Below, in pieces: positions 1 to 64,000 of a stretch of DNA of 64,000 nucleotides. The DNA comes from Candidatus Binatia bacterium (GTDB taxonomy: Bacteria > Desulfobacterota > Binatia > HRBIN30), in the NCBI GenBank assembly GCA_026415395.1, contig JAOAHD010000003.1, positions 199,195-263,194 of the forward strand, in the 5' to 3' direction. Positions within the stretch are counted from its first letter, which is position 1. Each line of letters starts with the position of its first letter. A program made the position numbers and the translations under genes. Below the pieces are notes generated by a model. It was not told where the DNA came from. It saw nothing but the letters and a program-made list of their open reading frames with translations, and ran no database searches.

Positions 1-9
1 AATGAGAAC

Positions 10-2028
10 GTGATGACTAGGCTACCTCCAGCAGTGAGCCTCGGTACGTCCAAGCAACCCAGGTGGGATAACTGGAGGCGAGAGTTGCCAGTCGACGGAG
101 GGCAATCGAGAGCTCGCCGAGATTCTTGGTGCGCATCATGCGTCATCGCGTTGGCTTTCTGGTCGGCACTCGCGCCCCGCGCTGGGCTTGGTTCGGCGGT
201 TGTCCCTGTGCCTGTGGGTGCACTCTGGCAGCATGCGCAAGCAGCGGCGCTCGTCCGAGTGACGGTTAAGGAAAGTTTCCGAAGACCTGGCGGGAGCCTT
301 TACACGAGGGTGAGTTTGGAAATTTTGCAGGAGGTTCTTGCCGCACCGTTGCCGAGCCCGCTCATCCTAGAGTTGCCTGGTGGTGAGCGAGACGGTGAAA
401 TCGAAGTGACCTCAGGGATCCCTGACCTTGAGGTGGGGGCGACCTATGTCTTGCTGTTTACGCGCCGAATCAATGGTGCTTGGGAGCCTCTCCAATTGGA
501 ACTTGGCGTTTTCTCTGTCGCTCTTTCGGGCGACATCGATGCGCGTCGCAAAGAGTCTGCCGTTCTCATTATCGGTGCACCTGGCATCGACGGCACAGCA
601 CGGTGGACCTGGGAAGAATTTTGGCGCGAGGCGCAACAAGCTCGCCCGTCCGTTGTTGTTCCTGTGTTCCGCCGAGAGTGGCTTGCTCCGTCTGTTGGGG
701 CACGGTTCCAGCTCGCGCGGCCACTCGCGCGTTTATTCGAAAGCGATTTGGGCATCGGGGTTCCCTTTGCCATCGACCCTCGGGGAGATGGCATTCTGGG
801 GCCCACTGCGGCTCGAAGCGCGGTGCTCCAAGGGTTAAGCGCCTGGAGTCGACAAGACGATGCCTCGTTAGAGCTCCTCGACGGAGGCGATCTGCAAAGC
901 CTTGATAGCTCTTGTCCGGATCCATCGGGGCAGCCATTCAAGGTCCGATTTCGAGATCCCGACAACGCGATTCCGGATCCGATCGACTGTCGGGGAATCC
1001 TTGCCTTGACCAGTTACCGAGCGACTTCGAACGAAAGCAAGATCCTGAACGGGCAAAATTTTGCACGGATCCGTTGTGCCACTCTCTCCTTCGCCGACGG
1101 GTGGGGTGGGTGCGAAGTGTGGAACCCATGCAACCTAGCCGAGATTGCGGCCCACGAGCTTGGCCATGCGATCGGCCTCGGTCACTCTTCGGAACGGGTG
1201 CCAGAGCCGAGCAGCAGGCTACGTGACGCAACCATGTATGTCCAGGCGCACTTTGATGGGCGTTGCGCAAGTTTGCGGGAAGACGACATCGACGCTTTGC
1301 GTTTTCTCTATCCGCTGCCGCCTCCCCTCTCTATCTTGGGAGACGTTCTATTGCCTCCCGCGATGATTGGAACGCCTTACAATCATGTGTTTCGTGTGGA
1401 GACGGCGGCACCGCCGGTGAAGTGGAATCTCACTCGCTCGGACTATTGTGGATTGCGACTCGACGATGACGGCCGTCTCCACGGTAGTTTGCCTGCGTGC
1501 CAGTGTTGGAGTCGCAATGTACCGCCGCCTCCGACTCCGCTGCCCACCCCGTACTTCTTCGTGATGGCCGAAGATGCAGCCTGCTCAGCGCACACCCGCT
1601 TTTTCACCATTCCGGTGGATCATGAGTCGTTGCCGCCTGGCACGCCTCTTCCGAGCTGCACGCCCACGCCAACGGGCGCAGGGATGCCGACAGGCACCGC
1701 GATACCTACGGTCCCGTGTGTTACTCGAACACCAACCTCGACTTCTACCGCGGCTCAAGTTGTGACGGCGACTCCCACCAGGGACGGCACCGTGCCCTCG
1801 ACTACAGTGACCGTTGGGCAAACGCCGACGCCGACGGCACGAGGGGGATGCGTTGGCGATTGCGACGAGTCTGGAAGGGTGACGATTGACGAGGTGGTAC
1901 GGATGGTAAGGGTAGCCATGGAATTGGTGGAGCTGTCGCAATGCCGTGCTGGCGATGCCAACCGCAACGGCAGCATCACCGTTGAGGAAATTCTCCTCGC
2001 CGTCAACCGACTGTTTGAGGGGTGTTAG
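10..2028 (+). CDS. Secreted matrixin-like zinc metalloprotease with C-terminal EF-hand doublet
   Basis: The protein carries the extended zinc site HELGHAIGLGH at about residues 382-392, with a Met a short way downstream (RDATMYV) that fits a Met-turn, as in matrixin/metzincin (M10-type) peptidases. A hydrophobic stretch near residues 42-60 looks like a signal peptide, so it is probably exported. After the catalytic region come a region of unknown fold, a Thr/Pro-rich linker (about 540-610), and a C-terminal pair of calcium-loop motifs (GDCDESGRVTIDE and GDANRNGSITVEE), the dockerin-like module found in four other proteins here. The frame is open to the window edge, so the GTG at 10 may not be the true start; 40 residues before the hydrophobic stretch is long. 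The substrate is unknown. Confidence 0.85.
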   Translation: MMTRLPPAVSLGTSKQPRWDNWRRELPVDGGQSRARRDSWCASCVIALAFWSALAPRAGLGSAVVPVPVGALWQHAQAAALVRVTVKESFRRPGGSLYTRVSLEILQEVLAAPLPSPLILELPGGERDGEIEVTSGIPDLEVGATYVLLFTRRINGAWEPLQLELGVFSVALSGDIDARRKESAVLIIGAPGIDGTARWTWEEFWREAQQARPSVVVPVFRREWLAPSVGARFQLARPLARLFESDLGIGVPFAIDPRGDGILGPTAARSAVLQGLSAWSRQDDASLELLDGGDLQSLDSSCPDPSGQPFKVRFRDPDNAIPDPIDCRGILALTSYRATSNESKILNGQNFARIRCATLSFADGWGGCEVWNPCNLAEIAAHELGHAIGLGHSSERVPEPSSRLRDATMYVQAHFDGRCASLREDDIDALRFLYPLPPPLSILGDVLLPPAMIGTPYNHVFRVETAAPPVKWNLTRSDYCGLRLDDDGRLHGSLPACQCWSRNVPPPPTPLPTPYFFVMAEDAACSAHTRFFTIPVDHESLPPGTPLPSCTPTPTGAGMPTGTAIPTVPCVTRTPTSTSTAAQVVTATPTRDGTVPSTTVTVGQTPTPTARGGCVGDCDESGRVTIDEVVRMVRVAMELVELSQCRAGDANRNGSITVEEILLAVNRLFEGC

Positions 2029-2092
2029 CGGACAATTTCCGCTGGCGCGATTCTCTTGGCAGCAAGTCGGCGGTTTGCGATGAGCTGCTTGT

Positions 2093-4009
2093 ATGTCGCG
2101 AGTACGGTTTCTTCGAAAACGGAGCCTCCGTGAGGCCGTGGATGCGCTTCTAAAGCAGGCGGGTCTCAAACCAGTGGCAGAATGCGTGCCGGTAGAGTCT
2201 AGCCTGGGCCGAGTGCTGGCTGAGCCAGTCTTCGCGATGATCTCCGTGCCCCACTATCACGCCGCCGCTATGGATGGGATTGCCGTTAGAGCCGAAGACA
2301 CGTTCGGGGCCACCGAGGCGCAACCGGTGCGGCTCCAAATGGGGGCAGACGAGCGCGGGTTTTGCTTTGTCGATACCGGGCAGCCGCTCCCTGCCTGGGC
2401 AGATGCGGTGATCATGATCGAGCACGTGGTGCCGGTCGGCAACGTGGAGGTGGAAATTCGTCAGGCGGCGAGCCCTTGGCAGCACGTACGGATTGTGGGG
2501 GAAGACATCGTCGCCAGCGAACTCTTACTGCCGCGTGGCCATCGGATTCGCCCGTACGACATTGGGGCGCTGCTTGCTGCGGGCCACCTCCAGGTGTCAG
2601 TTGCCCGAAAGCCGAAGGTTGCCATTATTCCGACGGGCAACGAGTTGGTGGAACCTGGAGAACTGCTCGCTCCAGGGACGATCATCGAGTTCAACTCGCG
2701 AATGACGGCTGCATTCCTCCAGGAATGGGGAGCCGAGCCGAGCCGCTATCCTCCAGTGCCAGACGACCCTGAGGCATTGCGCTCCATTTTGGAACGCAGC
2801 GTTCTCGATCACGACGTTGTGGTTTTCATTGCTGGGTCATCCGCCGGGGAAAGGGATCACACGGTCGAAACCCTGCGCCAGGCAGGTGAGGTCTTGGTCC
2901 ACGGCATTGACATTATGCCCGGAAAACCGGCGATCTGTGCACGAGTGCAGTCGAAACCCGTTGTTGGGCTTCCAGGGTATCCGGTGTCGGCCGCGATCGT
3001 CGCTTTGCAAGTGTTGCGACCTTTAGTGTACCAGGGGTTGGGTTTAGCACCCTCGTCGGTTCCTCAAATTGATGCTGTGTCCCCGCGCAAGGTTCCGTCG
3101 AAGCTAGGGATCGAGGAATTTGTTCGGGTGACTCTGGGCACCGTTGGCAAAAAGGTTATCGCCCTCCCCTTGCCACGGGGCGCAGGCGCAATCAGTACGC
3201 TGGTGCGGGCAGACGGCTTTCTGCGCATCCCGTCGGATAGTGAAGGCGTCGAGGCTGGCGCCAAGGTGCGTGTAGAACTCCTTCGTGACTGGGCGGAAAT
3301 CGAGGGCACCATCTTGGTCACAGGCAGTCATGATTTGACCCTGGGACTGTTGGAGGATGTCTTGAAGCAAGCCCACCCCGAGTTACGGCTGGCGTGCTCC
3401 AACGTAGGCAGCCTTGCTGGCTTGATCGCATTGGCCCGCGGGGAGACGCACGTGGCGGGAAGCCATTTACTGGATCCTGAGAGCGGCACCTACAACCTCG
3501 TCGATGTCGAGCGAGTGGTCGGACGCAAACTTGCGGTTGTTGTGCGTTTAGCGGTGCGTGAGCAGGGCTTGATCGTTGCCTCAGGAAACCCAAAAGGCAT
3601 TTGCGGGGTCAAAGATCTGGCACGGCCTGATGTGCGGTTCGTAAACCGCCAGCCCGGGGCGGGAACACGTGTGTTGCTGGACGTACTTCTCAGAAAAGAA
3701 GGGATCGACCCTCGATCCGTCCGCGGATACGAGCGAGAGGAGTTCTCCCACATGGCTGTGGCAGTGAGCGTTGCCAGCGGCCTTGCGGATTGTGCCCTCG
3801 GGCTGCGGACCGCGGCGCTCGACCTCGGCCTCGATTTCGTTCCCTTGGAACGGGAAGAATATGATCTGGTGTTTCGCCGAGATTTTTACCGCAGTGAGCG
3901 CGGGCAGCAGTTGTTCGCTGCGCTACGCTCGGAAACGTTTAAGCGGCTTGTAAGTAGACTCGAAGGGTACGACGTGAGCATGGCGGGAACGGTCCGAGAG
4001 TGGAAATAG
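2093..4009 (+). CDS. moeA: Molybdopterin molybdenumtransferase MoeA fused to a substrate-binding-protein-like domain
   Basis: The N-terminal part is MoeA, which inserts molybdenum (or tungsten) into adenylated molybdopterin. Visible motifs are AMDGIAV (59-65), TGNELV (181-186), GSSAGERD (248-255) and GLPGYPVSA (292-300). Residues about 410-625 are a second domain of the PBP-like type (COG1910/PF12727), related to periplasmic oxyanion-binding proteins but here without a signal peptide, so probably a cytoplasmic ligand sensor. MoeA alone is about 400 residues and this protein has 638. The ATG at 2093 follows the upstream stop by 64 nt. No other moa/moe or mod transport genes are nearby. The domain assignment is firm; what the C-terminal domain binds is inference. 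Confidence 0.93.
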   Translation: MSRVRFLRKRSLREAVDALLKQAGLKPVAECVPVESSLGRVLAEPVFAMISVPHYHAAAMDGIAVRAEDTFGATEAQPVRLQMGADERGFCFVDTGQPLPAWADAVIMIEHVVPVGNVEVEIRQAASPWQHVRIVGEDIVASELLLPRGHRIRPYDIGALLAAGHLQVSVARKPKVAIIPTGNELVEPGELLAPGTIIEFNSRMTAAFLQEWGAEPSRYPPVPDDPEALRSILERSVLDHDVVVFIAGSSAGERDHTVETLRQAGEVLVHGIDIMPGKPAICARVQSKPVVGLPGYPVSAAIVALQVLRPLVYQGLGLAPSSVPQIDAVSPRKVPSKLGIEEFVRVTLGTVGKKVIALPLPRGAGAISTLVRADGFLRIPSDSEGVEAGAKVRVELLRDWAEIEGTILVTGSHDLTLGLLEDVLKQAHPELRLACSNVGSLAGLIALARGETHVAGSHLLDPESGTYNLVDVERVVGRKLAVVVRLAVREQGLIVASGNPKGICGVKDLARPDVRFVNRQPGAGTRVLLDVLLRKEGIDPRSVRGYEREEFSHMAVAVSVASGLADCALGLRTAALDLGLDFVPLEREEYDLVFRRDFYRSERGQQLFAALRSETFKRLVSRLEGYDVSMAGTVREWK

Positions 4010-4035
4010 CGTTGCACGGCGAATTCTGGGCGTGG

Positions 4036-5907
4036 CTACGGATCGGAGCGAGCCCGAAACGTTCCCGCGTCGTTTCTGATAGCTGCGGAAAAGTCGGCCT
4101 CCCAACAAGCGTAGTCGTTCACCAGTTGAATTTTTGCCGGGAGTGCAATGGGTAGCCCCGGGGGTAAGAAATTCGTGGTACCAGCCTTGAACAGAATGCT
4201 GGCGTTGCCCTCCGTCCCGCCGGTGAGCTGTAGCCGGGTTACGCCAAGGGGAGCTCCACTGCGATTCGTGTAACGGAAACCTTTGCCTGTTTGCACCCAA
4301 CAAGGGCGATTGCGTCCGCAGAATCCACCTGGCGAGACGTTCTTTTCCCACAACAAGGTTGGTTGACCACCTTGATCCACGTAGAGGCAGACGTCGAAAT
4401 CCGTGGCACCCCGCGGATCGCCGAACAATACTGGATCCGTACTTTGCCCGCGACTCCATCGCCAGACCAGCGACGGAGGGCGGTTACTCGGCGTTCCAAT
4501 GCGAAGCATGCTTCCCCCTGCAACAGTCACACGCTTGCATCCGGTCTGAGGGCTGCTGCCACCCACGCAAACGCCACTGGCGCACTGATCCGGATTCGTG
4601 CACCGATTGCCATCGAAACACGGGCTTCCGTCCGGGCGCGGTGTGCCCACGCACGTACCCGACCGGCACTGATCGTTCTCCGTGCAATCATTGTCGTCGT
4701 CGCAGGGAGATCCGTCGGCCGCGCCCTGACATGTCGCGGGGATCATCGTGATCGTGATTTGATACGCACCGCTGCCCCCGTAAGGGTACACGAGTGCAGA
4801 CCAAGGTCCGTTGGTGGGTGACGGGAAGCGGCAAGCCGCCATGGGGCTGCTTCCGTCGTCCTTACAATCGTAGGCCTCTCGCGTGACACCGGGAGCGCTG
4901 CGCACGTATAGATCGAAATCGCGCGTTGCATTGGAGGTCACCCGAAGTTCCACCGTTTGTGGCGGAACCTCGAAGTCGTAAGTTACGCCCTGGCCGGTAC
5001 TGGCTGTCGCGGTGAACGCTAGAACGGTAACCTCGGGATCGCCCACCTGTGCTTCGCTTCCGCACGCTGTGGCATTCAGGTCACTGCCAGCTTGCGTCTC
5101 GATCCACGACCTGTAGTTGTACACGTTGGCGTCGTAACTGTCGTCAGGTGGAAGGCAGCCCTCGCTCGTTCCTCCTGACGCGATACCAGCTAGCAACGGG
5201 CCAGTGCCAAAGTCCACGAACAGGGGCCCACCGGAGTCCCCGTTGCAGGTGTTCGAGTTCGTGGCTGGATCGCCTAGGGGAGAGCGGAACGCCCAACAAA
5301 CCGACGTCTGCGACGAAATGCCATTGGTGCACTCGGTCGTGACCACGTTGCCATACCGTTTGATTCCATAGTCGGTCTTGCCGCCGCCGGTGAGTCCGTA
5401 GCCGACAATGGTGCCTGGCGTGCCATTCGGTGGCGATGCCTGGGTGTTGATTCGCGCTGGTCGGATATTCCCTGCCGGTGCATCGAGGCGGAGGATCGCG
5501 ACGTCTCCCTTGGGGAAGTCGAAATCGCTGCGCACGGCGATGCTTTGCACGGGAATTACCCCCACATGAGGAAGAAACACAAAGTACTGTGACGGATTCG
5601 GAGCGCCGGGCTGCCCAGGTTGGCAGTTGGCACCCACGGTGTCGCAGACACAGTGCGCAGCCGTGGCGAACGTCTGGCAGCCAATCAGCGTACCCGTGCA
5701 AATTCCGACTGCAGTTGTGGGCGAGCCCAGTTGGCTAAAGAGTAGCGCCCCAACTGGCGGATAGTTCTCGGTCGCCAGGCCATTTACAATGGGACTTTCA
5801 GACCCGATTGTGAATGCCCTGGTGCTGCCACCGCACCACAGCGCAACCAACAGAAGGGTCAAGGTTGCGACTTTTCCCGCGGCAATTGTGTTTTGCTTAC
5901 TCGGCAT
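4036..5907 (-). CDS. Secreted trypsin-like serine protease with PPC domain and Cys-rich repeats
   Basis: This is an S1 (chymotrypsin-fold) protease. An N-terminal signal peptide (hydrophobic residues 13-25) precedes the catalytic domain, whose triad is visible as H85 in TAAHC, D135 in DVAIL and S225 in GDSGGP. A PPC-like beta-sandwich follows (about 290-385), then two Cys-rich segments around 390-450 with the DGSPC...CTxxDQC...G.CVG pattern common in myxobacterial secreted proteins. The C-terminal 170 residues I do not recognise. The gene is convergent with the moeA fusion, with 26 nt between the stops. Export to the periplasm or outside is inferred from the signal peptide and the many cysteines. 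The substrate is unknown. Confidence 0.9.
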   Translation of the reverse strand: MPSKQNTIAAGKVATLTLLLVALWCGGSTRAFTIGSESPIVNGLATENYPPVGALLFSQLGSPTTAVGICTGTLIGCQTFATAAHCVCDTVGANCQPGQPGAPNPSQYFVFLPHVGVIPVQSIAVRSDFDFPKGDVAILRLDAPAGNIRPARINTQASPPNGTPGTIVGYGLTGGGKTDYGIKRYGNVVTTECTNGISSQTSVCWAFRSPLGDPATNSNTCNGDSGGPLFVDFGTGPLLAGIASGGTSEGCLPPDDSYDANVYNYRSWIETQAGSDLNATACGSEAQVGDPEVTVLAFTATASTGQGVTYDFEVPPQTVELRVTSNATRDFDLYVRSAPGVTREAYDCKDDGSSPMAACRFPSPTNGPWSALVYPYGGSGAYQITITMIPATCQGAADGSPCDDDNDCTENDQCRSGTCVGTPRPDGSPCFDGNRCTNPDQCASGVCVGGSSPQTGCKRVTVAGGSMLRIGTPSNRPPSLVWRWSRGQSTDPVLFGDPRGATDFDVCLYVDQGGQPTLLWEKNVSPGGFCGRNRPCWVQTGKGFRYTNRSGAPLGVTRLQLTGGTEGNASILFKAGTTNFLPPGLPIALPAKIQLVNDYACWEADFSAAIRNDAGTFRARSDP

Positions 5908-5952
5908 CCGAGTCGTCCCTCCTGTTGCTGGTTTGCTCGCGTTTCTCAGCCG

Positions 5953-7371
5953 TTATGCCGCGCACGTACGTTGGCTGCTCGACTTCGGTTTGCGAAGTTC
6001 TTCCAGAGCGGCCTTCAGGACACGCGGTAACCGAATCACGCTATCCACCAGAGTCACTTCTGGAATCCACTCGGCAACTGCTTGCTCACCGCGGGCAGCC
6101 GAACTCGTACCCCGGATACTGCGAAACGCTTTGAGCACTGCCGGCGCCATCGGTGCCAGTTGGGTGCCCCGGATGGCAAAGATGCGGTGGCTAGGAGCTG
6201 CCAAACTAAGGTACGCAGCGCCGTAAGTTCCGCCTCCTAGAACGGTGAAAATTGTGTGGCCAGAGAGCCGTGTAGCCACATATGCCCGAAGGCACTCGGC
6301 GAGGACCTTGGGTAAGCCAAACCGTTCTTGCTTTAGATCAACGATGTGGCCTTGGCAGAAGACAAAGTTGGCGACAATGGCGTGAGCGGGCGGTGCGATT
6401 CCAGCACAAGTGCGAAGCTTTTCCACGATGGTGGTTGCCTCGACAATCCCAATTCCGCCTCGCTCATCCGCGGCTGGCCCCACGATGATCCCAAGGGCTG
6501 GCAGCTCTTCCAATATTCCCCAGGCGGCTTGGACCAAGCCACCGTGCGCAACTGCTTCTGTCGGACGCCACTGGCCCCGAAAGGAATAACGAAGGAGGTC
6601 ACGCCGCCGTCGCCTAGGCTCCGCAGGCCTTTCCCCTGTGGCTGCCCAACGACGTTGGCGCTCTCGCAGCCATTCGGCTGCCTGCTGGACGCGATCTACG
6701 AGAGGCACGCGAGCCAATCCTTGCAGCTCCTCGCAGCAGCGGCCCAAGGCTTCCCGCAACGACTGGGCGTTGTCAGGCAGGACTTCCGAAACGTCACCTT
6801 GGAATCGGCGCTCCGCTGCTGAGGTGGTCTGAAGTCCTTCGGTTTCTGTCGCTTCCGGGTCAACCGCCGAAAAGAGTTTCGGACCCGTCAGTCCCCAGTG
6901 TGTTCCCTCCATCATCACGAGGCGGTCTGGCAACGCAGCCATTACCGCGGGAGCGCCAAAGCAACCGCGGGGACCCGAAATGAAAGCAATCGTCGGCCCT
7001 CCGCGTAGCGACCGCTCTGCCAACAGTACGCCAGCTGCAGAGGTGGCGGCCAGCGCCCGGGGCCCCTCTTCCACCCGAACGCCTCCTGTATCCAGCCCAA
7101 GAATTAACGGCGTCCATTCCGACGACGGTTCGGCCGCAGCCAGTGAGCCGCGAAGGAATTGGGTGAGGGCGGTAGCCTCCTCGACTCCGAGGGTTCCGCC
7201 GCGAACGTGCCCGTCCAAGAGGGCCAACAAAGTCTCTTTCCCGAAAATCCGCCCGGTGGCGAGAATCAATGGGCTGTGCTGCCGCGCCCAAACGGTGCGT
7301 AAACTCCCTGTGTCGCACAATGCCTGTGCACGATCAGCTCCGCAGAGGCTGGAGAAAGACTTCTGTCGCAT
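5953..7371 (-). CDS. Fused biotin-independent carboxyltransferase (MdcD-MdcE-like)
   Basis: The protein has two crotonase-fold carboxyltransferase halves. The N-terminal half (about 20-240) resembles the beta subunit of biotin-independent malonate decarboxylase (LGLDTGGVRVEEG, GPRGCFGAPAVMAALPD). The C-terminal half (about 255-455) resembles the gamma subunit (GIIVGPAADERGGIG, TVLGGGTYGAAYLSLAAPS). In malonate decarboxylase these are separate proteins that take CO2 from malonyl-ACP; here they are one chain and no acyl carrier protein or alpha subunit gene is adjacent, so the acyl substrate is uncertain. The ATG at 7371 was chosen; a TTG at 7407 is an alternative and neither has a strong ribosome site. 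The lone gene may be regulated through the palindrome at 7459-7474. Confidence 0.75.
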   Translation of the reverse strand: MRQKSFSSLCGADRAQALCDTGSLRTVWARQHSPLILATGRIFGKETLLALLDGHVRGGTLGVEEATALTQFLRGSLAAAEPSSEWTPLILGLDTGGVRVEEGPRALAATSAAGVLLAERSLRGGPTIAFISGPRGCFGAPAVMAALPDRLVMMEGTHWGLTGPKLFSAVDPEATETEGLQTTSAAERRFQGDVSEVLPDNAQSLREALGRCCEELQGLARVPLVDRVQQAAEWLRERQRRWAATGERPAEPRRRRRDLLRYSFRGQWRPTEAVAHGGLVQAAWGILEELPALGIIVGPAADERGGIGIVEATTIVEKLRTCAGIAPPAHAIVANFVFCQGHIVDLKQERFGLPKVLAECLRAYVATRLSGHTIFTVLGGGTYGAAYLSLAAPSHRIFAIRGTQLAPMAPAVLKAFRSIRGTSSAARGEQAVAEWIPEVTLVDSVIRLPRVLKAALEELRKPKSSSQRTCAA

Positions 7372-7458
7372 CCCGGCGGATCGCTTAAGTGCCCTGCACG
7401 CAGCCAATCACTGATCCCAACCGGGCACGAGGAGCGCTGGCGGTAGACGAATCCATAT

Positions 7459-7474
7459 AGTCAGTATGCTGACT
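7459..7474. promoter_or_regulatory. 16-bp perfect palindrome, possible operator
   Basis: The sequence AGTCAG-TATG-CTGACT is a perfect 6-bp inverted repeat with a 4-nt centre. It lies about 90-100 nt upstream of the carboxyltransferase gene (minus strand), in an otherwise featureless 230-nt gap. Its size and place suit a dimeric repressor site. No regulator gene is adjacent, so this is only a candidate. Confidence 0.3.
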
Positions 7475-7603
7475 CTGACCGCAGCACGCAACCAAAAATG
7501 GCCTGTGCCGCAGCGGAGAGCAGGCCCCTCGGGTCGAAGGCCTGGTCCACTGCGACCCGCCTGCGTGCGCTTTGCCTAGGCGTGCGGCGCACCCTGCGCC
7601 GGA

Positions 7604-10221
<2,618 letters not shown>

Positions 10222-10289
10222 CGTTCTGTCCCTCTTTGTTCACGTACCTGGAATCTTGCGTTCAGAAGCGGATTACATGCGCAAGGCAC

Positions 10290-10316
10290 TTAATATAGAG
10301 GCCGCGCCTTGGTCAA
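10290..10316 (-). promoter_or_regulatory. Possible sigma-70-type promoter of metK
   Basis: On the minus strand TTGACC (complement at 10311-10316) is followed after 15 nt by TATTAA (complement at 10290-10295), about 70 nt upstream of the metK ATG. The elements match consensus reasonably, but the spacer is shorter than the usual 17 nt. Visual match only. Confidence 0.3.
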
Positions 10317-10444
10317 GCCGAACAGCCCTTTGGCCGATGCTGCGCCAAGCTCATGAATCCGCCGATGGTAAGTGATTTTCTCCGCCACCAGGAAATTGCC
10401 CACCTTTACCCTTGCAACCCCAGTTTGCGTCGGGCCACTGTGGG

Positions 10445-10726
10445 TCACTCTGCTTCATCGAACCCCCGCGCAAGCAGCTCTTCAATGGCGTTTAGTGCTT
10501 CCTGAGCTTGCGGCCCTTCAGCGGTAACCTCAATGCTAGTTCCTTGTCCGGCAGCAAGCATGAGGAGTCCGAGAATGCTACGGCCGTCGACAACCTGGCC
10601 GTCCTTGCAAACTTTGATTGTGGCATCAAATCGGGAAATCGTTTGCACGAGCATCGCGGCTGCCCGGGCATGTAGGCCCAGACGGTTCCGGATTGGCAAC
10701 ACTTTGGTAAGCACAAGCTGCTCCAT
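10445..10726 (-). CDS. ptsH: HPr-family phosphocarrier protein
   Basis: This is a small HPr-like protein of the phosphotransferase relay. The active histidine is H19 in RLGLHARAAA, equivalent to His15 of E. coli, and a serine in GRSILGLLML (S50) matches the regulatory Ser46 position. It has 93 residues, against about 85-90 for the family. It sits 60 nt after ptsN, in the rpoN-hpf-ptsN-HPr order known from nitrogen-PTS (PTS-Ntr) clusters. It therefore more likely passes phosphate to the EIIA-Ntr protein than to a sugar permease; no EIIB/EIIC gene is visible. Confidence 0.93.
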   Translation of the reverse strand: MEQLVLTKVLPIRNRLGLHARAAAMLVQTISRFDATIKVCKDGQVVDGRSILGLLMLAAGQGTSIEVTAEGPQAQEALNAIEELLARGFDEAE

Positions 10727-10785
10727 CAGCGGGCAAATGCGAGCTGCATCTTTCTCTGTGAAACGGATTGGGTTCGCCCTCGACC

Positions 10786-11247
10786 TCAGAGTTTTTCATC
10801 TTCTTGGCGGATGATGTCATAAAGTTCCAGGGAGTCTCTTGCCACGAGGAGTCTTTGGCGAACGCCTGCGTCCTTTAAAAGTCGAGAGACGCGAGCCAAG
10901 GCCTTCAGATGAAGTCCCATAGACTCTTCGGGTAGGACCAGCAAAAAAATTAAGTGGGTCGGCTTGCCATCGATCGAATGAAAATCCACACCATCGCGAT
11001 GGCGGCCAAATGCGGCGATGATTTGCTGCACGCCTTTTAACCGGCCATGAGGAATGGCGATGCCATCGCCAATCGCAGTCGTACCCCCGTGTTCCCTTTC
11101 CCACAGAACACTCAGCAACTCCTCTGCTTGGATGTTGGGGTAAACGCCGGCCACCTTTTCGGCGAGCTCGCGCAAAACCTCATCTTTAGTGCTGCCGCGA
11201 AGATCTGCGACAACCAGAGCCGGACTGAGAATATCGGTGATCCGCAT
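10786..11247 (-). CDS. ptsN: PTS EIIA-Ntr (fructose/mannitol-type IIA domain)
   Basis: A single IIA domain of 153 residues. The phosphoacceptor histidine is H67 in GIAIPHGRL, with the usual HGGTTAIGDG just before it. In PTS-Ntr this protein is a regulator of potassium and nitrogen/carbon balance rather than a sugar transporter. It lies between hpf and HPr on the minus strand, and the rpoN neighbourhood supports the PtsN assignment. The ATG at 11247 has no clear ribosome site, which suggests translation coupled to upstream genes in the operon. Confidence 0.93.
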   Translation of the reverse strand: MRITDILSPALVVADLRGSTKDEVLRELAEKVAGVYPNIQAEELLSVLWEREHGGTTAIGDGIAIPHGRLKGVQQIIAAFGRHRDGVDFHSIDGKPTHLIFLLVLPEESMGLHLKALARVSRLLKDAGVRQRLLVARDSLELYDIIRQEDEKL

Positions 11248-11274
11248 ACAGTGTCCGCAGTGCGTGTCTACCGA

Positions 11275-11802
11275 TTAAGCGAGCTCTGGTTGGATGAGGG
11301 CAAGTTCACCATCCTTCTTGCGGTGCAAAATCGAGACGGAATCTGTGGCTTCGTCGTGGAAAAGAAAAAAGTCTTCGTTGGATTGCTCAAGCTGCAGCAA
11401 GGCCTCTTCCAACGACATCGGCTTTAAGGGAATGCGACGTGTAGTCACGCGCACACCCGCAGGCTGTGTCGACTCACCTTTCCGAACCGAGGCTACCTCA
11501 GGGAGTCGGGAGACTTTGTGGTCCTTTCGCTTTTCGTCCCATTTCTTAAGCTGCCGCTCGATCTTGTCGAGCGCTAGGTCAAGCGCCGAGTATAGGTCGG
11601 TAGTTTCCTCCACCGCTGTCACTTGAAGGTGACGCCCGGTAACCACGATCTCGGCACGATGGCGCTGCTTCTCCACCGCGAGAATGACATGGGCATCAAG
11701 CAAGTGCCGCGCAAACTTCTTTAGCCGCTCGACTTTTTGCGTCGCGTAGTTACGCAAGCCGTCGGATACGTTGACGTGCCGGAACGTGACAGTAATGTTC
11801 AC
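11275..11802 (-). CDS. hpf: Ribosome hibernation promoting factor, long form
   Basis: The N-terminal S30AE/YfiA domain (residues 1-100, starting NITVTFRHVNVSD) binds the 30S subunit. The C-terminal domain (about 120-175) has the long-HPF signature of an EEALLQLEQSNEDFFLF stretch followed by VSILHRKKDG; in this class it dimerises 70S ribosomes into 100S particles. The start is GTG at 11802 with GGAGGG a few nt upstream. It lies 25 nt after rpoN and 27 nt before ptsN, the standard order. At 175 residues it is the long rather than short form. Confidence 0.95.
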   Translation of the reverse strand: MNITVTFRHVNVSDGLRNYATQKVERLKKFARHLLDAHVILAVEKQRHRAEIVVTGRHLQVTAVEETTDLYSALDLALDKIERQLKKWDEKRKDHKVSRLPEVASVRKGESTQPAGVRVTTRRIPLKPMSLEEALLQLEQSNEDFFLFHDEATDSVSILHRKKDGELALIQPELA

Positions 11803-11827
11803 GATGTCCCTCCTTGAGCGAAGAGCA

Positions 11828-13321
11828 TTACAGCGAACGCCGCCGCTTCGATGACGGCAGGATCCCCATCAGCTCCCGGTATTTCGCCACGGTCCGGCGC
11901 GCGATGTCAACGTTTTCCGCAGCGAGCATCTTGGCAATTTGCTGATCGCTTAAAGGATTGCGCGGGTCTTCCTGAGCGATGATTGCGCGGATGCGCTCCT
12001 TCACACTTTCCGCGGACACCTCGTCACCATCGGCGGTGTGCAAACTCGACGTGAAGAAGAACTTGAGTTCAAAGGTGCCTTGGGGGGTGTGAACGTATTT
12101 GTTTGCGGTTGCACGGCTTACCGTCGACTCGTGCATGCCGACGTCCATCGCAACGTCTTTCAACACGAGCGGCTTTAAATGGGAGATTCCATGCTCAAAG
12201 AATTCCCTTTGGAATTTGACGATACTCTGGGTTACGAGAAGTACCGTCCGCTGTCGTTGCTGGATACTCTTGATCAGCCAGGCCGCGGAACGGAGCTTTT
12301 CTTGGACGTACTTTTTGGCCTCGCCGTTGCCCGGTGTGGAGAGAACTTGCCGGTAGTAGTTGCTGACCCTTAAGCGAGGGAGACCATCGTCGTTGAGCGT
12401 GACAACAAACTCATCCCCAATTTTGTGGACAAAGACGTCCGGAGTGACGTAGCGCACCTCGCCCTCGTCAAAGTCCCGGCCGGGCTTAGGCTCGAGCGTT
12501 GCGATGTATTTGGCCGCATCAGCAACCTCGGCAGTGGAAGTGCCGAGCTCCTTCGCAATCCGGTCATAACGACGACCCTCGAGAAGCGGCAGGCAGTCAT
12601 GCACGATGCGGTACGCAAGCGAATCCTCTTTCCCCTCGACACGGAGCTGGATGAGCAAACATTCCCTCAGGTCTCGCGCACCGACCCCTGGTGGATCCAG
12701 CTCCTGAATGCGGTGCAGCACGCGCTCGACAACATCGAAATCTTGCCTCAGTTGGAATGCAACGTCCTCGAGCGCCACCGTCAGGTAGCCATCCTCGTCC
12801 AAATGCCCCAGCAGAACGGCGGCAATTGGCTCTTCCTCAGGCGGAATCCCGTTCATGCGCAACTGCCAAATCAGATGCTCAGTCAACGACATCTGCTTCA
12901 GTGGCAGGTTCTCTAGAGGACGGCGCTGTTCGTCTTCCTCGTCCCGATCCACCGGCTCTTCGGCCGCAGCGGCTTGCCAGTCGTTACTGTAGTTTTGCAA
13001 ATACTCTTTCCAGTCGATGTCGCTGAGGTGCTCCGATGCGTTCACTTCCTCGGTGGTTTCCCTCGTGGGAAGTGCTTCTGACCACTCTCCATCCCCAGTG
13101 GCCGCTCCGAGACCCCCTTCGTCGGTCAGCTTTTGGCGCTCGATCGCTGGGGAGGTCTCTTCTACGTCCTCTTCGAGAGTTGGGTTTTCTTCCAACTCCT
13201 GGCTAACAATCTCCTCCAACTCCTGACGCGAAACCTGGAGAATCTTGATGGCCTGACGCAACTGCGGCGTCATGACCAACTGTTGGCTGAGCTTCTGGTA
13301 GAGCTTCGTTTCCAGCGCCAT
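11828..13321 (-). CDS. rpoN: RNA polymerase sigma-54 factor
   Basis: This sigma factor recognises -24/-12 promoters and needs enhancer-binding ATPases. The N-terminal activator-interacting region is visible as LVMTPQLRQAIKILQ and the following acidic ELEENPTLEED. An acidic linker follows, then the core-binding domain, and at the end the RpoN box ARRTVAKYRE, which contacts the -24 element. Its length of 497 residues is normal. It follows lptB by 5 nt on the minus strand and leads into hpf, ptsN and HPr. No bacterial enhancer-binding protein is encoded in this window. Confidence 0.97.
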   Translation of the reverse strand: MALETKLYQKLSQQLVMTPQLRQAIKILQVSRQELEEIVSQELEENPTLEEDVEETSPAIERQKLTDEGGLGAATGDGEWSEALPTRETTEEVNASEHLSDIDWKEYLQNYSNDWQAAAAEEPVDRDEEDEQRRPLENLPLKQMSLTEHLIWQLRMNGIPPEEEPIAAVLLGHLDEDGYLTVALEDVAFQLRQDFDVVERVLHRIQELDPPGVGARDLRECLLIQLRVEGKEDSLAYRIVHDCLPLLEGRRYDRIAKELGTSTAEVADAAKYIATLEPKPGRDFDEGEVRYVTPDVFVHKIGDEFVVTLNDDGLPRLRVSNYYRQVLSTPGNGEAKKYVQEKLRSAAWLIKSIQQRQRTVLLVTQSIVKFQREFFEHGISHLKPLVLKDVAMDVGMHESTVSRATANKYVHTPQGTFELKFFFTSSLHTADGDEVSAESVKERIRAIIAQEDPRNPLSDQQIAKMLAAENVDIARRTVAKYRELMGILPSSKRRRSL

Positions 13322-13326
13322 GAGCG

Positions 13327-14079
13327 TTACAACTGGAAATGATTCCCCAGATACGTGTTCCGTGCACGCTCGCTCGCGGTGATTACCTCGGGCGACCCCT
13401 GCTCGATGACGACGCCATCAGCAAGGATGTAAGCGCGATCACAGATGCCCAGGGTTTCCCGTACGTTGTGGTCCGTAATCAACACCCCAATTCCTCGCTG
13501 CTTTAGCTGGCTGACGATTTGTTGCACGTCCAGAATAGCAAGAGGGTCTATGCCTGCAAAAGGTTCGTCAAGCAACATGAAATGCGGTTGAGTCACGAGT
13601 GCGCGCGCAATTTCCACCCGCCGCCTCTCGCCACCGGAAAGTTCGAAGCCTTTGTTGTTCGCCACATGTCGCACCCCGAGTTCTTCCATCAGTTCTTGTG
13701 CACGTGCCTTGCGCTGTGCACGAGTCAGCGGCAACGTTTCTAGGACTGCGAGAAGGTTCTCTTCGACGGTGAGTTTACGAAAGATGGATGCCTCCTGCGG
13801 GAGGTAACCGATGCCGATGCGGGCACGTGCGTAGAGCGGCAAGTCGCTAATGTCGCGCCCGTTGAGCAAGACGCGACCAGCATCAGGACGCACCAAACCG
13901 ACGAGGATGTGGAAGGTGGTGGTTTTTCCAGCGCCGTTTGGGCCCAAAAGGCCCACAATTTCGCCTCCGCGCACCTCGAGTGAAACATTGCGGACAACCT
14001 GTCGCCCGCGGTAACTCTTACAAAGCTCAACTCCAGACAGTGTGCGGCTCCTGGCCGGCGACTCGGGGGAAATACTCAT
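13327..14079 (-). CDS. lptB: LPS export ABC transporter ATPase
   Basis: The cytoplasmic ATPase of the LptBFGC complex that lifts lipopolysaccharide from the inner membrane. It shows Walker [10 protein letters not shown] (about 48-56), the LptB-type signature [15 protein letters not shown] (about 147-161), Walker [14 protein letters not shown], and the switch histidine in LITDHNVRE. Length 250 against about 240 usual. The start codon overlaps the lptA stop by 4 nt (ATGA), so the two are translationally coupled. The permeases LptF and LptG are not in this window. Confidence 0.96.
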
Positions 14080-14633
14080 GGCTTCTCGGCGGGCTGTTCC
14101 CTTCTTAACGCAGGATGTGCGCCTCCCGGATAGAGAATGGCTTGAACGCGTCCCCGCCCTCCGTCCACAACGCTCCGCCGCTCTTGGATGAACACGGTCA
14201 CTGTATCCCCGCGCACCTCGTTCTGGCCATCGTGGAGTATCGCGTCGCCGCGTAGGATGGCCGTGCCGTTGGCTTGATCGAAAATCGCTTCTTTCGCCGT
14301 GGCCCAGCGGTTGCCTTGCGAAAGCCGAACACTTCCGATGGCGCGAACTTCACGAATTTGCATTTCTTTTCCCGGTGCAAGGGAGATGTGGAGTTCGTTA
14401 GCCGAGAGAGCAGCGTCCGCTTGCCGGACCTCCACGTTGCCATAGTACGTGAGAAGGTGCGATTCGTATTGGAACTCCAGCCGGTCAGCCTTCACAACGA
14501 TCGGCGCATGGCTGTTGGCGAAGGAAAGTGCACTAAACCAGTCCGCCTCTCCCTTAGGGGCATCTTCGGCACACCAAGAGGTTCGCGGCATGAATGCCAA
14601 CGCCAACACAACACCTGCCAATAACCTTCGCAA
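14076..14633 (-). CDS. lptA: LPS transport periplasmic protein LptA (OstA-like)
   Basis: A periplasmic beta-jellyroll protein that bridges LPS between LptC and the outer-membrane translocon. The OstA-like fold is indicated by [25 protein letters not shown] and repeated short beta strands up to about residue 170. A signal peptide ending near TSWCA is clear. I chose TTG at 14633, four nt after the lptC stop, because it places the signal peptide at the N terminus; a GTG at 14702 would overlap lptC by 65 nt. Position between lptC and lptB supports the assignment. Sequence similarity alone is modest, as usual for LptA. Confidence 0.85.
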
Positions 14634-14637
14634 AGAT

Positions 14638-15234
14638 TTAAAGAGGTGCGTGGGGAAACTCCCTTTGAACCTGATTTGGATGCAAGACGGTGTGCACCTC
14701 ACCTTCCAAAAACAATGTGCTCAACCGCAAATCCACTGTGAGGCGTGAGCCTGTTAACTCTAGGCCGCCACCGGCCAGGTGGATCGGCCCTGGAGCCACA
14801 ATTGTTTCACGAGAACGCTCGTATAAGGCTGAGGGGATCCGCAACATGTAGGGGCCCAGAGAAAATTCCACGTCTCCGGCCACCTCCACAGAATCGATCT
14901 CTCCGTCGGCAAGGCGCAGGCGCCCAGAGTTACTGCGGATGCCAATCCACTGTCGCTCGTCCAGGTACCATTTCAAATTCACGTTCCGAATGGAAGCCTC
15001 GCGGTGCGTCTGGCTATATTCCACGTCAGCGGCGGACACCTCCCAAACCGTTCGACCATCTTTTACTTGCGAACGATGAAACGCCCGCGCCCGTTGTGTG
15101 ACCCCGGGCGCTAGCTGTGCGATCAGAGGCGCGGCCGAACGAGCGGCGCGAACCGTTCTCCACAGTTGCACGACCAAAACCGCAGCGAGTATGGCGACTG
15201 CGGCGAGGAGGAAGTGAAAAGCACGTAGGCTCAT
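14638..15234 (-). CDS. lptC: LPS export system protein LptC
   Basis: A bitopic inner-membrane protein that passes LPS from LptBFG to LptA. One N-terminal membrane helix (about residues 5-25) is followed by a periplasmic domain with the LptC pattern VSAADVEYSQTHREASIRNV and a later LTGSRLTVDLRLSTLFLEG. The product has 198 residues, typical for LptC. I chose the ATG at 15234, which starts directly at the helix; the longer frame from 15390 adds 52 residues with no family support. It heads the lptC-lptA-lptB-rpoN operon on the minus strand. Confidence 0.85.
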   Translation of the reverse strand: MSLRAFHFLLAAVAILAAVLVVQLWRTVRAARSAAPLIAQLAPGVTQRARAFHRSQVKDGRTVWEVSAADVEYSQTHREASIRNVNLKWYLDERQWIGIRSNSGRLRLADGEIDSVEVAGDVEFSLGPYMLRIPSALYERSRETIVAPGPIHLAGGGLELTGSRLTVDLRLSTLFLEGEVHTVLHPNQVQREFPHAPL

Positions 15235-15746
15235 TGTTGACTCAGCAGGAACCTTGTTATCACCAGCGCCTAGGAGCGTAAAGCTTGGGCTATGTGCCAC
15301 TTGTCGACACGCCGAGCAAGCAAGTGAAGTGGTTCGGTGTCGGGTAGGATTTTGCGTCACGCCTGGCGCGCGTGCACGCGATTCGCCCACCGGTGGAGAT
15401 TGGTATTTCTGGAGTAAGCTACGAGCTGCATCGGTTGATTGGTCTCAGCGCAGGTCCAGCGGAAGGGAGCGCATTTCACCCCCCGTGGCTGGCTCCGGTG
15501 CTCGATTGAGGGTTCGGGTTGACGCTTCTCAAACCTTCGGAGGTGGAGCCCTCCGCAACCACGGCGGGTAAGGAGGTTCGGCCGCTTATGTTGCCTTTTT
15601 AAAGCGAAGCGTGCTAGTTGCGGGCCTGTGGTTCGTGGTGAAGGCGGCGTACAGTCGAGTTACCCGCGAGTGATCGAGCGGAGCGCGGCTAGGCGTGGCG
15701 GCTTTCCCCGAAACACGAGAAATTAGCTGTACGAGGGGAAAGCAAC
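15235..15746. other. Intergenic region between the lpt operon and the cold-shock gene
   Basis: This 512-nt divergent gap should hold the lptC-operon promoter (minus) and the cold-shock promoter and 5' leader (plus). A perfect 6-bp hairpin CGGAGG/CCTCCG lies at 15538-15555. No convincing open reading frame, tRNA or clear -35/-10 pair was found. Long structured leaders are common upstream of cold-shock genes, but I see no named motif here. Confidence 0.5.
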
Positions 15747-15950
15747 ATGGTGCAAGGTACGGTGAAGTGGTTCAATGGGCAGAAAGGCTACGGCTTCATT
15801 ACCAAAGACGACGGCCAGGACGTCTTTGTGCACTACACGGCGATCAACGGCCAAGGCTTTCGCTCATTGCAGGAGGGCCAGCGCGTGGAGTTTGAGATCA
15901 CGCAAGGCCCGAAAGGATTACAAGCCGCCAACGTTACAAAGATCTCGTAG
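15747..15950 (+). CDS. Cold-shock-domain protein
   Basis: A single cold-shock domain of 67 residues that binds single-stranded RNA or DNA. RNP1 is seen as KGYGFIT and RNP2 as VFVHY, with the usual VKWFN near the N terminus. A strong ribosome site (AGGGG) lies 7-8 nt before the ATG. It may act as an RNA chaperone or antiterminator; which Csp paralogue it is cannot be told from sequence. It stands alone between the divergent lpt operon and the phosphatidylcholine synthase gene. Confidence 0.96.
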
Positions 15951-16115
15951 CGTTGTTCTCATTGGTCCCACGTTGGGCTTCCTGACCGGGGCATGGGAAG
16001 CCGGTGCGGCAACCCGGGCCGCACTGTTGCGGCGGGCGGCGGTAGCGCCCGTCATGTGGTGGCGTGTTGGTCGGTGGGCCCAGTGGTACGCTGTGCACAT
16101 GGACCTGGTGCCGGA

Positions 16116-16844
16116 ATGAACACAACCCAGTTGGCAGCCTGGTCGGTGCACCTTTACACGGCTCTCGGGGCCGTTCTTGGCTTTCTTGCCCTGGAAGCAA
16201 TTGCGCGAGATCAGTACGCACTCGCATTTTTGTGGATGGCAGTTGCGACGATCATCGACAGCACAGATGGCAGCCTCGCGCGGCGGTTTCGGGTTAAACA
16301 GGTTCTCCCCACCTTTGACGGAGCTCGGCTTGACGATATTGTGGATTACTTGAACTACGTCGTCGTTCCGATTGTGTTGGCTTACGATGCCGGACTCGTA
16401 CCGGCCACAATGTGGGGACGCCTTGTCTGTGCCGCACCGCTCTTGGCCAGCGGCTACGGGTTTTGCCAAGTGGATGCGAAGACCGCGGACCACTTTTTTA
16501 AGGGCTTCCCTTCTTATTGGAACATTGTCGTCTTTTACTTGTACGTGCTCGGTACGCCGACTTGGTTCAATACGTTCACGCTGCTGGTGTTCTCTGTGCT
16601 CGTTTTCGTGCCGATTCGGTATCTTTACCCAAGCCGAAATCCCGTGGCGCGGCGCGTGACGATTCTCTTAGGGCTGGTATGGGGAGTGTGTCTGTTTACG
16701 CTGCTCGCGCAGTTCCCTTATCCTTCCAAGGTGCTTGGCTGGCTCTCGTTGTTCTATCCACTTTATTACCTAGGCCTCTCGATCCACCTGGATTGGAGGC
16801 TACGGAAAGCAGCTAACCCTTCGTCTACTCAGGGTGCTGCTTAG
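16116..16844 (+). CDS. pcs: Phosphatidylcholine synthase (CDP-alcohol phosphatidyltransferase)
   Basis: It would condense CDP-diacylglycerol with choline to give phosphatidylcholine in the inner membrane. The CDP-alcohol phosphatidyltransferase motif is present as DGSLARR...FDGARLDDIVDYLNY, giving the four metal-binding aspartates. About seven to eight hydrophobic segments follow and the 242-residue length fits bacterial Pcs. The ATG at 16116 starts just before the first hydrophobic segment; the longer frame from 15993 adds unsupported residues. The long match to the Pcs pattern (YGFCQVDAKTADHFFKGFPS) separates it from PgsA and PssA. It implies choline uptake or supply. Confidence 0.9.
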   Translation: MNTTQLAAWSVHLYTALGAVLGFLALEAIARDQYALAFLWMAVATIIDSTDGSLARRFRVKQVLPTFDGARLDDIVDYLNYVVVPIVLAYDAGLVPATMWGRLVCAAPLLASGYGFCQVDAKTADHFFKGFPSYWNIVVFYLYVLGTPTWFNTFTLLVFSVLVFVPIRYLYPSRNPVARRVTILLGLVWGVCLFTLLAQFPYPSKVLGWLSLFYPLYYLGLSIHLDWRLRKAANPSSTQGAA

Positions 16845-16909
16845 GAATCGCCGCACGACTTCAGAGCGCGAAGACAGTCGCTGCGACCGTTAGTTAAAGG
16901 GGAGCGTCC

Positions 16910-19325
16910 GTGGATTCTTTAGTCGACGTACTGCGCCGGATTCCCCTTTTTGCCTCACTACCGCGGGGAAGTTTCGCGAAGATCATCGCTGACCTCATCG
17001 AGGAACATCATCCTGTGGGTGCTGTGCTCTGCTTTGAAGGTGAGCCAGCGCGGGATTTCTTTATCGTACGGGAGGGGTCGGCTGCTGTCTTGATCAACCG
17101 GGATCGTGGCCACCGGGAGCTTGTCGCGACCATCGACCCGGGAGATTGGTTCGGAGAAAGAGCACTGTTTGCCGAGTTTCCACGCAGCGCAACGGTGGTC
17201 GCTACGGTACCCATGGCGGTTTGGAGACTGAGCAAAGAGAAGTTCGACGCCCTCTTGGAAGAAAACCCTTGGGTCATCCGCCACCTCACGCAGGTGCTCA
17301 GCGAGCGCCTTTATCAAGCGAATCGCGAACTCAGCGCCTGGCAACACAAGTGGGCCGAGCATGTTCGCCAGTGGCTCGCCGATCAAGCCCCGACCGTTCG
17401 CGAATACGCCCTTTACCTTGCTCTGCTGCCGGCGGTAACGAACGAGGCGCTCAAAGTCGTCGCTGCGGTGACGAAGCGCCAAGGAGCAGACGACCTCAGC
17501 GAACCCAACTGGGCCCGCTTTCTTCGACAGATAACGAACAGGCAGGTGCCCCAGGCGGCAACCCGTGAGCTCTTGCTGAGAGAAGCGAGACGACAATGGG
17601 GAGACGAAGAACTTGCTCGCCGGCGACGAACCTTGGCTGCCAAGGCAGAGGAAATGGAGCAATGGGATCTAGCCGCCGTCCTTTACGAACAAGGCGGTGA
17701 ACCCGGTGAATCAGATCGCTTGCGCGCGCGATCGGGTGGCGATAGCGAGGCGTTGGTTGCGGGGATCTCAAGCTTGTCTGTAGGCGTGTCAGGAAGAACG
17801 TCAGGAAGCGTTTTGATCCAGGATCGATGGCAGAATACCCGCCGGCTACAGAGCCTTGCGCCCGAAGAAAACGCACCGAACCGGGAACCAAGGACCGCGT
17901 TTTTGTGGAGCCACCCATGGCTCTCCGCCGTAGCCGCAGTGGTCATCGCTGGTGGGGGATGGTTTTTGCCTGTTCCCGCCGGACTCTCCCCCGAGGCGAT
18001 CAAAATGCTTGCGGTTCTCGCCGCAGCCGGATTGCTCTGGATTACCGAGGCATTGCCAGATTACGTGGTTGCCTTGGCGATGATCCTCGCGTGGGTTCTA
18101 TTCCGCATCGTTCCCCGGATGTTGCCGTCTCGGGGTTCACGCAAGACACCTTCTTTCTCATCATTGGGGTGCTCGGAGTGGGGGGCTCCTTATTGGGGTG
18201 CTCGGAGTGGGGGTCTCCTTGCAGGCCTCGGGGCTGTTGTTTCGCCTCCCCCTACAAGTGTTGCGGCGCTTTCCGTTAAGCCAACGCGGCCAATGCGTCG
18301 GACTAACAGTAAGTGGCACTCTCATGACGCCGGCTTTGCCGGATGTGACATCGGGCGTCGCCATCGCTAGCCCCGTGGTCTTGGCCCTTTCGGACTCCTT
18401 GGGATACGCTCGCAAGAGCAATGGTTCGGCAGGCCTAGCCATGGCTGCCTTGCTGGGCTTCGGCCAGATGAGCCCTTTTTTCTTGACTGGTGCCGCGGAA
18501 AATCTCCTCGCGTGGAGTCTCTTGCCCGAGGCAGCGCAGGTACAGGTCACCTGGCTCTCCTGGCTCGGCGGTGCGCTAGTTTTAGCGGGCACGACTTTAA
18601 TTCTGGGGCTGCTGTTCACCTGGTGGCTTCTCCCTGTCGAACACCCACCCAAGGCATCGCACGGACTCATCCAAGCACAATTGGAAGCGCTAGGCCCGAT
18701 GTCAGCCTCCGAGGGCATCAACGCGCTCGTGCTTGGGGCGGCCGTCGTTGGCTGGATCACTACCCCGCTTCACGGGGTGAGCGTGGGATGGATTGCGATG
18801 GCTGCACTCACCGCGTTACTGGTTTGCAATTTGCCCGGCCGTGTTACATTCCGCTCAGCAATCTACTGGGACTTTTTGTTTTACCTTGGGGCCGCGCTGA
18901 GCCTGACTGAAGTTGTCCGGCATTTGGCAATCGACCAGTGGCTTGTGGCTCGTTTGGCCCCGATTCTCGCCCCTGCGACCCAGTGGCCAATGGTATTCTA
19001 TCCCTTGGTTGCCTGTACGCTTTACTGCGCCCGCTTTGTGTTGCCGAGTCTTCCGCTCGTTTCGCTTTGGGTCATTGGCCTCTTACCGATTTGCTCCGCA
19101 GCCGGCTTACACCCCTTGCCCCTCTTGCTGGTGACAAGTGCGGCTGTCGCCATATGGTTCATGCCATACCAAAGTCCCGCCTACCTAGCGCTGTACTTCG
19201 GGACGAAGGAAAGGTCGTTCACCCACCGGCAGGTGCGTGCGCTCGCGTGGTCGTACGGACTCACGTATCTCGTCGGTATCGTACTGTCGGTGCCCTACTG
19301 GCGCTTGTTGGGTTGGGTGCCGTGA
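16910..19325 (+). pseudogene. SLC13/DASS-type transporter with N-terminal cNMP-binding domain, frame disrupted twice
   Basis: The N-terminal 130 residues are a cyclic-nucleotide-binding domain (GDWFGERALF, FPRSATVVA). A helical linker follows, then an SLC13-type permease whose first helices start near residue 340. The reading frame breaks twice. Near 18113-18116 a CCCC run needs one more C to give the expected RIVPPDVAVSGF. At 18163-18220 a 29-bp tandem duplication shifts frame; removing one copy restores LIIGVLGVGVSLQASGLLFRL. The C-terminal permease (from 18198) then stays open to 19325 with about nine hydrophobic segments. Start is GTG at 16910. As sequenced it cannot make a full transporter. 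Sequencing error is possible for the C run but less likely for the duplication. Confidence 0.8.
18163..18220 (+). repeat. 29-bp tandem duplication inside the SLC13-like gene
   Basis: Copy 1 is 18163-18191 and copy 2 is 18192-18220; they differ at one base (18185 G, 18214 T). The unit encodes part of a membrane helix (GVLGVG.SL). Because 29 is not a multiple of 3, the duplication throws the gene out of frame, and deleting either copy restores it. The single mismatch argues against a simple read-overlap artefact but does not exclude it. Confidence 0.9.
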
Positions 19326-19442
19326 AGGGCCTTCTGGTCGGACGCGACTTCCTTACCTCACAGGGGTTTCGGGAAAAGTCGCTCTTGCATTGTGTAGTCC
19401 AACTGGCTGAAATGATCCCGACCAGGCGAGGGAGAACAACGC

Positions 19443-22400
19443 GTGCGTAGTTGTAAGCTATTTCGTTGTGCATGGTCCTGGGTAGTTCGCGTTGTGCTCT
19501 CATGGCTCTGGCACTTCCTCGTTGTGCTGCCCTGCGCCCACGGGTTTGTCGCTTTTGAGAGCGGCCCGGTGCGCCCATTGGCGCTAGCCCCTGACGGCAG
19601 TCGCTTATTTGCGGTCAACACGCCAGACAATCGACTCGAAGTGTTCACAGTCAACGGCGACGGTTCGTTGACGCACTTGACGTCCGTTTCCGTCGGGCTC
19701 GAGCCCGTGGCAGTTGCGGCTCGCTCTGCGGAGGAAGTGTGGGTGGTGAATCACTTGTCGGACAGCGTGAGCGTGGTTCGGCTTCATCCATTGCCTGGAA
19801 GGGTTGAGCGTACGTTGCTCGTTGGGGACGAACCCAGGGACATTGTGTTCGCCGGACCTAACCGCTCGCTCGCGTTCATCACCGCGGCACACCGGGGACA
19901 GAATGTGCCGTTTGATCCACAGTTCACGACGCCCGGTGTGGGGCGAGCAGATGTGTGGGTCTTCGATGTAGAAAACTTGGGTGGGAGTTTGGGTGGTACG
20001 CCAGTGACGATTCTTCATTTGTTCGGCGACACCCCGCGGGGGCTGGCCGCTACGCCAGATGGAAGCCGCGTCTACGCAGCGGTTTTCCACTCGGGGAATC
20101 AAACGACTGCTATTGGGGAGGCCGTGGTTTGCGATGGTGGAGCTCAAGCCGGTCCATGCACGGTTTCTGGCGTCGTTGTACCGGGAGGACTGCCCGCGCC
20201 GAACGAAAACTTTGAACACAAACGCGGCCCGGAAGTGGGGCTCATCGTCAAGTACGATCGCACCTCTGGTCGCTGGCTCGACAGTGCGGGGCGGGATTGG
20301 AGCAATGCGGTTCGATTCCATCTGCCCGACTACGATGTGTTCACGATCGACGCGACAACATCCCCACCGCAAGAGATCCCGCAGCAACGGTACGCGGGCG
20401 TGGGAACCATTTTATTCAACTTGGCTGTGAACCCGGCTAGCGGCCGCGTGTACGTCTCCAACACCGAGGCACTCAACGAGGTACGCTTTGAAGGCCCAGG
20501 CATTTTCGGCGGGTCGACAGTTCGGGGCCGACTCCATCAGGCCCGCATCACGGTGCTCGACGGGACGAGTGTGCAACCGCGGCACCTCAACAAGCATATC
20601 CGTTACGATCTCTTTCCTGCACCGGCAGCGGTTAACCGCGCCAGCTTAGCGACGCCGCTCGATGTCGTGGTGACGAACGATGGAAGTACGCTTTACGTTG
20701 CTGCCTTCGGGTCCAGTAAAGTTGGGGTCTTCTCAACGAGTGAGCTCGAAACGGACACATTCGTCCCGTCGGCCAAAAATCACATTGAAGTCGCCGGTGG
20801 CGGGCCCGCGGGATTAGCGCTGAACGAAGCGGCGAATCGGCTATATGTGCTCACTCGCTTCGACAACGCGATTGCGGTGATCGACTTAGCGAAGCGCAGT
20901 GAAGTGCAGCGTGTGTGGCTGAATAACCCAGAACCCTTTTCCATCGTTGCGGGAAGACGATTCCTCTACGATGCTCGCTTGACCTCGAGCAACGGTGAAG
21001 CCTCGTGTGCGAGCTGCCACGTATTTGCCGACGTGGACTCGTTAGCGTGGGATCTGGGGAATCCAGACGATGTTGTACAGCCAAATCCAAACCCTTTCCG
21101 CATCGGGCCGGTCGGTGATGCGAGCTTTCATCCTCTCAAGGGTCCGATGACGACGCAGACGCTCCGTGGCCTCGCCAACCACGGCCCCATGCACTGGCGT
21201 GGGGACCGCACCGGAGGGCATGTCCCCGGGGGATCGCCCTTAGATGAGGCAGCGGCCTTCAAAGCATTCAACGTTGCATTCCCGAGTCTGCTCGGGCGAA
21301 AGCAGCCTCTTTCGGACGAACAAATGCAGCGGTTCACGGACTTCATTTTAAAGGTCGTGCCACCGCCAAATCCGGTGCGTAACCTCGATAACTCGCTGAC
21401 GCCAGAGCAGCAGGCAGGCCGGAATTTCTTCTTCAATACGGCCGTTGATGCCGGGAGTTTGACGTGTAACTTTTGCCACACGCTCAATCCGTCGCTGGGC
21501 TTCTTCGGTACCGATGGCCGCTCGAGCTTCGAAGGGGAAACCCAACACTTTAAGATCCCACACCTGCGGAACGCGTACACAAAGATCGGCATGTTCGGAG
21601 TGCTCCCGAACGCCCAGCTTCCAGGCGGTTCGAGCGCTCACCAAGGCGACCAAATTCGTGGATTCGGTTTCCTTCACGACGGAAGCGTGGACACACTGTT
21701 TCGCTTCTTCACTGCGACGGTGTTTACCTTTCCGAGCGACGTAGAGCGCCGGCAGGTGGAGCAGTTTGTGCTCGCTTTCGATAGCAACTTGGCACCGATT
21801 GTGGGCCAGCAAATTACGCTGCGAGCGGACAATGGTGGTGTCGTCACTCCCCGGATTAATTTGCTCCTGAGCCGGGCGGCAGCCGGAGAGTGTGATGTTG
21901 TCGTGAAGGCGACAGTAGGCGAAGAGGCACGAGGTTGGTACCGTACGGCGGCAGGCACGTTCCAACCAGACCGAGAACAGGAACAGCCATGGAATGACGC
22001 AGAATTGCGCGCGCTGGCCAACTCTCCCGGTCAGGAAGTGACCTTTACATGCGTACCCCCAGGTGAGGGCCCGAGGATCGCTCTCGACCGTGACCAAGAT
22101 GGAGTGTTCGACGGGGATGAGCGGGACGCTGGCACCGATCCCGGAAGCGCCCTTAATGTGACGAACGAAGCAATTACATGTTCTGGCGTTGGGGGGTCGA
22201 TTGTTTCCTCCGCTTTGACGATCACCAAGAATCAGCCTCCGTTCGGAGACGAGCGATTTCGCCTGCGTGCCGACATTTTGTTGGGGGGGGCATCAGGCAC
22301 GGTGGACCCGCAAGCCAGAGGTCTACAGCTACGAATCGATGACAGCGCGGGTAGTCCGATCTACAACCGGGTGATTCCTTGGGGTGAGACGACGAACGCG

Positions 22401-22724
22401 CGTTATCCGGGATGGGTGGTTAACGGCACGCGCACACGTTGGACGTATCGTGATAAAGCCAAGCAGCGCTCGCCAGGAATCGAGCGTGCTGTGGTGGAGG
22501 ACCGCTCGAAGCACACCCCTGGCCTATACCGGCTCTCCGTGACTGGGTCGGCGGCAAGCTTCGCCGTCGATCCCGAGCGGCTGCCCCTTAAGCTTACGAT
22601 TGTTCTCGGTGGTGCTGCCGAGGGAGCGCTGGGGCTTTGCGGGCAACTCGCGTTCAATCCGTCCGCGGGGCCGCGTCCTTCCTGCAGTGTCAGCACAAAT
22701 GGCTCGACGGTGATGTGCCGCTAG
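19443..22724 (+). CDS. Large secreted beta-propeller protein with two c-heme sites (di-heme peroxidase-like)
   Basis: After a signal peptide (hydrophobic residues about 8-34), residues 40-500 form YVTN/Lgt-like beta-propeller repeats (LALAPDGSRLFAVN, GLAATPDGSRVYAAV, PAGLALNEAANRLYVL). Then two heme-attachment motifs appear: CASCH near residue 521 and CNFCH near residue 675, with the spacing and context (MTTQTLRGL, HWRGDR, DEQMQRF) of di-heme cytochrome c peroxidase/MauG-like proteins. A C-terminal domain of about 200 residues is unassigned. The fusion suggests a periplasmic or surface redox protein. Start is GTG at 19443 with GAGGGAG about 10 nt upstream. A strong hairpin follows the stop. 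Confidence 0.85.
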   Translation: MRSCKLFRCAWSWVVRVVLSWLWHFLVVLPCAHGFVAFESGPVRPLALAPDGSRLFAVNTPDNRLEVFTVNGDGSLTHLTSVSVGLEPVAVAARSAEEVWVVNHLSDSVSVVRLHPLPGRVERTLLVGDEPRDIVFAGPNRSLAFITAAHRGQNVPFDPQFTTPGVGRADVWVFDVENLGGSLGGTPVTILHLFGDTPRGLAATPDGSRVYAAVFHSGNQTTAIGEAVVCDGGAQAGPCTVSGVVVPGGLPAPNENFEHKRGPEVGLIVKYDRTSGRWLDSAGRDWSNAVRFHLPDYDVFTIDATTSPPQEIPQQRYAGVGTILFNLAVNPASGRVYVSNTEALNEVRFEGPGIFGGSTVRGRLHQARITVLDGTSVQPRHLNKHIRYDLFPAPAAVNRASLATPLDVVVTNDGSTLYVAAFGSSKVGVFSTSELETDTFVPSAKNHIEVAGGGPAGLALNEAANRLYVLTRFDNAIAVIDLAKRSEVQRVWLNNPEPFSIVAGRRFLYDARLTSSNGEASCASCHVFADVDSLAWDLGNPDDVVQPNPNPFRIGPVGDASFHPLKGPMTTQTLRGLANHGPMHWRGDRTGGHVPGGSPLDEAAAFKAFNVAFPSLLGRKQPLSDEQMQRFTDFILKVVPPPNPVRNLDNSLTPEQQAGRNFFFNTAVDAGSLTCNFCHTLNPSLGFFGTDGRSSFEGETQHFKIPHLRNAYTKIGMFGVLPNAQLPGGSSAHQGDQIRGFGFLHDGSVDTLFRFFTATVFTFPSDVERRQVEQFVLAFDSNLAPIVGQQITLRADNGGVVTPRINLLLSRAAAGECDVVVKATVGEEARGWYRTAAGTFQPDREQEQPWNDAELRALANSPGQEVTFTCVPPGEGPRIALDRDQDGVFDGDERDAGTDPGSALNVTNEAITCSGVGGSIVSSALTITKNQPPFGDERFRLRADILLGGASGTVDPQARGLQLRIDDSAGSPIYNRVIPWGETTNARYPGWVVNGTRTRWTYRDKAKQRSPGIERAVVEDRSKHTPGLYRLSVTGSAASFAVDPERLPLKLTIVLGGAAEGALGLCGQLAFNPSAGPRPSCSVSTNGSTVMCR

Positions 22725-22752
22725 GCCCGACGCGTCGAACGAGGCGCCCACG

Positions 22753-22787
22753 GTGCGCCCGGCACTCAAGTGGAGTGCCGGGCGCAC
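22753..22787. terminator. Bidirectional terminator-like hairpin
   Basis: A perfect 15-bp stem (GTGCGCCCGGCACTC and its complement) with loop AAGTG lies between the ends of two convergent genes. The position and strength suit a shared transcription terminator. There is no T-tract on either side, so it is not a textbook intrinsic terminator. Confidence 0.65.
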
Positions 22788-22823
22788 TTGCGCGTGCCTG
22801 CGTTACACCCTTGTTGCGGGTCG

Positions 22824-23594
22824 TTACTTTGGTGGCATGCGTAAAGCGCCGTCGAGCCGGATCGTTTCACCGTTAATGTACGGGTTTTCGACAATGTGGG
22901 TGGCAAGGGCTGCGAACTCCGCTGGCCTTCCTAACCGTGGAGGGAACGGAATATTCGCCGCCAATGCTTGGCGTTGGGGTTCTGGCAGGAGAGCCAGCAT
23001 CGGAGTGTCAAAAGTGCCGGGTGCGATCGTGACGCAACGAATCCCGTCCCGCGCTAGATCCCGCGCGATTGGCAACGTCATGCCTACAACCCCTCCTTTT
23101 GAAGCCGAATAGGCCACTTGGCCAATCTGGCCATCGAACGCCGCAACCGAAGCCGTGTTGATAATCACTCCACGCTCGCCCTCCTCATTCGGAGTGTTCT
23201 TGAGCATCTCCGTTGCCGCTAAACGAAGAACGTTGAACGTCCCGATCAAATTGACTCGGACGCAGAGCTCGAACATTTCGAGAGGCATCGGGCCAGATTT
23301 TCCCGTGGTTTTCATAGCGGTGCCTACCCCGGCGCAATTCACGTTAATATGGATCGCCCCAAAATTTGCCATCGTCTTTTGTATCGCATCCATGACTTCC
23401 TTCTCGCTCGTCACGTCCGCCGGTACGAAAATCACCCGCTCTTCGCCGAGTTCGCGCGCAAGCTCTGCACCTTTCGAGTTTGTACGGTCGAGGATCGCCA
23501 CGCGCGCTCCCCTGCCCACAAAAGCACGCACGGTTGCTTCACCCAGACCCGACGCCCCCCCAGTGACTAACGCTACAGCCTTGTCCAATTGCAT
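22824..23594 (-). CDS. Short-chain dehydrogenase, 3-hydroxyacyl-CoA dehydrogenase (HSD17B10) type
   Basis: A classical SDR of 256 residues. The NAD-binding glycine motif is [10 protein letters not shown] near residue 11, and the catalytic set is visible as S in NTASVAAF, then YSASK. The segments [12 protein letters not shown] and [13 protein letters not shown] match the type-2 3-hydroxyacyl-CoA dehydrogenase branch, so it probably oxidises a 3-hydroxyacyl-CoA in fatty-acid or branched-chain breakdown. The ATG at 23594 was chosen because AGGAGG lies just upstream; the longer frame to 23636 has none. Substrate is inferred. Confidence 0.9.
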
Positions 23595-23980
23595 TCGTCC
23601 TTCCTCCTCATTCTGACCGGTCGTCTCCGCAGGCAATCCGAACCGAAGTTGGCGATGTGTACCACGCTCGTGAAAACCGTCAATCCAGCGGCTCTTGCCT
23701 CCGTCGGGGCGGACCCTCAGAGCACTGCGGTGCCACCGTAGTTAGGACCATCGCTTGCCTATGTTGATTGGGGCGAATTGCGAGCAGAGAAGTCAGAATC
23801 ATGGCGCAAAGGAGGCGAGCTCACGGGTTTCAATCCGTATCGTCCGGGGTACAGCTCTACTGGAGCGCGCCAGCTCGAAAAACCCCTTTTAAACCATTAG
23901 GGATGCGGCTTAAAGAAAGTAGGTGGACGAGCGGTAGAGGTATTCAAGAAGGCCGGCCACCATCGGTAACGATCGCAGCT
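23595..23980. other. Divergent intergenic region
   Basis: This 386-nt gap separates the SDR gene (minus) from the M48 protease gene (plus) and should carry both promoters. An in-frame extension of the protease to 23768 exists, but it shows no domain and would put about 70 residues before the lipoprotein signal, so I treat it as non-coding. I found no RNA gene or repeat here. Confidence 0.45.
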
Positions 23981-24823
23981 ATGTTCTCCCGAGGAGCGCG
24001 AAGAGGGAATTGGGCTAGGTCAGTGTGGAGGAAGTGCTTTGGCTTCTTAGTCCTGGCTGTGTTGATTGCTTGCAAGACGGCGCCGTACACGAAGCGGTCC
24101 CAACTGATCCTAATCCCCGAGTCGACGGAGATTGCGCTGGGTGTCAACGCCTACCGCCAAGTCTTGGCAAAGTCGGCCGTGACGCAGGATCCAGAACTTT
24201 TGGCCCCTGTTCGAGACGTGGGTCAACGCATTGCCAAAGTTGCGGAGCGGCCAGACTATCAGTGGGAGTTCACGGTCATCGAAAAGGCCGAAGCAAACGC
24301 CTTTGCGCTACCTGGCGGCAAAGTAGCCGTCTATACCGGGATTTTCCCGCTCGCCCGTGATACCGCTGGTCTTGCCGCAGTGGTGGGCCATGAGGTTGGG
24401 CACGCGCTCGCGCGTCATGCCGGCGAACGGATGAGCCAAGGATTGCTCCTGGACGTCGTGCTGACTCTCGGGGCGGCGGCGCTAGGTGGTGGTTCTCCGG
24501 AAACCCAGAGGTTGATCTACCAAGCACTCGGACTCGGGGCGCAAATCGGGTACGTCCTTCCATTCAGTCGGAGTCAAGAGGCGGAGGCGGACTATATCGG
24601 GTTAATCCTCATGGCCAAGGCAGGCTACGACCCAGAATCGGCACTGGGCCTTTGGCAACGGTTTGCGGAGCACGACAAGGAGCGGCCGCCCGAGCTACTG
24701 TCGACTCACCCCGACCCAGCAACGCGCGCGCGTAATATGCGCAAGTGGATTCCCGAGGCAAAGCGCTACTTTGCGGCAGCATCCCCTGCTCCAGTTCTGG
24801 CCTTGCCTACTCCTAGGCGATGA
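23981..24823 (+). CDS. M48-family zinc metalloprotease lipoprotein
   Basis: The zinc site is HEVGH (in VVGHEVGHALARHAGERM), with the third ligand likely the glutamate of the downstream EAEADYIGL segment, as in Ste24/HtpX/LoiP-type peptidases. The N terminus, from ATG 23981, has basic residues, a hydrophobic stretch and a lipobox ending VLIAC, so it is probably a periplasmic outer-membrane-anchored protease. It has 280 residues, close to LoiP/YcaL size. Such proteins usually act in envelope quality control. It stands alone on the plus strand. Confidence 0.9.
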   Translation: MFSRGARRGNWARSVWRKCFGFLVLAVLIACKTAPYTKRSQLILIPESTEIALGVNAYRQVLAKSAVTQDPELLAPVRDVGQRIAKVAERPDYQWEFTVIEKAEANAFALPGGKVAVYTGIFPLARDTAGLAAVVGHEVGHALARHAGERMSQGLLLDVVLTLGAAALGGGSPETQRLIYQALGLGAQIGYVLPFSRSQEAEADYIGLILMAKAGYDPESALGLWQRFAEHDKERPPELLSTHPDPATRARNMRKWIPEAKRYFAAASPAPVLALPTPRR

Positions 24824-25089
24824 GGTTCAGTGCCATTGTGGGCCGCACGGAGGAACACCGGAATCCGCTTGTTGTGCGGGACAGCCACACCACCCATCCG
24901 CTCTGCTGCGGAGGCTGTTCGCTTGTAGTTGAAAGGTCCCCCGGGGGTCCCGCATCCGCATAGATGCACTGCTTGCCTCGAAGTTCGTTTCCTGAGGAGA
25001 GCAGGAGAGCCGGGGGATTGAACAGGTGGGCTGCTTGTGAGGACGAAATAGACTAGCTCTTCAGGCTCTCGAAAATTGGAGGAATCGCT

Positions 25090-26154
25090 GTGGGCTCTGA
25101 ACGGCTCAAAAGCTTTCTGTACTTGGTCTTTGGGTACCTGACTGGCGCAGTCACGAGCGCCATGATCCACTTAGGGGACAGACTCGGGTTGTATCGAGCT
25201 TTGCGCGCGGCGGGTCGGCCGTTATCGCCAAGCGAGCTAGCCGAGATCACTGGCCTCCATGAACGCTGGGTTCGCGAATGGCTGTACGCTCAGGCCGCTG
25301 CGCAGTTGGTGCAATACACTGGCGATGGACGTTTTGAACTCTCCCCGGAAGCATCGTGGGTGCTGGCCGACGAAACCTCACCAGTGTTTGCCGCCGGGGC
25401 GTTCCATTCTTTGCCGGAGCAACTGGGCATCGTTCGCCAACTCCCGGAGTGTTTTCGTACCGGGCTTGGGCTCCCGTACGACGCCCTAGGACCCGAGGGT
25501 GCTGCTGGGATCGAGCGCTTCCTCGCACCTTGGTTTCGGAATTTTTTGGTTCCCCTGGTCCTGCCCGCACTCGAGGGGGTCGTTCCAAAATTGGAAGCTG
25601 GGGCCAAGGTGGCCGATATTGGCTGCGGTGCGGGTGTTGCCCTTGTACAGATGGCGGAAGCGTACCCGCGGTCTGAGTTCCACGGTTACGAGGTTTCGCG
25701 GCATGCCCTCGAGCGGGCGCAAAAGAACGTGGAAGCTGCGAGGGTTCGCAACGTATTTCTCCATTGCCAAAGTGCTGAATTCGTTGGACCCGAGGCTTCG
25801 TTTGACCTCATTACGGCCTTCGACTGTATCCATGATATGCCCCGCCCGCGCGAGGTTTTGTGTGCTGTGCGAAAGGCCCTCAAACCCGATGGAACCTTTT
25901 TTGTCGCTGACATCAACACTCGCGCAACGTTCGAGGAGAATCTTGCACACCATCCACTGGCAGCAATGCTCTACGGCATTTCAGTGCTCGCGTGTTTGTC
26001 GTCGAGCTTATCGGAACATGGTGGCGTGGGCTTGGGCACTCTTGGCCTCACAGAGCCGGTGATCCGAGAGATGGCCCAGGAAGCCGGATTTCGTCGGCTC
26101 AAACGTCACGACTTCGGAAACCCAGTGAACGCGTACTACGAGTTGCGACCCTAG
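25090..26154 (+). CDS. Class I SAM-dependent methyltransferase with N-terminal winged-helix domain
   Basis: Residues about 20-100 form a winged-helix/dimerisation region (LSPSELAEITGLHERWVREWL) as in O-methyltransferase-like proteins. The SAM site follows as VADIGCGAGVALVQMAEAYP near residue 175, then motifs at FDLITAFDCIHDMPRP and LKPDGTFFVADI. The arrangement resembles small-molecule methyltransferases rather than rRNA or DNA enzymes. Start is GTG at 25090 with GGAGGA 6 nt upstream. The acceptor is unknown. MetK and AhcY earlier in the window supply the methyl cycle in general, with no specific link. Confidence 0.88.
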   Translation: MGSERLKSFLYLVFGYLTGAVTSAMIHLGDRLGLYRALRAAGRPLSPSELAEITGLHERWVREWLYAQAAAQLVQYTGDGRFELSPEASWVLADETSPVFAAGAFHSLPEQLGIVRQLPECFRTGLGLPYDALGPEGAAGIERFLAPWFRNFLVPLVLPALEGVVPKLEAGAKVADIGCGAGVALVQMAEAYPRSEFHGYEVSRHALERAQKNVEAARVRNVFLHCQSAEFVGPEASFDLITAFDCIHDMPRPREVLCAVRKALKPDGTFFVADINTRATFEENLAHHPLAAMLYGISVLACLSSSLSEHGGVGLGTLGLTEPVIREMAQEAGFRRLKRHDFGNPVNAYYELRP

Positions 26155-26163
26155 TCCGTAGCG

Positions 26164-27171
26164 TCAGCCGTGCTGCCAGAGACGCAGGAAGAGTGTGTAG
26201 CGCCCCGGCTTCGCTAACCGATCGAGCGTTTGCACTTCTTCGTCCGAAAGCCGCCAGCCGAGCGCGCCGGCGTTTTGTTCCGCTTGCGCACCATTTTTCG
26301 CGCCGGGAATCGGGATCGTGCGCTTGCACATCAACCAGTTAAGCGCAACTTGGGCGGGCGTTTTGCCGCCATGGCGCTCTCCGATCCGGCGTAGTTCCGC
26401 CACAATCGGCTCCACTTCTTCCATGGAGTATGCGGAAAAGTTGCGCTTCCCAGGTGGAGGGTTTTTCACGCTGTACTTGCCGGTCAGGCGTCCTTGCGCC
26501 AGCGGCGAGTAGGCCAAAACCACCAAACCGAGCTCGGCGCACGCTTTGAGCAAACCTTTGCGCTCCGGGTCGGTGCGGAGAAGCGAGTATTCAATTTGAT
26601 TGCTCGCCAACGGAATTCCCCGCCGCGTCAGGGCAGCATGAATCGCTCTCGTTTCCTTTTCGGAGTAGTTCGACACGCCGACCGCCTTGCACAGACCCGA
26701 CTGCACAGCCTCCGCTAACGCCTCGGCCATTGTTTCATGAGAGCACAGGCTAATTGGGCCGTGAATCTGGTACAGATGCACGAATGGCAGACGCAACCGA
26801 TCCAGCGAGGCCCGCAGAGCATCCCTGAGCTTTGTGCGTAACGGTACTCGCCAAGGAAAGGGGATGAATTTCGTCGCTACGAGCACGCGTTCGCGATTGG
26901 TCTTGTCCTCTTCGAGAAGCCGGCCGATGATCCGCTCGCTTTCGCCGTTGCCGTACATTTCTGCCGTGTCCAGGAGTGTGATGCCGGCCGCGACTGATCT
27001 GGCATAGGCCTCCCGAATCGTATCGAAGTTGTACGACGGGTCGTAACTTCCCATGCCCCAAGTGGAAGAGTCGCCCCACGCCCACGTTCCGAGCCCCATG
27101 GGTGGTAGCGTCCACTCCGTCCCAGCGAGCGGAAACCCTGGAAAGGTTTGGTCTCGTTGATCTGTGCTCAT
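26164..27171 (-). CDS. Aldo/keto reductase
   Basis: A TIM-barrel NADPH-dependent oxidoreductase of 335 residues. The catalytic tetrad is visible as D and Y in LLDTAEMYGNGESE, K in VLVATKF, and H in LYQIHGP. The C-terminal NADP-binding part is IPIPGAKNGAQAEQN. The ATG at 27171 is preceded by GGAGGAGG. It is convergent with the methyltransferase gene, with only 9 nt between the stops. The substrate cannot be assigned. Confidence 0.94.
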   Translation of the reverse strand: MSTDQRDQTFPGFPLAGTEWTLPPMGLGTWAWGDSSTWGMGSYDPSYNFDTIREAYARSVAAGITLLDTAEMYGNGESERIIGRLLEEDKTNRERVLVATKFIPFPWRVPLRTKLRDALRASLDRLRLPFVHLYQIHGPISLCSHETMAEALAEAVQSGLCKAVGVSNYSEKETRAIHAALTRRGIPLASNQIEYSLLRTDPERKGLLKACAELGLVVLAYSPLAQGRLTGKYSVKNPPPGKRNFSAYSMEEVEPIVAELRRIGERHGGKTPAQVALNWLMCKRTIPIPGAKNGAQAEQNAGALGWRLSDEEVQTLDRLAKPGRYTLFLRLWQHG

Positions 27172-27230
27172 GACCTCCTCCGCATGACTCCGATTGCGCA
27201 GGGAGCAACCGTTGATCGAGCCCGTCGGCC

Positions 27231-27533
27231 TTATCGCTTGCCCGCTAGCTCATGATAGGTTTCGATTTCCGGTGAACCGCTCAACAAATTGCGGACCTTG
27301 GCAAAGAATTTTTGCATCGCCTCGCTGGCTCCGTGTCGCGCCAGTGCAGCTTCGTCCGCGTACACCTCGTAAAACAGAAACTTTCCTGGCACGGTCGTCG
27401 AACGGTGGAGCACGTACATCAGCGTGTCTGGCTCGCGCTCCGTGACAAACCGAACCAACTCTTCCGCCGCTTTTTGAAACGCTTCCTCTTGGCCGGCGTG
27501 CACGTAAACCTGCGCGACCACGGTGATTGGCAT
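27231..27533 (-). CDS. Antibiotic biosynthesis monooxygenase (ABM) domain protein
   Basis: A single dimeric alpha/beta-barrel ABM domain of 100 residues (ITVVAQVYVHAGQEEAF, EPDTLMYVLHRS, FLFYEVYADEAALARHGAS). Family members act as cofactor-less monooxygenases or in quinone and heme chemistry. The ATG at 27533 has AAAGGAGG just upstream; a longer frame to 27584 lacks support. It may be co-transcribed with the aldo/keto reductase 59 nt upstream of it on the minus strand, which would suggest linked redox chemistry. Function is inferred at family level only. Confidence 0.9.
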   Translation of the reverse strand: MPITVVAQVYVHAGQEEAFQKAAEELVRFVTEREPDTLMYVLHRSTTVPGKFLFYEVYADEAALARHGASEAMQKFFAKVRNLLSGSPEIETYHELAGKR

Positions 27534-27617
27534 ATTTCCTCCCTTTAGGCCTTGCGGCTTACCCGCTATGGCCGGCAAGCGCAACCATTGCGGTATGGGT
27601 GCGGCTGCTGTCGCGCG

Positions 27618-28766
27618 CTATCCGATCGGCAACTCGACGAGGAACGTGGCCCCGGGACGTTGCTCCGATAGGTAAGAGAGCCTCCCACCGTGGAGGCTCT
27701 CCACGATCAACCGGGCCGAGCTCAATCCAAGGCCCGTACCTTGGGGCTTCGTACTGAAGCGTGGCTCAAAGATGTAAGGGACCAGCGCCGCCGGCACCCC
27801 AGGACCATTGTCGCTCACTTTAATGTAAGCCCTTCCCTCACCCTGCCAGAGTTGCAGGGTAACCAGGCCATCGGGCCCTGTCGCTTGCGCAGCGTTGATC
27901 ACGAGGTTCGCAATCACGCGGCGCAGGTCTGCGCTATTACACATGCAGTGTTCCATTGTGCCCTTTTTCTCCACCACCACTTGCACGTTCCTTACGTCGG
28001 GATGCAGTGCCAAATCGTTGCGCAGCGTGTCCCGAACAAGCTCGCACAGGTCGACAGGCTCCCGAGGATAACCCGAGGGCCGACCTCGAACGCAGCGGAG
28101 GGCTGAGCGCATCATTGCCTCGAGCCGATCCCGGGCTTGCGCAATCATCGTGAGGTAACGCTGATTGGGGTCGGATGGTGTTAGCGAGTCTGCAACCAAG
28201 GTGGCGCCATTGAGGACATTCAACAGGTTCAGCATATCGTGAACCTGCATGTGTAACTGCTCGTAGGCTTGCTGGGCGTCGTCCAGCATCGCGCGCAGGC
28301 GGCGGGCCACTGTGCGCATCATTGCCGCCAAAGACTCTGGCTCGCGCCGAAGGTACTGCTCGAAAACACTTTGCGGGATTTCGAGAAGTCGGGTGGAACA
28401 AATGGCCCGAACCGATGCACTACGGACCCCAGGGTCCAGCAGCGCCAACTCGCCTACGTATTCGTTCTTTCCAACGACTGCGATGGGCCGTTCGCCCCGA
28501 GCTACCTCCAATTGGCCATCCAAGATCACAAATAGCGAGCCACCTGGGCTGCCGTATTCGAAGAGTATCTCACCTGGCAACAGATCTACGACTTCACAAC
28601 TGCGTGCGACCAGCCGCAAGGTGAACGGAGTAAAGCTTTCGAACAGGTCTATCCTGCTCAAGAGATACGCCACCTGCTCCACCGAAGGCTGAAAACCGTG
28701 CTGACGGCTCCCCGCCTCCACATTCATCTTCCACATCAGATTCTCCCATTTTTGTGCGGCTGACAT
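27618..28766 (-). CDS. Histidine kinase with N-terminal cyclic-nucleotide-binding domain
   Basis: Residues about 30-150 form a cNMP-binding domain (LLPGEILFEYGSPGGSLFVI, NEYVGELALLDPGVRSASVRA). A helical dimerisation segment follows with an H-box-like VHDMLNLLN (His near 180). The C-terminal ATPase domain has the N box NLVINAAQA, G1 DNGPGVP, F/G2 IFEPRFSTKPQGTGLGLS. There is no membrane segment, so the kinase is cytoplasmic and would read a cyclic nucleotide directly. No response regulator is encoded nearby. It is the last gene of the cyclase/patatin/DevBCA cluster, 224 nt downstream of the patatin gene, and is intact. Confidence 0.88.
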   Translation of the reverse strand: MSAAQKWENLMWKMNVEAGSRQHGFQPSVEQVAYLLSRIDLFESFTPFTLRLVARSCEVVDLLPGEILFEYGSPGGSLFVILDGQLEVARGERPIAVVGKNEYVGELALLDPGVRSASVRAICSTRLLEIPQSVFEQYLRREPESLAAMMRTVARRLRAMLDDAQQAYEQLHMQVHDMLNLLNVLNGATLVADSLTPSDPNQRYLTMIAQARDRLEAMMRSALRCVRGRPSGYPREPVDLCELVRDTLRNDLALHPDVRNVQVVVEKKGTMEHCMCNSADLRRVIANLVINAAQATGPDGLVTLQLWQGEGRAYIKVSDNGPGVPAALVPYIFEPRFSTKPQGTGLGLSSARLIVESLHGGRLSYLSEQRPGATFLVELPIG

Positions 28767-28983
28767 AACGTGGTGAACCCTCGCATAAGCGAAAATGGTT
28801 CCAAGCGAGACTCTGTTGCGAATCTGCCCACTCAGTCACGGCTACGTTAATTTTGTCACAGTGCGTGTAGCCATCGTGCCCTGCGAGTCGCACAGCGGAA
28901 CGCATGGACGGGCTGATGTCGGCCACTTCTTGTTCAGATGTATACCCAGGTTGCCATTTTTTGCTCGCCACAACGAGCGGTCG

Positions 28984-29011
28984 CAAAAAGTCACGGAGCC
29001 GCCTCTGGCTC
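28984..29011 (-). terminator. Possible terminator at the end of the patatin gene
   Basis: On the minus strand a GAGCC/GGCTC stem (28996-29011) overlaps the last codons and the stop of the patatin gene and is followed after a few nt by a TTTTT run (complement at 28984-28988). It would separate the patatin operon from the downstream kinase gene. The stem is only 5 bp. Confidence 0.3.
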
Positions 29012-30852
29012 GGTGTTGTCGCGAGTTTTCCAACGAGAGAGCGCACGCGAGTCGAAAACCTCATGCGGCTGACCCCAGTCGGAGTGCGCCGGTAACCATC
29101 CATCTAGAATTCGTTGAGTGTACCGGTACCCGAGGTCGACGATGTCGTACAGGCGTGACCAGTCGAGCATCTCGAACTCCCCGACTGGCGGTGACAGGTG
29201 TAAGTCGGCGGCCTTGCGCGCCACTTGCACATGTTCCGCCCCGCTCAAGCTGGTAGCCTTCATCAGCACGTAGGGTAAGGTTGGCACCCACTGCTTTTCT
29301 CCGCGCAAGCGCAGCAGTAGGCATTCCAGGGGAGAAGGAATCCGCTCCGCTGTGTAGCGGCGACCGTCGTCGAGAGACACGTCCACGGCAATCACCTTGC
29401 TGGGTAGCAATTCCTTCATGATGTCTACCGGTAAGTTGTTCAGCAGCCCCCCGTCCACCAGCAGGTCGCCAGCGGAAAGAGCGGGGGAAATATGCCGGGC
29501 AACGACACAGTGGCACGCAGCGCCTCCCAGATTGGCCCCTGTTGGTGAAGCTGCAAAGAATTCCGCAACAAGTTGGCAGACACCGTGAAGAACGGTACCC
29601 AATCTTCGAGGATTTCTGCCTCCCCAAAGGTTTGCCGCAGCAATTCTTCCATGCGCTGACCGCGCACGATCGATACAAGCGGAACGGTATAGTCATCGAG
29701 AAGTCCTCCCTCGATGAAAACCCTTCTCGCGCCTTCAAGCATTTCCTCATGCGTGCGCCCGAGGGCGACTGCAGTAGCGATCAACCCACCGAAGCTGGTT
29801 CCGCCCACGGCATCGATGGGAATCCCCGTCTCGCGGAGCGCACGCACCGCGCCAGCGTGAGCAAAGCCACGCGCGCCTCCTCCGCTCAGCACGAGGGTGA
29901 TTGCATTCCCCGACAGTACACGCGCGAGCCGATGGAACCCGGCGTTCCCCATCCACCGCACGTGATGGTGCCGGTCACATACACGGTTCTTAAGCCAGCT
30001 CGCTGTGTTGGACGGTGTGCCCTGGAAGTGAACAAGAACGAGCTCGCGAGCAACCAGGTCACTCCGAGGGGCGTACACGCCGAGCTCTTCTTCGATGGGG
30101 GTCAGGGTAGGGTCCAGCTCTGCTTGAGCGATGAAAAGAATCCGGTCCGCATGTCCGATCAGATGACGCGTCCAATAGGTGGCTGCGGGGTCTGCAACCG
30201 AGACGATGAAGTCGTATTTCTGTTCGCTGTCTTCAAACAGGCGCCTACAATGCCACTCTTGTAGCTCGGTGGGGCCGCTGCCCACGAGCGCCTGCACATC
30301 GCTGCTTGTGAGGAGGCGCGTCGTCCCGAAGCGCAACAGGGCAATCTGAAGACGACTTGCAAATTCCCTTACCCGTGCACCTCGGTTGAGCGGCAACAGC
30401 GCTACATGTTTCACCGCGACCTGGGGTATGGATCCCGGTTGCCCCGCAACCAGGCGACGAATCACCGTTTGCGCGAGGTCCAACACTGCTGCTGGGCACG
30501 CCGAAGCTGCTCGACGGAACGTCTCCCCATCGATCTTAGCGAGCGTGCTGTCCCGAGCGGCGATCACGGTGGCAGTCCGCTGGCCCCCGGCAATCAATGC
30601 AGTCTCTCCGACAGTTTCCCCTTCGGACAAATACGCCACCAATCGCTCGCGGCCTTCGGAGCCGCGAATTTGTATCGCGAGCCGACCGCTGAGAAGTAAG
30701 TGCATCGATTGAGCGCTCTCCCCCTCTGGATACAGAACCTCCCCGCGGCGCAAATTTAGAATCCCGGCTCGCTGAGCGAGGGTTTCCCGGGTAGCCGGGT
30801 CGGCGTTGGGAAATACGCGCTGTAGCGCCGCCATCAGGCGAGTATGCAGCAC
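28991..30852 (-). pseudogene. Patatin/NTE-like phospholipase with cNMP-binding domain, single frameshift
   Basis: The N-terminal 130 residues form a cNMP-binding domain (EGESAQSMHLLLSGRLAI, EGETVGETALIAGGQRTATV). A middle region like that of neuropathy target esterase follows, then the patatin lipase domain with the oxyanion loop GGGARG and nucleophile serine in GGTSFGG. The frame breaks at a GGGGG run (29483-29487). One more G gives the expected SLPGIFPPALSAGDLLVDGGLLNNLPVD, which brings in the catalytic Asp of DGG, and the rest runs to 28991. Start is GTG at 30852, 4 nt after the cyclase-like gene. As sequenced the product would lack the catalytic aspartate. The domain order fits a lysophospholipase controlled by cyclic nucleotide. 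Confidence 0.82.
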
Positions 30853-30856
30853 AAGC

Positions 30857-32118
30857 CTAACCTACCATCGGCGATGAACGCACCGCGTTATCGGTGAGCA
30901 CGTACACGGGCAGCAAGGACCCTCGGACGGCGAGGGGAACAGCTCCGCTCGGCTTCATGGGCAGCGCATGGGTCAGCCGTCCTCGCGTTGTTTCAGAAAC
31001 ACCAATGTCCCACGGCTCGATCGATTCGCAGATCCGTAGAGCCTCGGACCACCCGGGACCACACACGTTGTAAACGAATCGCCGAGCCTCAGTCACTCCG
31101 GCAACGACACGCCCGGTGTGCACAGCAATGCGCACTGCCAGTGTTGGCGAAGAACTCTCGTGCTGGCTCTTGGAAAAGTCACGTGCGAATCCGCGCATTT
31201 CGACTGCAGCACCGATGGCATCGTCTGCGTGCTCTGCAGTGACGGGAAGAGCGCCCGAAACTGCGCAGTACAGCCTTCCGCAGGCGCGCAAGCTTTCGAG
31301 GCCATAGCGTGCCGCAATCGCATCGAACGCTTGCAAGTGATGATTGAATACACCGAACCAGTCGTGGAGCGGGTTTTGTTCGGATACAGAGTCCAGGTCG
31401 ACGAAATCGACCACGACCAGGGTTGCGTGCTCGTACCGTTCGGGGGGAACAAGCCCCTGCTCGCGGAACTGCTTTTTCAAGGTGGAGGGGATCAGGCTCG
31501 ACAATAAACTTTCTGAGCGCGTCCTCTCGATCTCAGCAATGGCTTTTTGCTCTCGGAGTTCACGCCGAGAACGGATGAGTTGCATGGTGCGGGTATAGGC
31601 CGCGTACGCAAAAATGAGGAAATAGGTCAGGAGGAAGATGCCACACAACAAGTCGGACTGCGGAAGCCCTCGGTGCGTGACGTTCGCACCGAGGACCACG
31701 GTTGGCACAGCTACACCGAGCCCCAGGGCACCCGCAGCACGCACAAGCCAGCGAAATCCGCTCAGTGCGAGCGCGTTTCCGAGCGCAACGGCTGACGCAG
31801 TCAGTGCGGGAAGAAGTGAAAACTGCGTGATGTGGATCGCCCAACCCAGGAAGAATGCATCTACCAGCAGGTAACCGAGCTGTTGAGCTCGGGAGCGACT
31901 TCTCCGGTAGCTCAGATGAGCCAGGTGGGGTAGGTCAGAACGATCACGAGCAACGCAACATGATAGATCCGCAAGCCTTCGAAATTTAGAACGAAAAATG
32001 CCGACGTGGCCACCGCCCACGAAACCCCAGAGAGGCGCAGCAGGTAGATGAAGCGCGCGAGATTGTGCTCGTAGGGCAAAGAACCGGAGGCTGACCGTAA
32101 CTGGGGCTGATCGGACAC
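30857..32118 (-). pseudogene. MASE2 membrane sensor plus class III adenylate/guanylate cyclase-like domain, single frameshift
   Basis: From GTG 32118 (GAAGGAG 8 nt upstream) the N terminus reads as a MASE2 membrane sensor with several helices. The frame breaks at a run of four C on the coding strand (GGGG at 31927-31930). One more C gives TYPHLAHLSYRR, matching the MASE2 pattern. The rest is open to 30857. The C-terminal 190 residues are a class III cyclase-like domain (LVVVDFVDLDSVSE, VAVRIAVHTGRVVAGV), but key residues differ. The second metal aspartate position reads CGRLY instead of GD, and the later G.t.N...R motif is poorly kept. It may be a catalytically weak or dead cyclase even if intact. 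Confidence 0.75.
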
Positions 32119-32151
32119 CGGGCTTTTCTCCTTCAGAGGTTCGCCTCGACT

Positions 32152-33519
32152 TCACGACCCAACCGCCATCGGTTCGATCGTTTGCGGACTGTTTTGCCTC
32201 GCAGCCTGCCTCATGTGAGCCCAGCTTTCCAGCAAGATTCCAAAGTTTGCTGCAAACGTCGTCAGTTGGTGCTCGTCTGCTGGCGTAAACGTACCCTCGC
32301 GCTTGTTGAGGAGTTGAATCACGCCAACGGGTTTATTGCTTCGCGCCAAGATCGGCACACACAACACACTCCGCGTCCGATAACCGGTGCGCTCGTCCAC
32401 GGAACGATTAAACAGTGGTTCATCGTATGCATCGGCCACATTGAGGATCTGCCCGCTCTGCAACACGTGCCCGGCGAGCCCGGAAGAGGCTGGGATGCGG
32501 ATCTCCAAGGGGCGCTGCCCGTTGCGAGCGACCTTTGACCAAAGCTCTCCGGTTGTCTCATCCAAGAGAAACAGCGTGGCACGATCAGCCCCCGTAAGCC
32601 ACCCGACCTTGAATGTGAACGCCTCGATGACTTGGTCCAACATGCTCTCGAACGCTTCATGGTTGAGCATGTCAATGGCACTGAGGAAGCTTTGAAACTC
32701 GGTCGTAATCTGATCCACCAATTTCACGAACTGGCTAACAGCCATGCCTTCAATCTGCTTCGTCAGTTCGCCATTTCGGTTGTTCGCTGCCACCAGTTCG
32801 AGCATGCGTTGCGTTCCTGCGAGCACGGCATTCGTGAACGAAGAAAGGTAACCGTCTTCCATGTGAATGATTCGGTCGGCGACGTCCAGGATTCGGTTGT
32901 CGTGCGTGACCAGAAGCACAGTGCACCCCTGCTGCTTGGCCAATTTATGCATCAAGTCGACGACTTCGCGACGCGACTGTTTGTCCAAGGCTGCCGTGGG
33001 CTCGTCGGCCAGAATAATTCTTGGTTCAGCAACCAGCGCGCGGGCAATGGCCACACGCTGCTTTTGCCCTCCAGAGAGTTGGTGAGGATAGTGGTGTGCG
33101 CGCTCACCCAACCCAACCGCTTCAAGGATCTGCAGTGCCCTCTTGCGCCGCTCGCGCACGTTCAGCCGTCAGTGCAGGTAAAGGGACATCTCGACATTTT
33201 CCAGTGCAGTAATGGAGTCTAGTAAATTGTGAGCTTGGAAGATGTACCCGATTTCCCTTCGCACCTGGGCGAAGACGGAACGGCTCGCCTGAAGCAACTC
33301 CCGGCCGAGAAAGCACAAGCTCCCTTCTTGCACGGAACGCAACGCCCCGATCAAGGTCAACAACGTCGTCTTCCCAGAGCCCGAGGGGCCGGTCATGATG
33401 ACAATCTCGCCAGGTTGCACCTCGGCTTGCACGTTGAAGAGGATCTGTTTGCGCAGTGCCCCCGAACCGTAATAGTGGTTGAGGGACTCGATGCGGATGG
33501 TGGCTACCGAGGCGGGCAT
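32152..33519 (-). pseudogene. devA: DevA-type ABC exporter ATPase fused to a GAF domain, in-frame stop
   Basis: The N-terminal half matches DevA ATPases: LNHYYGSGALRKQILF, Walker A GPSGSGKTTLL, IGYIFQAHNLLDSITALENV, signature LSGGQKQRVAIARAL and Walker B IILADEPTAALD. A TGA codon (33169-33171) interrupts the frame between Walker A and the signature. The same frame continues as RLNVRERRKRALQILEAVGL, exactly as homologues would, so this is a nonsense change, most simply CGA to TGA. After the ATPase a helical linker leads to a C-terminal GAF domain (about 290-430; LFLLDETTGELW, GLAGHVLQSGQ). DevA powers a DevBC-TolC exporter; the GAF fusion suggests a small-ligand switch. It follows devC by 6 nt. 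Confidence 0.82.
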
Positions 33520-33525
33520 GGTAAG

Positions 33526-34677
33526 TTAAAAAATTTCCGCCGGGTCCGCGGAACGGATTTTCCGCAGGGCAATGGCACCGGAGGCTGTGCACATAAGCAT
33601 CGTTACAGCCAATGTTCCGGCAATCAGCGCCGGGCTGAGCTGCATGGGGAGTTGCGTTGCGTGATGTGTCAGTCGGTATAACTGCGCACTCACCAATAAA
33701 CCTGGTACATATCCCGCGACGGCGAGCAACAGGGCCTCGTAGAGCACTACGCGATACAGGTACGAGTCGAGGTACCCGATGGCCTGGAGCGTGGCATATT
33801 CGGCCAAATGATCGGCAACATCAGAAAATAGGATCTGGTAAACAATCACCAATCCGACCACGAAGCCCATGATCGCGCCAAAGGTAAACACAAAGCCGAT
33901 CGGTTGCGCCGTGGCCCAGTAGTTCACCTCTCTTTCCATGAGATCGTCTTTCGTGAGCACCTCGACGTCCGACGGGAGCTTTGCCGCAATCCGATCGCGC
34001 ACGACCTCGGGAGTCTCACCAGCTTCCAGTCGGACAAGACCGAACTGAACGAGGCCCGGGCTACGCTGGGGGAAGATGCGCAGAAAGTTCGTGTCGCTGG
34101 TGATGAGGCTGCCGTCGATGCCAAAAGATGTCCCTAGGCGGAACAGCCCGATCACCGAGATCGCCCGGCCTTCGACTTCAGTGTCCACCTTTCCGTTTTT
34201 ACCCAACAATTGCACTACCGGACCGAACTCCGGACGTGAGGAAGCATCAAAGAGTACAACGTCAGGGGCTCGTAAAGACTCGGCTTGGGCCCAGACCGCT
34301 TCGAGGTCCAATGCATCCAGTCTGGGGTCGGACGCGGCGATGAACAAACGGTGAGTAGTTCCGTCGGTCGGGTTTTTCCACAGGGCTACATTGGTATAGA
34401 CCGGGACAATCTCCCTTACTCCCGAAACTCCCAGTGCCTGGTACAGTCGCCGACCACTGAAGCTCTGCATCGAAGCGAGAAACATCGAGCGCGGACTGAC
34501 AAGGAACACTTCGCCCCGCAAGTGCGAATGAAACCGGACCGCGCTTGCGAACAGGGCTTTGCGAAAGCCTAACTGCATGAGAATCAACACCACGGCAAAC
34601 GCGACTCCTGCCACGGCCACCGCGAGGCGGCGCCGCTCACGGCCGAGCTGACGACGAGCTAAAGCAAACGCGCGCAT
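33526..34677 (-). CDS. devC: DevC-type ABC exporter permease
   Basis: A MacB/FtsX-type permease subunit of 383 residues with one N-terminal membrane helix (AVAVAGVAFAVVLILMQLG), a large periplasmic domain, and three C-terminal helices. The segments FRKALFASAVRFHSHLRGEVFLVSPRS, and the later SDVADHLAEYATLQAIGY before the second helix, match DevC of cyanobacterial DevBCA glycolipid exporters. It is intact, unlike devB before it and devA after it. The ATG at 34677 is used; a TTG at 34707 with AGGAG close upstream is an alternative. It lies 51 nt after the devB remnant. The likely cargo is an envelope lipid or lipid-like molecule, by family only. Confidence 0.87.
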   Translation of the reverse strand: MRAFALARRQLGRERRRLAVAVAGVAFAVVLILMQLGFRKALFASAVRFHSHLRGEVFLVSPRSMFLASMQSFSGRRLYQALGVSGVREIVPVYTNVALWKNPTDGTTHRLFIAASDPRLDALDLEAVWAQAESLRAPDVVLFDASSRPEFGPVVQLLGKNGKVDTEVEGRAISVIGLFRLGTSFGIDGSLITSDTNFLRIFPQRSPGLVQFGLVRLEAGETPEVVRDRIAAKLPSDVEVLTKDDLMEREVNYWATAQPIGFVFTFGAIMGFVVGLVIVYQILFSDVADHLAEYATLQAIGYLDSYLYRVVLYEALLLAVAGYVPGLLVSAQLYRLTHHATQLPMQLSPALIAGTLAVTMLMCTASGAIALRKIRSADPAEIF

Positions 34678-34728
34678 TCCGGGTTCATAAACCCAGCGAA
34701 GTCGCAAGGCTCCTCAACCTGGGTCTTT

Positions 34729-35601
34729 TCATTCCTGCCATGCCGACGGCACATGTTCGGCCAGAGCGGAAGAAGTATCGATGCGAACTTCTACCTGGAG
34801 GTTGCTCAGCCCGGCTACGTGCTCGCTTTCATGCAAGCGAACGCGCACCTCAACGACGCGCGCATCCACTTTTGCTGCCGGGTCATCGGCCAACGCATCG
34901 AGCTTGCCCACCTAGCGGCCAATTTGTTCCACGGTTCGGCTTAGAGCATCCTTCAAGGCTGGGCTCGTGACTACAGCGGGTTGCCCAACACGAACCTGCC
35001 CAATGTCGCTCTCGTAAACTTCCGCGACCGCATACATTCCGTCGGTATCGCCCAATTCGAGAACGCCGTCCAACCCCACACGCTCCCCCGGTTAGGCGTG
35101 GATTTTCAGCACCTCACCGCTAAAGGGTGCCCGAATCTGCGTTAACTCGAGAGCTGCCTCTGCCTCCTTAAGCCGGGCTTTGGCAACCGCTAGGTGGCTT
35201 TCGTAATCGTCCCGTTCGTCCGCGGCAGCGGCCTTCTTTTCGTACAATCGGCTAACCCGTCGCCATTCTAACTCAGCGTGGCGGAGCTGCGCGCTCAACC
35301 GTTCCACGGTTGCCGCCCGCAGGGCGTACGTGTCAAAAATCCCGAGAACTTGCCCCTGCCGAACCTTGTCTCCTTCACGCACGTACAGTTCGTGAATCAC
35401 TCCGATAAGGTTTCCTGGCTGAGAGGAGCCCACGACCTTCACGATGCGGTTCTTCGGCTCTAACCGGCCGCGCGCGGCCACGGAGCAGCTTTCGCGCGAG
35501 CATCCTTCCGGTTCAATCCTCCGGCGTTGAGCCGCAGAGGGCGAAATCACCAAGAGCACGACGGCGCAAAGCCAAACAACGCGGGCGGGCGCCAACACCA
35601 T
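34729..35601 (-). pseudogene. devB: DevB-type membrane-fusion protein with two in-frame stops
   Basis: The frame starts at ATG 35601 with a signal peptide (residues 8-24) and reads as an HlyD/DevB adaptor: an N-terminal lipoyl-like strand set (GNLIGVIHELYVREGDKVRQGQVLGIFD), a short coiled coil (SAQLRHAELEWRRVSRLYEKK), and APFSGEVLKIHA. A TAA follows (35092-35094). The same frame then gives PGERVGLDGVLELGDTDGMY and AVAEVYESDIGQVRVGQ, both typical DevB, up to a TAG (34912-34914), and continues with PAAKVDARVVEVRVRL to a final stop at 34729. There is no frameshift. Each stop could arise by one C-to-T change from CAA or CAG. The product as sequenced would be a 169-residue fragment. Confidence 0.85.
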
Positions 35602-35727
35602 GAGGGGCGCCTATCACGCGTTTCTTCCTTTAGCAAATTCTTCCCTCCTGCAGCTTCTGTTCATAGCTGCGTCGAAAACGGAGCCCTAGCTGCCTTTACC
35701 GTTGCAAAATGCTAGGCAGCGGCGCCT

Positions 35728-37404
35728 ATGAAGCACCACAAGGAACGGGAATTCAACCTCGCAACAATCAACGAAGCTTTGGCGCAAGCGTATCCCGAGA
35801 GGGAGTGTTTGGTCTTTCGCGACCGTCGTTTTCGGTGGAAAGATTTCACCGACCGCACCCGTCGCTTGGCAAACTTTCTTCGGGCTCATGGTCTTGGGTG
35901 CCACCGGGAGCGGTCGGAACTGAAGAACTACGAGTCCGGCCAAGATCACCTCGGGCTCTACTTGTACAACGGCAACGAATACCTCGAGGGAATGATCGGG
36001 GCTTACAAGGCACGGGTCGCCCCGTTCAATGTGAACTACCGCTATGTGGAAGACGAGCTGATTTACCTGCTGAATGATGCCGACTGCCATGCGCTCATCT
36101 ACCACGCGCGCTTCGCACCTCGGGTGCAGAAGATCCGTTCAGAAGTCCGTCATCTCCGGCTGCTGGTACAAGTAGCTGACGAGTCGAACAATCCGCTTTT
36201 GCCGGGTGCGTTGGACTACGAGGAGGTGTTGCGCCAGTCATCTCCGGAAAAACCTGACCTGCACTGGTGCGCGGACGATCTGTACATCCTCTACACCGGT
36301 GGGACCACCGGCATGCCCAAGGGTGTTCTCTGGCGGCAGGAGGACATCTTTTTTGCAGCACTGGGTGGACATCCGCCCGGGGGCCAAAAGGTCCCCTCGA
36401 TTGATGCATTAGTCGAAAATGCCCGTTCCAGCTCGGCACGAGCGCTTCCCGCTCCGCCTTTTATGCACGGCGCAGCACACTGGATGGCGCTCACTTGTTG
36501 GCATCAGGGGGGAGCGGTCATTGTCCAAGACCAACCCGAGCGGCTCGACCCGCATGATATTTGGTCCACCGTAGAGCGCGAGCGGGTGACGTTTTTGACC
36601 ATCGTGGGGGATGCGTTCGCTCGCCCGCTGGTCGATCAGTTGCAGAAGCGTCGTTACGACCTGTCCAGTCTGAACGTGATTCTCTCGGGGGGCGCAATCC
36701 TCACACCCGCGCTCAAAGAAGCGCTGCTCGAACACATTCCTCACCTAATGATCATCGATGGATTTGGTGCCTCGGAAACAGGTGGCCAGGGGTCGCAAAT
36801 CGTTACCAAAGGTATGACGATCAGCAGCGGTGCTTTTCGGATGAACGAAGAAACGCTGGTGTTGAAGTACGACTTGAGTGGCCCAGTCGAGCCCGGCAGC
36901 GAGGAGGTTGGCTGGCTGGCTCGCACGGGGCACGTGCCGCTCGGTTACTTTAAGGACGCAGAAAAAACCGCACGAACGTTTCCCGTACTCAATGGCCGGC
37001 GGTATGCCATCCCAGGAGACCACGCCAAGGTTGCTGCCGATGGAACCATCATCGTACTCGGGCGTGGCTCGGTGAGTATCAACTCGGGCGGAGAAAAAAT
37101 TTACCCCGAAGAAGTGGAAAAGGCACTTAAACACCATCCGGCGGTGTACGACGCTGTCGTCGTGGGAACTCCGCACGAGCGGTTCGGGGAACAGGTGACT
37201 GCCATCGTGCAGGTGCGAAAGGGCGAAGAACCCAGCAAGGAAGAGTTGATTGAGTTTTGTGCCCGTCACCTTGCCCGTTACAAACTTCCGCGGGAAATTT
37301 TGTTCGTAGACGAAATGGTGCGGAGCCCCTCCGGAAAGGCGGACTACCGCTGGGCCAAGCAGTTTGCCCTCGAGCAACTGGGCCTCGCTGGCAAGGCCCG
37401 GTAA
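35728..37404 (+). CDS. Acyl-CoA synthetase (AMP-binding family)
   Basis: An adenylate-forming enzyme of 558 residues that would activate a carboxylic acid to its CoA thioester. The P-loop is YTGGTTGMPKG (about 189-199), the adenylate site GFGASETGGQG, and the C-terminal hinge region GDHAKV...GRGSVSINSGGEKIYPEEVE. The catalytic lysine lies in SPSGKADYRWAK near the end. This set and length suit medium or long-chain acyl-CoA synthetases of the FadD13-like group. It is divergent from devB. The nearby ACAD10-type phosphotransferase and SDRs suggest lipid or steroid-like catabolism. The exact substrate is not known. Confidence 0.92.
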   Translation: MKHHKEREFNLATINEALAQAYPERECLVFRDRRFRWKDFTDRTRRLANFLRAHGLGCHRERSELKNYESGQDHLGLYLYNGNEYLEGMIGAYKARVAPFNVNYRYVEDELIYLLNDADCHALIYHARFAPRVQKIRSEVRHLRLLVQVADESNNPLLPGALDYEEVLRQSSPEKPDLHWCADDLYILYTGGTTGMPKGVLWRQEDIFFAALGGHPPGGQKVPSIDALVENARSSSARALPAPPFMHGAAHWMALTCWHQGGAVIVQDQPERLDPHDIWSTVERERVTFLTIVGDAFARPLVDQLQKRRYDLSSLNVILSGGAILTPALKEALLEHIPHLMIIDGFGASETGGQGSQIVTKGMTISSGAFRMNEETLVLKYDLSGPVEPGSEEVGWLARTGHVPLGYFKDAEKTARTFPVLNGRRYAIPGDHAKVAADGTIIVLGRGSVSINSGGEKIYPEEVEKALKHHPAVYDAVVVGTPHERFGEQVTAIVQVRKGEEPSKEELIEFCARHLARYKLPREILFVDEMVRSPSGKADYRWAKQFALEQLGLAGKAR

Positions 37405-37569
37405 AGCGGGTGCCGAGTTTGAACATTTGGAGAGGCTTCGCATTTCTGAGTCTCGGTTGACGTCGGGCCTTCCCATTTGAGCAGCCGGATTGGTGCTGCC
37501 CCGTGCGCGCTTTCACGGGGCAGGGGTGGTACCAACTTTGCGGTCATGCTCGAGCGGAGGAGCCGAATC

Positions 37570-37863
37570 ATGACTCGGTTAGCACATTCTGCAGAGACAA
37601 CGCTCGAGCGGCTGCGTCCGGTGGCACGAACCGCATTGGATTCCACCATCTTCGATGCCGCCCATCTGATGTACGAGTCCGGCACCGATGCGCTTGCGGT
37701 TGTGGACGCAAATCAGCAGCTTGTCGGCGTCCTCGGTGCGCGCGACATTGTTGCCGTTCTCGGTCTGGGTTTAGAACCGGCAAGGCTTACAGTGCGCCAG
37801 TGGCTGCAGTCGCCGCGCGAGTGCAACAATCACGGGCCGCGCGGGGAAGCTTGGCTCGGTTAG
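37570..37863 (+). CDS. Small single-CBS-domain protein
   Basis: A 97-residue protein with one CBS motif (SGTDALAVVDANQQLVGVLGARDIVAVL). CBS domains normally work in pairs that bind adenine nucleotides. Here the second would have to come from a dimer, or has been lost. The ATG at 37570 has GGAGGAG 7 nt upstream. After the CBS motif only about 30 residues remain and they have no recognisable fold. It could be a truncated gene. Confidence 0.65.
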   Translation: MTRLAHSAETTLERLRPVARTALDSTIFDAAHLMYESGTDALAVVDANQQLVGVLGARDIVAVLGLGLEPARLTVRQWLQSPRECNNHGPRGEAWLG

Positions 37864-37937
37864 CGCCAGTTTTGAGCGCGTCGAGGCCGCGAGTCATCGA
37901 ACGGATGCACCGCTGCTGTCGGAGCGAAGCCAGAGGC

Positions 37938-39008
37938 TTAGATCCAGCGTTTGCGTCCGAGAGGGGTTGTGTTCGCAAGCTCTGCCGCCTTTCTCGCCAT
38001 CGTGAGCACGACCTCGCCAAAGAAGGCCATCTTGGGATTGCCTGCTCTTCCCTGCACCCAGGCGGCGTAACCCTGTTCCAAAACCACAGCCATTTTAAAG
38101 CGAGCGAGGATCACGTAGTAATCGAGTTCATCGACCGGACGGCCGCTCACCCGAGCATACCGTTCGGCCAGCTCCGCGCGTGTCGGCATCCCGGTGTAGT
38201 CGACATACCCTGCGTGCTCGCGGTCCTCGTCAGGATCGGGCCAGGCCATGAGCACCCACCCGAGGTCCAGCAGCGGGTCTCCCACAGTTGCCATCTCCCA
38301 GTCAACGATGGCCGCCAGACGCGCTGGGGCACCGTGAGCAAACATCACGTTGGCAAACTGGTAATCTCCATGAAGGATGCCGGGCACGTAGTGGCGCGGC
38401 CGGTAATGCCGTAGCCAGTCTGCCGCTTCCTGGAGCCCGGGAAGCGGCCGGAATTGAAACTTTGCGAGCAGGCCGAGCCAGCGGTCTACTTGCCGCTCAT
38501 GGAATCCAAGCGGGCGGCCAAATCCCTCGAGCCCGACTGCTTGCCAGTCCACCCGGGACAGCTTGGCAATTCCGTCGATGAGTTCCCAAGCTAGGCCGCG
38601 CCGGGCCTCCAGGTCGGTATCGAAGGGGGACGGCCATTGTGCTTGGTTCATGCACGACCACCCGCGGACATATTCCATCACGTAAAAGTTCGAACCCAAA
38701 ACTTGCGGGTCGGTGCAAAGCGCAAGCACTCTGGGGTGGGGCACGTCGGAATCGCGCAAGGCGGAGAGCACGCGGAACTCCCTGACCATGGATTCATTCC
38801 GCCCTTCAGGGATCAGCCGCGGAGGCTTGCGGACCACAAATTGAAATTCGCCCCTCCGCAGCAGCCACGCTTCGTTCGAGGCCCCACCGGAAATGAACTC
38901 CACGTCCAGGGGAAGACCTTGACCGGGCAGACCTTGCTGGTCCAACCACGCCTGCAACCGCTGTTGCTCTTCCAAAAGCAGTTTGGGTGTAAGCTCGGCG
39001 CAACCCAT
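37938..39008 (-). CDS. Phosphotransferase family protein (APH/ACAD10 type)
   Basis: A kinase-like fold of 356 residues. The catalytic loop is HGDYQFANVMF and the metal site IVDWEMATVGDPLLDLGWVLMAW, both typical of the aminoglycoside-phosphotransferase superfamily branch that neighbours acyl-CoA dehydrogenases (ACAD10/11 N-terminal type). Members of this branch phosphorylate hydroxyacyl-CoAs in lipid breakdown, which fits the acyl-CoA synthetase next door. Antibiotic resistance is less likely. The ATG at 39008 is chosen; one at 39053 is in frame. It runs convergent with the CBS gene. Confidence 0.88.
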   Translation of the reverse strand: MGCAELTPKLLLEEQQRLQAWLDQQGLPGQGLPLDVEFISGGASNEAWLLRRGEFQFVVRKPPRLIPEGRNESMVREFRVLSALRDSDVPHPRVLALCTDPQVLGSNFYVMEYVRGWSCMNQAQWPSPFDTDLEARRGLAWELIDGIAKLSRVDWQAVGLEGFGRPLGFHERQVDRWLGLLAKFQFRPLPGLQEAADWLRHYRPRHYVPGILHGDYQFANVMFAHGAPARLAAIVDWEMATVGDPLLDLGWVLMAWPDPDEDREHAGYVDYTGMPTRAELAERYARVSGRPVDELDYYVILARFKMAVVLEQGYAAWVQGRAGNPKMAFFGEVVLTMARKAAELANTTPLGRKRWI

Positions 39009-39114
39009 AAACCCGTTCTCCCCAGCCCACCAACGTCTACTGCGGAGCTCCACGAAAGTAAATCCGGGCTCGCAGGCCGCCTATGTTGGATTGAGCGGAG
39101 TCCGGAGAGGCTCT

Positions 39115-40377
39115 TTACGCGGCCGCCGCGACTTCGGCGGATTGTCGGTGTCGGGAATATACGAAGCTCAGGAACCGCTCGATGCCGTAAACGACGTGCA
39201 AGCAACGCAGCGAGGGAAACAGATCGAATGCATGCTGGGCCCCGGGAATTTCCGCATACACCACAGGTTGGCGGGAAGCAGCGCGCAACGCAGCAACAAA
39301 GTGCCGAGCCTGCTCCACGGGAACCAGAGTGTCGTGATCTCCGTGCACGACCATGAACGGAGGGGCATCGGCGCGAACCCACGAAATTGGCGACGCCTTC
39401 TCATACGCTTCGGGAGCCTCTTGCAGAGACGCTTTCATCACCTTGCTTTCGAGCAGCCGGTGGATCTCCGCATTGTGGAAGGTGTGAAAGCGGTCTACGA
39501 AGTCGTACACGCCGTACATGGGCACGGCACCCTGGACGGTGGTGTCGCGGTCTTCGAAGCCCGGTTGGTACGCAGCTTCATTGGCCGTAAGGGCGAGCAG
39601 TGCCGCCAAGTGGCCACCGGCAGAGCCGCCGGTCACGACCACGAAATTGGGGTCTGCGCCATATTCGTGTGCGTGTTCCCGGATCCAAACGATAGCAGCC
39701 TTTACGTCAACCAAATGGTCGGGAAATGTGGCGTGCGGGGAAAGTCGATAGTCCACGCTAACGCACAACCAACCACGTCGAGCCATGTGGGTCATCAAGG
39801 GGAGTCCTTGTTCGCTTTTGCTGCCGATGACCCAGCCGCCACCGTGGATTTGCAGAAGCACGGGGCAGTTTTGCGGGCGTGACCGATGGCGATACAGATC
39901 CAAGCGCAAGTTCACACCGGCGACGCGGCGGTACAAAATGTTCTTGAGCCGCTCCACCTCGGGATCGTGAATTGGAAAGGGTAAGGCAATCGCCTTCCAG
40001 TCGAGGGAAGTTGGCCATTGAGATCGCAATTCGGGAAGAACCTGAGCGCGATACTGCGAGCCGAGTCCCTCTCTGAGGGCGTGTTCTACCGCGTCGCCCG
40101 CGCGATCGCCTCGCCAATACGCGGTCCAGAGGGCCCACCAAGAAAACACGAGGATGAGCAGCGGGACTTTACCGACCCAGTGCTGAGACGCCCCGGATCC
40201 CACGAAAGCCAATGCGAGTAGGACCTGGATCCCAATATGATGCAGGGCAAGCTCATCGGTGAGCCAGCCAGCAAAGAAGCTGACGACGGCCCGTCTGCCC
40301 GGACGATAGCTCGGGAACCAAACGTTGTACGTCAAGAGCACGCTGAGTACGGTTAGCAACCACAGCATCACTACCAT
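39115..40377 (-). CDS. Membrane-anchored alpha/beta hydrolase (esterase, HSL type)
   Basis: Four or so N-terminal hydrophobic segments (residues 1-90) precede an alpha/beta-hydrolase domain. The oxyanion motif is HGGGW (about 165), the nucleophile elbow GGSAGG, the acid in HGDHDTLVP, and the histidine in GAQHAFD. The pattern is that of BD-FAE/hormone-sensitive-lipase-like carboxylesterases, with the active site probably on one face of the inner membrane. Length 420. GGAGGTG lies 8 nt before the ATG. It is followed, after about 100 nt, by the phosphotransferase gene in the same direction. The substrate is unknown. Confidence 0.9.
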   Translation of the reverse strand: MVVMLWLLTVLSVLLTYNVWFPSYRPGRRAVVSFFAGWLTDELALHHIGIQVLLALAFVGSGASQHWVGKVPLLILVFSWWALWTAYWRGDRAGDAVEHALREGLGSQYRAQVLPELRSQWPTSLDWKAIALPFPIHDPEVERLKNILYRRVAGVNLRLDLYRHRSRPQNCPVLLQIHGGGWVIGSKSEQGLPLMTHMARRGWLCVSVDYRLSPHATFPDHLVDVKAAIVWIREHAHEYGADPNFVVVTGGSAGGHLAALLALTANEAAYQPGFEDRDTTVQGAVPMYGVYDFVDRFHTFHNAEIHRLLESKVMKASLQEAPEAYEKASPISWVRADAPPFMVVHGDHDTLVPVEQARHFVAALRAASRQPVVYAEIPGAQHAFDLFPSLRCLHVVYGIERFLSFVYSRHRQSAEVAAAA

Positions 40378-40451
40378 GGCCTTTTCACCTCCGGAGGCCC
40401 GGACACGCTAGGGTCTCGGCCTTATCTGCGGTCGCGGGCAGACCCCCTCCA

Positions 40452-41813
40452 TCATGAACACCCGCCCAAGGCGTGGCGAACACCGCGCACGATTTCGTCC
40501 ACCGTGAGCCGTCCGTCGCCACTGCGATCCATCTGCCAGCATCCGAGTGGTTGCGCCTCAGTGAGTAACGCAGCCACCCCTAACACGAGCTCCTCAACGG
40601 TTACTTCGCCGTCTTCGTTACAATCGCCTTCGCACCGAGGCCAGCGGCGGAACGTCGCCACGCTGTCATCGAATTGAGACGCGACGTAAGCGAACCGACC
40701 CGCGGGATCGAAACTCGCATCCGCTGCCCCCGCCAGGCCATCGACGCCATTTTCGCCGTCCCGCACCGCGTCCACGATTTGCAAATCACCGCTCTGTAAG
40801 TCTCGCTCGAGCAACACAACGGTGTCATCGCCGCCACGCGTCACCAGCATCGCCGAACCTTGAGGCGCGAGGGCCAAAGCAGTCGGGCCCGCAGAGTCCC
40901 CACCACCAATAACTTCAGGGTCTGTGAGAGTGCCGACAAACTGGAGGTTGCCGTCGGGGTCCTGTCGAAAATGGCCTACCGCTTCGGTACCTAGCGTGTA
41001 AATATCCCGACCGTCTGGGGAGACGCTCACAGCAACCACACCGGCGAGCCCGCCAACACCGGAAACGCCATCTAGAAAACTCGCGAGTGGAATGAGGTGA
41101 CCTGTCTCTGCCGTTCGCCGCAAGTGCACGAGGCTTGCGGATCCGCTGGACACCACGAACACGTCTGTCCCCGTGGGCGACACCGCCACAGCGGTTGGGC
41201 GAACGAGGCCCTCGACCTCGCCGCTGTCACCACGATCGCTGAGCACTTGGGTTACGGCCAAACGCCCCGAGTGTCTGTCTCGCGTTAAAACGGTGATTGC
41301 GTTGTCTCCGTAACTGACAACGACGAGTTGGCTTCCGTCGGGTACAAACGCCATCCCATGGACCTGTGTAAGGCCGCGTTGGCCTGCGGCACCTCCAAAC
41401 AACGCGTCGACAAAGCGCAACTCTCCGGTGAGTGGATCGCGGGCAAACGTGGCAACTGCGTCGCCAAAAAAGGCCCCTACGTAAACATGTGCTCCATCGG
41501 GCGCGACAACGATGCTAACCGGTCGAAACAATCCGCGAACCTCGCCCTCTTGGTCCAACTTGGCTTGGAGAAAACTCACCGCTCCCGTGACGACATTGCG
41601 GGAAAGCACGACGACGGCGTTGTCATCGAAACTGGCTGTGTAGACGTGTCGCCCGTCGGGGCTGATCGTCACCGCGTGCGCTCCCCCTAGGTTGTATGCG
41701 CCGAGTGGGTCGGCGAGACGCTCAATGAATTCCAGTCGAGGCCCCTGGGCAGCCGCAATGCCGCAACTGAGAATGGTTGCAAGCGCAACCAGCGAGTCGA
41801 TCCTGGCTCTCAT
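40452..41813 (-). CDS. Secreted beta-propeller (lactonase-like) protein with EF-hand doublet
   Basis: A signal peptide (hydrophobic residues about 6-20, ending near IAAAQ) leads into YncE/6-phosphogluconolactonase-like propeller blades (HAVTISPDGRHVYTASFDDNAVVVLSR, MAFVPDGSQLVVVSYGDNAITVL and others). The C terminus has the same paired calcium-loop module seen elsewhere in the window (GDCNEDGEVTVEE and DRSGDGRLTVDE, ending in GGC). The ATG at 41813 is used because GAGGGGGTGAG is just upstream and the signal peptide starts there. Catalytic residues cannot be assigned. It may be a surface-display or binding protein rather than an enzyme. Confidence 0.87.
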   Translation of the reverse strand: MRARIDSLVALATILSCGIAAAQGPRLEFIERLADPLGAYNLGGAHAVTISPDGRHVYTASFDDNAVVVLSRNVVTGAVSFLQAKLDQEGEVRGLFRPVSIVVAPDGAHVYVGAFFGDAVATFARDPLTGELRFVDALFGGAAGQRGLTQVHGMAFVPDGSQLVVVSYGDNAITVLTRDRHSGRLAVTQVLSDRGDSGEVEGLVRPTAVAVSPTGTDVFVVSSGSASLVHLRRTAETGHLIPLASFLDGVSGVGGLAGVVAVSVSPDGRDIYTLGTEAVGHFRQDPDGNLQFVGTLTDPEVIGGGDSAGPTALALAPQGSAMLVTRGGDDTVVLLERDLQSGDLQIVDAVRDGENGVDGLAGAADASFDPAGRFAYVASQFDDSVATFRRWPRCEGDCNEDGEVTVEELVLGVAALLTEAQPLGCWQMDRSGDGRLTVDEIVRGVRHALGGCS

Positions 41814-41832
41814 GCTCACCCCCTCGGGAGCG

Positions 41833-42369
41833 TTACCCCGATCGCTGATACCACATGTTTGGGTGGATCTCCCCCACGTAAGCATACGGTAGATCCAGCG
41901 ACGTGAGGGGCCGATCCACGGCGCCCCAGCGAGCCGCAGTGACGGTTGCAACAAAGGCGGTGCGATCGCCAACCGCGAAACTATCAACCACTTTACACTC
42001 AAGGCACAACAGCGCGGCTAAGAGCCAGGGGACACCCGCGGGGGACCAGAACCAATCTACGCGATCGAGGTTGTTTACTCGTTTAGCGCTAGCGGAATGA
42101 AAGTAATCTTGCAGGCTCTTGGAGCGCTGCCCCACGACGTTGAGTCCAAACCAGCGCTGCTCCACCAGCCATCGGTGCGAGTATGTGCCCTGCCCTACGG
42201 CGGCAATCAGGAGTGGCGGATTGGCCGAAGCCTGCGTGACCCACGACGCTGACATCCCGTGCCCCGATCCGGCTGCACGGGTGGTGAGGATGTAGATGCC
42301 GGTGCTCAATGCGGACCAGACGCCGGCAGTCCGTTCGTCCATTTCCCGCCCCGGGGGTAACCTGGTCAT
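41833..42369 (-). CDS. Flavin reductase-like (FMN-binding split-barrel) protein
   Basis: A flavin reductase domain of about 170 residues: the N-terminal STGIYILTTRAAGSGHGMSASWVTQASANPPLLIAAV is the characteristic FMN-binding stretch, followed by HRWLVEQRWFGLNVVGQRS. Such proteins give reduced flavin to oxygenases or reduce other substrates. It starts 6 nt from the stop of the upstream SDR gene on the minus strand, so the two are likely one operon. No partner oxygenase is adjacent; the ABM-type monooxygenase is far away at 27.2 kb. Confidence 0.88.
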   Translation of the reverse strand: MTRLPPGREMDERTAGVWSALSTGIYILTTRAAGSGHGMSASWVTQASANPPLLIAAVGQGTYSHRWLVEQRWFGLNVVGQRSKSLQDYFHSASAKRVNNLDRVDWFWSPAGVPWLLAALLCLECKVVDSFAVGDRTAFVATVTAARWGAVDRPLTSLDLPYAYVGEIHPNMWYQRSG

Positions 42370-42375
42370 GTGCTG

Positions 42376-43260
42376 TTAGTCTCTTCGCGAGAGTGGTCGC
42401 AGCACCGGCATCTCTCCCGTCGTGCCACGATCCACACCGGCAAACCCTTCGACTGGCAGAGGCGACCCATCGCGCAAGTGGCGGATGGCCATTGCGCCTC
42501 CGGCAGTCGCCCCTCCGTCGGCAACAATGTACGTGCCAGTGACAAAGCGAGAATCTTCCGACGCAAGGAAGAGCGCTACTCCGGCAATGTGTTCTGGCTC
42601 CCCCGCCTCCGGCCACGGCTGAAATTTTTCCAGGAATGCGCGCACCGGCTCTGGGTTGCCACGATGCAACAGCGGCGTCAGGATACCGCCCGGGCAAATG
42701 GCATTGACCCGGATGCGATGGGGTGCGAGCTCAATGGCGGTAGCCCGCGTGAGGTTAATCACCGCTGCCTTGGCTGCGGAATAGGCTTGCGGGCCGTCCC
42801 CGCCATAGAGCCCGGCGATTGAGGCTGTGTTGATGATGGTCCCACCTTGAGGCTGCTGTTTCATGATTCGAGCGGCATGCTTGGTTCCAAGAAACACCCC
42901 ACGCACGAGCACGGCGAAGGTGTAGTCCCAGTCTGTAACGTCAATGTCAGTGATCGGCCCGAACGCACCACCAACCCCAGCGTTGTTGAACATACAGTCC
43001 AGTCGACCCCAGCGATCCATGGCTAAACGTATGGCACGCTCCACCTGAACTTCGTCGGCCACGTCTGTCCGTTGGAACAGGACTCGATCAGTAAAGCCCT
43101 GTTGTTGCGCAGCCGAGAGGGTTTCTTCGCCAGCTTGGGCGTTATAATCCGCGATCACAACTTTGGCCCCCTCCTGCAGAAATCGGAACACCGTGGCGCG
43201 GCCAATGCCGCTTGCGCCACCCGTGATCACCGCCACCTTATCATCGAGTCGCCCGGCCAT
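42376..43260 (-). CDS. Short-chain dehydrogenase/reductase
   Basis: A classical SDR of 294 residues with the glycine motif TGGASGIGRATVF near residue 13, NNAGVGG in the middle, catalytic S in INTASIAGLYGG and YSAAKAAV. The C terminus reads FVTGTYIVADGGATAGG, typical of the glucose-1-dehydrogenase-like and cyclohexanol dehydrogenase-like SDRs, and extends about 35 residues beyond the usual end. ATG 43260 has AGGAGG upstream. It is coupled to the flavin reductase gene. The substrate is unknown, probably an alcohol or ketone in lipid-type catabolism. Confidence 0.92.
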   Translation of the reverse strand: MAGRLDDKVAVITGGASGIGRATVFRFLQEGAKVVIADYNAQAGEETLSAAQQQGFTDRVLFQRTDVADEVQVERAIRLAMDRWGRLDCMFNNAGVGGAFGPITDIDVTDWDYTFAVLVRGVFLGTKHAARIMKQQPQGGTIINTASIAGLYGGDGPQAYSAAKAAVINLTRATAIELAPHRIRVNAICPGGILTPLLHRGNPEPVRAFLEKFQPWPEAGEPEHIAGVALFLASEDSRFVTGTYIVADGGATAGGAMAIRHLRDGSPLPVEGFAGVDRGTTGEMPVLRPLSRRD

Positions 43261-43498
43261 GAGCTCGTTCCTCCTTTCTCCGTGAAGGCGCCAACGCGCC
43301 CTACTCCCTCATGCGCTGAGAACCGTTTGCCACCCTCGTTGCCTCTCACGCAATACAGGTGCAACCGCGGCTGGTGGTATGAGCGAATTTTTTCGGCAGG
43401 ATTCACCGGCGCCTGAGCTAGCGAAACAAGAAGCGTCGCCGGCCAACCTTACTGGATGACTGGATGCTTCCTGACGATCCGACAGGAGCCCTCGCGCG

Positions 43499-44404
43499 TC
43501 AACGGCTCATCTGCACGGCTCGGTACACTGGCGGCGTTTCGAGGAGACAATGATCTGTGGGGCGCGGGAACGAGCCCAGAGGAAACCGAGAGCGCAAACT
43601 GCGGAAGCTTTCGAGAGCGCCGTCGTGCTCGAATCCGAACAAGACCAAAACCACGTGCCGGCCTTCCCTTCGCTCGCGACTCGCGTAAGTCTCGATCCGC
43701 TCAAGCCCTGGGATCTCGTTGAATCGTTGTTCGTCAAACCAGCGGTAAAACTCCTCCAGACGCTCATCCTCCACTTCGAACGCCTGCGCGAAGTAGCTGA
43801 GATTGTCGCGGTCGACCGCGCTTTTGCCTCTCGCCTGGTGGTGATGTTCGTGGTGTTGCGCTCCTGCCCCATGGTGCGACGATGCCGAGGCGTCGTTGTT
43901 GCTTTCCTTTAGGCTGGTGAGGTAGGCCACCAGATCGGCAAGTTGCTCCAGCGTCATGTCTGGATATTCCGGCATGCGTGAGTGCCCGTTTTCGTCGAGG
44001 TAGCCGGGCCCTTCGACCAGGATCGCGTTAGGATTCACAATGGCTTCCGCAAAGTATCCCGGCGGGTGGTGGCTACCCATGCCGGTGAGCTCTGGGCCTA
44101 CGAAGTACGAGCTATCCCCACCTGGGGGGAAGTCCTCGCCGGCAATCTTGTGGCATTTGTAACACCCGAACTCGACAAAGGTCTTGCGTCCGGCCGCAGG
44201 ATCCCCGGGCGCAGGTGAGAACTTCCAGCCAGGCGGTGTGCCGCCCCACGCATGGAGCTGCTCCATGCTGACTCGTAGCCCAGGAGGCGCTGCTTCTCTC
44301 ATCGGCCGATCGAGTCTCTGCTGGGGCTCGCTGCGCTCGCAAGCAAGCAGGGATAATGACAGCACTCCAGCACCAAAATAAATTCTAAAAGCTTTCCACC
44401 GCAT
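43499..44404 (-). CDS. c-type cytochrome lipoprotein with His-rich segment
   Basis: A lipobox ending LSLLAC puts the lipid on C22. The single heme motif is CYKCH (C81-H85), with the axial Met probably among the methionines at about 152-160 (HSRMPEYPDMTLEQ). A hydrophilic stretch near 170-190 is very rich in histidine (SSHHGAGAQHHEHHHQ), suggesting metal binding. The last 100 residues are an unassigned domain. The ATG at 44404 has GGAGGTGAG upstream. It is the last gene of the MbnP/MbnH operon, 103 nt after mbnH, and may be the electron partner of the di-heme enzyme. That role is inference. Confidence 0.85.
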   Translation of the reverse strand: MRWKAFRIYFGAGVLSLSLLACERSEPQQRLDRPMREAAPPGLRVSMEQLHAWGGTPPGWKFSPAPGDPAAGRKTFVEFGCYKCHKIAGEDFPPGGDSSYFVGPELTGMGSHHPPGYFAEAIVNPNAILVEGPGYLDENGHSRMPEYPDMTLEQLADLVAYLTSLKESNNDASASSHHGAGAQHHEHHHQARGKSAVDRDNLSYFAQAFEVEDERLEEFYRWFDEQRFNEIPGLERIETYASRERREGRHVVLVLFGFEHDGALESFRSLRSRFPLGSFPRPTDHCLLETPPVYRAVQMSR

Positions 44405-44507
44405 CGCCAGCTCACCTCCGCCCGTGCTTAGCATCTAGCTGCTCTCCGTTGGGTGTTGGTGCTCATCCGAGGCTTCGTCGCTTGCGACGCGAGACTGGGC
44501 GCGGTCT

Positions 44508-45857
44508 TTATGGGGCAATCTCCGGAGGGCAGCCCGTCAATACGGCATGCACACCCTGCAACAGTTCGTCCACGGTGACGTCACCATCCCCGCTCGGATC
44601 AGCCGCTAAACACTGCGCCAGAGGACCCGTCCCTAGTGCCACGCGCACCGCTCCTACGAGTTCGTTGACCAGCACGGTTCCGTCGTAGTCACAGTCGCTG
44701 ATGCAGGGCCAGACGCGGAAGGGATCGCTAAAACGCGGGTCGGTGGTAAAGCGTTCATCGTCGAGCGATCGTAAGAATGCCAGCAGTTGCTGCTTCTCTT
44801 CGTCAGTCAGCACGAAGCCACGCACAAAGTTGCTCTTATAGGGGTTTTTCGACCCATCGCCCGCGTAAGGGCCCGAGTGGATCGTGCGACCACCGGCAGC
44901 GTAGTGGTCGATCACTTCCTCCAGTGTCGCGATGCTGCCGTCGTGCATGTAAGGCGCGGTGTAACTCAAATTGCGCAGCGTCGGTGCCTTAAAGCGCCCC
45001 ATGTCACTCGGGATGCGGGTGATCTCGAACAGACCCGTATTATCCGGAGGGTACGCGCCCTGGCCATCAATATTGTAAAGCCCATTATTTTGAAAGGAGG
45101 TTTCGTCAAACGGGTTCCCTTCGTGGGTAACAGAAGCCGTGAAGTTGAAGCCGCCGTGGCAGTGGAAGCACTCCAGCCGCTCCGAGAAGAACAACCGGCC
45201 TCCGAAAAATGCGTCCTCGGATAACGCAGCGTCGTCGAGCCCTTGCACGTAGCGGTCGTAGGCCGTGTTCCCCGAAAGCAGAGTCCGCTCGAAGCTTGCG
45301 ATTGCTTTCACCACGTTGCCCAGCGAGACCGGGCGTGCCTCACCGGGAAATGCTTCTGCGAACAAGCGCTGGTACCGAAGATCAGCCTGTAACCGGGCGA
45401 GAAACTCGTCTTCTTTACCAGCGAGGCCGAGCTCCACGGGCCGCTCGTTGAACATGGGAACCAACATTTGGCGCTCGAGGGAGTCCAAGAGGGGATTCGC
45501 CCAGCCTAGGGCCGTAGCATAGGCGACATTGGCCAAGCTCATCGCGCTTCGAGGGTGGACTTCACCCGTGGATCCAACGGCTCGGGCACGCCCATCGGTG
45601 AATGCCTTGGACTGTTGGTGGCACGACGCGCACGACTGCGTGAGGTTGCCCGATAGCCGGACATCGTAAAACAGGAACCGACCGAGCGCGACCTTCTCTT
45701 GGCTCATGGGATTGTCGGACGGCACTTTCGGTTTGGGAAAGCCAATGGGCAGATCGAACACGTAGTCGGAGGCCGGGTCGCCCTGTGCTGCCCATGGCAA
45801 CAAGGCAACGATGCCAGCAATGACGTTTAGCCATTTGATTAACGGCTTCAGCGACAC
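44508..45857 (-). CDS. mbnH: Di-heme cytochrome c peroxidase-like protein MbnH, with EF-hand doublet
   Basis: A periplasmic di-heme enzyme of the bacterial cytochrome c peroxidase/MauG family, MbnH branch. A signal peptide is followed by two heme motifs, CASCH (C76-H80) and CFHCH (C230-H234), and by [19 protein letters not shown], typical of the branch. MbnH of methanotrophs oxidises a tryptophan of its partner MbnP to kynurenine, creating a copper site. Residues about 385-445 are an added calcium-binding doublet ([24 protein letters not shown]), not part of the usual enzyme. It follows mbnP by 10 nt. MbnH rather than another peroxidase is supported by that neighbour. Confidence 0.85.
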
Positions 45858-45867
45858 CAGTCGTCTC

Positions 45868-46893
45868 TCAATGCTGTGGAGCTACCCGGAAAAACTTCTG
45901 CAAAGCTGGCACGGGGAGCCCAGTAACGAAGTCGACCCCGAGGTTCTGCAAGATTGCTTGGCAATCACTGTCTCCGGGATCCGACATGCACCCTGGCGGC
46001 GTGCCCGCAACGTTTGCGTTCAAATCAGAATTCTCTAGCAGGGCGGCCAAGTCCGCTACGATTGCGTCGTGCTGCAAAGAGAAGGGGCGCAAAATAATTT
46101 CGGCGCGGTTGGGTCGTGCGCATCCACCGACGACTCCCGGTTGTGCGTAGAAACAGCCAGTGGATCCCAAGTGGACCCGATAGTTGTCGAAGGCGGTGTC
46201 CACCCGTAAGAACTTGTATCCGGCCTGCCAACTCCAAAACATGGCGGTGAGGCTGAGCGGCGGCGGTGCCACGGACGCATCCCCGTGGTTGAGGCGAAAA
46301 GGCACTCCGAGCACAAACCGGATTCCGTTGTAATCGCCGGGGGCCACTCGACCCCGAATGGTGTCATTGGTGAGCACCGTGCCATTCACGCACGGCGATG
46401 TTTTGTTTTCAAAGTCGATCAAGGCCACGTCCTCTAATTGCCAAATACCGTCTTGGTCGAGAAGTACGGGAACCTCACGAGCATCCGCAGTCAAGAGGCG
46501 AACGTTGGAAACGTAGAAACGAAAATCGGATGGCGTAAACTCGCTACCACCTTGCCCAACCCCATTATACGTTGCCCCGCACTGAAAGGGCTCATCCCCC
46601 ACTTGCCCTCGAAACCGGATTTCCACCCGCTGGAAGACGCAGCCCTCGAGGATGTTGTTAACTCCGGCGACGAGTTCGTCCACTGTGACCTCGCCGTCGC
46701 TATTCCGATCTCCCACGCATTGGCCTAGTGCGTCGAAGCGGTACGGGAGTGATTGGCCATCCGATGGTCGCCCAGCGGCTAAGGCAGTCAACAACAGGGA
46801 GAGGGCGACGGCGCCTCGCATTCTTCGCTGCGTTCCTTCTGTCCTCGCTGTCCTTCTCTCCATCTCTTCCGTCCTCCATGTTGGGTTTCTCAT
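45868..46893 (-). CDS. mbnP: Metallo-mystery-pair four-Cys protein MbnP, with N-terminal EF-hand motif
   Basis: The protein carries the MbnP family pattern: [34 protein letters not shown], and the hallmark [18 protein letters not shown], plus scattered cysteines (FQCG, SPCVN, GCFYAQ, GGCARP). In the described system the di-heme partner MbnH modifies a Trp in MbnP, which then binds copper. Here an EF-hand loop ([12 protein letters not shown]) sits near the N terminus, before the MbnP domain. The start at 46893 follows a GGGGA and the upstream stop by 13 nt; a later ATG at 46821 begins nearer the hydrophobic signal segment. Periplasmic or outer-surface location is inferred. It is coupled to mbnH. 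Confidence 0.85.
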
Positions 46894-46906
46894 CTCTGGT
46901 TCCCCT

Positions 46907-47491
46907 TTAGGGGGCAGCACCGTCTAGAATCCATTGTGCGATCGCCCTGCGCTCTTGTTTCGATAGCGGGGGGAGACCAAGAGGCATGGGGCTTCCGTAT
47001 TCTGGGGGCACAACCGGCTCCAGCTTAACCCACAGAAAGCTCATCTCGAGGTCCCGAGGCTGTACGCGCCGAAGCCCACGCAGGCTGGCGGCGAAGTTGG
47101 TTGGCGCCGCACCCACGAGCTGTGCCCAGGCGTGCTGGGACTCCAAGTCGAGCCCTGCCACGGGCGCATGGGCCGAATGGCAGCCGCTGTGAGCGCAGGA
47201 AGGCTTGAAGATTCGCTCCTGCAGCTCCCGGAACGTATAACCGCTGGACTGCGAACAACCCTCGAGTGCTGCCAGCACGGCAGCGACAATTTCGTCAACC
47301 GACACGATACCATTTTGGTCGCGATCAGCGGCCGGACACAGCAATACGTCACTGCCGAGTGCAATCCGTACCCCCGTTACGATTTCATCGATGGTCACGG
47401 CTCCGTTTCCATCACAGTCGCCCGCACAAGCTCCTGCTCCGCGTGGGCCGAGCAGCACCACAGTGAGGATGCTTGCGGCGAGAAGCCTCAT
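46907..47491 (-). CDS. Secreted EF-hand doublet protein with a CX4CH cytochrome-like domain
   Basis: A signal peptide (about 1-20) is followed by the calcium-loop doublet (GDCDGNGAVTIDE, DRDQNGIVSVDE). Then comes a cytochrome-like domain of the type FRELQERIFKPSCAHSGCHS, continuing AGLDLESQHAWAQLVG and GSPMPLGLPPLS...IAQWILDGA. The heme-site candidate reads C-AHSG-CH, a CX4CH spacing instead of the usual CX2CH, a variant seen in related planctomycete and myxobacterial proteins. The start at 47491 is chosen for the signal peptide; an ATG at 47554 overlaps the upstream stop and would couple translation. It lies in the MbnP/MbnH operon. Confidence 0.75.
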   Translation of the reverse strand: MRLLAASILTVVLLGPRGAGACAGDCDGNGAVTIDEIVTGVRIALGSDVLLCPAADRDQNGIVSVDEIVAAVLAALEGCSQSSGYTFRELQERIFKPSCAHSGCHSAHAPVAGLDLESQHAWAQLVGAAPTNFAASLRGLRRVQPRDLEMSFLWVKLEPVVPPEYGSPMPLGLPPLSKQERRAIAQWILDGAAP

Positions 47492-47546
47492 GGGCGGCTT
47501 CGCAAGCTGGAGCAGATTCAAAAGTTCGAGGGCAAGCCAAGGTCGG

Positions 47547-48200
47547 CTACTCATGATCGTGGCCGGCATCGACGACCTTTAGCCGCAGCGTGTAGGTCGC
47601 CGATGGGTCGTAAACGGACCCAGCCGCCACGAGACGCAGCCTTACCTTCGGAGTGGCAGTTGCCGGATCCACCCCACCGGGAAGAATCAGTTGCCAGCTC
47701 ACATGGGTGTGGAAGGGAGCGACTCCCAGCAGTGCACGGCTTCCCGCCATGCTCAGCTCGGTGCCCTCAACTTGGATCCGCACGCCTTCGTCGATTTCCA
47801 CAATCTCGATCTCCACTTCGGTGCCGGGCAGGAGCGGCTGCAAGTGTTCCTCCGCCTCGTCTGCGCCCACCGTTTCGAACGCCGGTGAGGTGCCGCTGTA
47901 TACGATCAAGCCTCCCTCGCAACTGTCCCCCACGCCGCCAAGACACTGTTCCTCGGTCAGCTCCGCCGCCCCTTGATCGAAGTCGAAGTGGGCCATGATT
48001 TCGCCTCCGCCGCCATGGTGGGAGCCGATCAGGATGTGAGCGTGTGCTGCTTGTCTTGGGGTAGGAGTTGGGGAGGGCAGGCGGTGTTCAGTTGGTGTCG
48101 GTGACGCGGTGGGATTACTGAGTGGTCCGTTTTCACGATCGTCTCCGCAGCCGACTGCGAACAGTAAGGAAAGAACTGCCCAAAAGTGCTTCGAGTTCAC
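47547..48200 (-). CDS. Lipoprotein with His-containing motifs, function unknown
   Basis: A lipobox ending LLFAVGC (C18) begins a 217-residue lipoprotein. A Thr/Pro-rich linker (about 25-50) is followed by HAHILIGSHHGGGG and, at the C terminus, VVDAGHDHE. Two Cys residues (CLGG, SCEGG) lie mid-protein. I do not recognise the domain. The histidine clusters at both ends, and its place as first gene of the MbnP/MbnH operon, suggest metal handling at the outer membrane. Start is GTG at 48200, with AGGAGG nearby; the longer frame to 48425 has no support. Confidence 0.7.
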   Translation of the reverse strand: MNSKHFWAVLSLLFAVGCGDDRENGPLSNPTASPTPTEHRLPSPTPTPRQAAHAHILIGSHHGGGGEIMAHFDFDQGAAELTEEQCLGGVGDSCEGGLIVYSGTSPAFETVGADEAEEHLQPLLPGTEVEIEIVEIDEGVRIQVEGTELSMAGSRALLGVAPFHTHVSWQLILPGGVDPATATPKVRLRLVAAGSVYDPSATYTLRLKVVDAGHDHE

Positions 48201-48624
48201 CGCGCTCCTCCTGCGCCGGCTTCCATCGCCAAGCATCCGGGAGCCGGCAATTGGGCAGTTTGTCGCACCCATAAGGCTGGCCGACGCCCATTTCGCGGGT
48301 GCATCCCGCCAGCCCCAGCCCGCGCTCCGGGCGCGACACGGGCATATTGATTGGCATAGGGGACGGAACATCGCCTTTGCACTCGAAACGCTTGGGCTAC
48401 GTGACGACCCTTGAGGCTGCGTCATGGAGCTCAGCAGGAAACGGTCCGTTGCATAGCTGCCGACAGCACCGTTTGCTCGGCTGGCCTCGGATCAGCGGTG
48501 AGGCGCGCAGAGGCTGGGCGCCGGTGCCCCCGTAGGAACCTGTCCGCAATGGGACACTCCAGTCCAGAGAAGAGGGTGATGTCTCGCGCCGATGAGCGTC
48601 ACATCGCCTGCGCGCTGTTGCAGA
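48201..48624. other. Intergenic region upstream of the MbnP/MbnH operon
   Basis: This 424-nt stretch separates the operon start from a pseudogene end and should hold the operon promoter. I see no coding potential that survives inspection, no RNA gene and no clear hairpin. Short frames here are shadows. Confidence 0.4.
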
Positions 48625-49587
48625 CTAACGTTCTCCCGCATGGGTATTAGGCGAATGCTCCCCTTTCCAGATCTCCGTGTCCGGATGAAACGCCGACCAG
48701 GTAAACCAGTAGGCTACGAGTGAAGGGGGAACCTCCCCCCGGCTTCTCTGCTGTTACCCGTGCTGGGCGAGCGTTCCGCTGGTACTCGATACGGAGGTGA
48801 AGGCCCCAATTTTGTCCGGGAGGCTTTCCCTTAAAGCGGCCAGAGGATAGGCCTTGGCCGCACCGTTGACCCGCACTCCGAGAACCCACTCCTTTGCGGG
48901 TAGTCAAGCGTCCAGCCTGCGGATCGGGAACATAATCTCGGCCGACCGCCGGTAAGTGTCCTACGGGTCCCACCTGTAGTCGCGGCTATAACCGGTGTCA
49001 TCCGAAAGCACCAAAGTCTCCGGATACGGCCCGCGCCAGTCCTCCCAGGTGGTGAGCTCGCTGGGAATACTGCGAAGCCCCACGCCGGCATGCTCTCTCG
49101 TTGCGGCTGTTTCCGCCAGTTGTGACCAAAGACTCTCAGTTTGATGATTGTACAATAGGACGTTGCTCTGAAAGAGCTTGCCGGAAACGCCGAAGGTGAG
49201 GCCGGAGGAGCCGACTCAATGATCGAACGTAACCGTACCCTCCGTGAGCGGATAATAGGTGACCACAACAGCCTTGCCCCAAATTTCGTCATTGACCACT
49301 TCGTGCTAGTTCAAGATGCGGATTGGGTAGGCTTTTGCCTCCCGGCCGCTTGCCAGGCCCACGACTTCATCGTGGGGTTCAAGAAAGTCTGCTTCGGCTG
49401 CCCGGATAAATTTCGGCCTTGTCAGATCAGAAATTCCGTCCTTTGGAGACCCACCCGAGAGGATCTCTTCCGGCCGTAGCGTGTGCCGGGAAAGCTCGAA
49501 GCCAAACAGGAACATCGCTGCTGGGAGCACGATCCCGAATAAGAGCCATCTGTGCCAACAATGCACCTTCTCGCGCTTGTATACCAT
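48625..49587 (-). pseudogene. DUF3179-family protein with five in-frame stops
   Basis: One minus-strand frame from 49587 to 48625 reads as a DUF3179 protein: a membrane helix (LLFGIVLPAAMFLFGFEL), PKDGISDLTRPKFIRAAEAD, AKAYPIRILN-stop-HEVVND, TFGVSGKLFQSNVLLYN, QTESLWSQL, TTWEDWRGPYPETLVLSDDTGY, stop-LPAKEWVLGVRVNG and AYWFTWSAFHPDTE. It is broken by TAG (49306-49308), TGA (49216-49218), TAG (48961-48963), TGA (48904-48906) and TAA (48754-48756). No frameshift is seen. Two stops sit where homologues have Trp (NWHE) and Arg (RLPAKE), consistent with single G-to-A or C-to-T changes. The product is not expressed as a full protein. Confidence 0.82.
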
Positions 49588-49646
49588 ACCTAAACCCAGA
49601 ACCGCACCGAAAAGTTCCCGGGCTCAAACCACGAGACATGGAAGGA

Positions 49647-50420
49647 CTATGGATCCGCGATCTGCCTCGGTTGTCCAAATGTGTGGACGAACTGCTCGCG
49701 TGGCATGGAACTGGCGAGCGCGCAGTTAACGTTGCCGAGTATGTGACTCCGAACCGTCACGTCCCCGTTCGTGCGTACGGTGAACGCCCCGATCCGCTCG
49801 CCCCCCGGCGAGAGGCGGAGCGGGAAACGCCGGCAAATGACTTTGCCAGCAGGACCCTCGTAGCCGGTCAGTGTGGTTACCACACCACCGAGGTCGCCCA
49901 GCGTCGCGCGAATCGGCCGCAGGCAGGCTCGCGAAGATATCGACAGGGTTCTCGAAAGAAACCCTTCCTTTGCTCCGTTCGTAGCTCCTTAGTTCCACGA
50001 TGCGATCAGATCGGACTGCGACGGCAAGTTCCCGGCGTCGGCTCGCCGGACATCATCAGCGTACGTTGCAAGGAGGTCGGGCGGCGGTGAACGGAATAAG
50101 CTGGTGACGGCTATGAGAACTACCGCTGAAATGGCGGCGGCAAATACGACGTACCACCGGGGAGAGAGCCGTACTGGAGCTGCTGAATCACGCTCGTCCG
50201 GGCTGTTTAGCGCTCTCAAGACCCTGGCGCGCAGTTCAGGCGGCACTGCGTACTTGGCCGCGTGGCTGCGGACGAGTGAACGCACCCGGTGGTGGGTCAC
50301 GCGTGCTTCGGCGCAGGACGTGCAGGCCCGAACGGGCGCGTCCGTCTCGGCCTGCTCCGGCGGGTCGAGAGCTTGATCGACATGGGCCGCGATGAGGTCT
50401 TGGTAAGTGCGACAGTCCAT
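49647..50420 (-). pseudogene. Anti-sigma factor-like gene with zinc-finger N terminus, two frameshifts
   Basis: From ATG 50420 the frame gives a zf-HC2-type anti-sigma start (MDCRTYQDLIAAHVDQAL, later CTSCAEARVTHH), a membrane helix (YVVFAAAISAVVLIAVTSL), and DLIASWN before a stop near 49989. One added base there continues as LRSYERSKGRVSFENPVDIFASLPA. A further shift near 49915-49922 (removing one base) continues as PIRATLGDLGGVVTTLTGYEGPAG...MPREQFVHTFGQPRQ, ending at 49647. It is the natural partner of the sigma factor immediately upstream (overlap region 50420-50426), and both are broken. Confidence 0.72.
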
Positions 50421-50425
50421 TTTCG

Positions 50426-50991
50426 TTATCTCGAGCGTAGCTGTCTTCGCGCTTGCGCGTGTGGCAGCAAAGCTTGGCGCAGTATGTGGCGGGCCCAGGA
50501 CAGGCGCGAACGTATCGTTCCCAAGGGACACCCCACCACGGCGGCAGCCTCCTCGTACGTAAGCTCATCAATATCGATTAAGACCACCACTTCACGGGAA
50601 TGCTGGGGGAGAGTGTTCAGGACCGCTTGGACTTTTTCACTTAGGGATTTGAAAGAAAACAATTCAGCCGCGTCCCCCCACCTTGCCCCTGATGGACGCG
50701 GCTTTCGAGCTCGAAGATAAGCTCGTTCGGCTCGGCCGAATCAAACAATCTTCTTTGCGAACGGTAGCGATTGCGAACGATGTTGCACAGGAGGGTGGGC
50801 AGCCGAGCTTTGCAATTACTCCCGGGTATGAAGCGATGCCACGATCGGTAGGCGCGGAGGTAAGTCGCCCGCAATACGTCCGCGGCATCTTCGCGATCGG
50901 CGCAGAGGTACAAGGCCGTCGTATGTAGCGTGTCCATGAGCGGAACCGCCGTCACTTCAAAGCTCCCGCGCTTTGCCTCGCATCTTTTCAC
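50426..50991 (-). pseudogene. ECF-type sigma factor, single frameshift
   Basis: Region 2 is clear in one frame (TALYLCADREDAADVLRATYLRAYRSWHRF) and region 4 in another (LNTLPQHSREVVVLIDIDELTYEEAAAVVGCPLGTIRSRLSWAR). The frames join if one C is added to the CCCCCC run at 50674-50679 (plus strand), giving QGQGGGDAAELFSFKSLSEKVQAVL. The total length of about 188 residues fits ECF sigma factors. An anti-sigma remnant follows directly, the usual arrangement. As sequenced it makes only a region-2 fragment. Confidence 0.8.
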
Positions 50992-51840
50992 TCAGAACGG
51001 AGTACCATCCGATTCATCGACCTGGAAATAACCCATCTGGCCCCGCGAACGTTCCCGTGGCGCGGAGGATAAGTCAGAAGGTGAACAACGAGTGGTGAGA
51101 GATCAGTGTGAACAACCGCGTTGTCCGCGCTCTGCTGAGGTGAAGACGTCTGCCATAGGGCGCATCACGAGGAACAGCACAATTGCTCGTAGCGCTCGTA
51201 AGGTATTGACCCGGATGAAGATTGCGTGAGCCAGCGTCATGAAAAGATGCTGACGAGGCTGCGCCGGGCTCGCGCCCGCGGGCAGCTTGCTGCGGAAGTA
51301 AGGCTGCTGTGAGGCGATCCCGGTGGTAACGCTTCGCTTCATCGGAGGAAACACGGTGCCGCACTCCAGTCGAAGAAAAGGGCAAAGCCGGTGACCGTTC
51401 TGGCTTCAGGGACGTGCTGCCGGGAATCGTCGTGCTTTTTGCCTTAAGCGGTGCCGGGTTCGCGCGCTGACCTAGTAGTTCCGCTGTAAACTCCGAACCC
51501 ACTCCGAGTATACCTTCCAACGCCCACCGCTGAGCAAATGCGCAGCAAGCTCTGGCAGCGGAGGCGAATCACAAAGGCCTTCCTTCGTGCTCAACAGGTC
51601 GACGTTTGTCAGCGCGGCTGAGAATGCTCGGTAACGGAATCCGCTATCCGCAGCTAAGTTGCGACGTCGCCATCGACGCTACCCTTGCTGAGCGCATGGG
51701 CAGTGGGATTCGAGCCGACAGACAACGGTGGACACCGTGGGCAGGCATCAGCACCGCGTTGCTACGCAGGTCTTTCATACAGAGGACCCCGCGCTGTTTT
51801 GCTGGCCGCCACAGTGCGCGTCGAGGAAACCCAGCCAACG
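50992..51840. other. Region without a recognisable intact gene
   Basis: This 850-nt stretch lies beside the broken sigma/anti-sigma pair. Several short frames exist on both strands, but none shows a fold or motif I know. One minus-strand frame (51103-51354) contains a hydrophobic stretch (RALRAIVLFLVM) that could be a remnant of a membrane protein. I see no tRNA, repeat or mobile-element end. It looks like eroded coding sequence plus the sigma gene upstream region. Confidence 0.35.
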
Positions 51841-52113
51841 CGCAGTCCGCAGGTGGAGAAGAACCTCCTGTACTTGGATGAACTCTTGCTCGCAGTGCCA
51901 TCGATACGCAAACTACCCAAACTACCTAAGGAAGATGTGAAGTCTAATGGCGCGATGGTCTTCCCTAGCCCCTGCGGGGGAAGCCGAGAGACATGTGCCC
52001 GGGGCGGCCCCTCCGGCATGGGAGTTAGCAGGATAAACGGAAAATGGATTGGGCCGGCGAGCTACGGAGCTCCGAGGCGCGTTTTCCCGATCCTCGTCGG
52101 AGCGAAACGGTAA
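51841..52113 (+). pseudogene. Possible SYLF (YSC84-type) domain remnant
   Basis: In one plus-strand frame a stretch of about 80 residues resembles the end of a SYLF lipid-binding domain: VEKNLLYLDELL, then GAMVFPS, RGGPSGMGVSRINGKWIGPASY, and FPILVGAKR before a stop. The usual continuation past this point is missing and no clear start with a signal peptide is present upstream. The match is by eye and partial. It fits the pattern of decayed genes in 48.6-52.2 kb. Confidence 0.35.
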
Positions 52114-52295
52114 CAGCGGGACGCGTAATCCAGAGCTTCGACCCTCCCATACACCCCCCTCGCCTATTCCAATCCCACGCTACGTAGCAGGCAAGGACTG
52201 TGCAGGTTGTTGCAGCGATGGGTGGTTGTGGGTTTTGGCCAGGTTCAATGAAGGCTCCCTTGCTCTGAATGACGGAGAAGTGTTTAGGAAGTGTC

Positions 52296-54056
52296 ATGGC
52301 AAAAGAAGTACTGCGGATTGCGAACTGCAGCGGGTTTTACGGCGACCGACTGAGCGCAGCGAGGGAAATGGTAGAGGGCGGTCCGATCGACGTGCTAACT
52401 GGCGACTATCTTGCCGAGCTCACCTTGATGATCCTCTTCAAGGATCGCCAAAAAAACCCGCAGGCTGGTTATGCACGCACATTCTTGCGCCAAATGGAAG
52501 AAGTTCTCGGCACGTGCGTGGAGCGCGGCATTAAAGTGGTCGCCAACGCCGGTGGCCTGAATCCGGCTGGTTTGGCCCAGCAAATGTGCGAACTTGCACA
52601 CCGCCTCGGCCTTCGTGTTCGCATCGCCCACATTGAGGGCGACGATCTCCTGCCTCGGCTTAACGAGCTTCAGGCCGAAGGGCATGAATTCCGGCACCTC
52701 GACAAGGGAATACCGCTACGCGAGCTGCAAGCGCAGGTTGTTACGGCAAATGCTTACCTTGGCGGCTGGGGGATTGCGGAGGCGTTGCGCCGCGGAGCCG
52801 ACGTGGTGATTTGCCCGCGTGTGACCGACGCGGCGTTGGTGGTCGGTCCGGCAGCTTGGCATTTCAATTGGTCCCGCGAAGATTGGGATCGCTTGGCCGC
52901 TGCTGTCGTGGCTGGTCACATTATCGAGTGCGGGGCCCAGTGCACGGGTGGAAACTACTCTTTTTTCCGCGAGGTCCCCGACATCGAACGCATCGGCTTT
53001 CCGATTGCGGAGATGTACCCGGACGGTTCTTTCGTCATCACGAAGCACCCTGGGACCGGTGGTTTGGTGTCTACGGATACCGTACTCGCCCAACTGCTTT
53101 ATGAAATTCAGGGACCGCGCTACTTGAACCCCGACGTCACAGCTCGGTTCGACACGATCTCCCTCTCTCAAGAGGGCGAACATCGCGTGCGGGTCACGGG
53201 TGTACGAGGTGAGCCACCGCCAGCCACGACGAAAGTCTGCATCAATTACCTTGGCGGGTATCGTAACTCAGTGACCTTTGTGCTCACGGGCCTGGATATC
53301 GAGGAAAAGGCCGAGGTGGCCGAAAAGACGTTGTGGTCCCTCGTGGGCGGCAAAGAGCGTTTCGCCGAAGTTCACGTAGACTTAATCCGCTGGGATCGGC
53401 CGAACCCGCGGCGCAACGAAGAGGCGTTTGCTTACCTCACGATTGCAGTGAAGGACCCCGACCCCTCCAAGGTTGGGCGAGCGTTTACCAACAAAGCGAT
53501 CGAAATGGCGCTGGCGAATTACCCGGGCTTTTTTGTCACCAGCCCCCCGACAGACGCGAGCCCCTACGGCGTTTTCTGGCCAACGGTCATTCCTTCGTCT
53601 TTGGTTCCTCACCGCGTAGTCCTCGAGGGCGAGACGATCGACGTGCCCCCGGTCGAATCCGCCGCGGCCCCGAAGGTCGAACCGCCACCAGTGCATTTGC
53701 CACCTCCTCCGGAGGGCGAGGTCGTGCAAGCCCCGCTCGGGCTGATCGCCGGGGCGCGCTCAGGCGACAAAGGTGGGAACGCCAACGTGGGGCTGTGGAC
53801 GCGACAGCCGGAAGCCTACTCTTGGCTGCGCGAGTACCTCACCACCGAGCGCTTTCGCGAACTAGTGCCGGAGGCGCGTCCGCTCGAGATCGAACGCTAC
53901 GAGTTCCCGAACTTGCGGGCCTTGAATTTTGTTGTTCGTGGTTTGCTGGGCGACGGTGTGGCGGCCTCGACCCGCATGGATCCGCAAGCCAAGAGCCTCG
54001 GCGAGTACGTGCGGGCCAAGCTGGTAGAGATTCCGCGGGCGTTGTTGCCGCAGTGA
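52296..54056 (+). CDS. AtuA-like acyclic terpene utilisation family protein (DUF1446)
   Basis: A 586-residue protein. The N-terminal DUF1446 region is clear from ANCSGFYGDRLSAAREM, VLTGDYLAELTLMIL, VANAGGLNPAGLA and TGGNYSFFREVPD. The C-terminal part (from LGLIAGARSGDKGGNANVGLW, about 488) is the AtuA-type C-terminal domain. In Pseudomonas AtuA belongs to the citronellol/geranyl-CoA pathway, but close relatives occur in many lipid degraders and the reaction is not settled. The ATG at 52296 has AGGAA 5 nt upstream, and the frame to 52269 is less likely. It leads a small plus-strand group with the zinc-ribbon protein. Confidence 0.9.
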   Translation: MAKEVLRIANCSGFYGDRLSAAREMVEGGPIDVLTGDYLAELTLMILFKDRQKNPQAGYARTFLRQMEEVLGTCVERGIKVVANAGGLNPAGLAQQMCELAHRLGLRVRIAHIEGDDLLPRLNELQAEGHEFRHLDKGIPLRELQAQVVTANAYLGGWGIAEALRRGADVVICPRVTDAALVVGPAAWHFNWSREDWDRLAAAVVAGHIIECGAQCTGGNYSFFREVPDIERIGFPIAEMYPDGSFVITKHPGTGGLVSTDTVLAQLLYEIQGPRYLNPDVTARFDTISLSQEGEHRVRVTGVRGEPPPATTKVCINYLGGYRNSVTFVLTGLDIEEKAEVAEKTLWSLVGGKERFAEVHVDLIRWDRPNPRRNEEAFAYLTIAVKDPDPSKVGRAFTNKAIEMALANYPGFFVTSPPTDASPYGVFWPTVIPSSLVPHRVVLEGETIDVPPVESAAAPKVEPPPVHLPPPPEGEVVQAPLGLIAGARSGDKGGNANVGLWTRQPEAYSWLREYLTTERFRELVPEARPLEIERYEFPNLRALNFVVRGLLGDGVAASTRMDPQAKSLGEYVRAKLVEIPRALLPQ

Positions 54057-54105
54057 TGCTAGGGGCAGGCGCCAGCGCAACCCAGGGACGAGAAAGGAGA
54101 GGCCT

Positions 54106-54309
54106 ATGATTCGGTATTACTGTGATCGCTGCGAGGCCGAGGTGGAGCAGCACTCGGACCTCACCGTGTTTTCCGTGGAAATTGGTGAGAGTGGCTCGAC
54201 TTCCAGTTGGCGGTTGCGGCGAGAATTGTGTGGTAAATGCTTGGAGGAAACCAAGGATTTTCTCAACAAATTTTTCGCCAAACCGACAGCCAAGAAACGA
54301 ACAGCCTGA
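54106..54309 (+). CDS. Small zinc-ribbon-like protein
   Basis: A 67-residue protein with two CxxC knuckles (CDRC near residue 6 and CGKC near residue 42) that could hold one zinc. AAAGGAG is 6 nt upstream of the ATG. It lies 49 nt after the AtuA-like gene in the same direction and may be co-transcribed. I do not recognise a named family. It has a lysine-rich tail, which may contact nucleic acid, but that is speculation. Confidence 0.7.
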   Translation: MIRYYCDRCEAEVEQHSDLTVFSVEIGESGSTSSWRLRRELCGKCLEETKDFLNKFFAKPTAKKRTA

Positions 54310-54361
54310 GGCCGGCGATTGGGCCGCCAGTGTAATCGGGTTGCTGCTCTAGCGAAAGGAT

Positions 54362-56683
54362 ATGATTGTGAGTGTGCGAGGACAAACGCTTGGGGTAATC
54401 ACGGCCGCATTGTTCCTGAGCACCTTTGTGGGTTGTGGCGACGACAACGGAGAATCGCCATCGGCAACACTGACCCCGACCAGGACGCTCCCCTCTCTGA
54501 CCCCGAGTTCACCACCATCTCCTACGGTCACGCAGCCCAGGCCTTCGTTCACAGCCACTGGAACGGCGACGCATACCCAGCCGGTGTCCTCGCCAACGCA
54601 CACGCGGACTGTGGCCCCTCCGAGCCACACGCCTGCGCAGACGGCAACGCCGGTTTCCCCTACCGTCACCGCAACTGCTTGGGCGACCGCCTCGGCGAGC
54701 GCTTCGGAGACCCCGAGCTCGACCCCCACAGCAACGCCGACTTTCGAGCCTGGGACTTGCTTCGATCCAGAGGTCCAAGGGCGCGAACCGCTGTGCGAAC
54801 TCGATTTGCACCCGCAGACTTGCGATTTCCTCGTTCCGGAGTTTTGCCTGTACCCCTACCCATCGTCATTTTTTCTCCGGGCAGATAGTTCCTCGCCCAC
54901 AGGCTGGCGGGTCAACTATGCTCGTGAGGCGATGCCAGCAAATGCTCGCGGTGTGCACATCGATCCCAGGGAATGGAACACCCTCGATGGCTTTAGCCCC
55001 GGTGCCATGATGTTGGCGCTGTTTCCTGAAGGGGTGGACTTAGCGGCTTCAAACGCACCGCCGATTACGAACTACGCGCGATCGGTGGAAGACGACTCCC
55101 CCACCGTGATCCTCGACGCAGATACCGGCGAACGGATCATTCACTTCGCGGAAATGGATGCCGATGGTACCAGCGATGCCAACCGGAGTCTGATTTTGCG
55201 CCCTGGGGTGCGTTTGAAAGAGCGCCACCGCTACATCGTGGCGCTGCGTGGTTTGCTTGACAGCTCCGGAACGCTGATCCAACCGAGACGCGCGTTCCAG
55301 GTTTTCCGCGACCGTATTGCCACGCCCGTCCGCGCCATAGAAGAGCGTCGGGACCATTTTGAAGACATCTTCGCGCGGCTCGAGCGCGCGGGGATCCCAC
55401 GCAACAACTTGCAGTTGGCTTGGGATTTCGTGGTCGCGAGCACCGAATCCATCACAGGGAGAATGCTGGCTGCACGGGATCAGGCCCTTGCTGCGAACGG
55501 ACCAGGAGCGCCGGAGTTCGAAGTGACGGCCATTGATGAGAACTACAGCGACCGAATTTGCCGCCGCGTGCGCGGAACCTACCGGGTGCCCTTGTTTCTG
55601 ACCAGCGATCGCCCGCCGGCAGTTTACAACCTCGATGAGAACGGCGTGCCTCGCCAAAACGGCTGGGCGCGGGCGCCGTTTACCGTAATTATCCCGTGCT
55701 CCGCGATTAACGGCGAAGAGCCAGTGCCGGGCCGCCCGATGATTTACGGACACGGCTTGTTCGGCACAGGCGAAGGCGAGGTTACGGCTGGGCCGCAGCA
55801 GACGCTGGCAAGCCGCTTCGGTTTCATCATTGCCGCCACGGATTGGATCGGGATGTCCAATGGTGACCTCGACAATACTTTCCGCATTATTGGCGACTTG
55901 AGTCGCTTCAACCAGCTCGTCGACCGCCTCCAGCAAAGTTTGATCAATCAGATCCTGTTGGGCCAACTGCTCCTGGCTGAGGACGGCTTCGTATCCCATC
56001 CGGCGTTTCAGTTTGGTGGCGTGCCGATCATCGACCGGAGGGAGCTCTTTTACCACGGCAATAGCCAAGGGGCGATCGAAGGAGCGGCGTTCATGGCCGT
56101 GGCGCCCAACCTCACGCGCGGTGTCCTTGGGGTCGGTGCGGCCAACTACAGCTTCCTTCTTCAGCGGAGCATTGACTTCAATCCATTCTTTTTCGTTCTA
56201 GCCCAGGCCTACCCCAGCGTGCTTAATCGCGCGGTGCTCTACGCCTTGATCCAGCAACTTTGGGATCGCGGTGAGCCTAACGGCTATACGTCCCACCTAA
56301 TCGACGACCCGTTGCCGAACACACCGCCAAAGAAGGTGCTCATCCACACAGGGATCAACGATTCACAGGTTTCGCATTACGCGACGGAGATCCAAGTTCG
56401 CAGCCTTGGGATTCCGGCAGTGGCACCGTCCGCGTACCCGGCGTTTGGCATCGAGGAGCGCGTCGCGCCCTTCGATGGCTCCGCATGGGTGCCGTACGAT
56501 GTCGGCGGTTCTCCTCCGCCATTGGACAATCGTCCACCCGCGTTCGAGAACGGAGTCCATGAAGCCGTGCGTCGGCTTGACGCCGCGCAACGTCAGCTTG
56601 ATGCGTTTTTGCGCAGCGATGGCCGCGTGGAGAACTTTTGCGATGGTCCGTGTGTTTTTCGCGATGTGCCTGGCGTGCAGTGA
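54362..56683 (+). CDS. Large lipoprotein with alpha/beta-hydrolase-like domain
   Basis: The N terminus has a hydrophobic stretch ending STFVGC (lipobox, Cys about 22), then a long Thr/Pro/Ser linker (about 30-125). The remaining 640 residues include YGHGLFGTGEGE and the nucleophile-elbow-like HGNSQGAIEG (serine in GNSQG), followed by GVGAANYSFLLQRS and IHTGINDSQVSHYATEIQ, which could supply Asp and His. This suggests a large serine hydrolase on the cell surface. The family resembles uncharacterised outer-membrane lipase-like proteins. The start is ATG 54362 or GTG 54368. Its 3' end overlaps the convergent DUF309 gene by 91 nt. Confidence 0.8.
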   Translation: MIVSVRGQTLGVITAALFLSTFVGCGDDNGESPSATLTPTRTLPSLTPSSPPSPTVTQPRPSFTATGTATHTQPVSSPTHTRTVAPPSHTPAQTATPVSPTVTATAWATASASASETPSSTPTATPTFEPGTCFDPEVQGREPLCELDLHPQTCDFLVPEFCLYPYPSSFFLRADSSSPTGWRVNYAREAMPANARGVHIDPREWNTLDGFSPGAMMLALFPEGVDLAASNAPPITNYARSVEDDSPTVILDADTGERIIHFAEMDADGTSDANRSLILRPGVRLKERHRYIVALRGLLDSSGTLIQPRRAFQVFRDRIATPVRAIEERRDHFEDIFARLERAGIPRNNLQLAWDFVVASTESITGRMLAARDQALAANGPGAPEFEVTAIDENYSDRICRRVRGTYRVPLFLTSDRPPAVYNLDENGVPRQNGWARAPFTVIIPCSAINGEEPVPGRPMIYGHGLFGTGEGEVTAGPQQTLASRFGFIIAATDWIGMSNGDLDNTFRIIGDLSRFNQLVDRLQQSLINQILLGQLLLAEDGFVSHPAFQFGGVPIIDRRELFYHGNSQGAIEGAAFMAVAPNLTRGVLGVGAANYSFLLQRSIDFNPFFFVLAQAYPSVLNRAVLYALIQQLWDRGEPNGYTSHLIDDPLPNTPPKKVLIHTGINDSQVSHYATEIQVRSLGIPAVAPSAYPAFGIEERVAPFDGSAWVPYDVGGSPPPLDNRPPAFENGVHEAVRRLDAAQRQLDAFLRSDGRVENFCDGPCVFRDVPGVQ

Positions 56684-57291
56684 ACGGCTGCAGAGTTGCT
56701 GACAAACGGCAGCCGCGGCCGGAGTGCGCGCGGTGAGCGCGGCGCCTCTGCCCGGCGAAGGCGCGCGACGTAGCGGCGCAGCGTTCGCTCGAGCCGCCGG
56801 ATGTCGACGTCGAGTACCACTGGCTTTCCTTCGACACGGAGTCGAACCGTGCGTTGAAGCGCGCGCTCCGCTACGCGAGCAGCGCCAGTACGGCGATTGC
56901 AGCGCACTAGCAGGAGACTCGCCGACCACTGGAGCAGCACCTGCAAAAGTTCGCGTTCTAAGGCGCCGTGAGGGGTAGGCCGCCAAAGGCGCTCCCAAGC
57001 TTCATGCGCCTCCCAAAAGTAGCCGCGGTGAAACAACTCCACCCCGAGCACCCAAGCTGGATGTCTGGTCGCCACCGCCGGCGTCAGGATAATGGCACCT
57101 TCTTCACTGCCCAGAGCATGATTCAAAAAGGTACTCGCGGCGGCTCGTACCGAGGGCGGCGATTTGCCGGGAAGGTAGGGGGCCGCAGGAAGCCCCTCGA
57201 GGCTACTCCGGTTTACGGCGGTCCCGATCTGATTTCGCTGCGGAACGCCTGATCGTGCGCTCGCGGTCGGAGGTTGCCTCTCGACCCTCAT
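56593..57291 (-). CDS. DUF309 family protein
   Basis: The family core is seen as ELFHRGYFWEAHEAWERLWRP, a helical motif with an HE pair. The helical domain runs to about residue 180; the last 50 residues are basic and low in structure and may be an artefact of a missed stop. DUF309 proteins are small helical, sometimes nucleic-acid-linked proteins of unknown role. The gene overlaps the end of the lipoprotein gene by 91 nt on the opposite strand, which is long for real convergent genes. The start is uncertain and may be internal. Confidence 0.7.
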   Translation of the reverse strand: MRVERQPPTASARSGVPQRNQIGTAVNRSSLEGLPAAPYLPGKSPPSVRAAASTFLNHALGSEEGAIILTPAVATRHPAWVLGVELFHRGYFWEAHEAWERLWRPTPHGALERELLQVLLQWSASLLLVRCNRRTGAARVAERALQRTVRLRVEGKPVVLDVDIRRLERTLRRYVARLRRAEAPRSPRALRPRLPFVSNSAAVHCTPGTSRKTHGPSQKFSTRPSLRKNASS

Positions 57292-59618
57292 TGCCAGCCC
57301 CGGTTGGGTGCCTCCGTTGGAATGGGGGTCCGTCGACTGTCGGCATCAACCTCGTCGGTAGTCACGCTGTCGCCCTTGAGCTCGGCCAAATTGCCAAGGA
57401 CTGCGAACCCGACGCGCGCCGCAATTGTAAACGGTTTGGCCCAGCCACCGAAATCCAACTGTTCGACAACGCTTCTCGCTCTGGCTGCGGCGCCGTGATT
57501 TTGTTCTAGGGCAGCCACGTACGCGACAGCCGGCCACACACGCCGATCCAGAGTGGCAGGATGGGCGAGCACGGCCTCCGAATATTTCTTGAGCCAGTCT
57601 TTAATGGCTGCGTCGCCCGTTATGCGGTGCGTATAGCTCAAGCCCTCCGCCAAGATTCCGAGTTTCCAGTCTTGCACCTTCTCCGGAGCATGCCGCTCCA
57701 TCCCGAGACGTGCGTACACCTTTGCACCCTCCAAATACCGCCCGTCGCCAGTCACGTCATAAAGGGCAATCAAGGCGATCTGGGGCCAACCGAACTGGCG
57801 TGGATTCCCTTTGATCGGAGCTCGAACCCGCCGCAACAAAAAATCGCCAATGCCGCGCGCGGCCTCGAGAGCGCGCTCGTCCCCGGTGAGAAGATACATC
57901 GAGAGCAATCCTTCGGTCCACGTGTGCCCCAAGTCCACACCGCCCAGCTCGAAGCTCCAGTGCAGGGGATTCTTTGGATGGTTCATCCCAACCCATTGGG
58001 GATATCTGGGTTGGTAGTGGATGACATCGACATCCATGAAGTGACGGCCAGCGGCCACCATGCTGTCATAAAACCGCCCATCGCCTGTCAGCCAATAGGT
58101 CAACGCCAGCACCCGGGTGAGATCATATTCCAGGTTGCCCCAAGCGTCGCAGCCTTTGGTTGTGTCGTGGTACCCCGGGTAGTTCCAATCGCCCCAGTTC
58201 CACATTCCATAAAAGCCGCGGCGCCGGCGCTCGTGCGGATCGGTGGCACCTGGGCTATTGGGACATTCGACCTCTTGCCGGTCGTCCCACTCCTCGCGCT
58301 CATAGCTGCGGAGCACTCGATCCCAAGATTCGGCAAGGTTCGTGAGGAACCTTCGCCCAGCGGCCGTCCGGGTTAGGCTTGCTTGCCGTAACGCACGAGC
58401 GCTGACAAGCCATTCCGGACTCACCCGCCCCTCGAGCGGTACCGAAGAGAGTGCTGATGACGATGGTGATTCTCCGCCCTCTCGGAACGCGAGCACAAAC
58501 TCGTGCGTTTTTGCTGACCCGGTTCCAGCGAGCGCCGGGCGCTCGTCTCCACCATAAAGGGCGTAAACAAGCCGTTCACCTTCCAGCCGTATCGCTTGCG
58601 GATACTGCTGCCAAAACCAGCGCGCCCACAGCGTGACACCGAGATGCCGATTGTGGGCGTCAAACCAACCGGTGAGGCGACCCGTTTCCGTCCGGTGTCT
58701 CACCGTGTACGTACTGTTGTCACGTTGCGCGATGACGACCGGAGCTCGTTCCGCCAAGTGCTGGGCGCGCCCCTCGACCTCGACCGTAAGGCCTCCCTTA
58801 TGGAGCTTGGGTAGAACCAACTGGGCCTCGAGTTGTGCGATGCGCTCGTAGGTCACTTCATTGCTGTGAACCTCGAAGGTGTGAAACACCCGGAGGAACG
58901 GGTGATTCGCGAAACACTCCAGGCGTACACGGTAAACGAGAGGACTGTTGTCGTAGCGGCCGCTGAGCTCCACCATGGCGCGGAGAGGGCCACTGTCGAG
59001 AACCCTGACCTGCTCTACCGGTCCAGCGAACACATTGCGGCCATCGACGTGCGCGGCACCTTTAAGGCTAGCGCCATCTAGCTTCTTTTGCTCCGTGGAA
59101 AGGTTCTCCACCCAAAAGCGACTTCCGCGGCGCACAGAAAATCGGAGCGTTCCGTTTTCCACCTGAATGCGCTGGCGATCTTCCCGGACGCTTACCGGCC
59201 GAACCGGCCTCGGAGGTGGGGACTTCACGCCGGGGGGGTCCTCCAAGCGCACCGTGGCCTTCGTTTGGCCAGGCGGCAGATCCGCTTCTCCCTGCAACCG
59301 GATCCAATGCGGCGAGCCGTCGGGCCAACGCGTTAAAACGCGAGCAGTCGTAGGTACCCTATGACCCCCGGAAAATTCCAACGCGATTTTCCCCGCATCC
59401 ACTGGTCCCGACGCTCGCGGCATCGGTAGGCTGGCGGCAATCGGCCAGTGCCGCAGCTTGGTGTTCGTGCTGTTCACAAATTCGATTTCAGGCGCGGGTA
59501 ATGGAGCTGCCATCGCCAGCGAGGGTACGGCCAGCAAAGCCACGATGCTTAAAAAGCAAGGGAATGCGAGGATCCATCTGGAGGAGGCTTTTAATCTGGA
59601 GGAGGCTTTTAATGCCAT
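57288..59618 (-). CDS. YetA/PcRGLX-like secreted polysaccharide-active protein
   Basis: A signal peptide (MALKASSRLKASSRW then hydrophobic) starts a 776-residue protein. The N-terminal region (about 38-120) with GGHRVPTTARVLTRWPDGSPHWIRLQG matches the RIFT-barrel of PcRGLX/YetA-like proteins. A central beta-sandwich follows, and the C-terminal 300 residues (GDGRFYDSMVAAGRHFMDVDVIHY, TEGLLSMYLLTGDERALEAARGI) form a helical toroid as in glycan lyases. It may cleave a uronic or rhamnogalacturonan-like glycan, but catalysis is not shown. The ATG at 59618 is used; an ATG at 59660 is possible. The 18-bp tandem repeat at 59578-59613 lies in its first codons. Confidence 0.78.
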   Translation of the reverse strand: MALKASSRLKASSRWILAFPCFLSIVALLAVPSLAMAAPLPAPEIEFVNSTNTKLRHWPIAASLPMPRASGPVDAGKIALEFSGGHRVPTTARVLTRWPDGSPHWIRLQGEADLPPGQTKATVRLEDPPGVKSPPPRPVRPVSVREDRQRIQVENGTLRFSVRRGSRFWVENLSTEQKKLDGASLKGAAHVDGRNVFAGPVEQVRVLDSGPLRAMVELSGRYDNSPLVYRVRLECFANHPFLRVFHTFEVHSNEVTYERIAQLEAQLVLPKLHKGGLTVEVEGRAQHLAERAPVVIAQRDNSTYTVRHRTETGRLTGWFDAHNRHLGVTLWARWFWQQYPQAIRLEGERLVYALYGGDERPALAGTGSAKTHEFVLAFREGGESPSSSALSSVPLEGRVSPEWLVSARALRQASLTRTAAGRRFLTNLAESWDRVLRSYEREEWDDRQEVECPNSPGATDPHERRRRGFYGMWNWGDWNYPGYHDTTKGCDAWGNLEYDLTRVLALTYWLTGDGRFYDSMVAAGRHFMDVDVIHYQPRYPQWVGMNHPKNPLHWSFELGGVDLGHTWTEGLLSMYLLTGDERALEAARGIGDFLLRRVRAPIKGNPRQFGWPQIALIALYDVTGDGRYLEGAKVYARLGMERHAPEKVQDWKLGILAEGLSYTHRITGDAAIKDWLKKYSEAVLAHPATLDRRVWPAVAYVAALEQNHGAAARARSVVEQLDFGGWAKPFTIAARVGFAVLGNLAELKGDSVTTDEVDADSRRTPIPTEAPNRGWQ
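59578..59613. repeat. 18-bp perfect tandem duplication in a signal-peptide coding region
   Basis: CTGGAGGAGGCTTTTAAT occurs twice in a row (59578-59595 and 59596-59613). On the minus strand it encodes a repeated LKASSR unit at the start of the YetA-like protein, adding six residues without changing frame. Confidence 0.9.
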
Positions 59619-60112
59619 CGGCCAACAGTTCCCGGTGACGACTGGGTTCTGAGCGTCCATAGACGTCTTTGTGCCTAGCCGTGGGAATACCTTGGGCAAC
59701 CGGTGTTGTTGCGCGGCGCGAAGAGAGAGCAAGAACGTGTGCGGTCGCGAAGGCATGCGCGTTACGCGAGCACCAGTCTTCTGTTGCAGGGCGGAGCCTA
59801 TGCAGACGGTTTTCTGCCGGAGCAACCGCTGTCGGACCAGCCGTTGTCCGACCAAGCAACCGAGCGAGAACCTGTAGGCCGTACCACGGAATTCATCGAG
59901 GTTGTGGGTGCCCTCTCGATGGTGGGGCGTAATCGCTCGGAGACCTGCAAAACGAGGCACGCCAGCCGCAGGGTACCCGTGTTCGAGCTGCCGGATTGGT
60001 TGACCAGACGGTCGATGTTCGGTAGGACACTGCCCATGTTGCGTTGGACCCGCGGTCAGCGGGTTTTTTTAAAAAGCCGGCTTAACCGACTGGTCAATGG
60101 CGGTGCTGTGCG
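59619..60112. other. Divergent intergenic region upstream of hpnI
   Basis: This 494-nt region separates the YetA-like gene (minus) from hpnI (plus). It has no ORF with recognisable domains. On the plus strand a sigma-70-like TTGACC (60000-60005), 17-nt spacer and TAGGAC (60023-60028) precede an intrinsic terminator at 60048-60070. The plus-strand frame 59703-60125 is open but has no known motif and runs through the terminator, so I do not annotate it as a gene. Confidence 0.45.
60048..60070 (+). terminator. Intrinsic terminator 43 nt before hpnI
   Basis: A 6-bp G/C-rich stem (ACCCGC/GCGGGT) with loop GGTCA is followed directly by seven T. It acts in the plus direction. No annotated plus-strand gene ends nearby, so it may stop a short leader or small RNA, or act as an attenuator of hpnI. 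A GTTGACC at 59999-60005 could pair with GGTCAGC at 60054-60060 and compete with the stem. Confidence 0.7.
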
Positions 60113-61345
60113 ATGGAGCTGCTGATCGTTTTCCTAAAGCTCCTGGCCGCAGTGGGGTTCGCCGTATCGGCATGGTATTGCGCGGCGGTCTTGTACGGTG
60201 CGCGTCGGTTTGTGCGGGAGCGCAAGGTGGTCCCCCATTCCCCTGCCGATCCGGTGCCGGGCGTCACGATTCTCAAGCCTCTTAAGGGCTTAGAGCCGGG
60301 GCTCTTCGAGAACTTGGCCAGCTTTTGTCGGCAAGATTACCCGAAGTTTCAGGTGATTTTCGCGGTGGCCGATCCAGCAGACCCTGCGATTCCGGTCGTG
60401 CGCCGACTCATCCGCGCTTTCCCAGACGTCGCCATTGATTTGGTGGTCGACCCGACCATTTACGGCACAAACTACAAGATCAGCAACCTGCAGAATGGTT
60501 ACCGGCTCTGTCGGTACGACTACCTGGTCATCGCGGACAGCGACATTCGTGTTCCGCCACACTATTTGCGAACGATCGTAGCCGACTTGCTGCGGCCGGA
60601 GGTGGGGGTGGTCACCTGCCTCTATCGGGCGCGGCCGGTTGGCGGATGGCCAGCAAAGATCGAAGCCTTATTTGTGAACACCGACTTCACCCCGAGCGTG
60701 TTTGTGGCCCGGATGGTTGAAACGACCCGTTACGCGTTTGGGGCAACGATGGCGATTCGCCGCGATGTGCTGCAGAGAATTGGCGGATTTCTCGCGTTAT
60801 CGCATTACCTGGCTGACGACTTCTTCTTGGGAAACCTCGTGAGCCGCCACGGGTTCCAAGTGGAAATTTCCCCGCTGATCGTCGACACCTATCTCGCGGT
60901 GCCATCATGGAAGCGCCTCGTAGAGCACCAGCTCCGGTGGTCCCGCACGTATCGAAGCGTCCGCGGTGGGAGCTATTTTGCGCTCGTGCTCACACACGGC
61001 TGCCTGTGGGCGTTGGCCAACCTAGTTTTGTATTGGGGAAACCCGTGGGCATGGGCGGCCGCCTTAGGATTGTTAGCGTTTCGCCTCACCGTGGCCGGGA
61101 TTGTGGCGCAGCGCTTTCTCGATGTGCCGTTAACCTTGACCGATGTTGCGATTCTTCCGTTCAAGGACCTGTTTTTAAGTTTGATGTGGGCAAGCGCGTT
61201 TTTCGGCAACACGGTCTCCTGGAGCGGGCACCGGTTTCGTGTTGTGGCCAATGGTGAGATGGTGCCGGTAGACGGCTTGCCGGTGGTTCCTGCCACGGTG
61301 GACGCGGCCGCCTCCTCGAAGCTCAGCACGGGAACCGACTCCTGA
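60113..61345 (+). CDS. hpnI: HpnI-like glycosyltransferase (family 21, hopanoid-type)
   Basis: A ceramide-glucosyltransferase-like membrane enzyme of 410 residues. An N-terminal helix is followed by ILKPLKGLEPGLFENLASFC, DxD-like motif in IADSDIRV, LADDFFLG, and the Q/R-x-x-R-W motif HQLRWSRT, all of family GT21. Two or three C-terminal helices follow. In hopanoid producers HpnI adds N-acetylglucosamine to hydroxyhopane-type lipids in the ribosylhopane branch; other hpn genes are not in this window, so a sphingolipid or other substrate is possible. The ATG is at 60113 and has no strong ribosome site. Confidence 0.88.
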   Translation: MELLIVFLKLLAAVGFAVSAWYCAAVLYGARRFVRERKVVPHSPADPVPGVTILKPLKGLEPGLFENLASFCRQDYPKFQVIFAVADPADPAIPVVRRLIRAFPDVAIDLVVDPTIYGTNYKISNLQNGYRLCRYDYLVIADSDIRVPPHYLRTIVADLLRPEVGVVTCLYRARPVGGWPAKIEALFVNTDFTPSVFVARMVETTRYAFGATMAIRRDVLQRIGGFLALSHYLADDFFLGNLVSRHGFQVEISPLIVDTYLAVPSWKRLVEHQLRWSRTYRSVRGGSYFALVLTHGCLWALANLVLYWGNPWAWAAALGLLAFRLTVAGIVAQRFLDVPLTLTDVAILPFKDLFLSLMWASAFFGNTVSWSGHRFRVVANGEMVPVDGLPVVPATVDAAASSKLSTGTDS

Positions 61346-61416
61346 CTCTTGTCACAGGAGTCCGTTCCCGCCGAAAGATTTGACATTCAGCGCCCACCTG
61401 TGGTTGGAGCGGGCGT

Positions 61417-62547
61417 ATGAAGGCGTACAGCGGGGTATCGTGGTGGGTAGCCGTAGCCGTGATGTCCTTTGTCGTCGCTTGCGGGGACGATGACGCGTCC
61501 AGCAGCGAAACAAGTGCTGATCGGGTGATCGTGTTCGCCCCTGAAGGAAACCGCTTGCGTGCATATGCACCTCTGCGAGGAGAGAAGCAGGTTGTGATTC
61601 CGAGCCACGCAGACTCGCCAGTCAGTGGCCGGGACATTAACGGCCAAGTTTGCTTTCTTCCCGATGGCTCCGGCCGCTTTGTCGCAGGTGAAGACACCAA
61701 CCAGCCCAATCCACCCCCGGGCTGGGGCTTGTTCCAAGTAACGGGGCAGCGCGTAGGTGAACTCCGCGCCACCCAGATTACACGCTACGTGCCCACATAC
61801 CAGCCGTCGGCAGACTCGCCTGAGAACTACGGCTGCGGTTTTTTGCGGGACGGACGGTTGCTCACCACGGATATTGGAAACGAGGCGGATGGCCCGCCGA
61901 CGGGGCAATTGATCGTCTGGTTTCCTCCGCTCGACCGGCAAAACCCGTCGTACTGTAAAATCGATGTAGCCATTGGCACTGCTGGCGGCATTTTTGTCGA
62001 CGCTAATGATCGGATTTTCGTGGCGAGTGCGCGGGAGCAACCAGGCATTTACCTGTATGAGGGACCGTTTCCGACCAGTGCCGACAGCGCCGGTGGTTGC
62101 GGCAACCGGGATGTCACCGGCGCACCGCTAGCCACCACGGTGCGAAAGCGTCTGTTCATCCCGGCAGACGGCCACATCCGGACGCCGAATGCCGTGGTGG
62201 GCACTCCGCGCGGTACGTTCTTGGTGAGCAGCGTGCTCAACGGAGTGATTGCGGAATACGACGGCGAGGGCCGTTTCGTTCGTCGGATTCTTTCCCCCCA
62301 GAGTGGGGAGAGCCTGCCCTTCCCTTCCACGGGCACTCCGCTAGGTGTCGCGGTCGACTCCACCGGAGTCGTCTACTACGCGGACCTCGGGCTTACGCAA
62401 AACGGGCTCAACATTGGCCCGGGTCGTAACCTGGGGACCGTGCGCCGAATACGCTTCGATCAAAGCGGAGCGCCGCTACCGCCCGAGAAGTTGGATGACG
62501 GCTTGAACTTTCCAGACGGGGTCGGAGTGTGGGAACCAAGTCGGTGA
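61417..62547 (+). CDS. Lipoprotein with beta-propeller (NHL/SMP-30-like) fold
   Basis: A lipobox ending VVACG (Cys about 22) begins a 376-residue lipoprotein. Short repeated units such as GGIFVDANDRIFVAS and LGVAVDSTGVVYYADLG are typical of NHL or SMP-30-like propellers. GGAG lies about 8 nt before the ATG. It follows hpnI by 71 nt in the same direction and may share its transcript. The active site is not identifiable, so binding or scaffolding is as likely as lactonase activity. Likely outer-membrane anchored, facing either side. Confidence 0.8.
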   Translation: MKAYSGVSWWVAVAVMSFVVACGDDDASSSETSADRVIVFAPEGNRLRAYAPLRGEKQVVIPSHADSPVSGRDINGQVCFLPDGSGRFVAGEDTNQPNPPPGWGLFQVTGQRVGELRATQITRYVPTYQPSADSPENYGCGFLRDGRLLTTDIGNEADGPPTGQLIVWFPPLDRQNPSYCKIDVAIGTAGGIFVDANDRIFVASAREQPGIYLYEGPFPTSADSAGGCGNRDVTGAPLATTVRKRLFIPADGHIRTPNAVVGTPRGTFLVSSVLNGVIAEYDGEGRFVRRILSPQSGESLPFPSTGTPLGVAVDSTGVVYYADLGLTQNGLNIGPGRNLGTVRRIRFDQSGAPLPPEKLDDGLNFPDGVGVWEPSR

Positions 62548-62596
62548 GATGACGTTGCTTAGCCGCTTTCCTCCAAAATCTGCTGGAACAGAAACT

Positions 62597-63583
62597 TCAG
62601 CTTCCCCGGGCCAACAGTTGGTCGATCATCTGGTCCAAGATGGAGGCTTCTGCACTTTGCGTTACCGAAGCAAGTCGTTCCTTCGCACGTGCGGCAAAGC
62701 TCATGGCCAGGGCGCGTGCCTCCTCCGTGGCGCCGCAGGCTCGCAGCCGGTGGAGGGCTCTTTCCACCTCGGCATCGGAAGGGCAAGAGTTTGCAAAAAA
62801 CGTTCGCAGCTCCGCGTCGCGGCGTAAGCCAATCACGATGGGCAGGGACGGATTCCCATCTCGTAGATCGATTCCCACCGGCTTTCCTATTGTTGCGGAA
62901 TCGCCTTCGACGTCGAGTATGTCGTCGACGATTTGAAACACCATCCCGACATGAAAACCACAGTCGGCCATCGCGTCGACCACCGCCGCACCAGCGCCAG
63001 CCAGATAAGCGGCGGCGCGAGCTCCTTGCTGGAAAAGACTCGAGGTCTTACGGGCGACGATTTCGAAATAGTCGTCGATCGTCACCTCTGGGTTGTGCCG
63101 AAAACGCCCCTGCATGATTTCCCCTTCAGTCAGGAGGATGCACGCCTCGGCGGCCCAACGAATGAGTTTTTCCTCGAACGGAGCGCAAAGTTCGAAGGCG
63201 CGGCTGAAGATGAAGTCCCCCGTAACCAGGGTGCGCGCCAGACCGTAGCGATACAGAGCTGATGGGCGTCCCCGGCGCATGTCGGCATTGTCGATGATGT
63301 CGTCGTGCAGCAACGTGGCTGAGTGAATCAACTCCAAGGCCGCGGCTACATCGATGATCCCGTCCAGCGACCGACCCCCACAAGCCTTGTAAATGAGCAA
63401 CGTCACTGCGGGACGAACGCGCTTTCCTCCGGAGCCGACCAAGTACGCCGAAATCTCCGTCAACAATGGCTCACGCGAGCAAAGCTGCGACTGGATGCGC
63501 TGCTCGACTCTTTCGAGCGCATCCGCCAACGTCCAGTCAGAATGCTCCAATGACTGCAACGGCTTGGGTCCGGCGCCGGCCAC
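62597..63583 (-). CDS. Polyprenyl diphosphate synthase
   Basis: A trans-prenyl transferase of 328 residues. The first Asp-rich motif is HDDIIDNADMRRG and the second QIVDDILDVEGD; the basic motif GSGGKRVRPAV near the N terminus completes the family set. It probably makes the side chain of quinones (octaprenyl-type) from allylic diphosphates and IPP. Chain length cannot be read from sequence alone. Start is GTG 63583, with AAAGGA 6 nt upstream; an ATG at 63631 would add 16 residues. It converges with the plus-strand lipoprotein gene. Confidence 0.93.
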   Translation of the reverse strand: MAGAGPKPLQSLEHSDWTLADALERVEQRIQSQLCSREPLLTEISAYLVGSGGKRVRPAVTLLIYKACGGRSLDGIIDVAAALELIHSATLLHDDIIDNADMRRGRPSALYRYGLARTLVTGDFIFSRAFELCAPFEEKLIRWAAEACILLTEGEIMQGRFRHNPEVTIDDYFEIVARKTSSLFQQGARAAAYLAGAGAAVVDAMADCGFHVGMVFQIVDDILDVEGDSATIGKPVGIDLRDGNPSLPIVIGLRRDAELRTFFANSCPSDAEVERALHRLRACGATEEARALAMSFAARAKERLASVTQSAEASILDQMIDQLLARGS

Positions 63584-63695
63584 ACAATCGTCCTTTCTAA
63601 GCGAACACAGCCAGATAAAGACAAAGCGCAAAGCGAGTCAAGGTAAGCCGGCGGGACATTGCGCTGCTGGCCGCCTACGAGTAGCTTTGCGCCTC

Positions 63696-64000
63696 GTGAC
63701 CGTGCCGAGCTGCCCTGAAATATCGCCACCGTTGGCGGTGCGCCGTGCTGGAGACTACACGATCGAGATCCTGTGGCGGGATGGTCACCGCAGTGTGTTC
63801 CCAAACGCATACCTGCGAGCCAATTGTCCTTGCGCGCTTTGTCGACTCGAGAACCACCGGAAAACCGAGTTGCCCGTGGCCAATGAGGGCTTGGTACAGG
63901 TGGTCGGCATCCGCGCCGTGGGGCATTACGCTATCGGAGTTTTGTGGAACGATGATCACGGAGAATCGATTTATCGCTACGATCTTCTCCGACAATTGTG
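63696..64000 (+). CDS. DUF971 protein, truncated by window end
   Basis: From GTG 63696 the frame is open to the end of the window. It carries the DUF971 (gamma-butyrobetaine hydroxylase N-terminal-like) features: a WRDGHRSVFP segment, YLRANCPCALCR, and VGHYAIGVLWNDDHGESIYRYDLLR. The cysteines (CPCALC) are likely metal ligands. Bacterial DUF971 proteins are linked by context to iron-sulfur cluster or P-loop proteins. A TTG at 63687 is an alternative start. The 3' end is missing. Confidence 0.85.
   Translation, partial: MTVPSCPEISPPLAVRRAGDYTIEILWRDGHRSVFPNAYLRANCPCALCRLENHRKTELPVANEGLVQVVGIRAVGHYAIGVLWNDDHGESIYRYDLLRQL

Follow-up and report, generated by a model that had tools for sequence, protein, structure and literature searches.

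The DUF3179 gene at positions 48,625 to 49,587 of the window, the whole 64,000-nucleotide stretch of Candidatus Binatia DNA analysed here, is, as judged from its sequence, very probably an ordinary bacterial pseudogene. It lies in a cluster of ECF sigma factor, anti-sigma factor and DUF3179 genes that appears to have fallen out of use in this lineage and to be decaying neutrally. The initial annotation had described a frame broken by five stop codons without any indel, and had considered a C-to-T-biased mutational process or very recent relaxation as possible causes. The case matters little by itself. Its lesson is that adjacent genes deserve a look before any mutator is invoked, and that a verdict of 'stops but no indels' reached by eye may conceal two one-base shifts that cancel each other within a variable stretch.

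Read on the minus strand from 49,587 to 48,625, the gene is a 320-codon frame in which the five annotated internal stops are all present in addition to the terminal one. Two are TAG codons, at the Trp of the family's NWHE motif (49,306–49,308) and at a Tyr of the family (48,961–48,963). Two are TGA codons, one in a variable family column that is not the selenocysteine position (49,216–49,218) and the other at a family-invariant Arg (48,904–48,906). The fifth, a TAA (48,754–48,756), lies within a segment that seems to be shifted out of frame and is probably not a nonsense codon.

With X placed at the stops, the read-through protein matches the DUF3179 family (PF11376) at 238.4 bits (E 1.5e-70), against a gathering score of 27, and its family likeness extends from 49,512 to 48,658. 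The nearest relative (L003 in genome G009) is an intact gene from another family of the same order, with 54% identity over residues 22–309. The strength of the Pfam match and the identity to this intact gene mean that the likeness of the frame to DUF3179 is not due to chance. The gene thus resembles its family in both respects, and differs from it in its destroyed open frame, where relatives such as L003 have open ones, and in a Tyr that replaces the first Cys/Sec of the family motif. The family pattern had been said to persist for over 300 residues, which overstates it: the Pfam match spans profile positions 1–208 of 292, and residues ~262–284 are unlike the nearest relative in frame. A tblastn search of 46,900–52,300 found no C-terminal extension of the kind present in L003. 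No other DUF3179 match occurs in the same genome. At E ≤ 1e-40 the family is matched in 28 of the 148 genomes of the class, its own genome included, and at E ≤ 0.001 in none of the six other genomes of its taxonomic family (two congeners and four others, one of the six being only 85% complete).

Immediately upstream, the minus strand also carries the remnants of an anti-sigma factor gene (49,683–50,420) and an ECF sigma factor gene (50,429–50,964). In the latter, the Sigma70_r2 (1.4e-6) and Sigma70_r4_2 (7.3e-13) domains are matched by Pfam in two different frames, and a shift-tolerant alignment places a single shift near 50,696 with a gain of 91.6 bits. The anti-sigma remnant has a weak N-terminal zf-HC2 match under the Pfam cut-off, so its identity is drawn mainly from intact relatives (best 36% identity). 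Its frame is broken near 50,029 and 49,929–49,937, where the alignment gains 28.6 bits from three shifts or, at a higher penalty, 21.0 bits from two. None of the intact relatives shows a shift (0/9 for the sigma factor and 0/7 for the anti-sigma factor, 0/16 together); the sigma profile was built from the frames of all nine relatives and the anti-sigma profile from those of seven of 11, picked by eye. Unused bacterial genes ordinarily decay by stop codons plus small insertions and deletions. Given its frameshifted neighbours, the DUF3179 gene is part of a decayed three-gene cluster rather than a gene with stops only, and stops and indels are mixed here in the usual way.

The three genes may have formed one operon. 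In the proposed course of events, this minus-strand cluster would have lost its use in the lineage, after which neutral decay would have added stops to the DUF3179 gene, a net frameshift to the sigma factor gene and two or more shifts to the anti-sigma factor gene, with substitutions following the usual GC-to-AT mutation bias. Weighing against this explanation are the draft state of the assembly (25 contigs) and the fact that the two proposed shifts of the DUF3179 gene depend on a single variable segment.

That the DUF3179 gene itself carries two cancelling one-base indels is probable from its alignment with the family. In-frame likeness to L003 is lost near residue 262 and regained near residue 284, and between these points it is the -1 frame that reads as the DUF3179 pattern (48,736–48,803, minus strand, with a placement uncertain by up to ~10 bases). 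A profile alignment allowing one-base shifts, built from 15 DUF3179 relatives, puts a one-base loss near 48,794–48,803 and a one-base gain near 48,736. The path with two shifts scores 460.0 bits versus 452.7 without, a gain of 7.3 bits once 9 bits have been charged for each shift. The same alignment yields no gain in 14 of the 15 intact relatives; the remaining one, L029, gains 3.6 bits, and at a penalty of 6 bits it gains 9.6 versus 13.3 in the window gene. A gain this large also arises in 9 of 300 dinucleotide shuffles of the segment and, across six settings, in 8, 16, 7, 24, 1 and 5 shuffles out of 400. In view of the shuffles and the intact-relative controls, the indel pair has moderate support and is considered probable, not proven. 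With two cancelling shifts, the TAA at 48,754–48,756 becomes an out-of-frame codon, which leaves four true nonsense codons. The earlier statement that there is no indel is therefore wrong for the cluster, where two upstream genes carry clear shifts, and probably wrong for the DUF3179 gene as well.

It is unlikely that this gene decayed by substitutions alone and that the 22-residue segment is merely divergent. Such a history is favoured by the variability of the segment within the family, by the shuffles that match the gain (1–24 of 400) and by the choice of the unshifted path once the penalty is raised to 15 bits per shift. Against it, at 9 bits per shift the shifted frame fits the relatives better in all six settings, and one of the presumed shifts falls in a sense-strand G run while the other lies within ~10 bases of one.

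Errors of sequencing or assembly are a very improbable source of the lesions. In favour of errors, the assembly is a draft, and the shifts are single bases of which at least one sits in a homopolymer run. Errors would, however, hardly give a single gene four stops and lost invariant residues between long intact flanking frames (AtuA with 595 amino acids, MbnP with 350), and three adjacent genes are damaged at once.

The substitutions at conserved sites were counted against the 15 relatives used for the profile, which comprise 13 of the 29 class-wide match rows and both of two further loci. Partial matches were left out, as were four longer and more distant rows (L033, L036, L037 and L039), which were added to give a second set of 19. 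The window gene keeps 36 of the 42 columns that are invariant in the 15 relatives and is changed at six, among them the Cys/Sec that opens the CxxC/T motif. For five of the six changes a G:C to A:T transition is the sole one-step route; the sixth allows a transversion as well. Where conservation is at least 85%, 12 of 75 columns are changed, with seven G:C to A:T transitions, one ambiguous change, one G:C to A:T transversion, one A:T to G:C transition, one Tyr-to-stop transversion and one multi-step change. At 70% conservation the changed columns number 20 of 111: nine G:C to A:T transitions, one ambiguous change, two G:C to A:T transversions, four transversions that keep G+C, one A:T to G:C transition, the stop at the Tyr site, and two multi-step changes; one of the 20 (residue 262) borders the shifted segment. 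The set of 19 gives a similar count, with changes at five of 27 invariant columns (four strictly G:C to A:T transitions, one ambiguous) and at seven of 48 columns conserved at 85% (five such transitions, one ambiguous, one other). Among the in-frame stops, a G:C to A:T transition would account for two of the four, in one case with a transversion as an alternative; the stop at the Tyr site is reached in one step only by a transversion, and the one at a variable column is left unclassed.

Intact relatives were treated in the same way as leave-one-out controls, with close groups left out together. Among the 15, eight deviate at 0–1 of 42–43 invariant columns and seven more distant ones at 3–12 of 45–54; among the 19, nine deviate at none of 27 and ten more distant ones at 1–5 of 29–34. 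Since distant intact genes deviate too, residue losses are no proof of decay on their own. The deviations in intact relatives are mostly of classes other than G:C to A:T transitions. Differences between the window gene and its nearest relative lie mostly at third codon positions, a distribution that resembles the one between intact genes and therefore cannot date the decay. The decay is nonetheless probably recent. The earlier suggestion of recent relaxation accords with the 36 invariant residues kept, with the third-position differences and with the ~7 substitutions per 100 sites that suffice in simulation, but it comes without a date.

In the simulation, random substitutions were introduced into six intact relatives until six invariant columns had changed (900 runs at each of eight settings, with GC-to-AT bias values of our own choice). 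This point is reached after ~0.07 substitutions per site (~7%). The runs produce a mean of 1.6–2.6 nonsense codons over the eight settings, and at least four in 9–26% of runs. Without bias, all six changes are G:C to A:T transitions in 0–0.3% of runs; the share is 1–4% at a bias of 2 or a kappa of 2, and 8–10% at a bias of 3–4 with a kappa of 4. At least five, which is the strict observed count, are reached in 1–5% of runs without bias and in 9–39% with it, the range being 30–39% at a bias of 3–4 and a kappa of 4.

These frequencies bear on the proposal that a special G:C to A:T (C-to-T) process, such as deamination, made stops without indels. All six changes at invariant columns are compatible with such transitions, as are all five with 19 relatives, and the unbiased and weakly biased runs rarely reproduce this. 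The stronger bias settings produce it often enough. Moreover, four of the 12 changes at the 85% level are of another class or multi-step, one stop is a transversion, and the cluster contains indels. Bacterial mutation is also generally AT-biased: passages of Hershberg and Petrov (2010; PMC2936535) describe G/C to A/T transitions as predominating in all five bacterial lineages studied. As this general bias suffices, a special mutator is not needed, and its involvement is highly unlikely. Ordinary pseudogenes under AT-biased mutation, as the bias is presented in those passages, show the same stops, small indels, excess of G:C to A:T changes and lost residues, and no feature was found that sets the window gene apart from them. 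The C-to-T-biased process that had been suggested thus holds in part, in that G:C to A:T transitions are indeed over-represented (five strict cases of six, plus one ambiguous). It does not hold as something peculiar to this gene, given the general bacterial bias and a stop that only a transversion explains. Counting transition types against homologues, as had been recommended, gives the same divided answer, the excess of transitions being accompanied by the changes of other kinds at the 85% level. The suggested C-to-T bias has the right sign but is nothing unusual. A G:C to A:T hypermutation confined to this locus, acting on a dispensable sigma/anti-sigma/DUF3179 block, is less probable still, and is unneeded because general mutation bias explains the pattern at invariant sites well enough.

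Least probable of all, to the point of being dismissible, is a read-through or recoding of the stops that would let a DUF3179 protein be made: 12 of the 29 relatives' class-wide match rows do have one in-frame TGA, in all 12 at the first Cys of CxxC/T, but in the window gene this position is a Tyr codon, the stops (two TAG, two TGA and one TAA) lie elsewhere, and the neighbouring genes are frameshifted too. Two published accounts (PMC9312934; PMC13188914) count DUF3179, with its UxxC/T (or CxxC/T) motif, as a selenoprotein family. Neither form of the motif occurs in the window gene, which has Tyr at the first position and keeps Thr at the second. With the motif codon changed and its TGA codons sitting elsewhere, selenocysteine was rejected, and recoding offers no explanation of the stops. 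Another genetic code was likewise set aside, the three kinds of stop being at unrelated positions and the surrounding frames being long and normal.

The relatives with TGA at the motif (L026, L030, L035, L008, L009, L010 and L040–L045) are as expected of selenocysteine. In four genomes (G015, G036, G049 and G056), two adjoining or overlapping DUF3179 matches correspond to the same part of the query, which hints at a repeat within the gene or at copies in tandem.

The three dead genes sit in a 3.8-kb block (48,426–52,268) that neither congener has between the corresponding pair of flanking genes. The block is flanked by an uncharacterised gene (47,547–48,425) and by AtuA (52,269–54,056), and in the congeners the open frames listed place these flanking genes 48 bases (L060) and 114 bases (L061) apart. 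Neither congener genome has a DNA match to 48,400–50,600 anywhere. The G+C content of the block is similar to that of its surroundings. A direct repeat pairing its two edges was looked for and none was found, 50,960–52,280 is not duplicated elsewhere in the genome, and 48,300–52,300 has no match in the plasmid collection. Flanking DNA aligned with the nearest genomes is 72–74% identical among the matches listed, which makes these genomes too distant for an unsaturated neutral spectrum. If close strains were sequenced, the locus could serve as a neutral marker.

Pfam recognises no family in three open frames between 51,074 and 52,534, and Rfam has nothing in 47,000–52,400 up to an E-value of 1. 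Positions 50,970–52,268 thus make up ~1.3 kb without a Pfam or Rfam family found, absent here in both congeners. A relative of the flanking AtuA gene in another genome (L049, G005:C327:5521-7287) contains one in-frame TGA. Elsewhere in the window, genes for a cytochrome c, a MauG-type di-haem peroxidase and MbnP adjoin one another (43,499–46,920), and the pair of peroxidase and MbnP is kept in both congeners among the matches listed.
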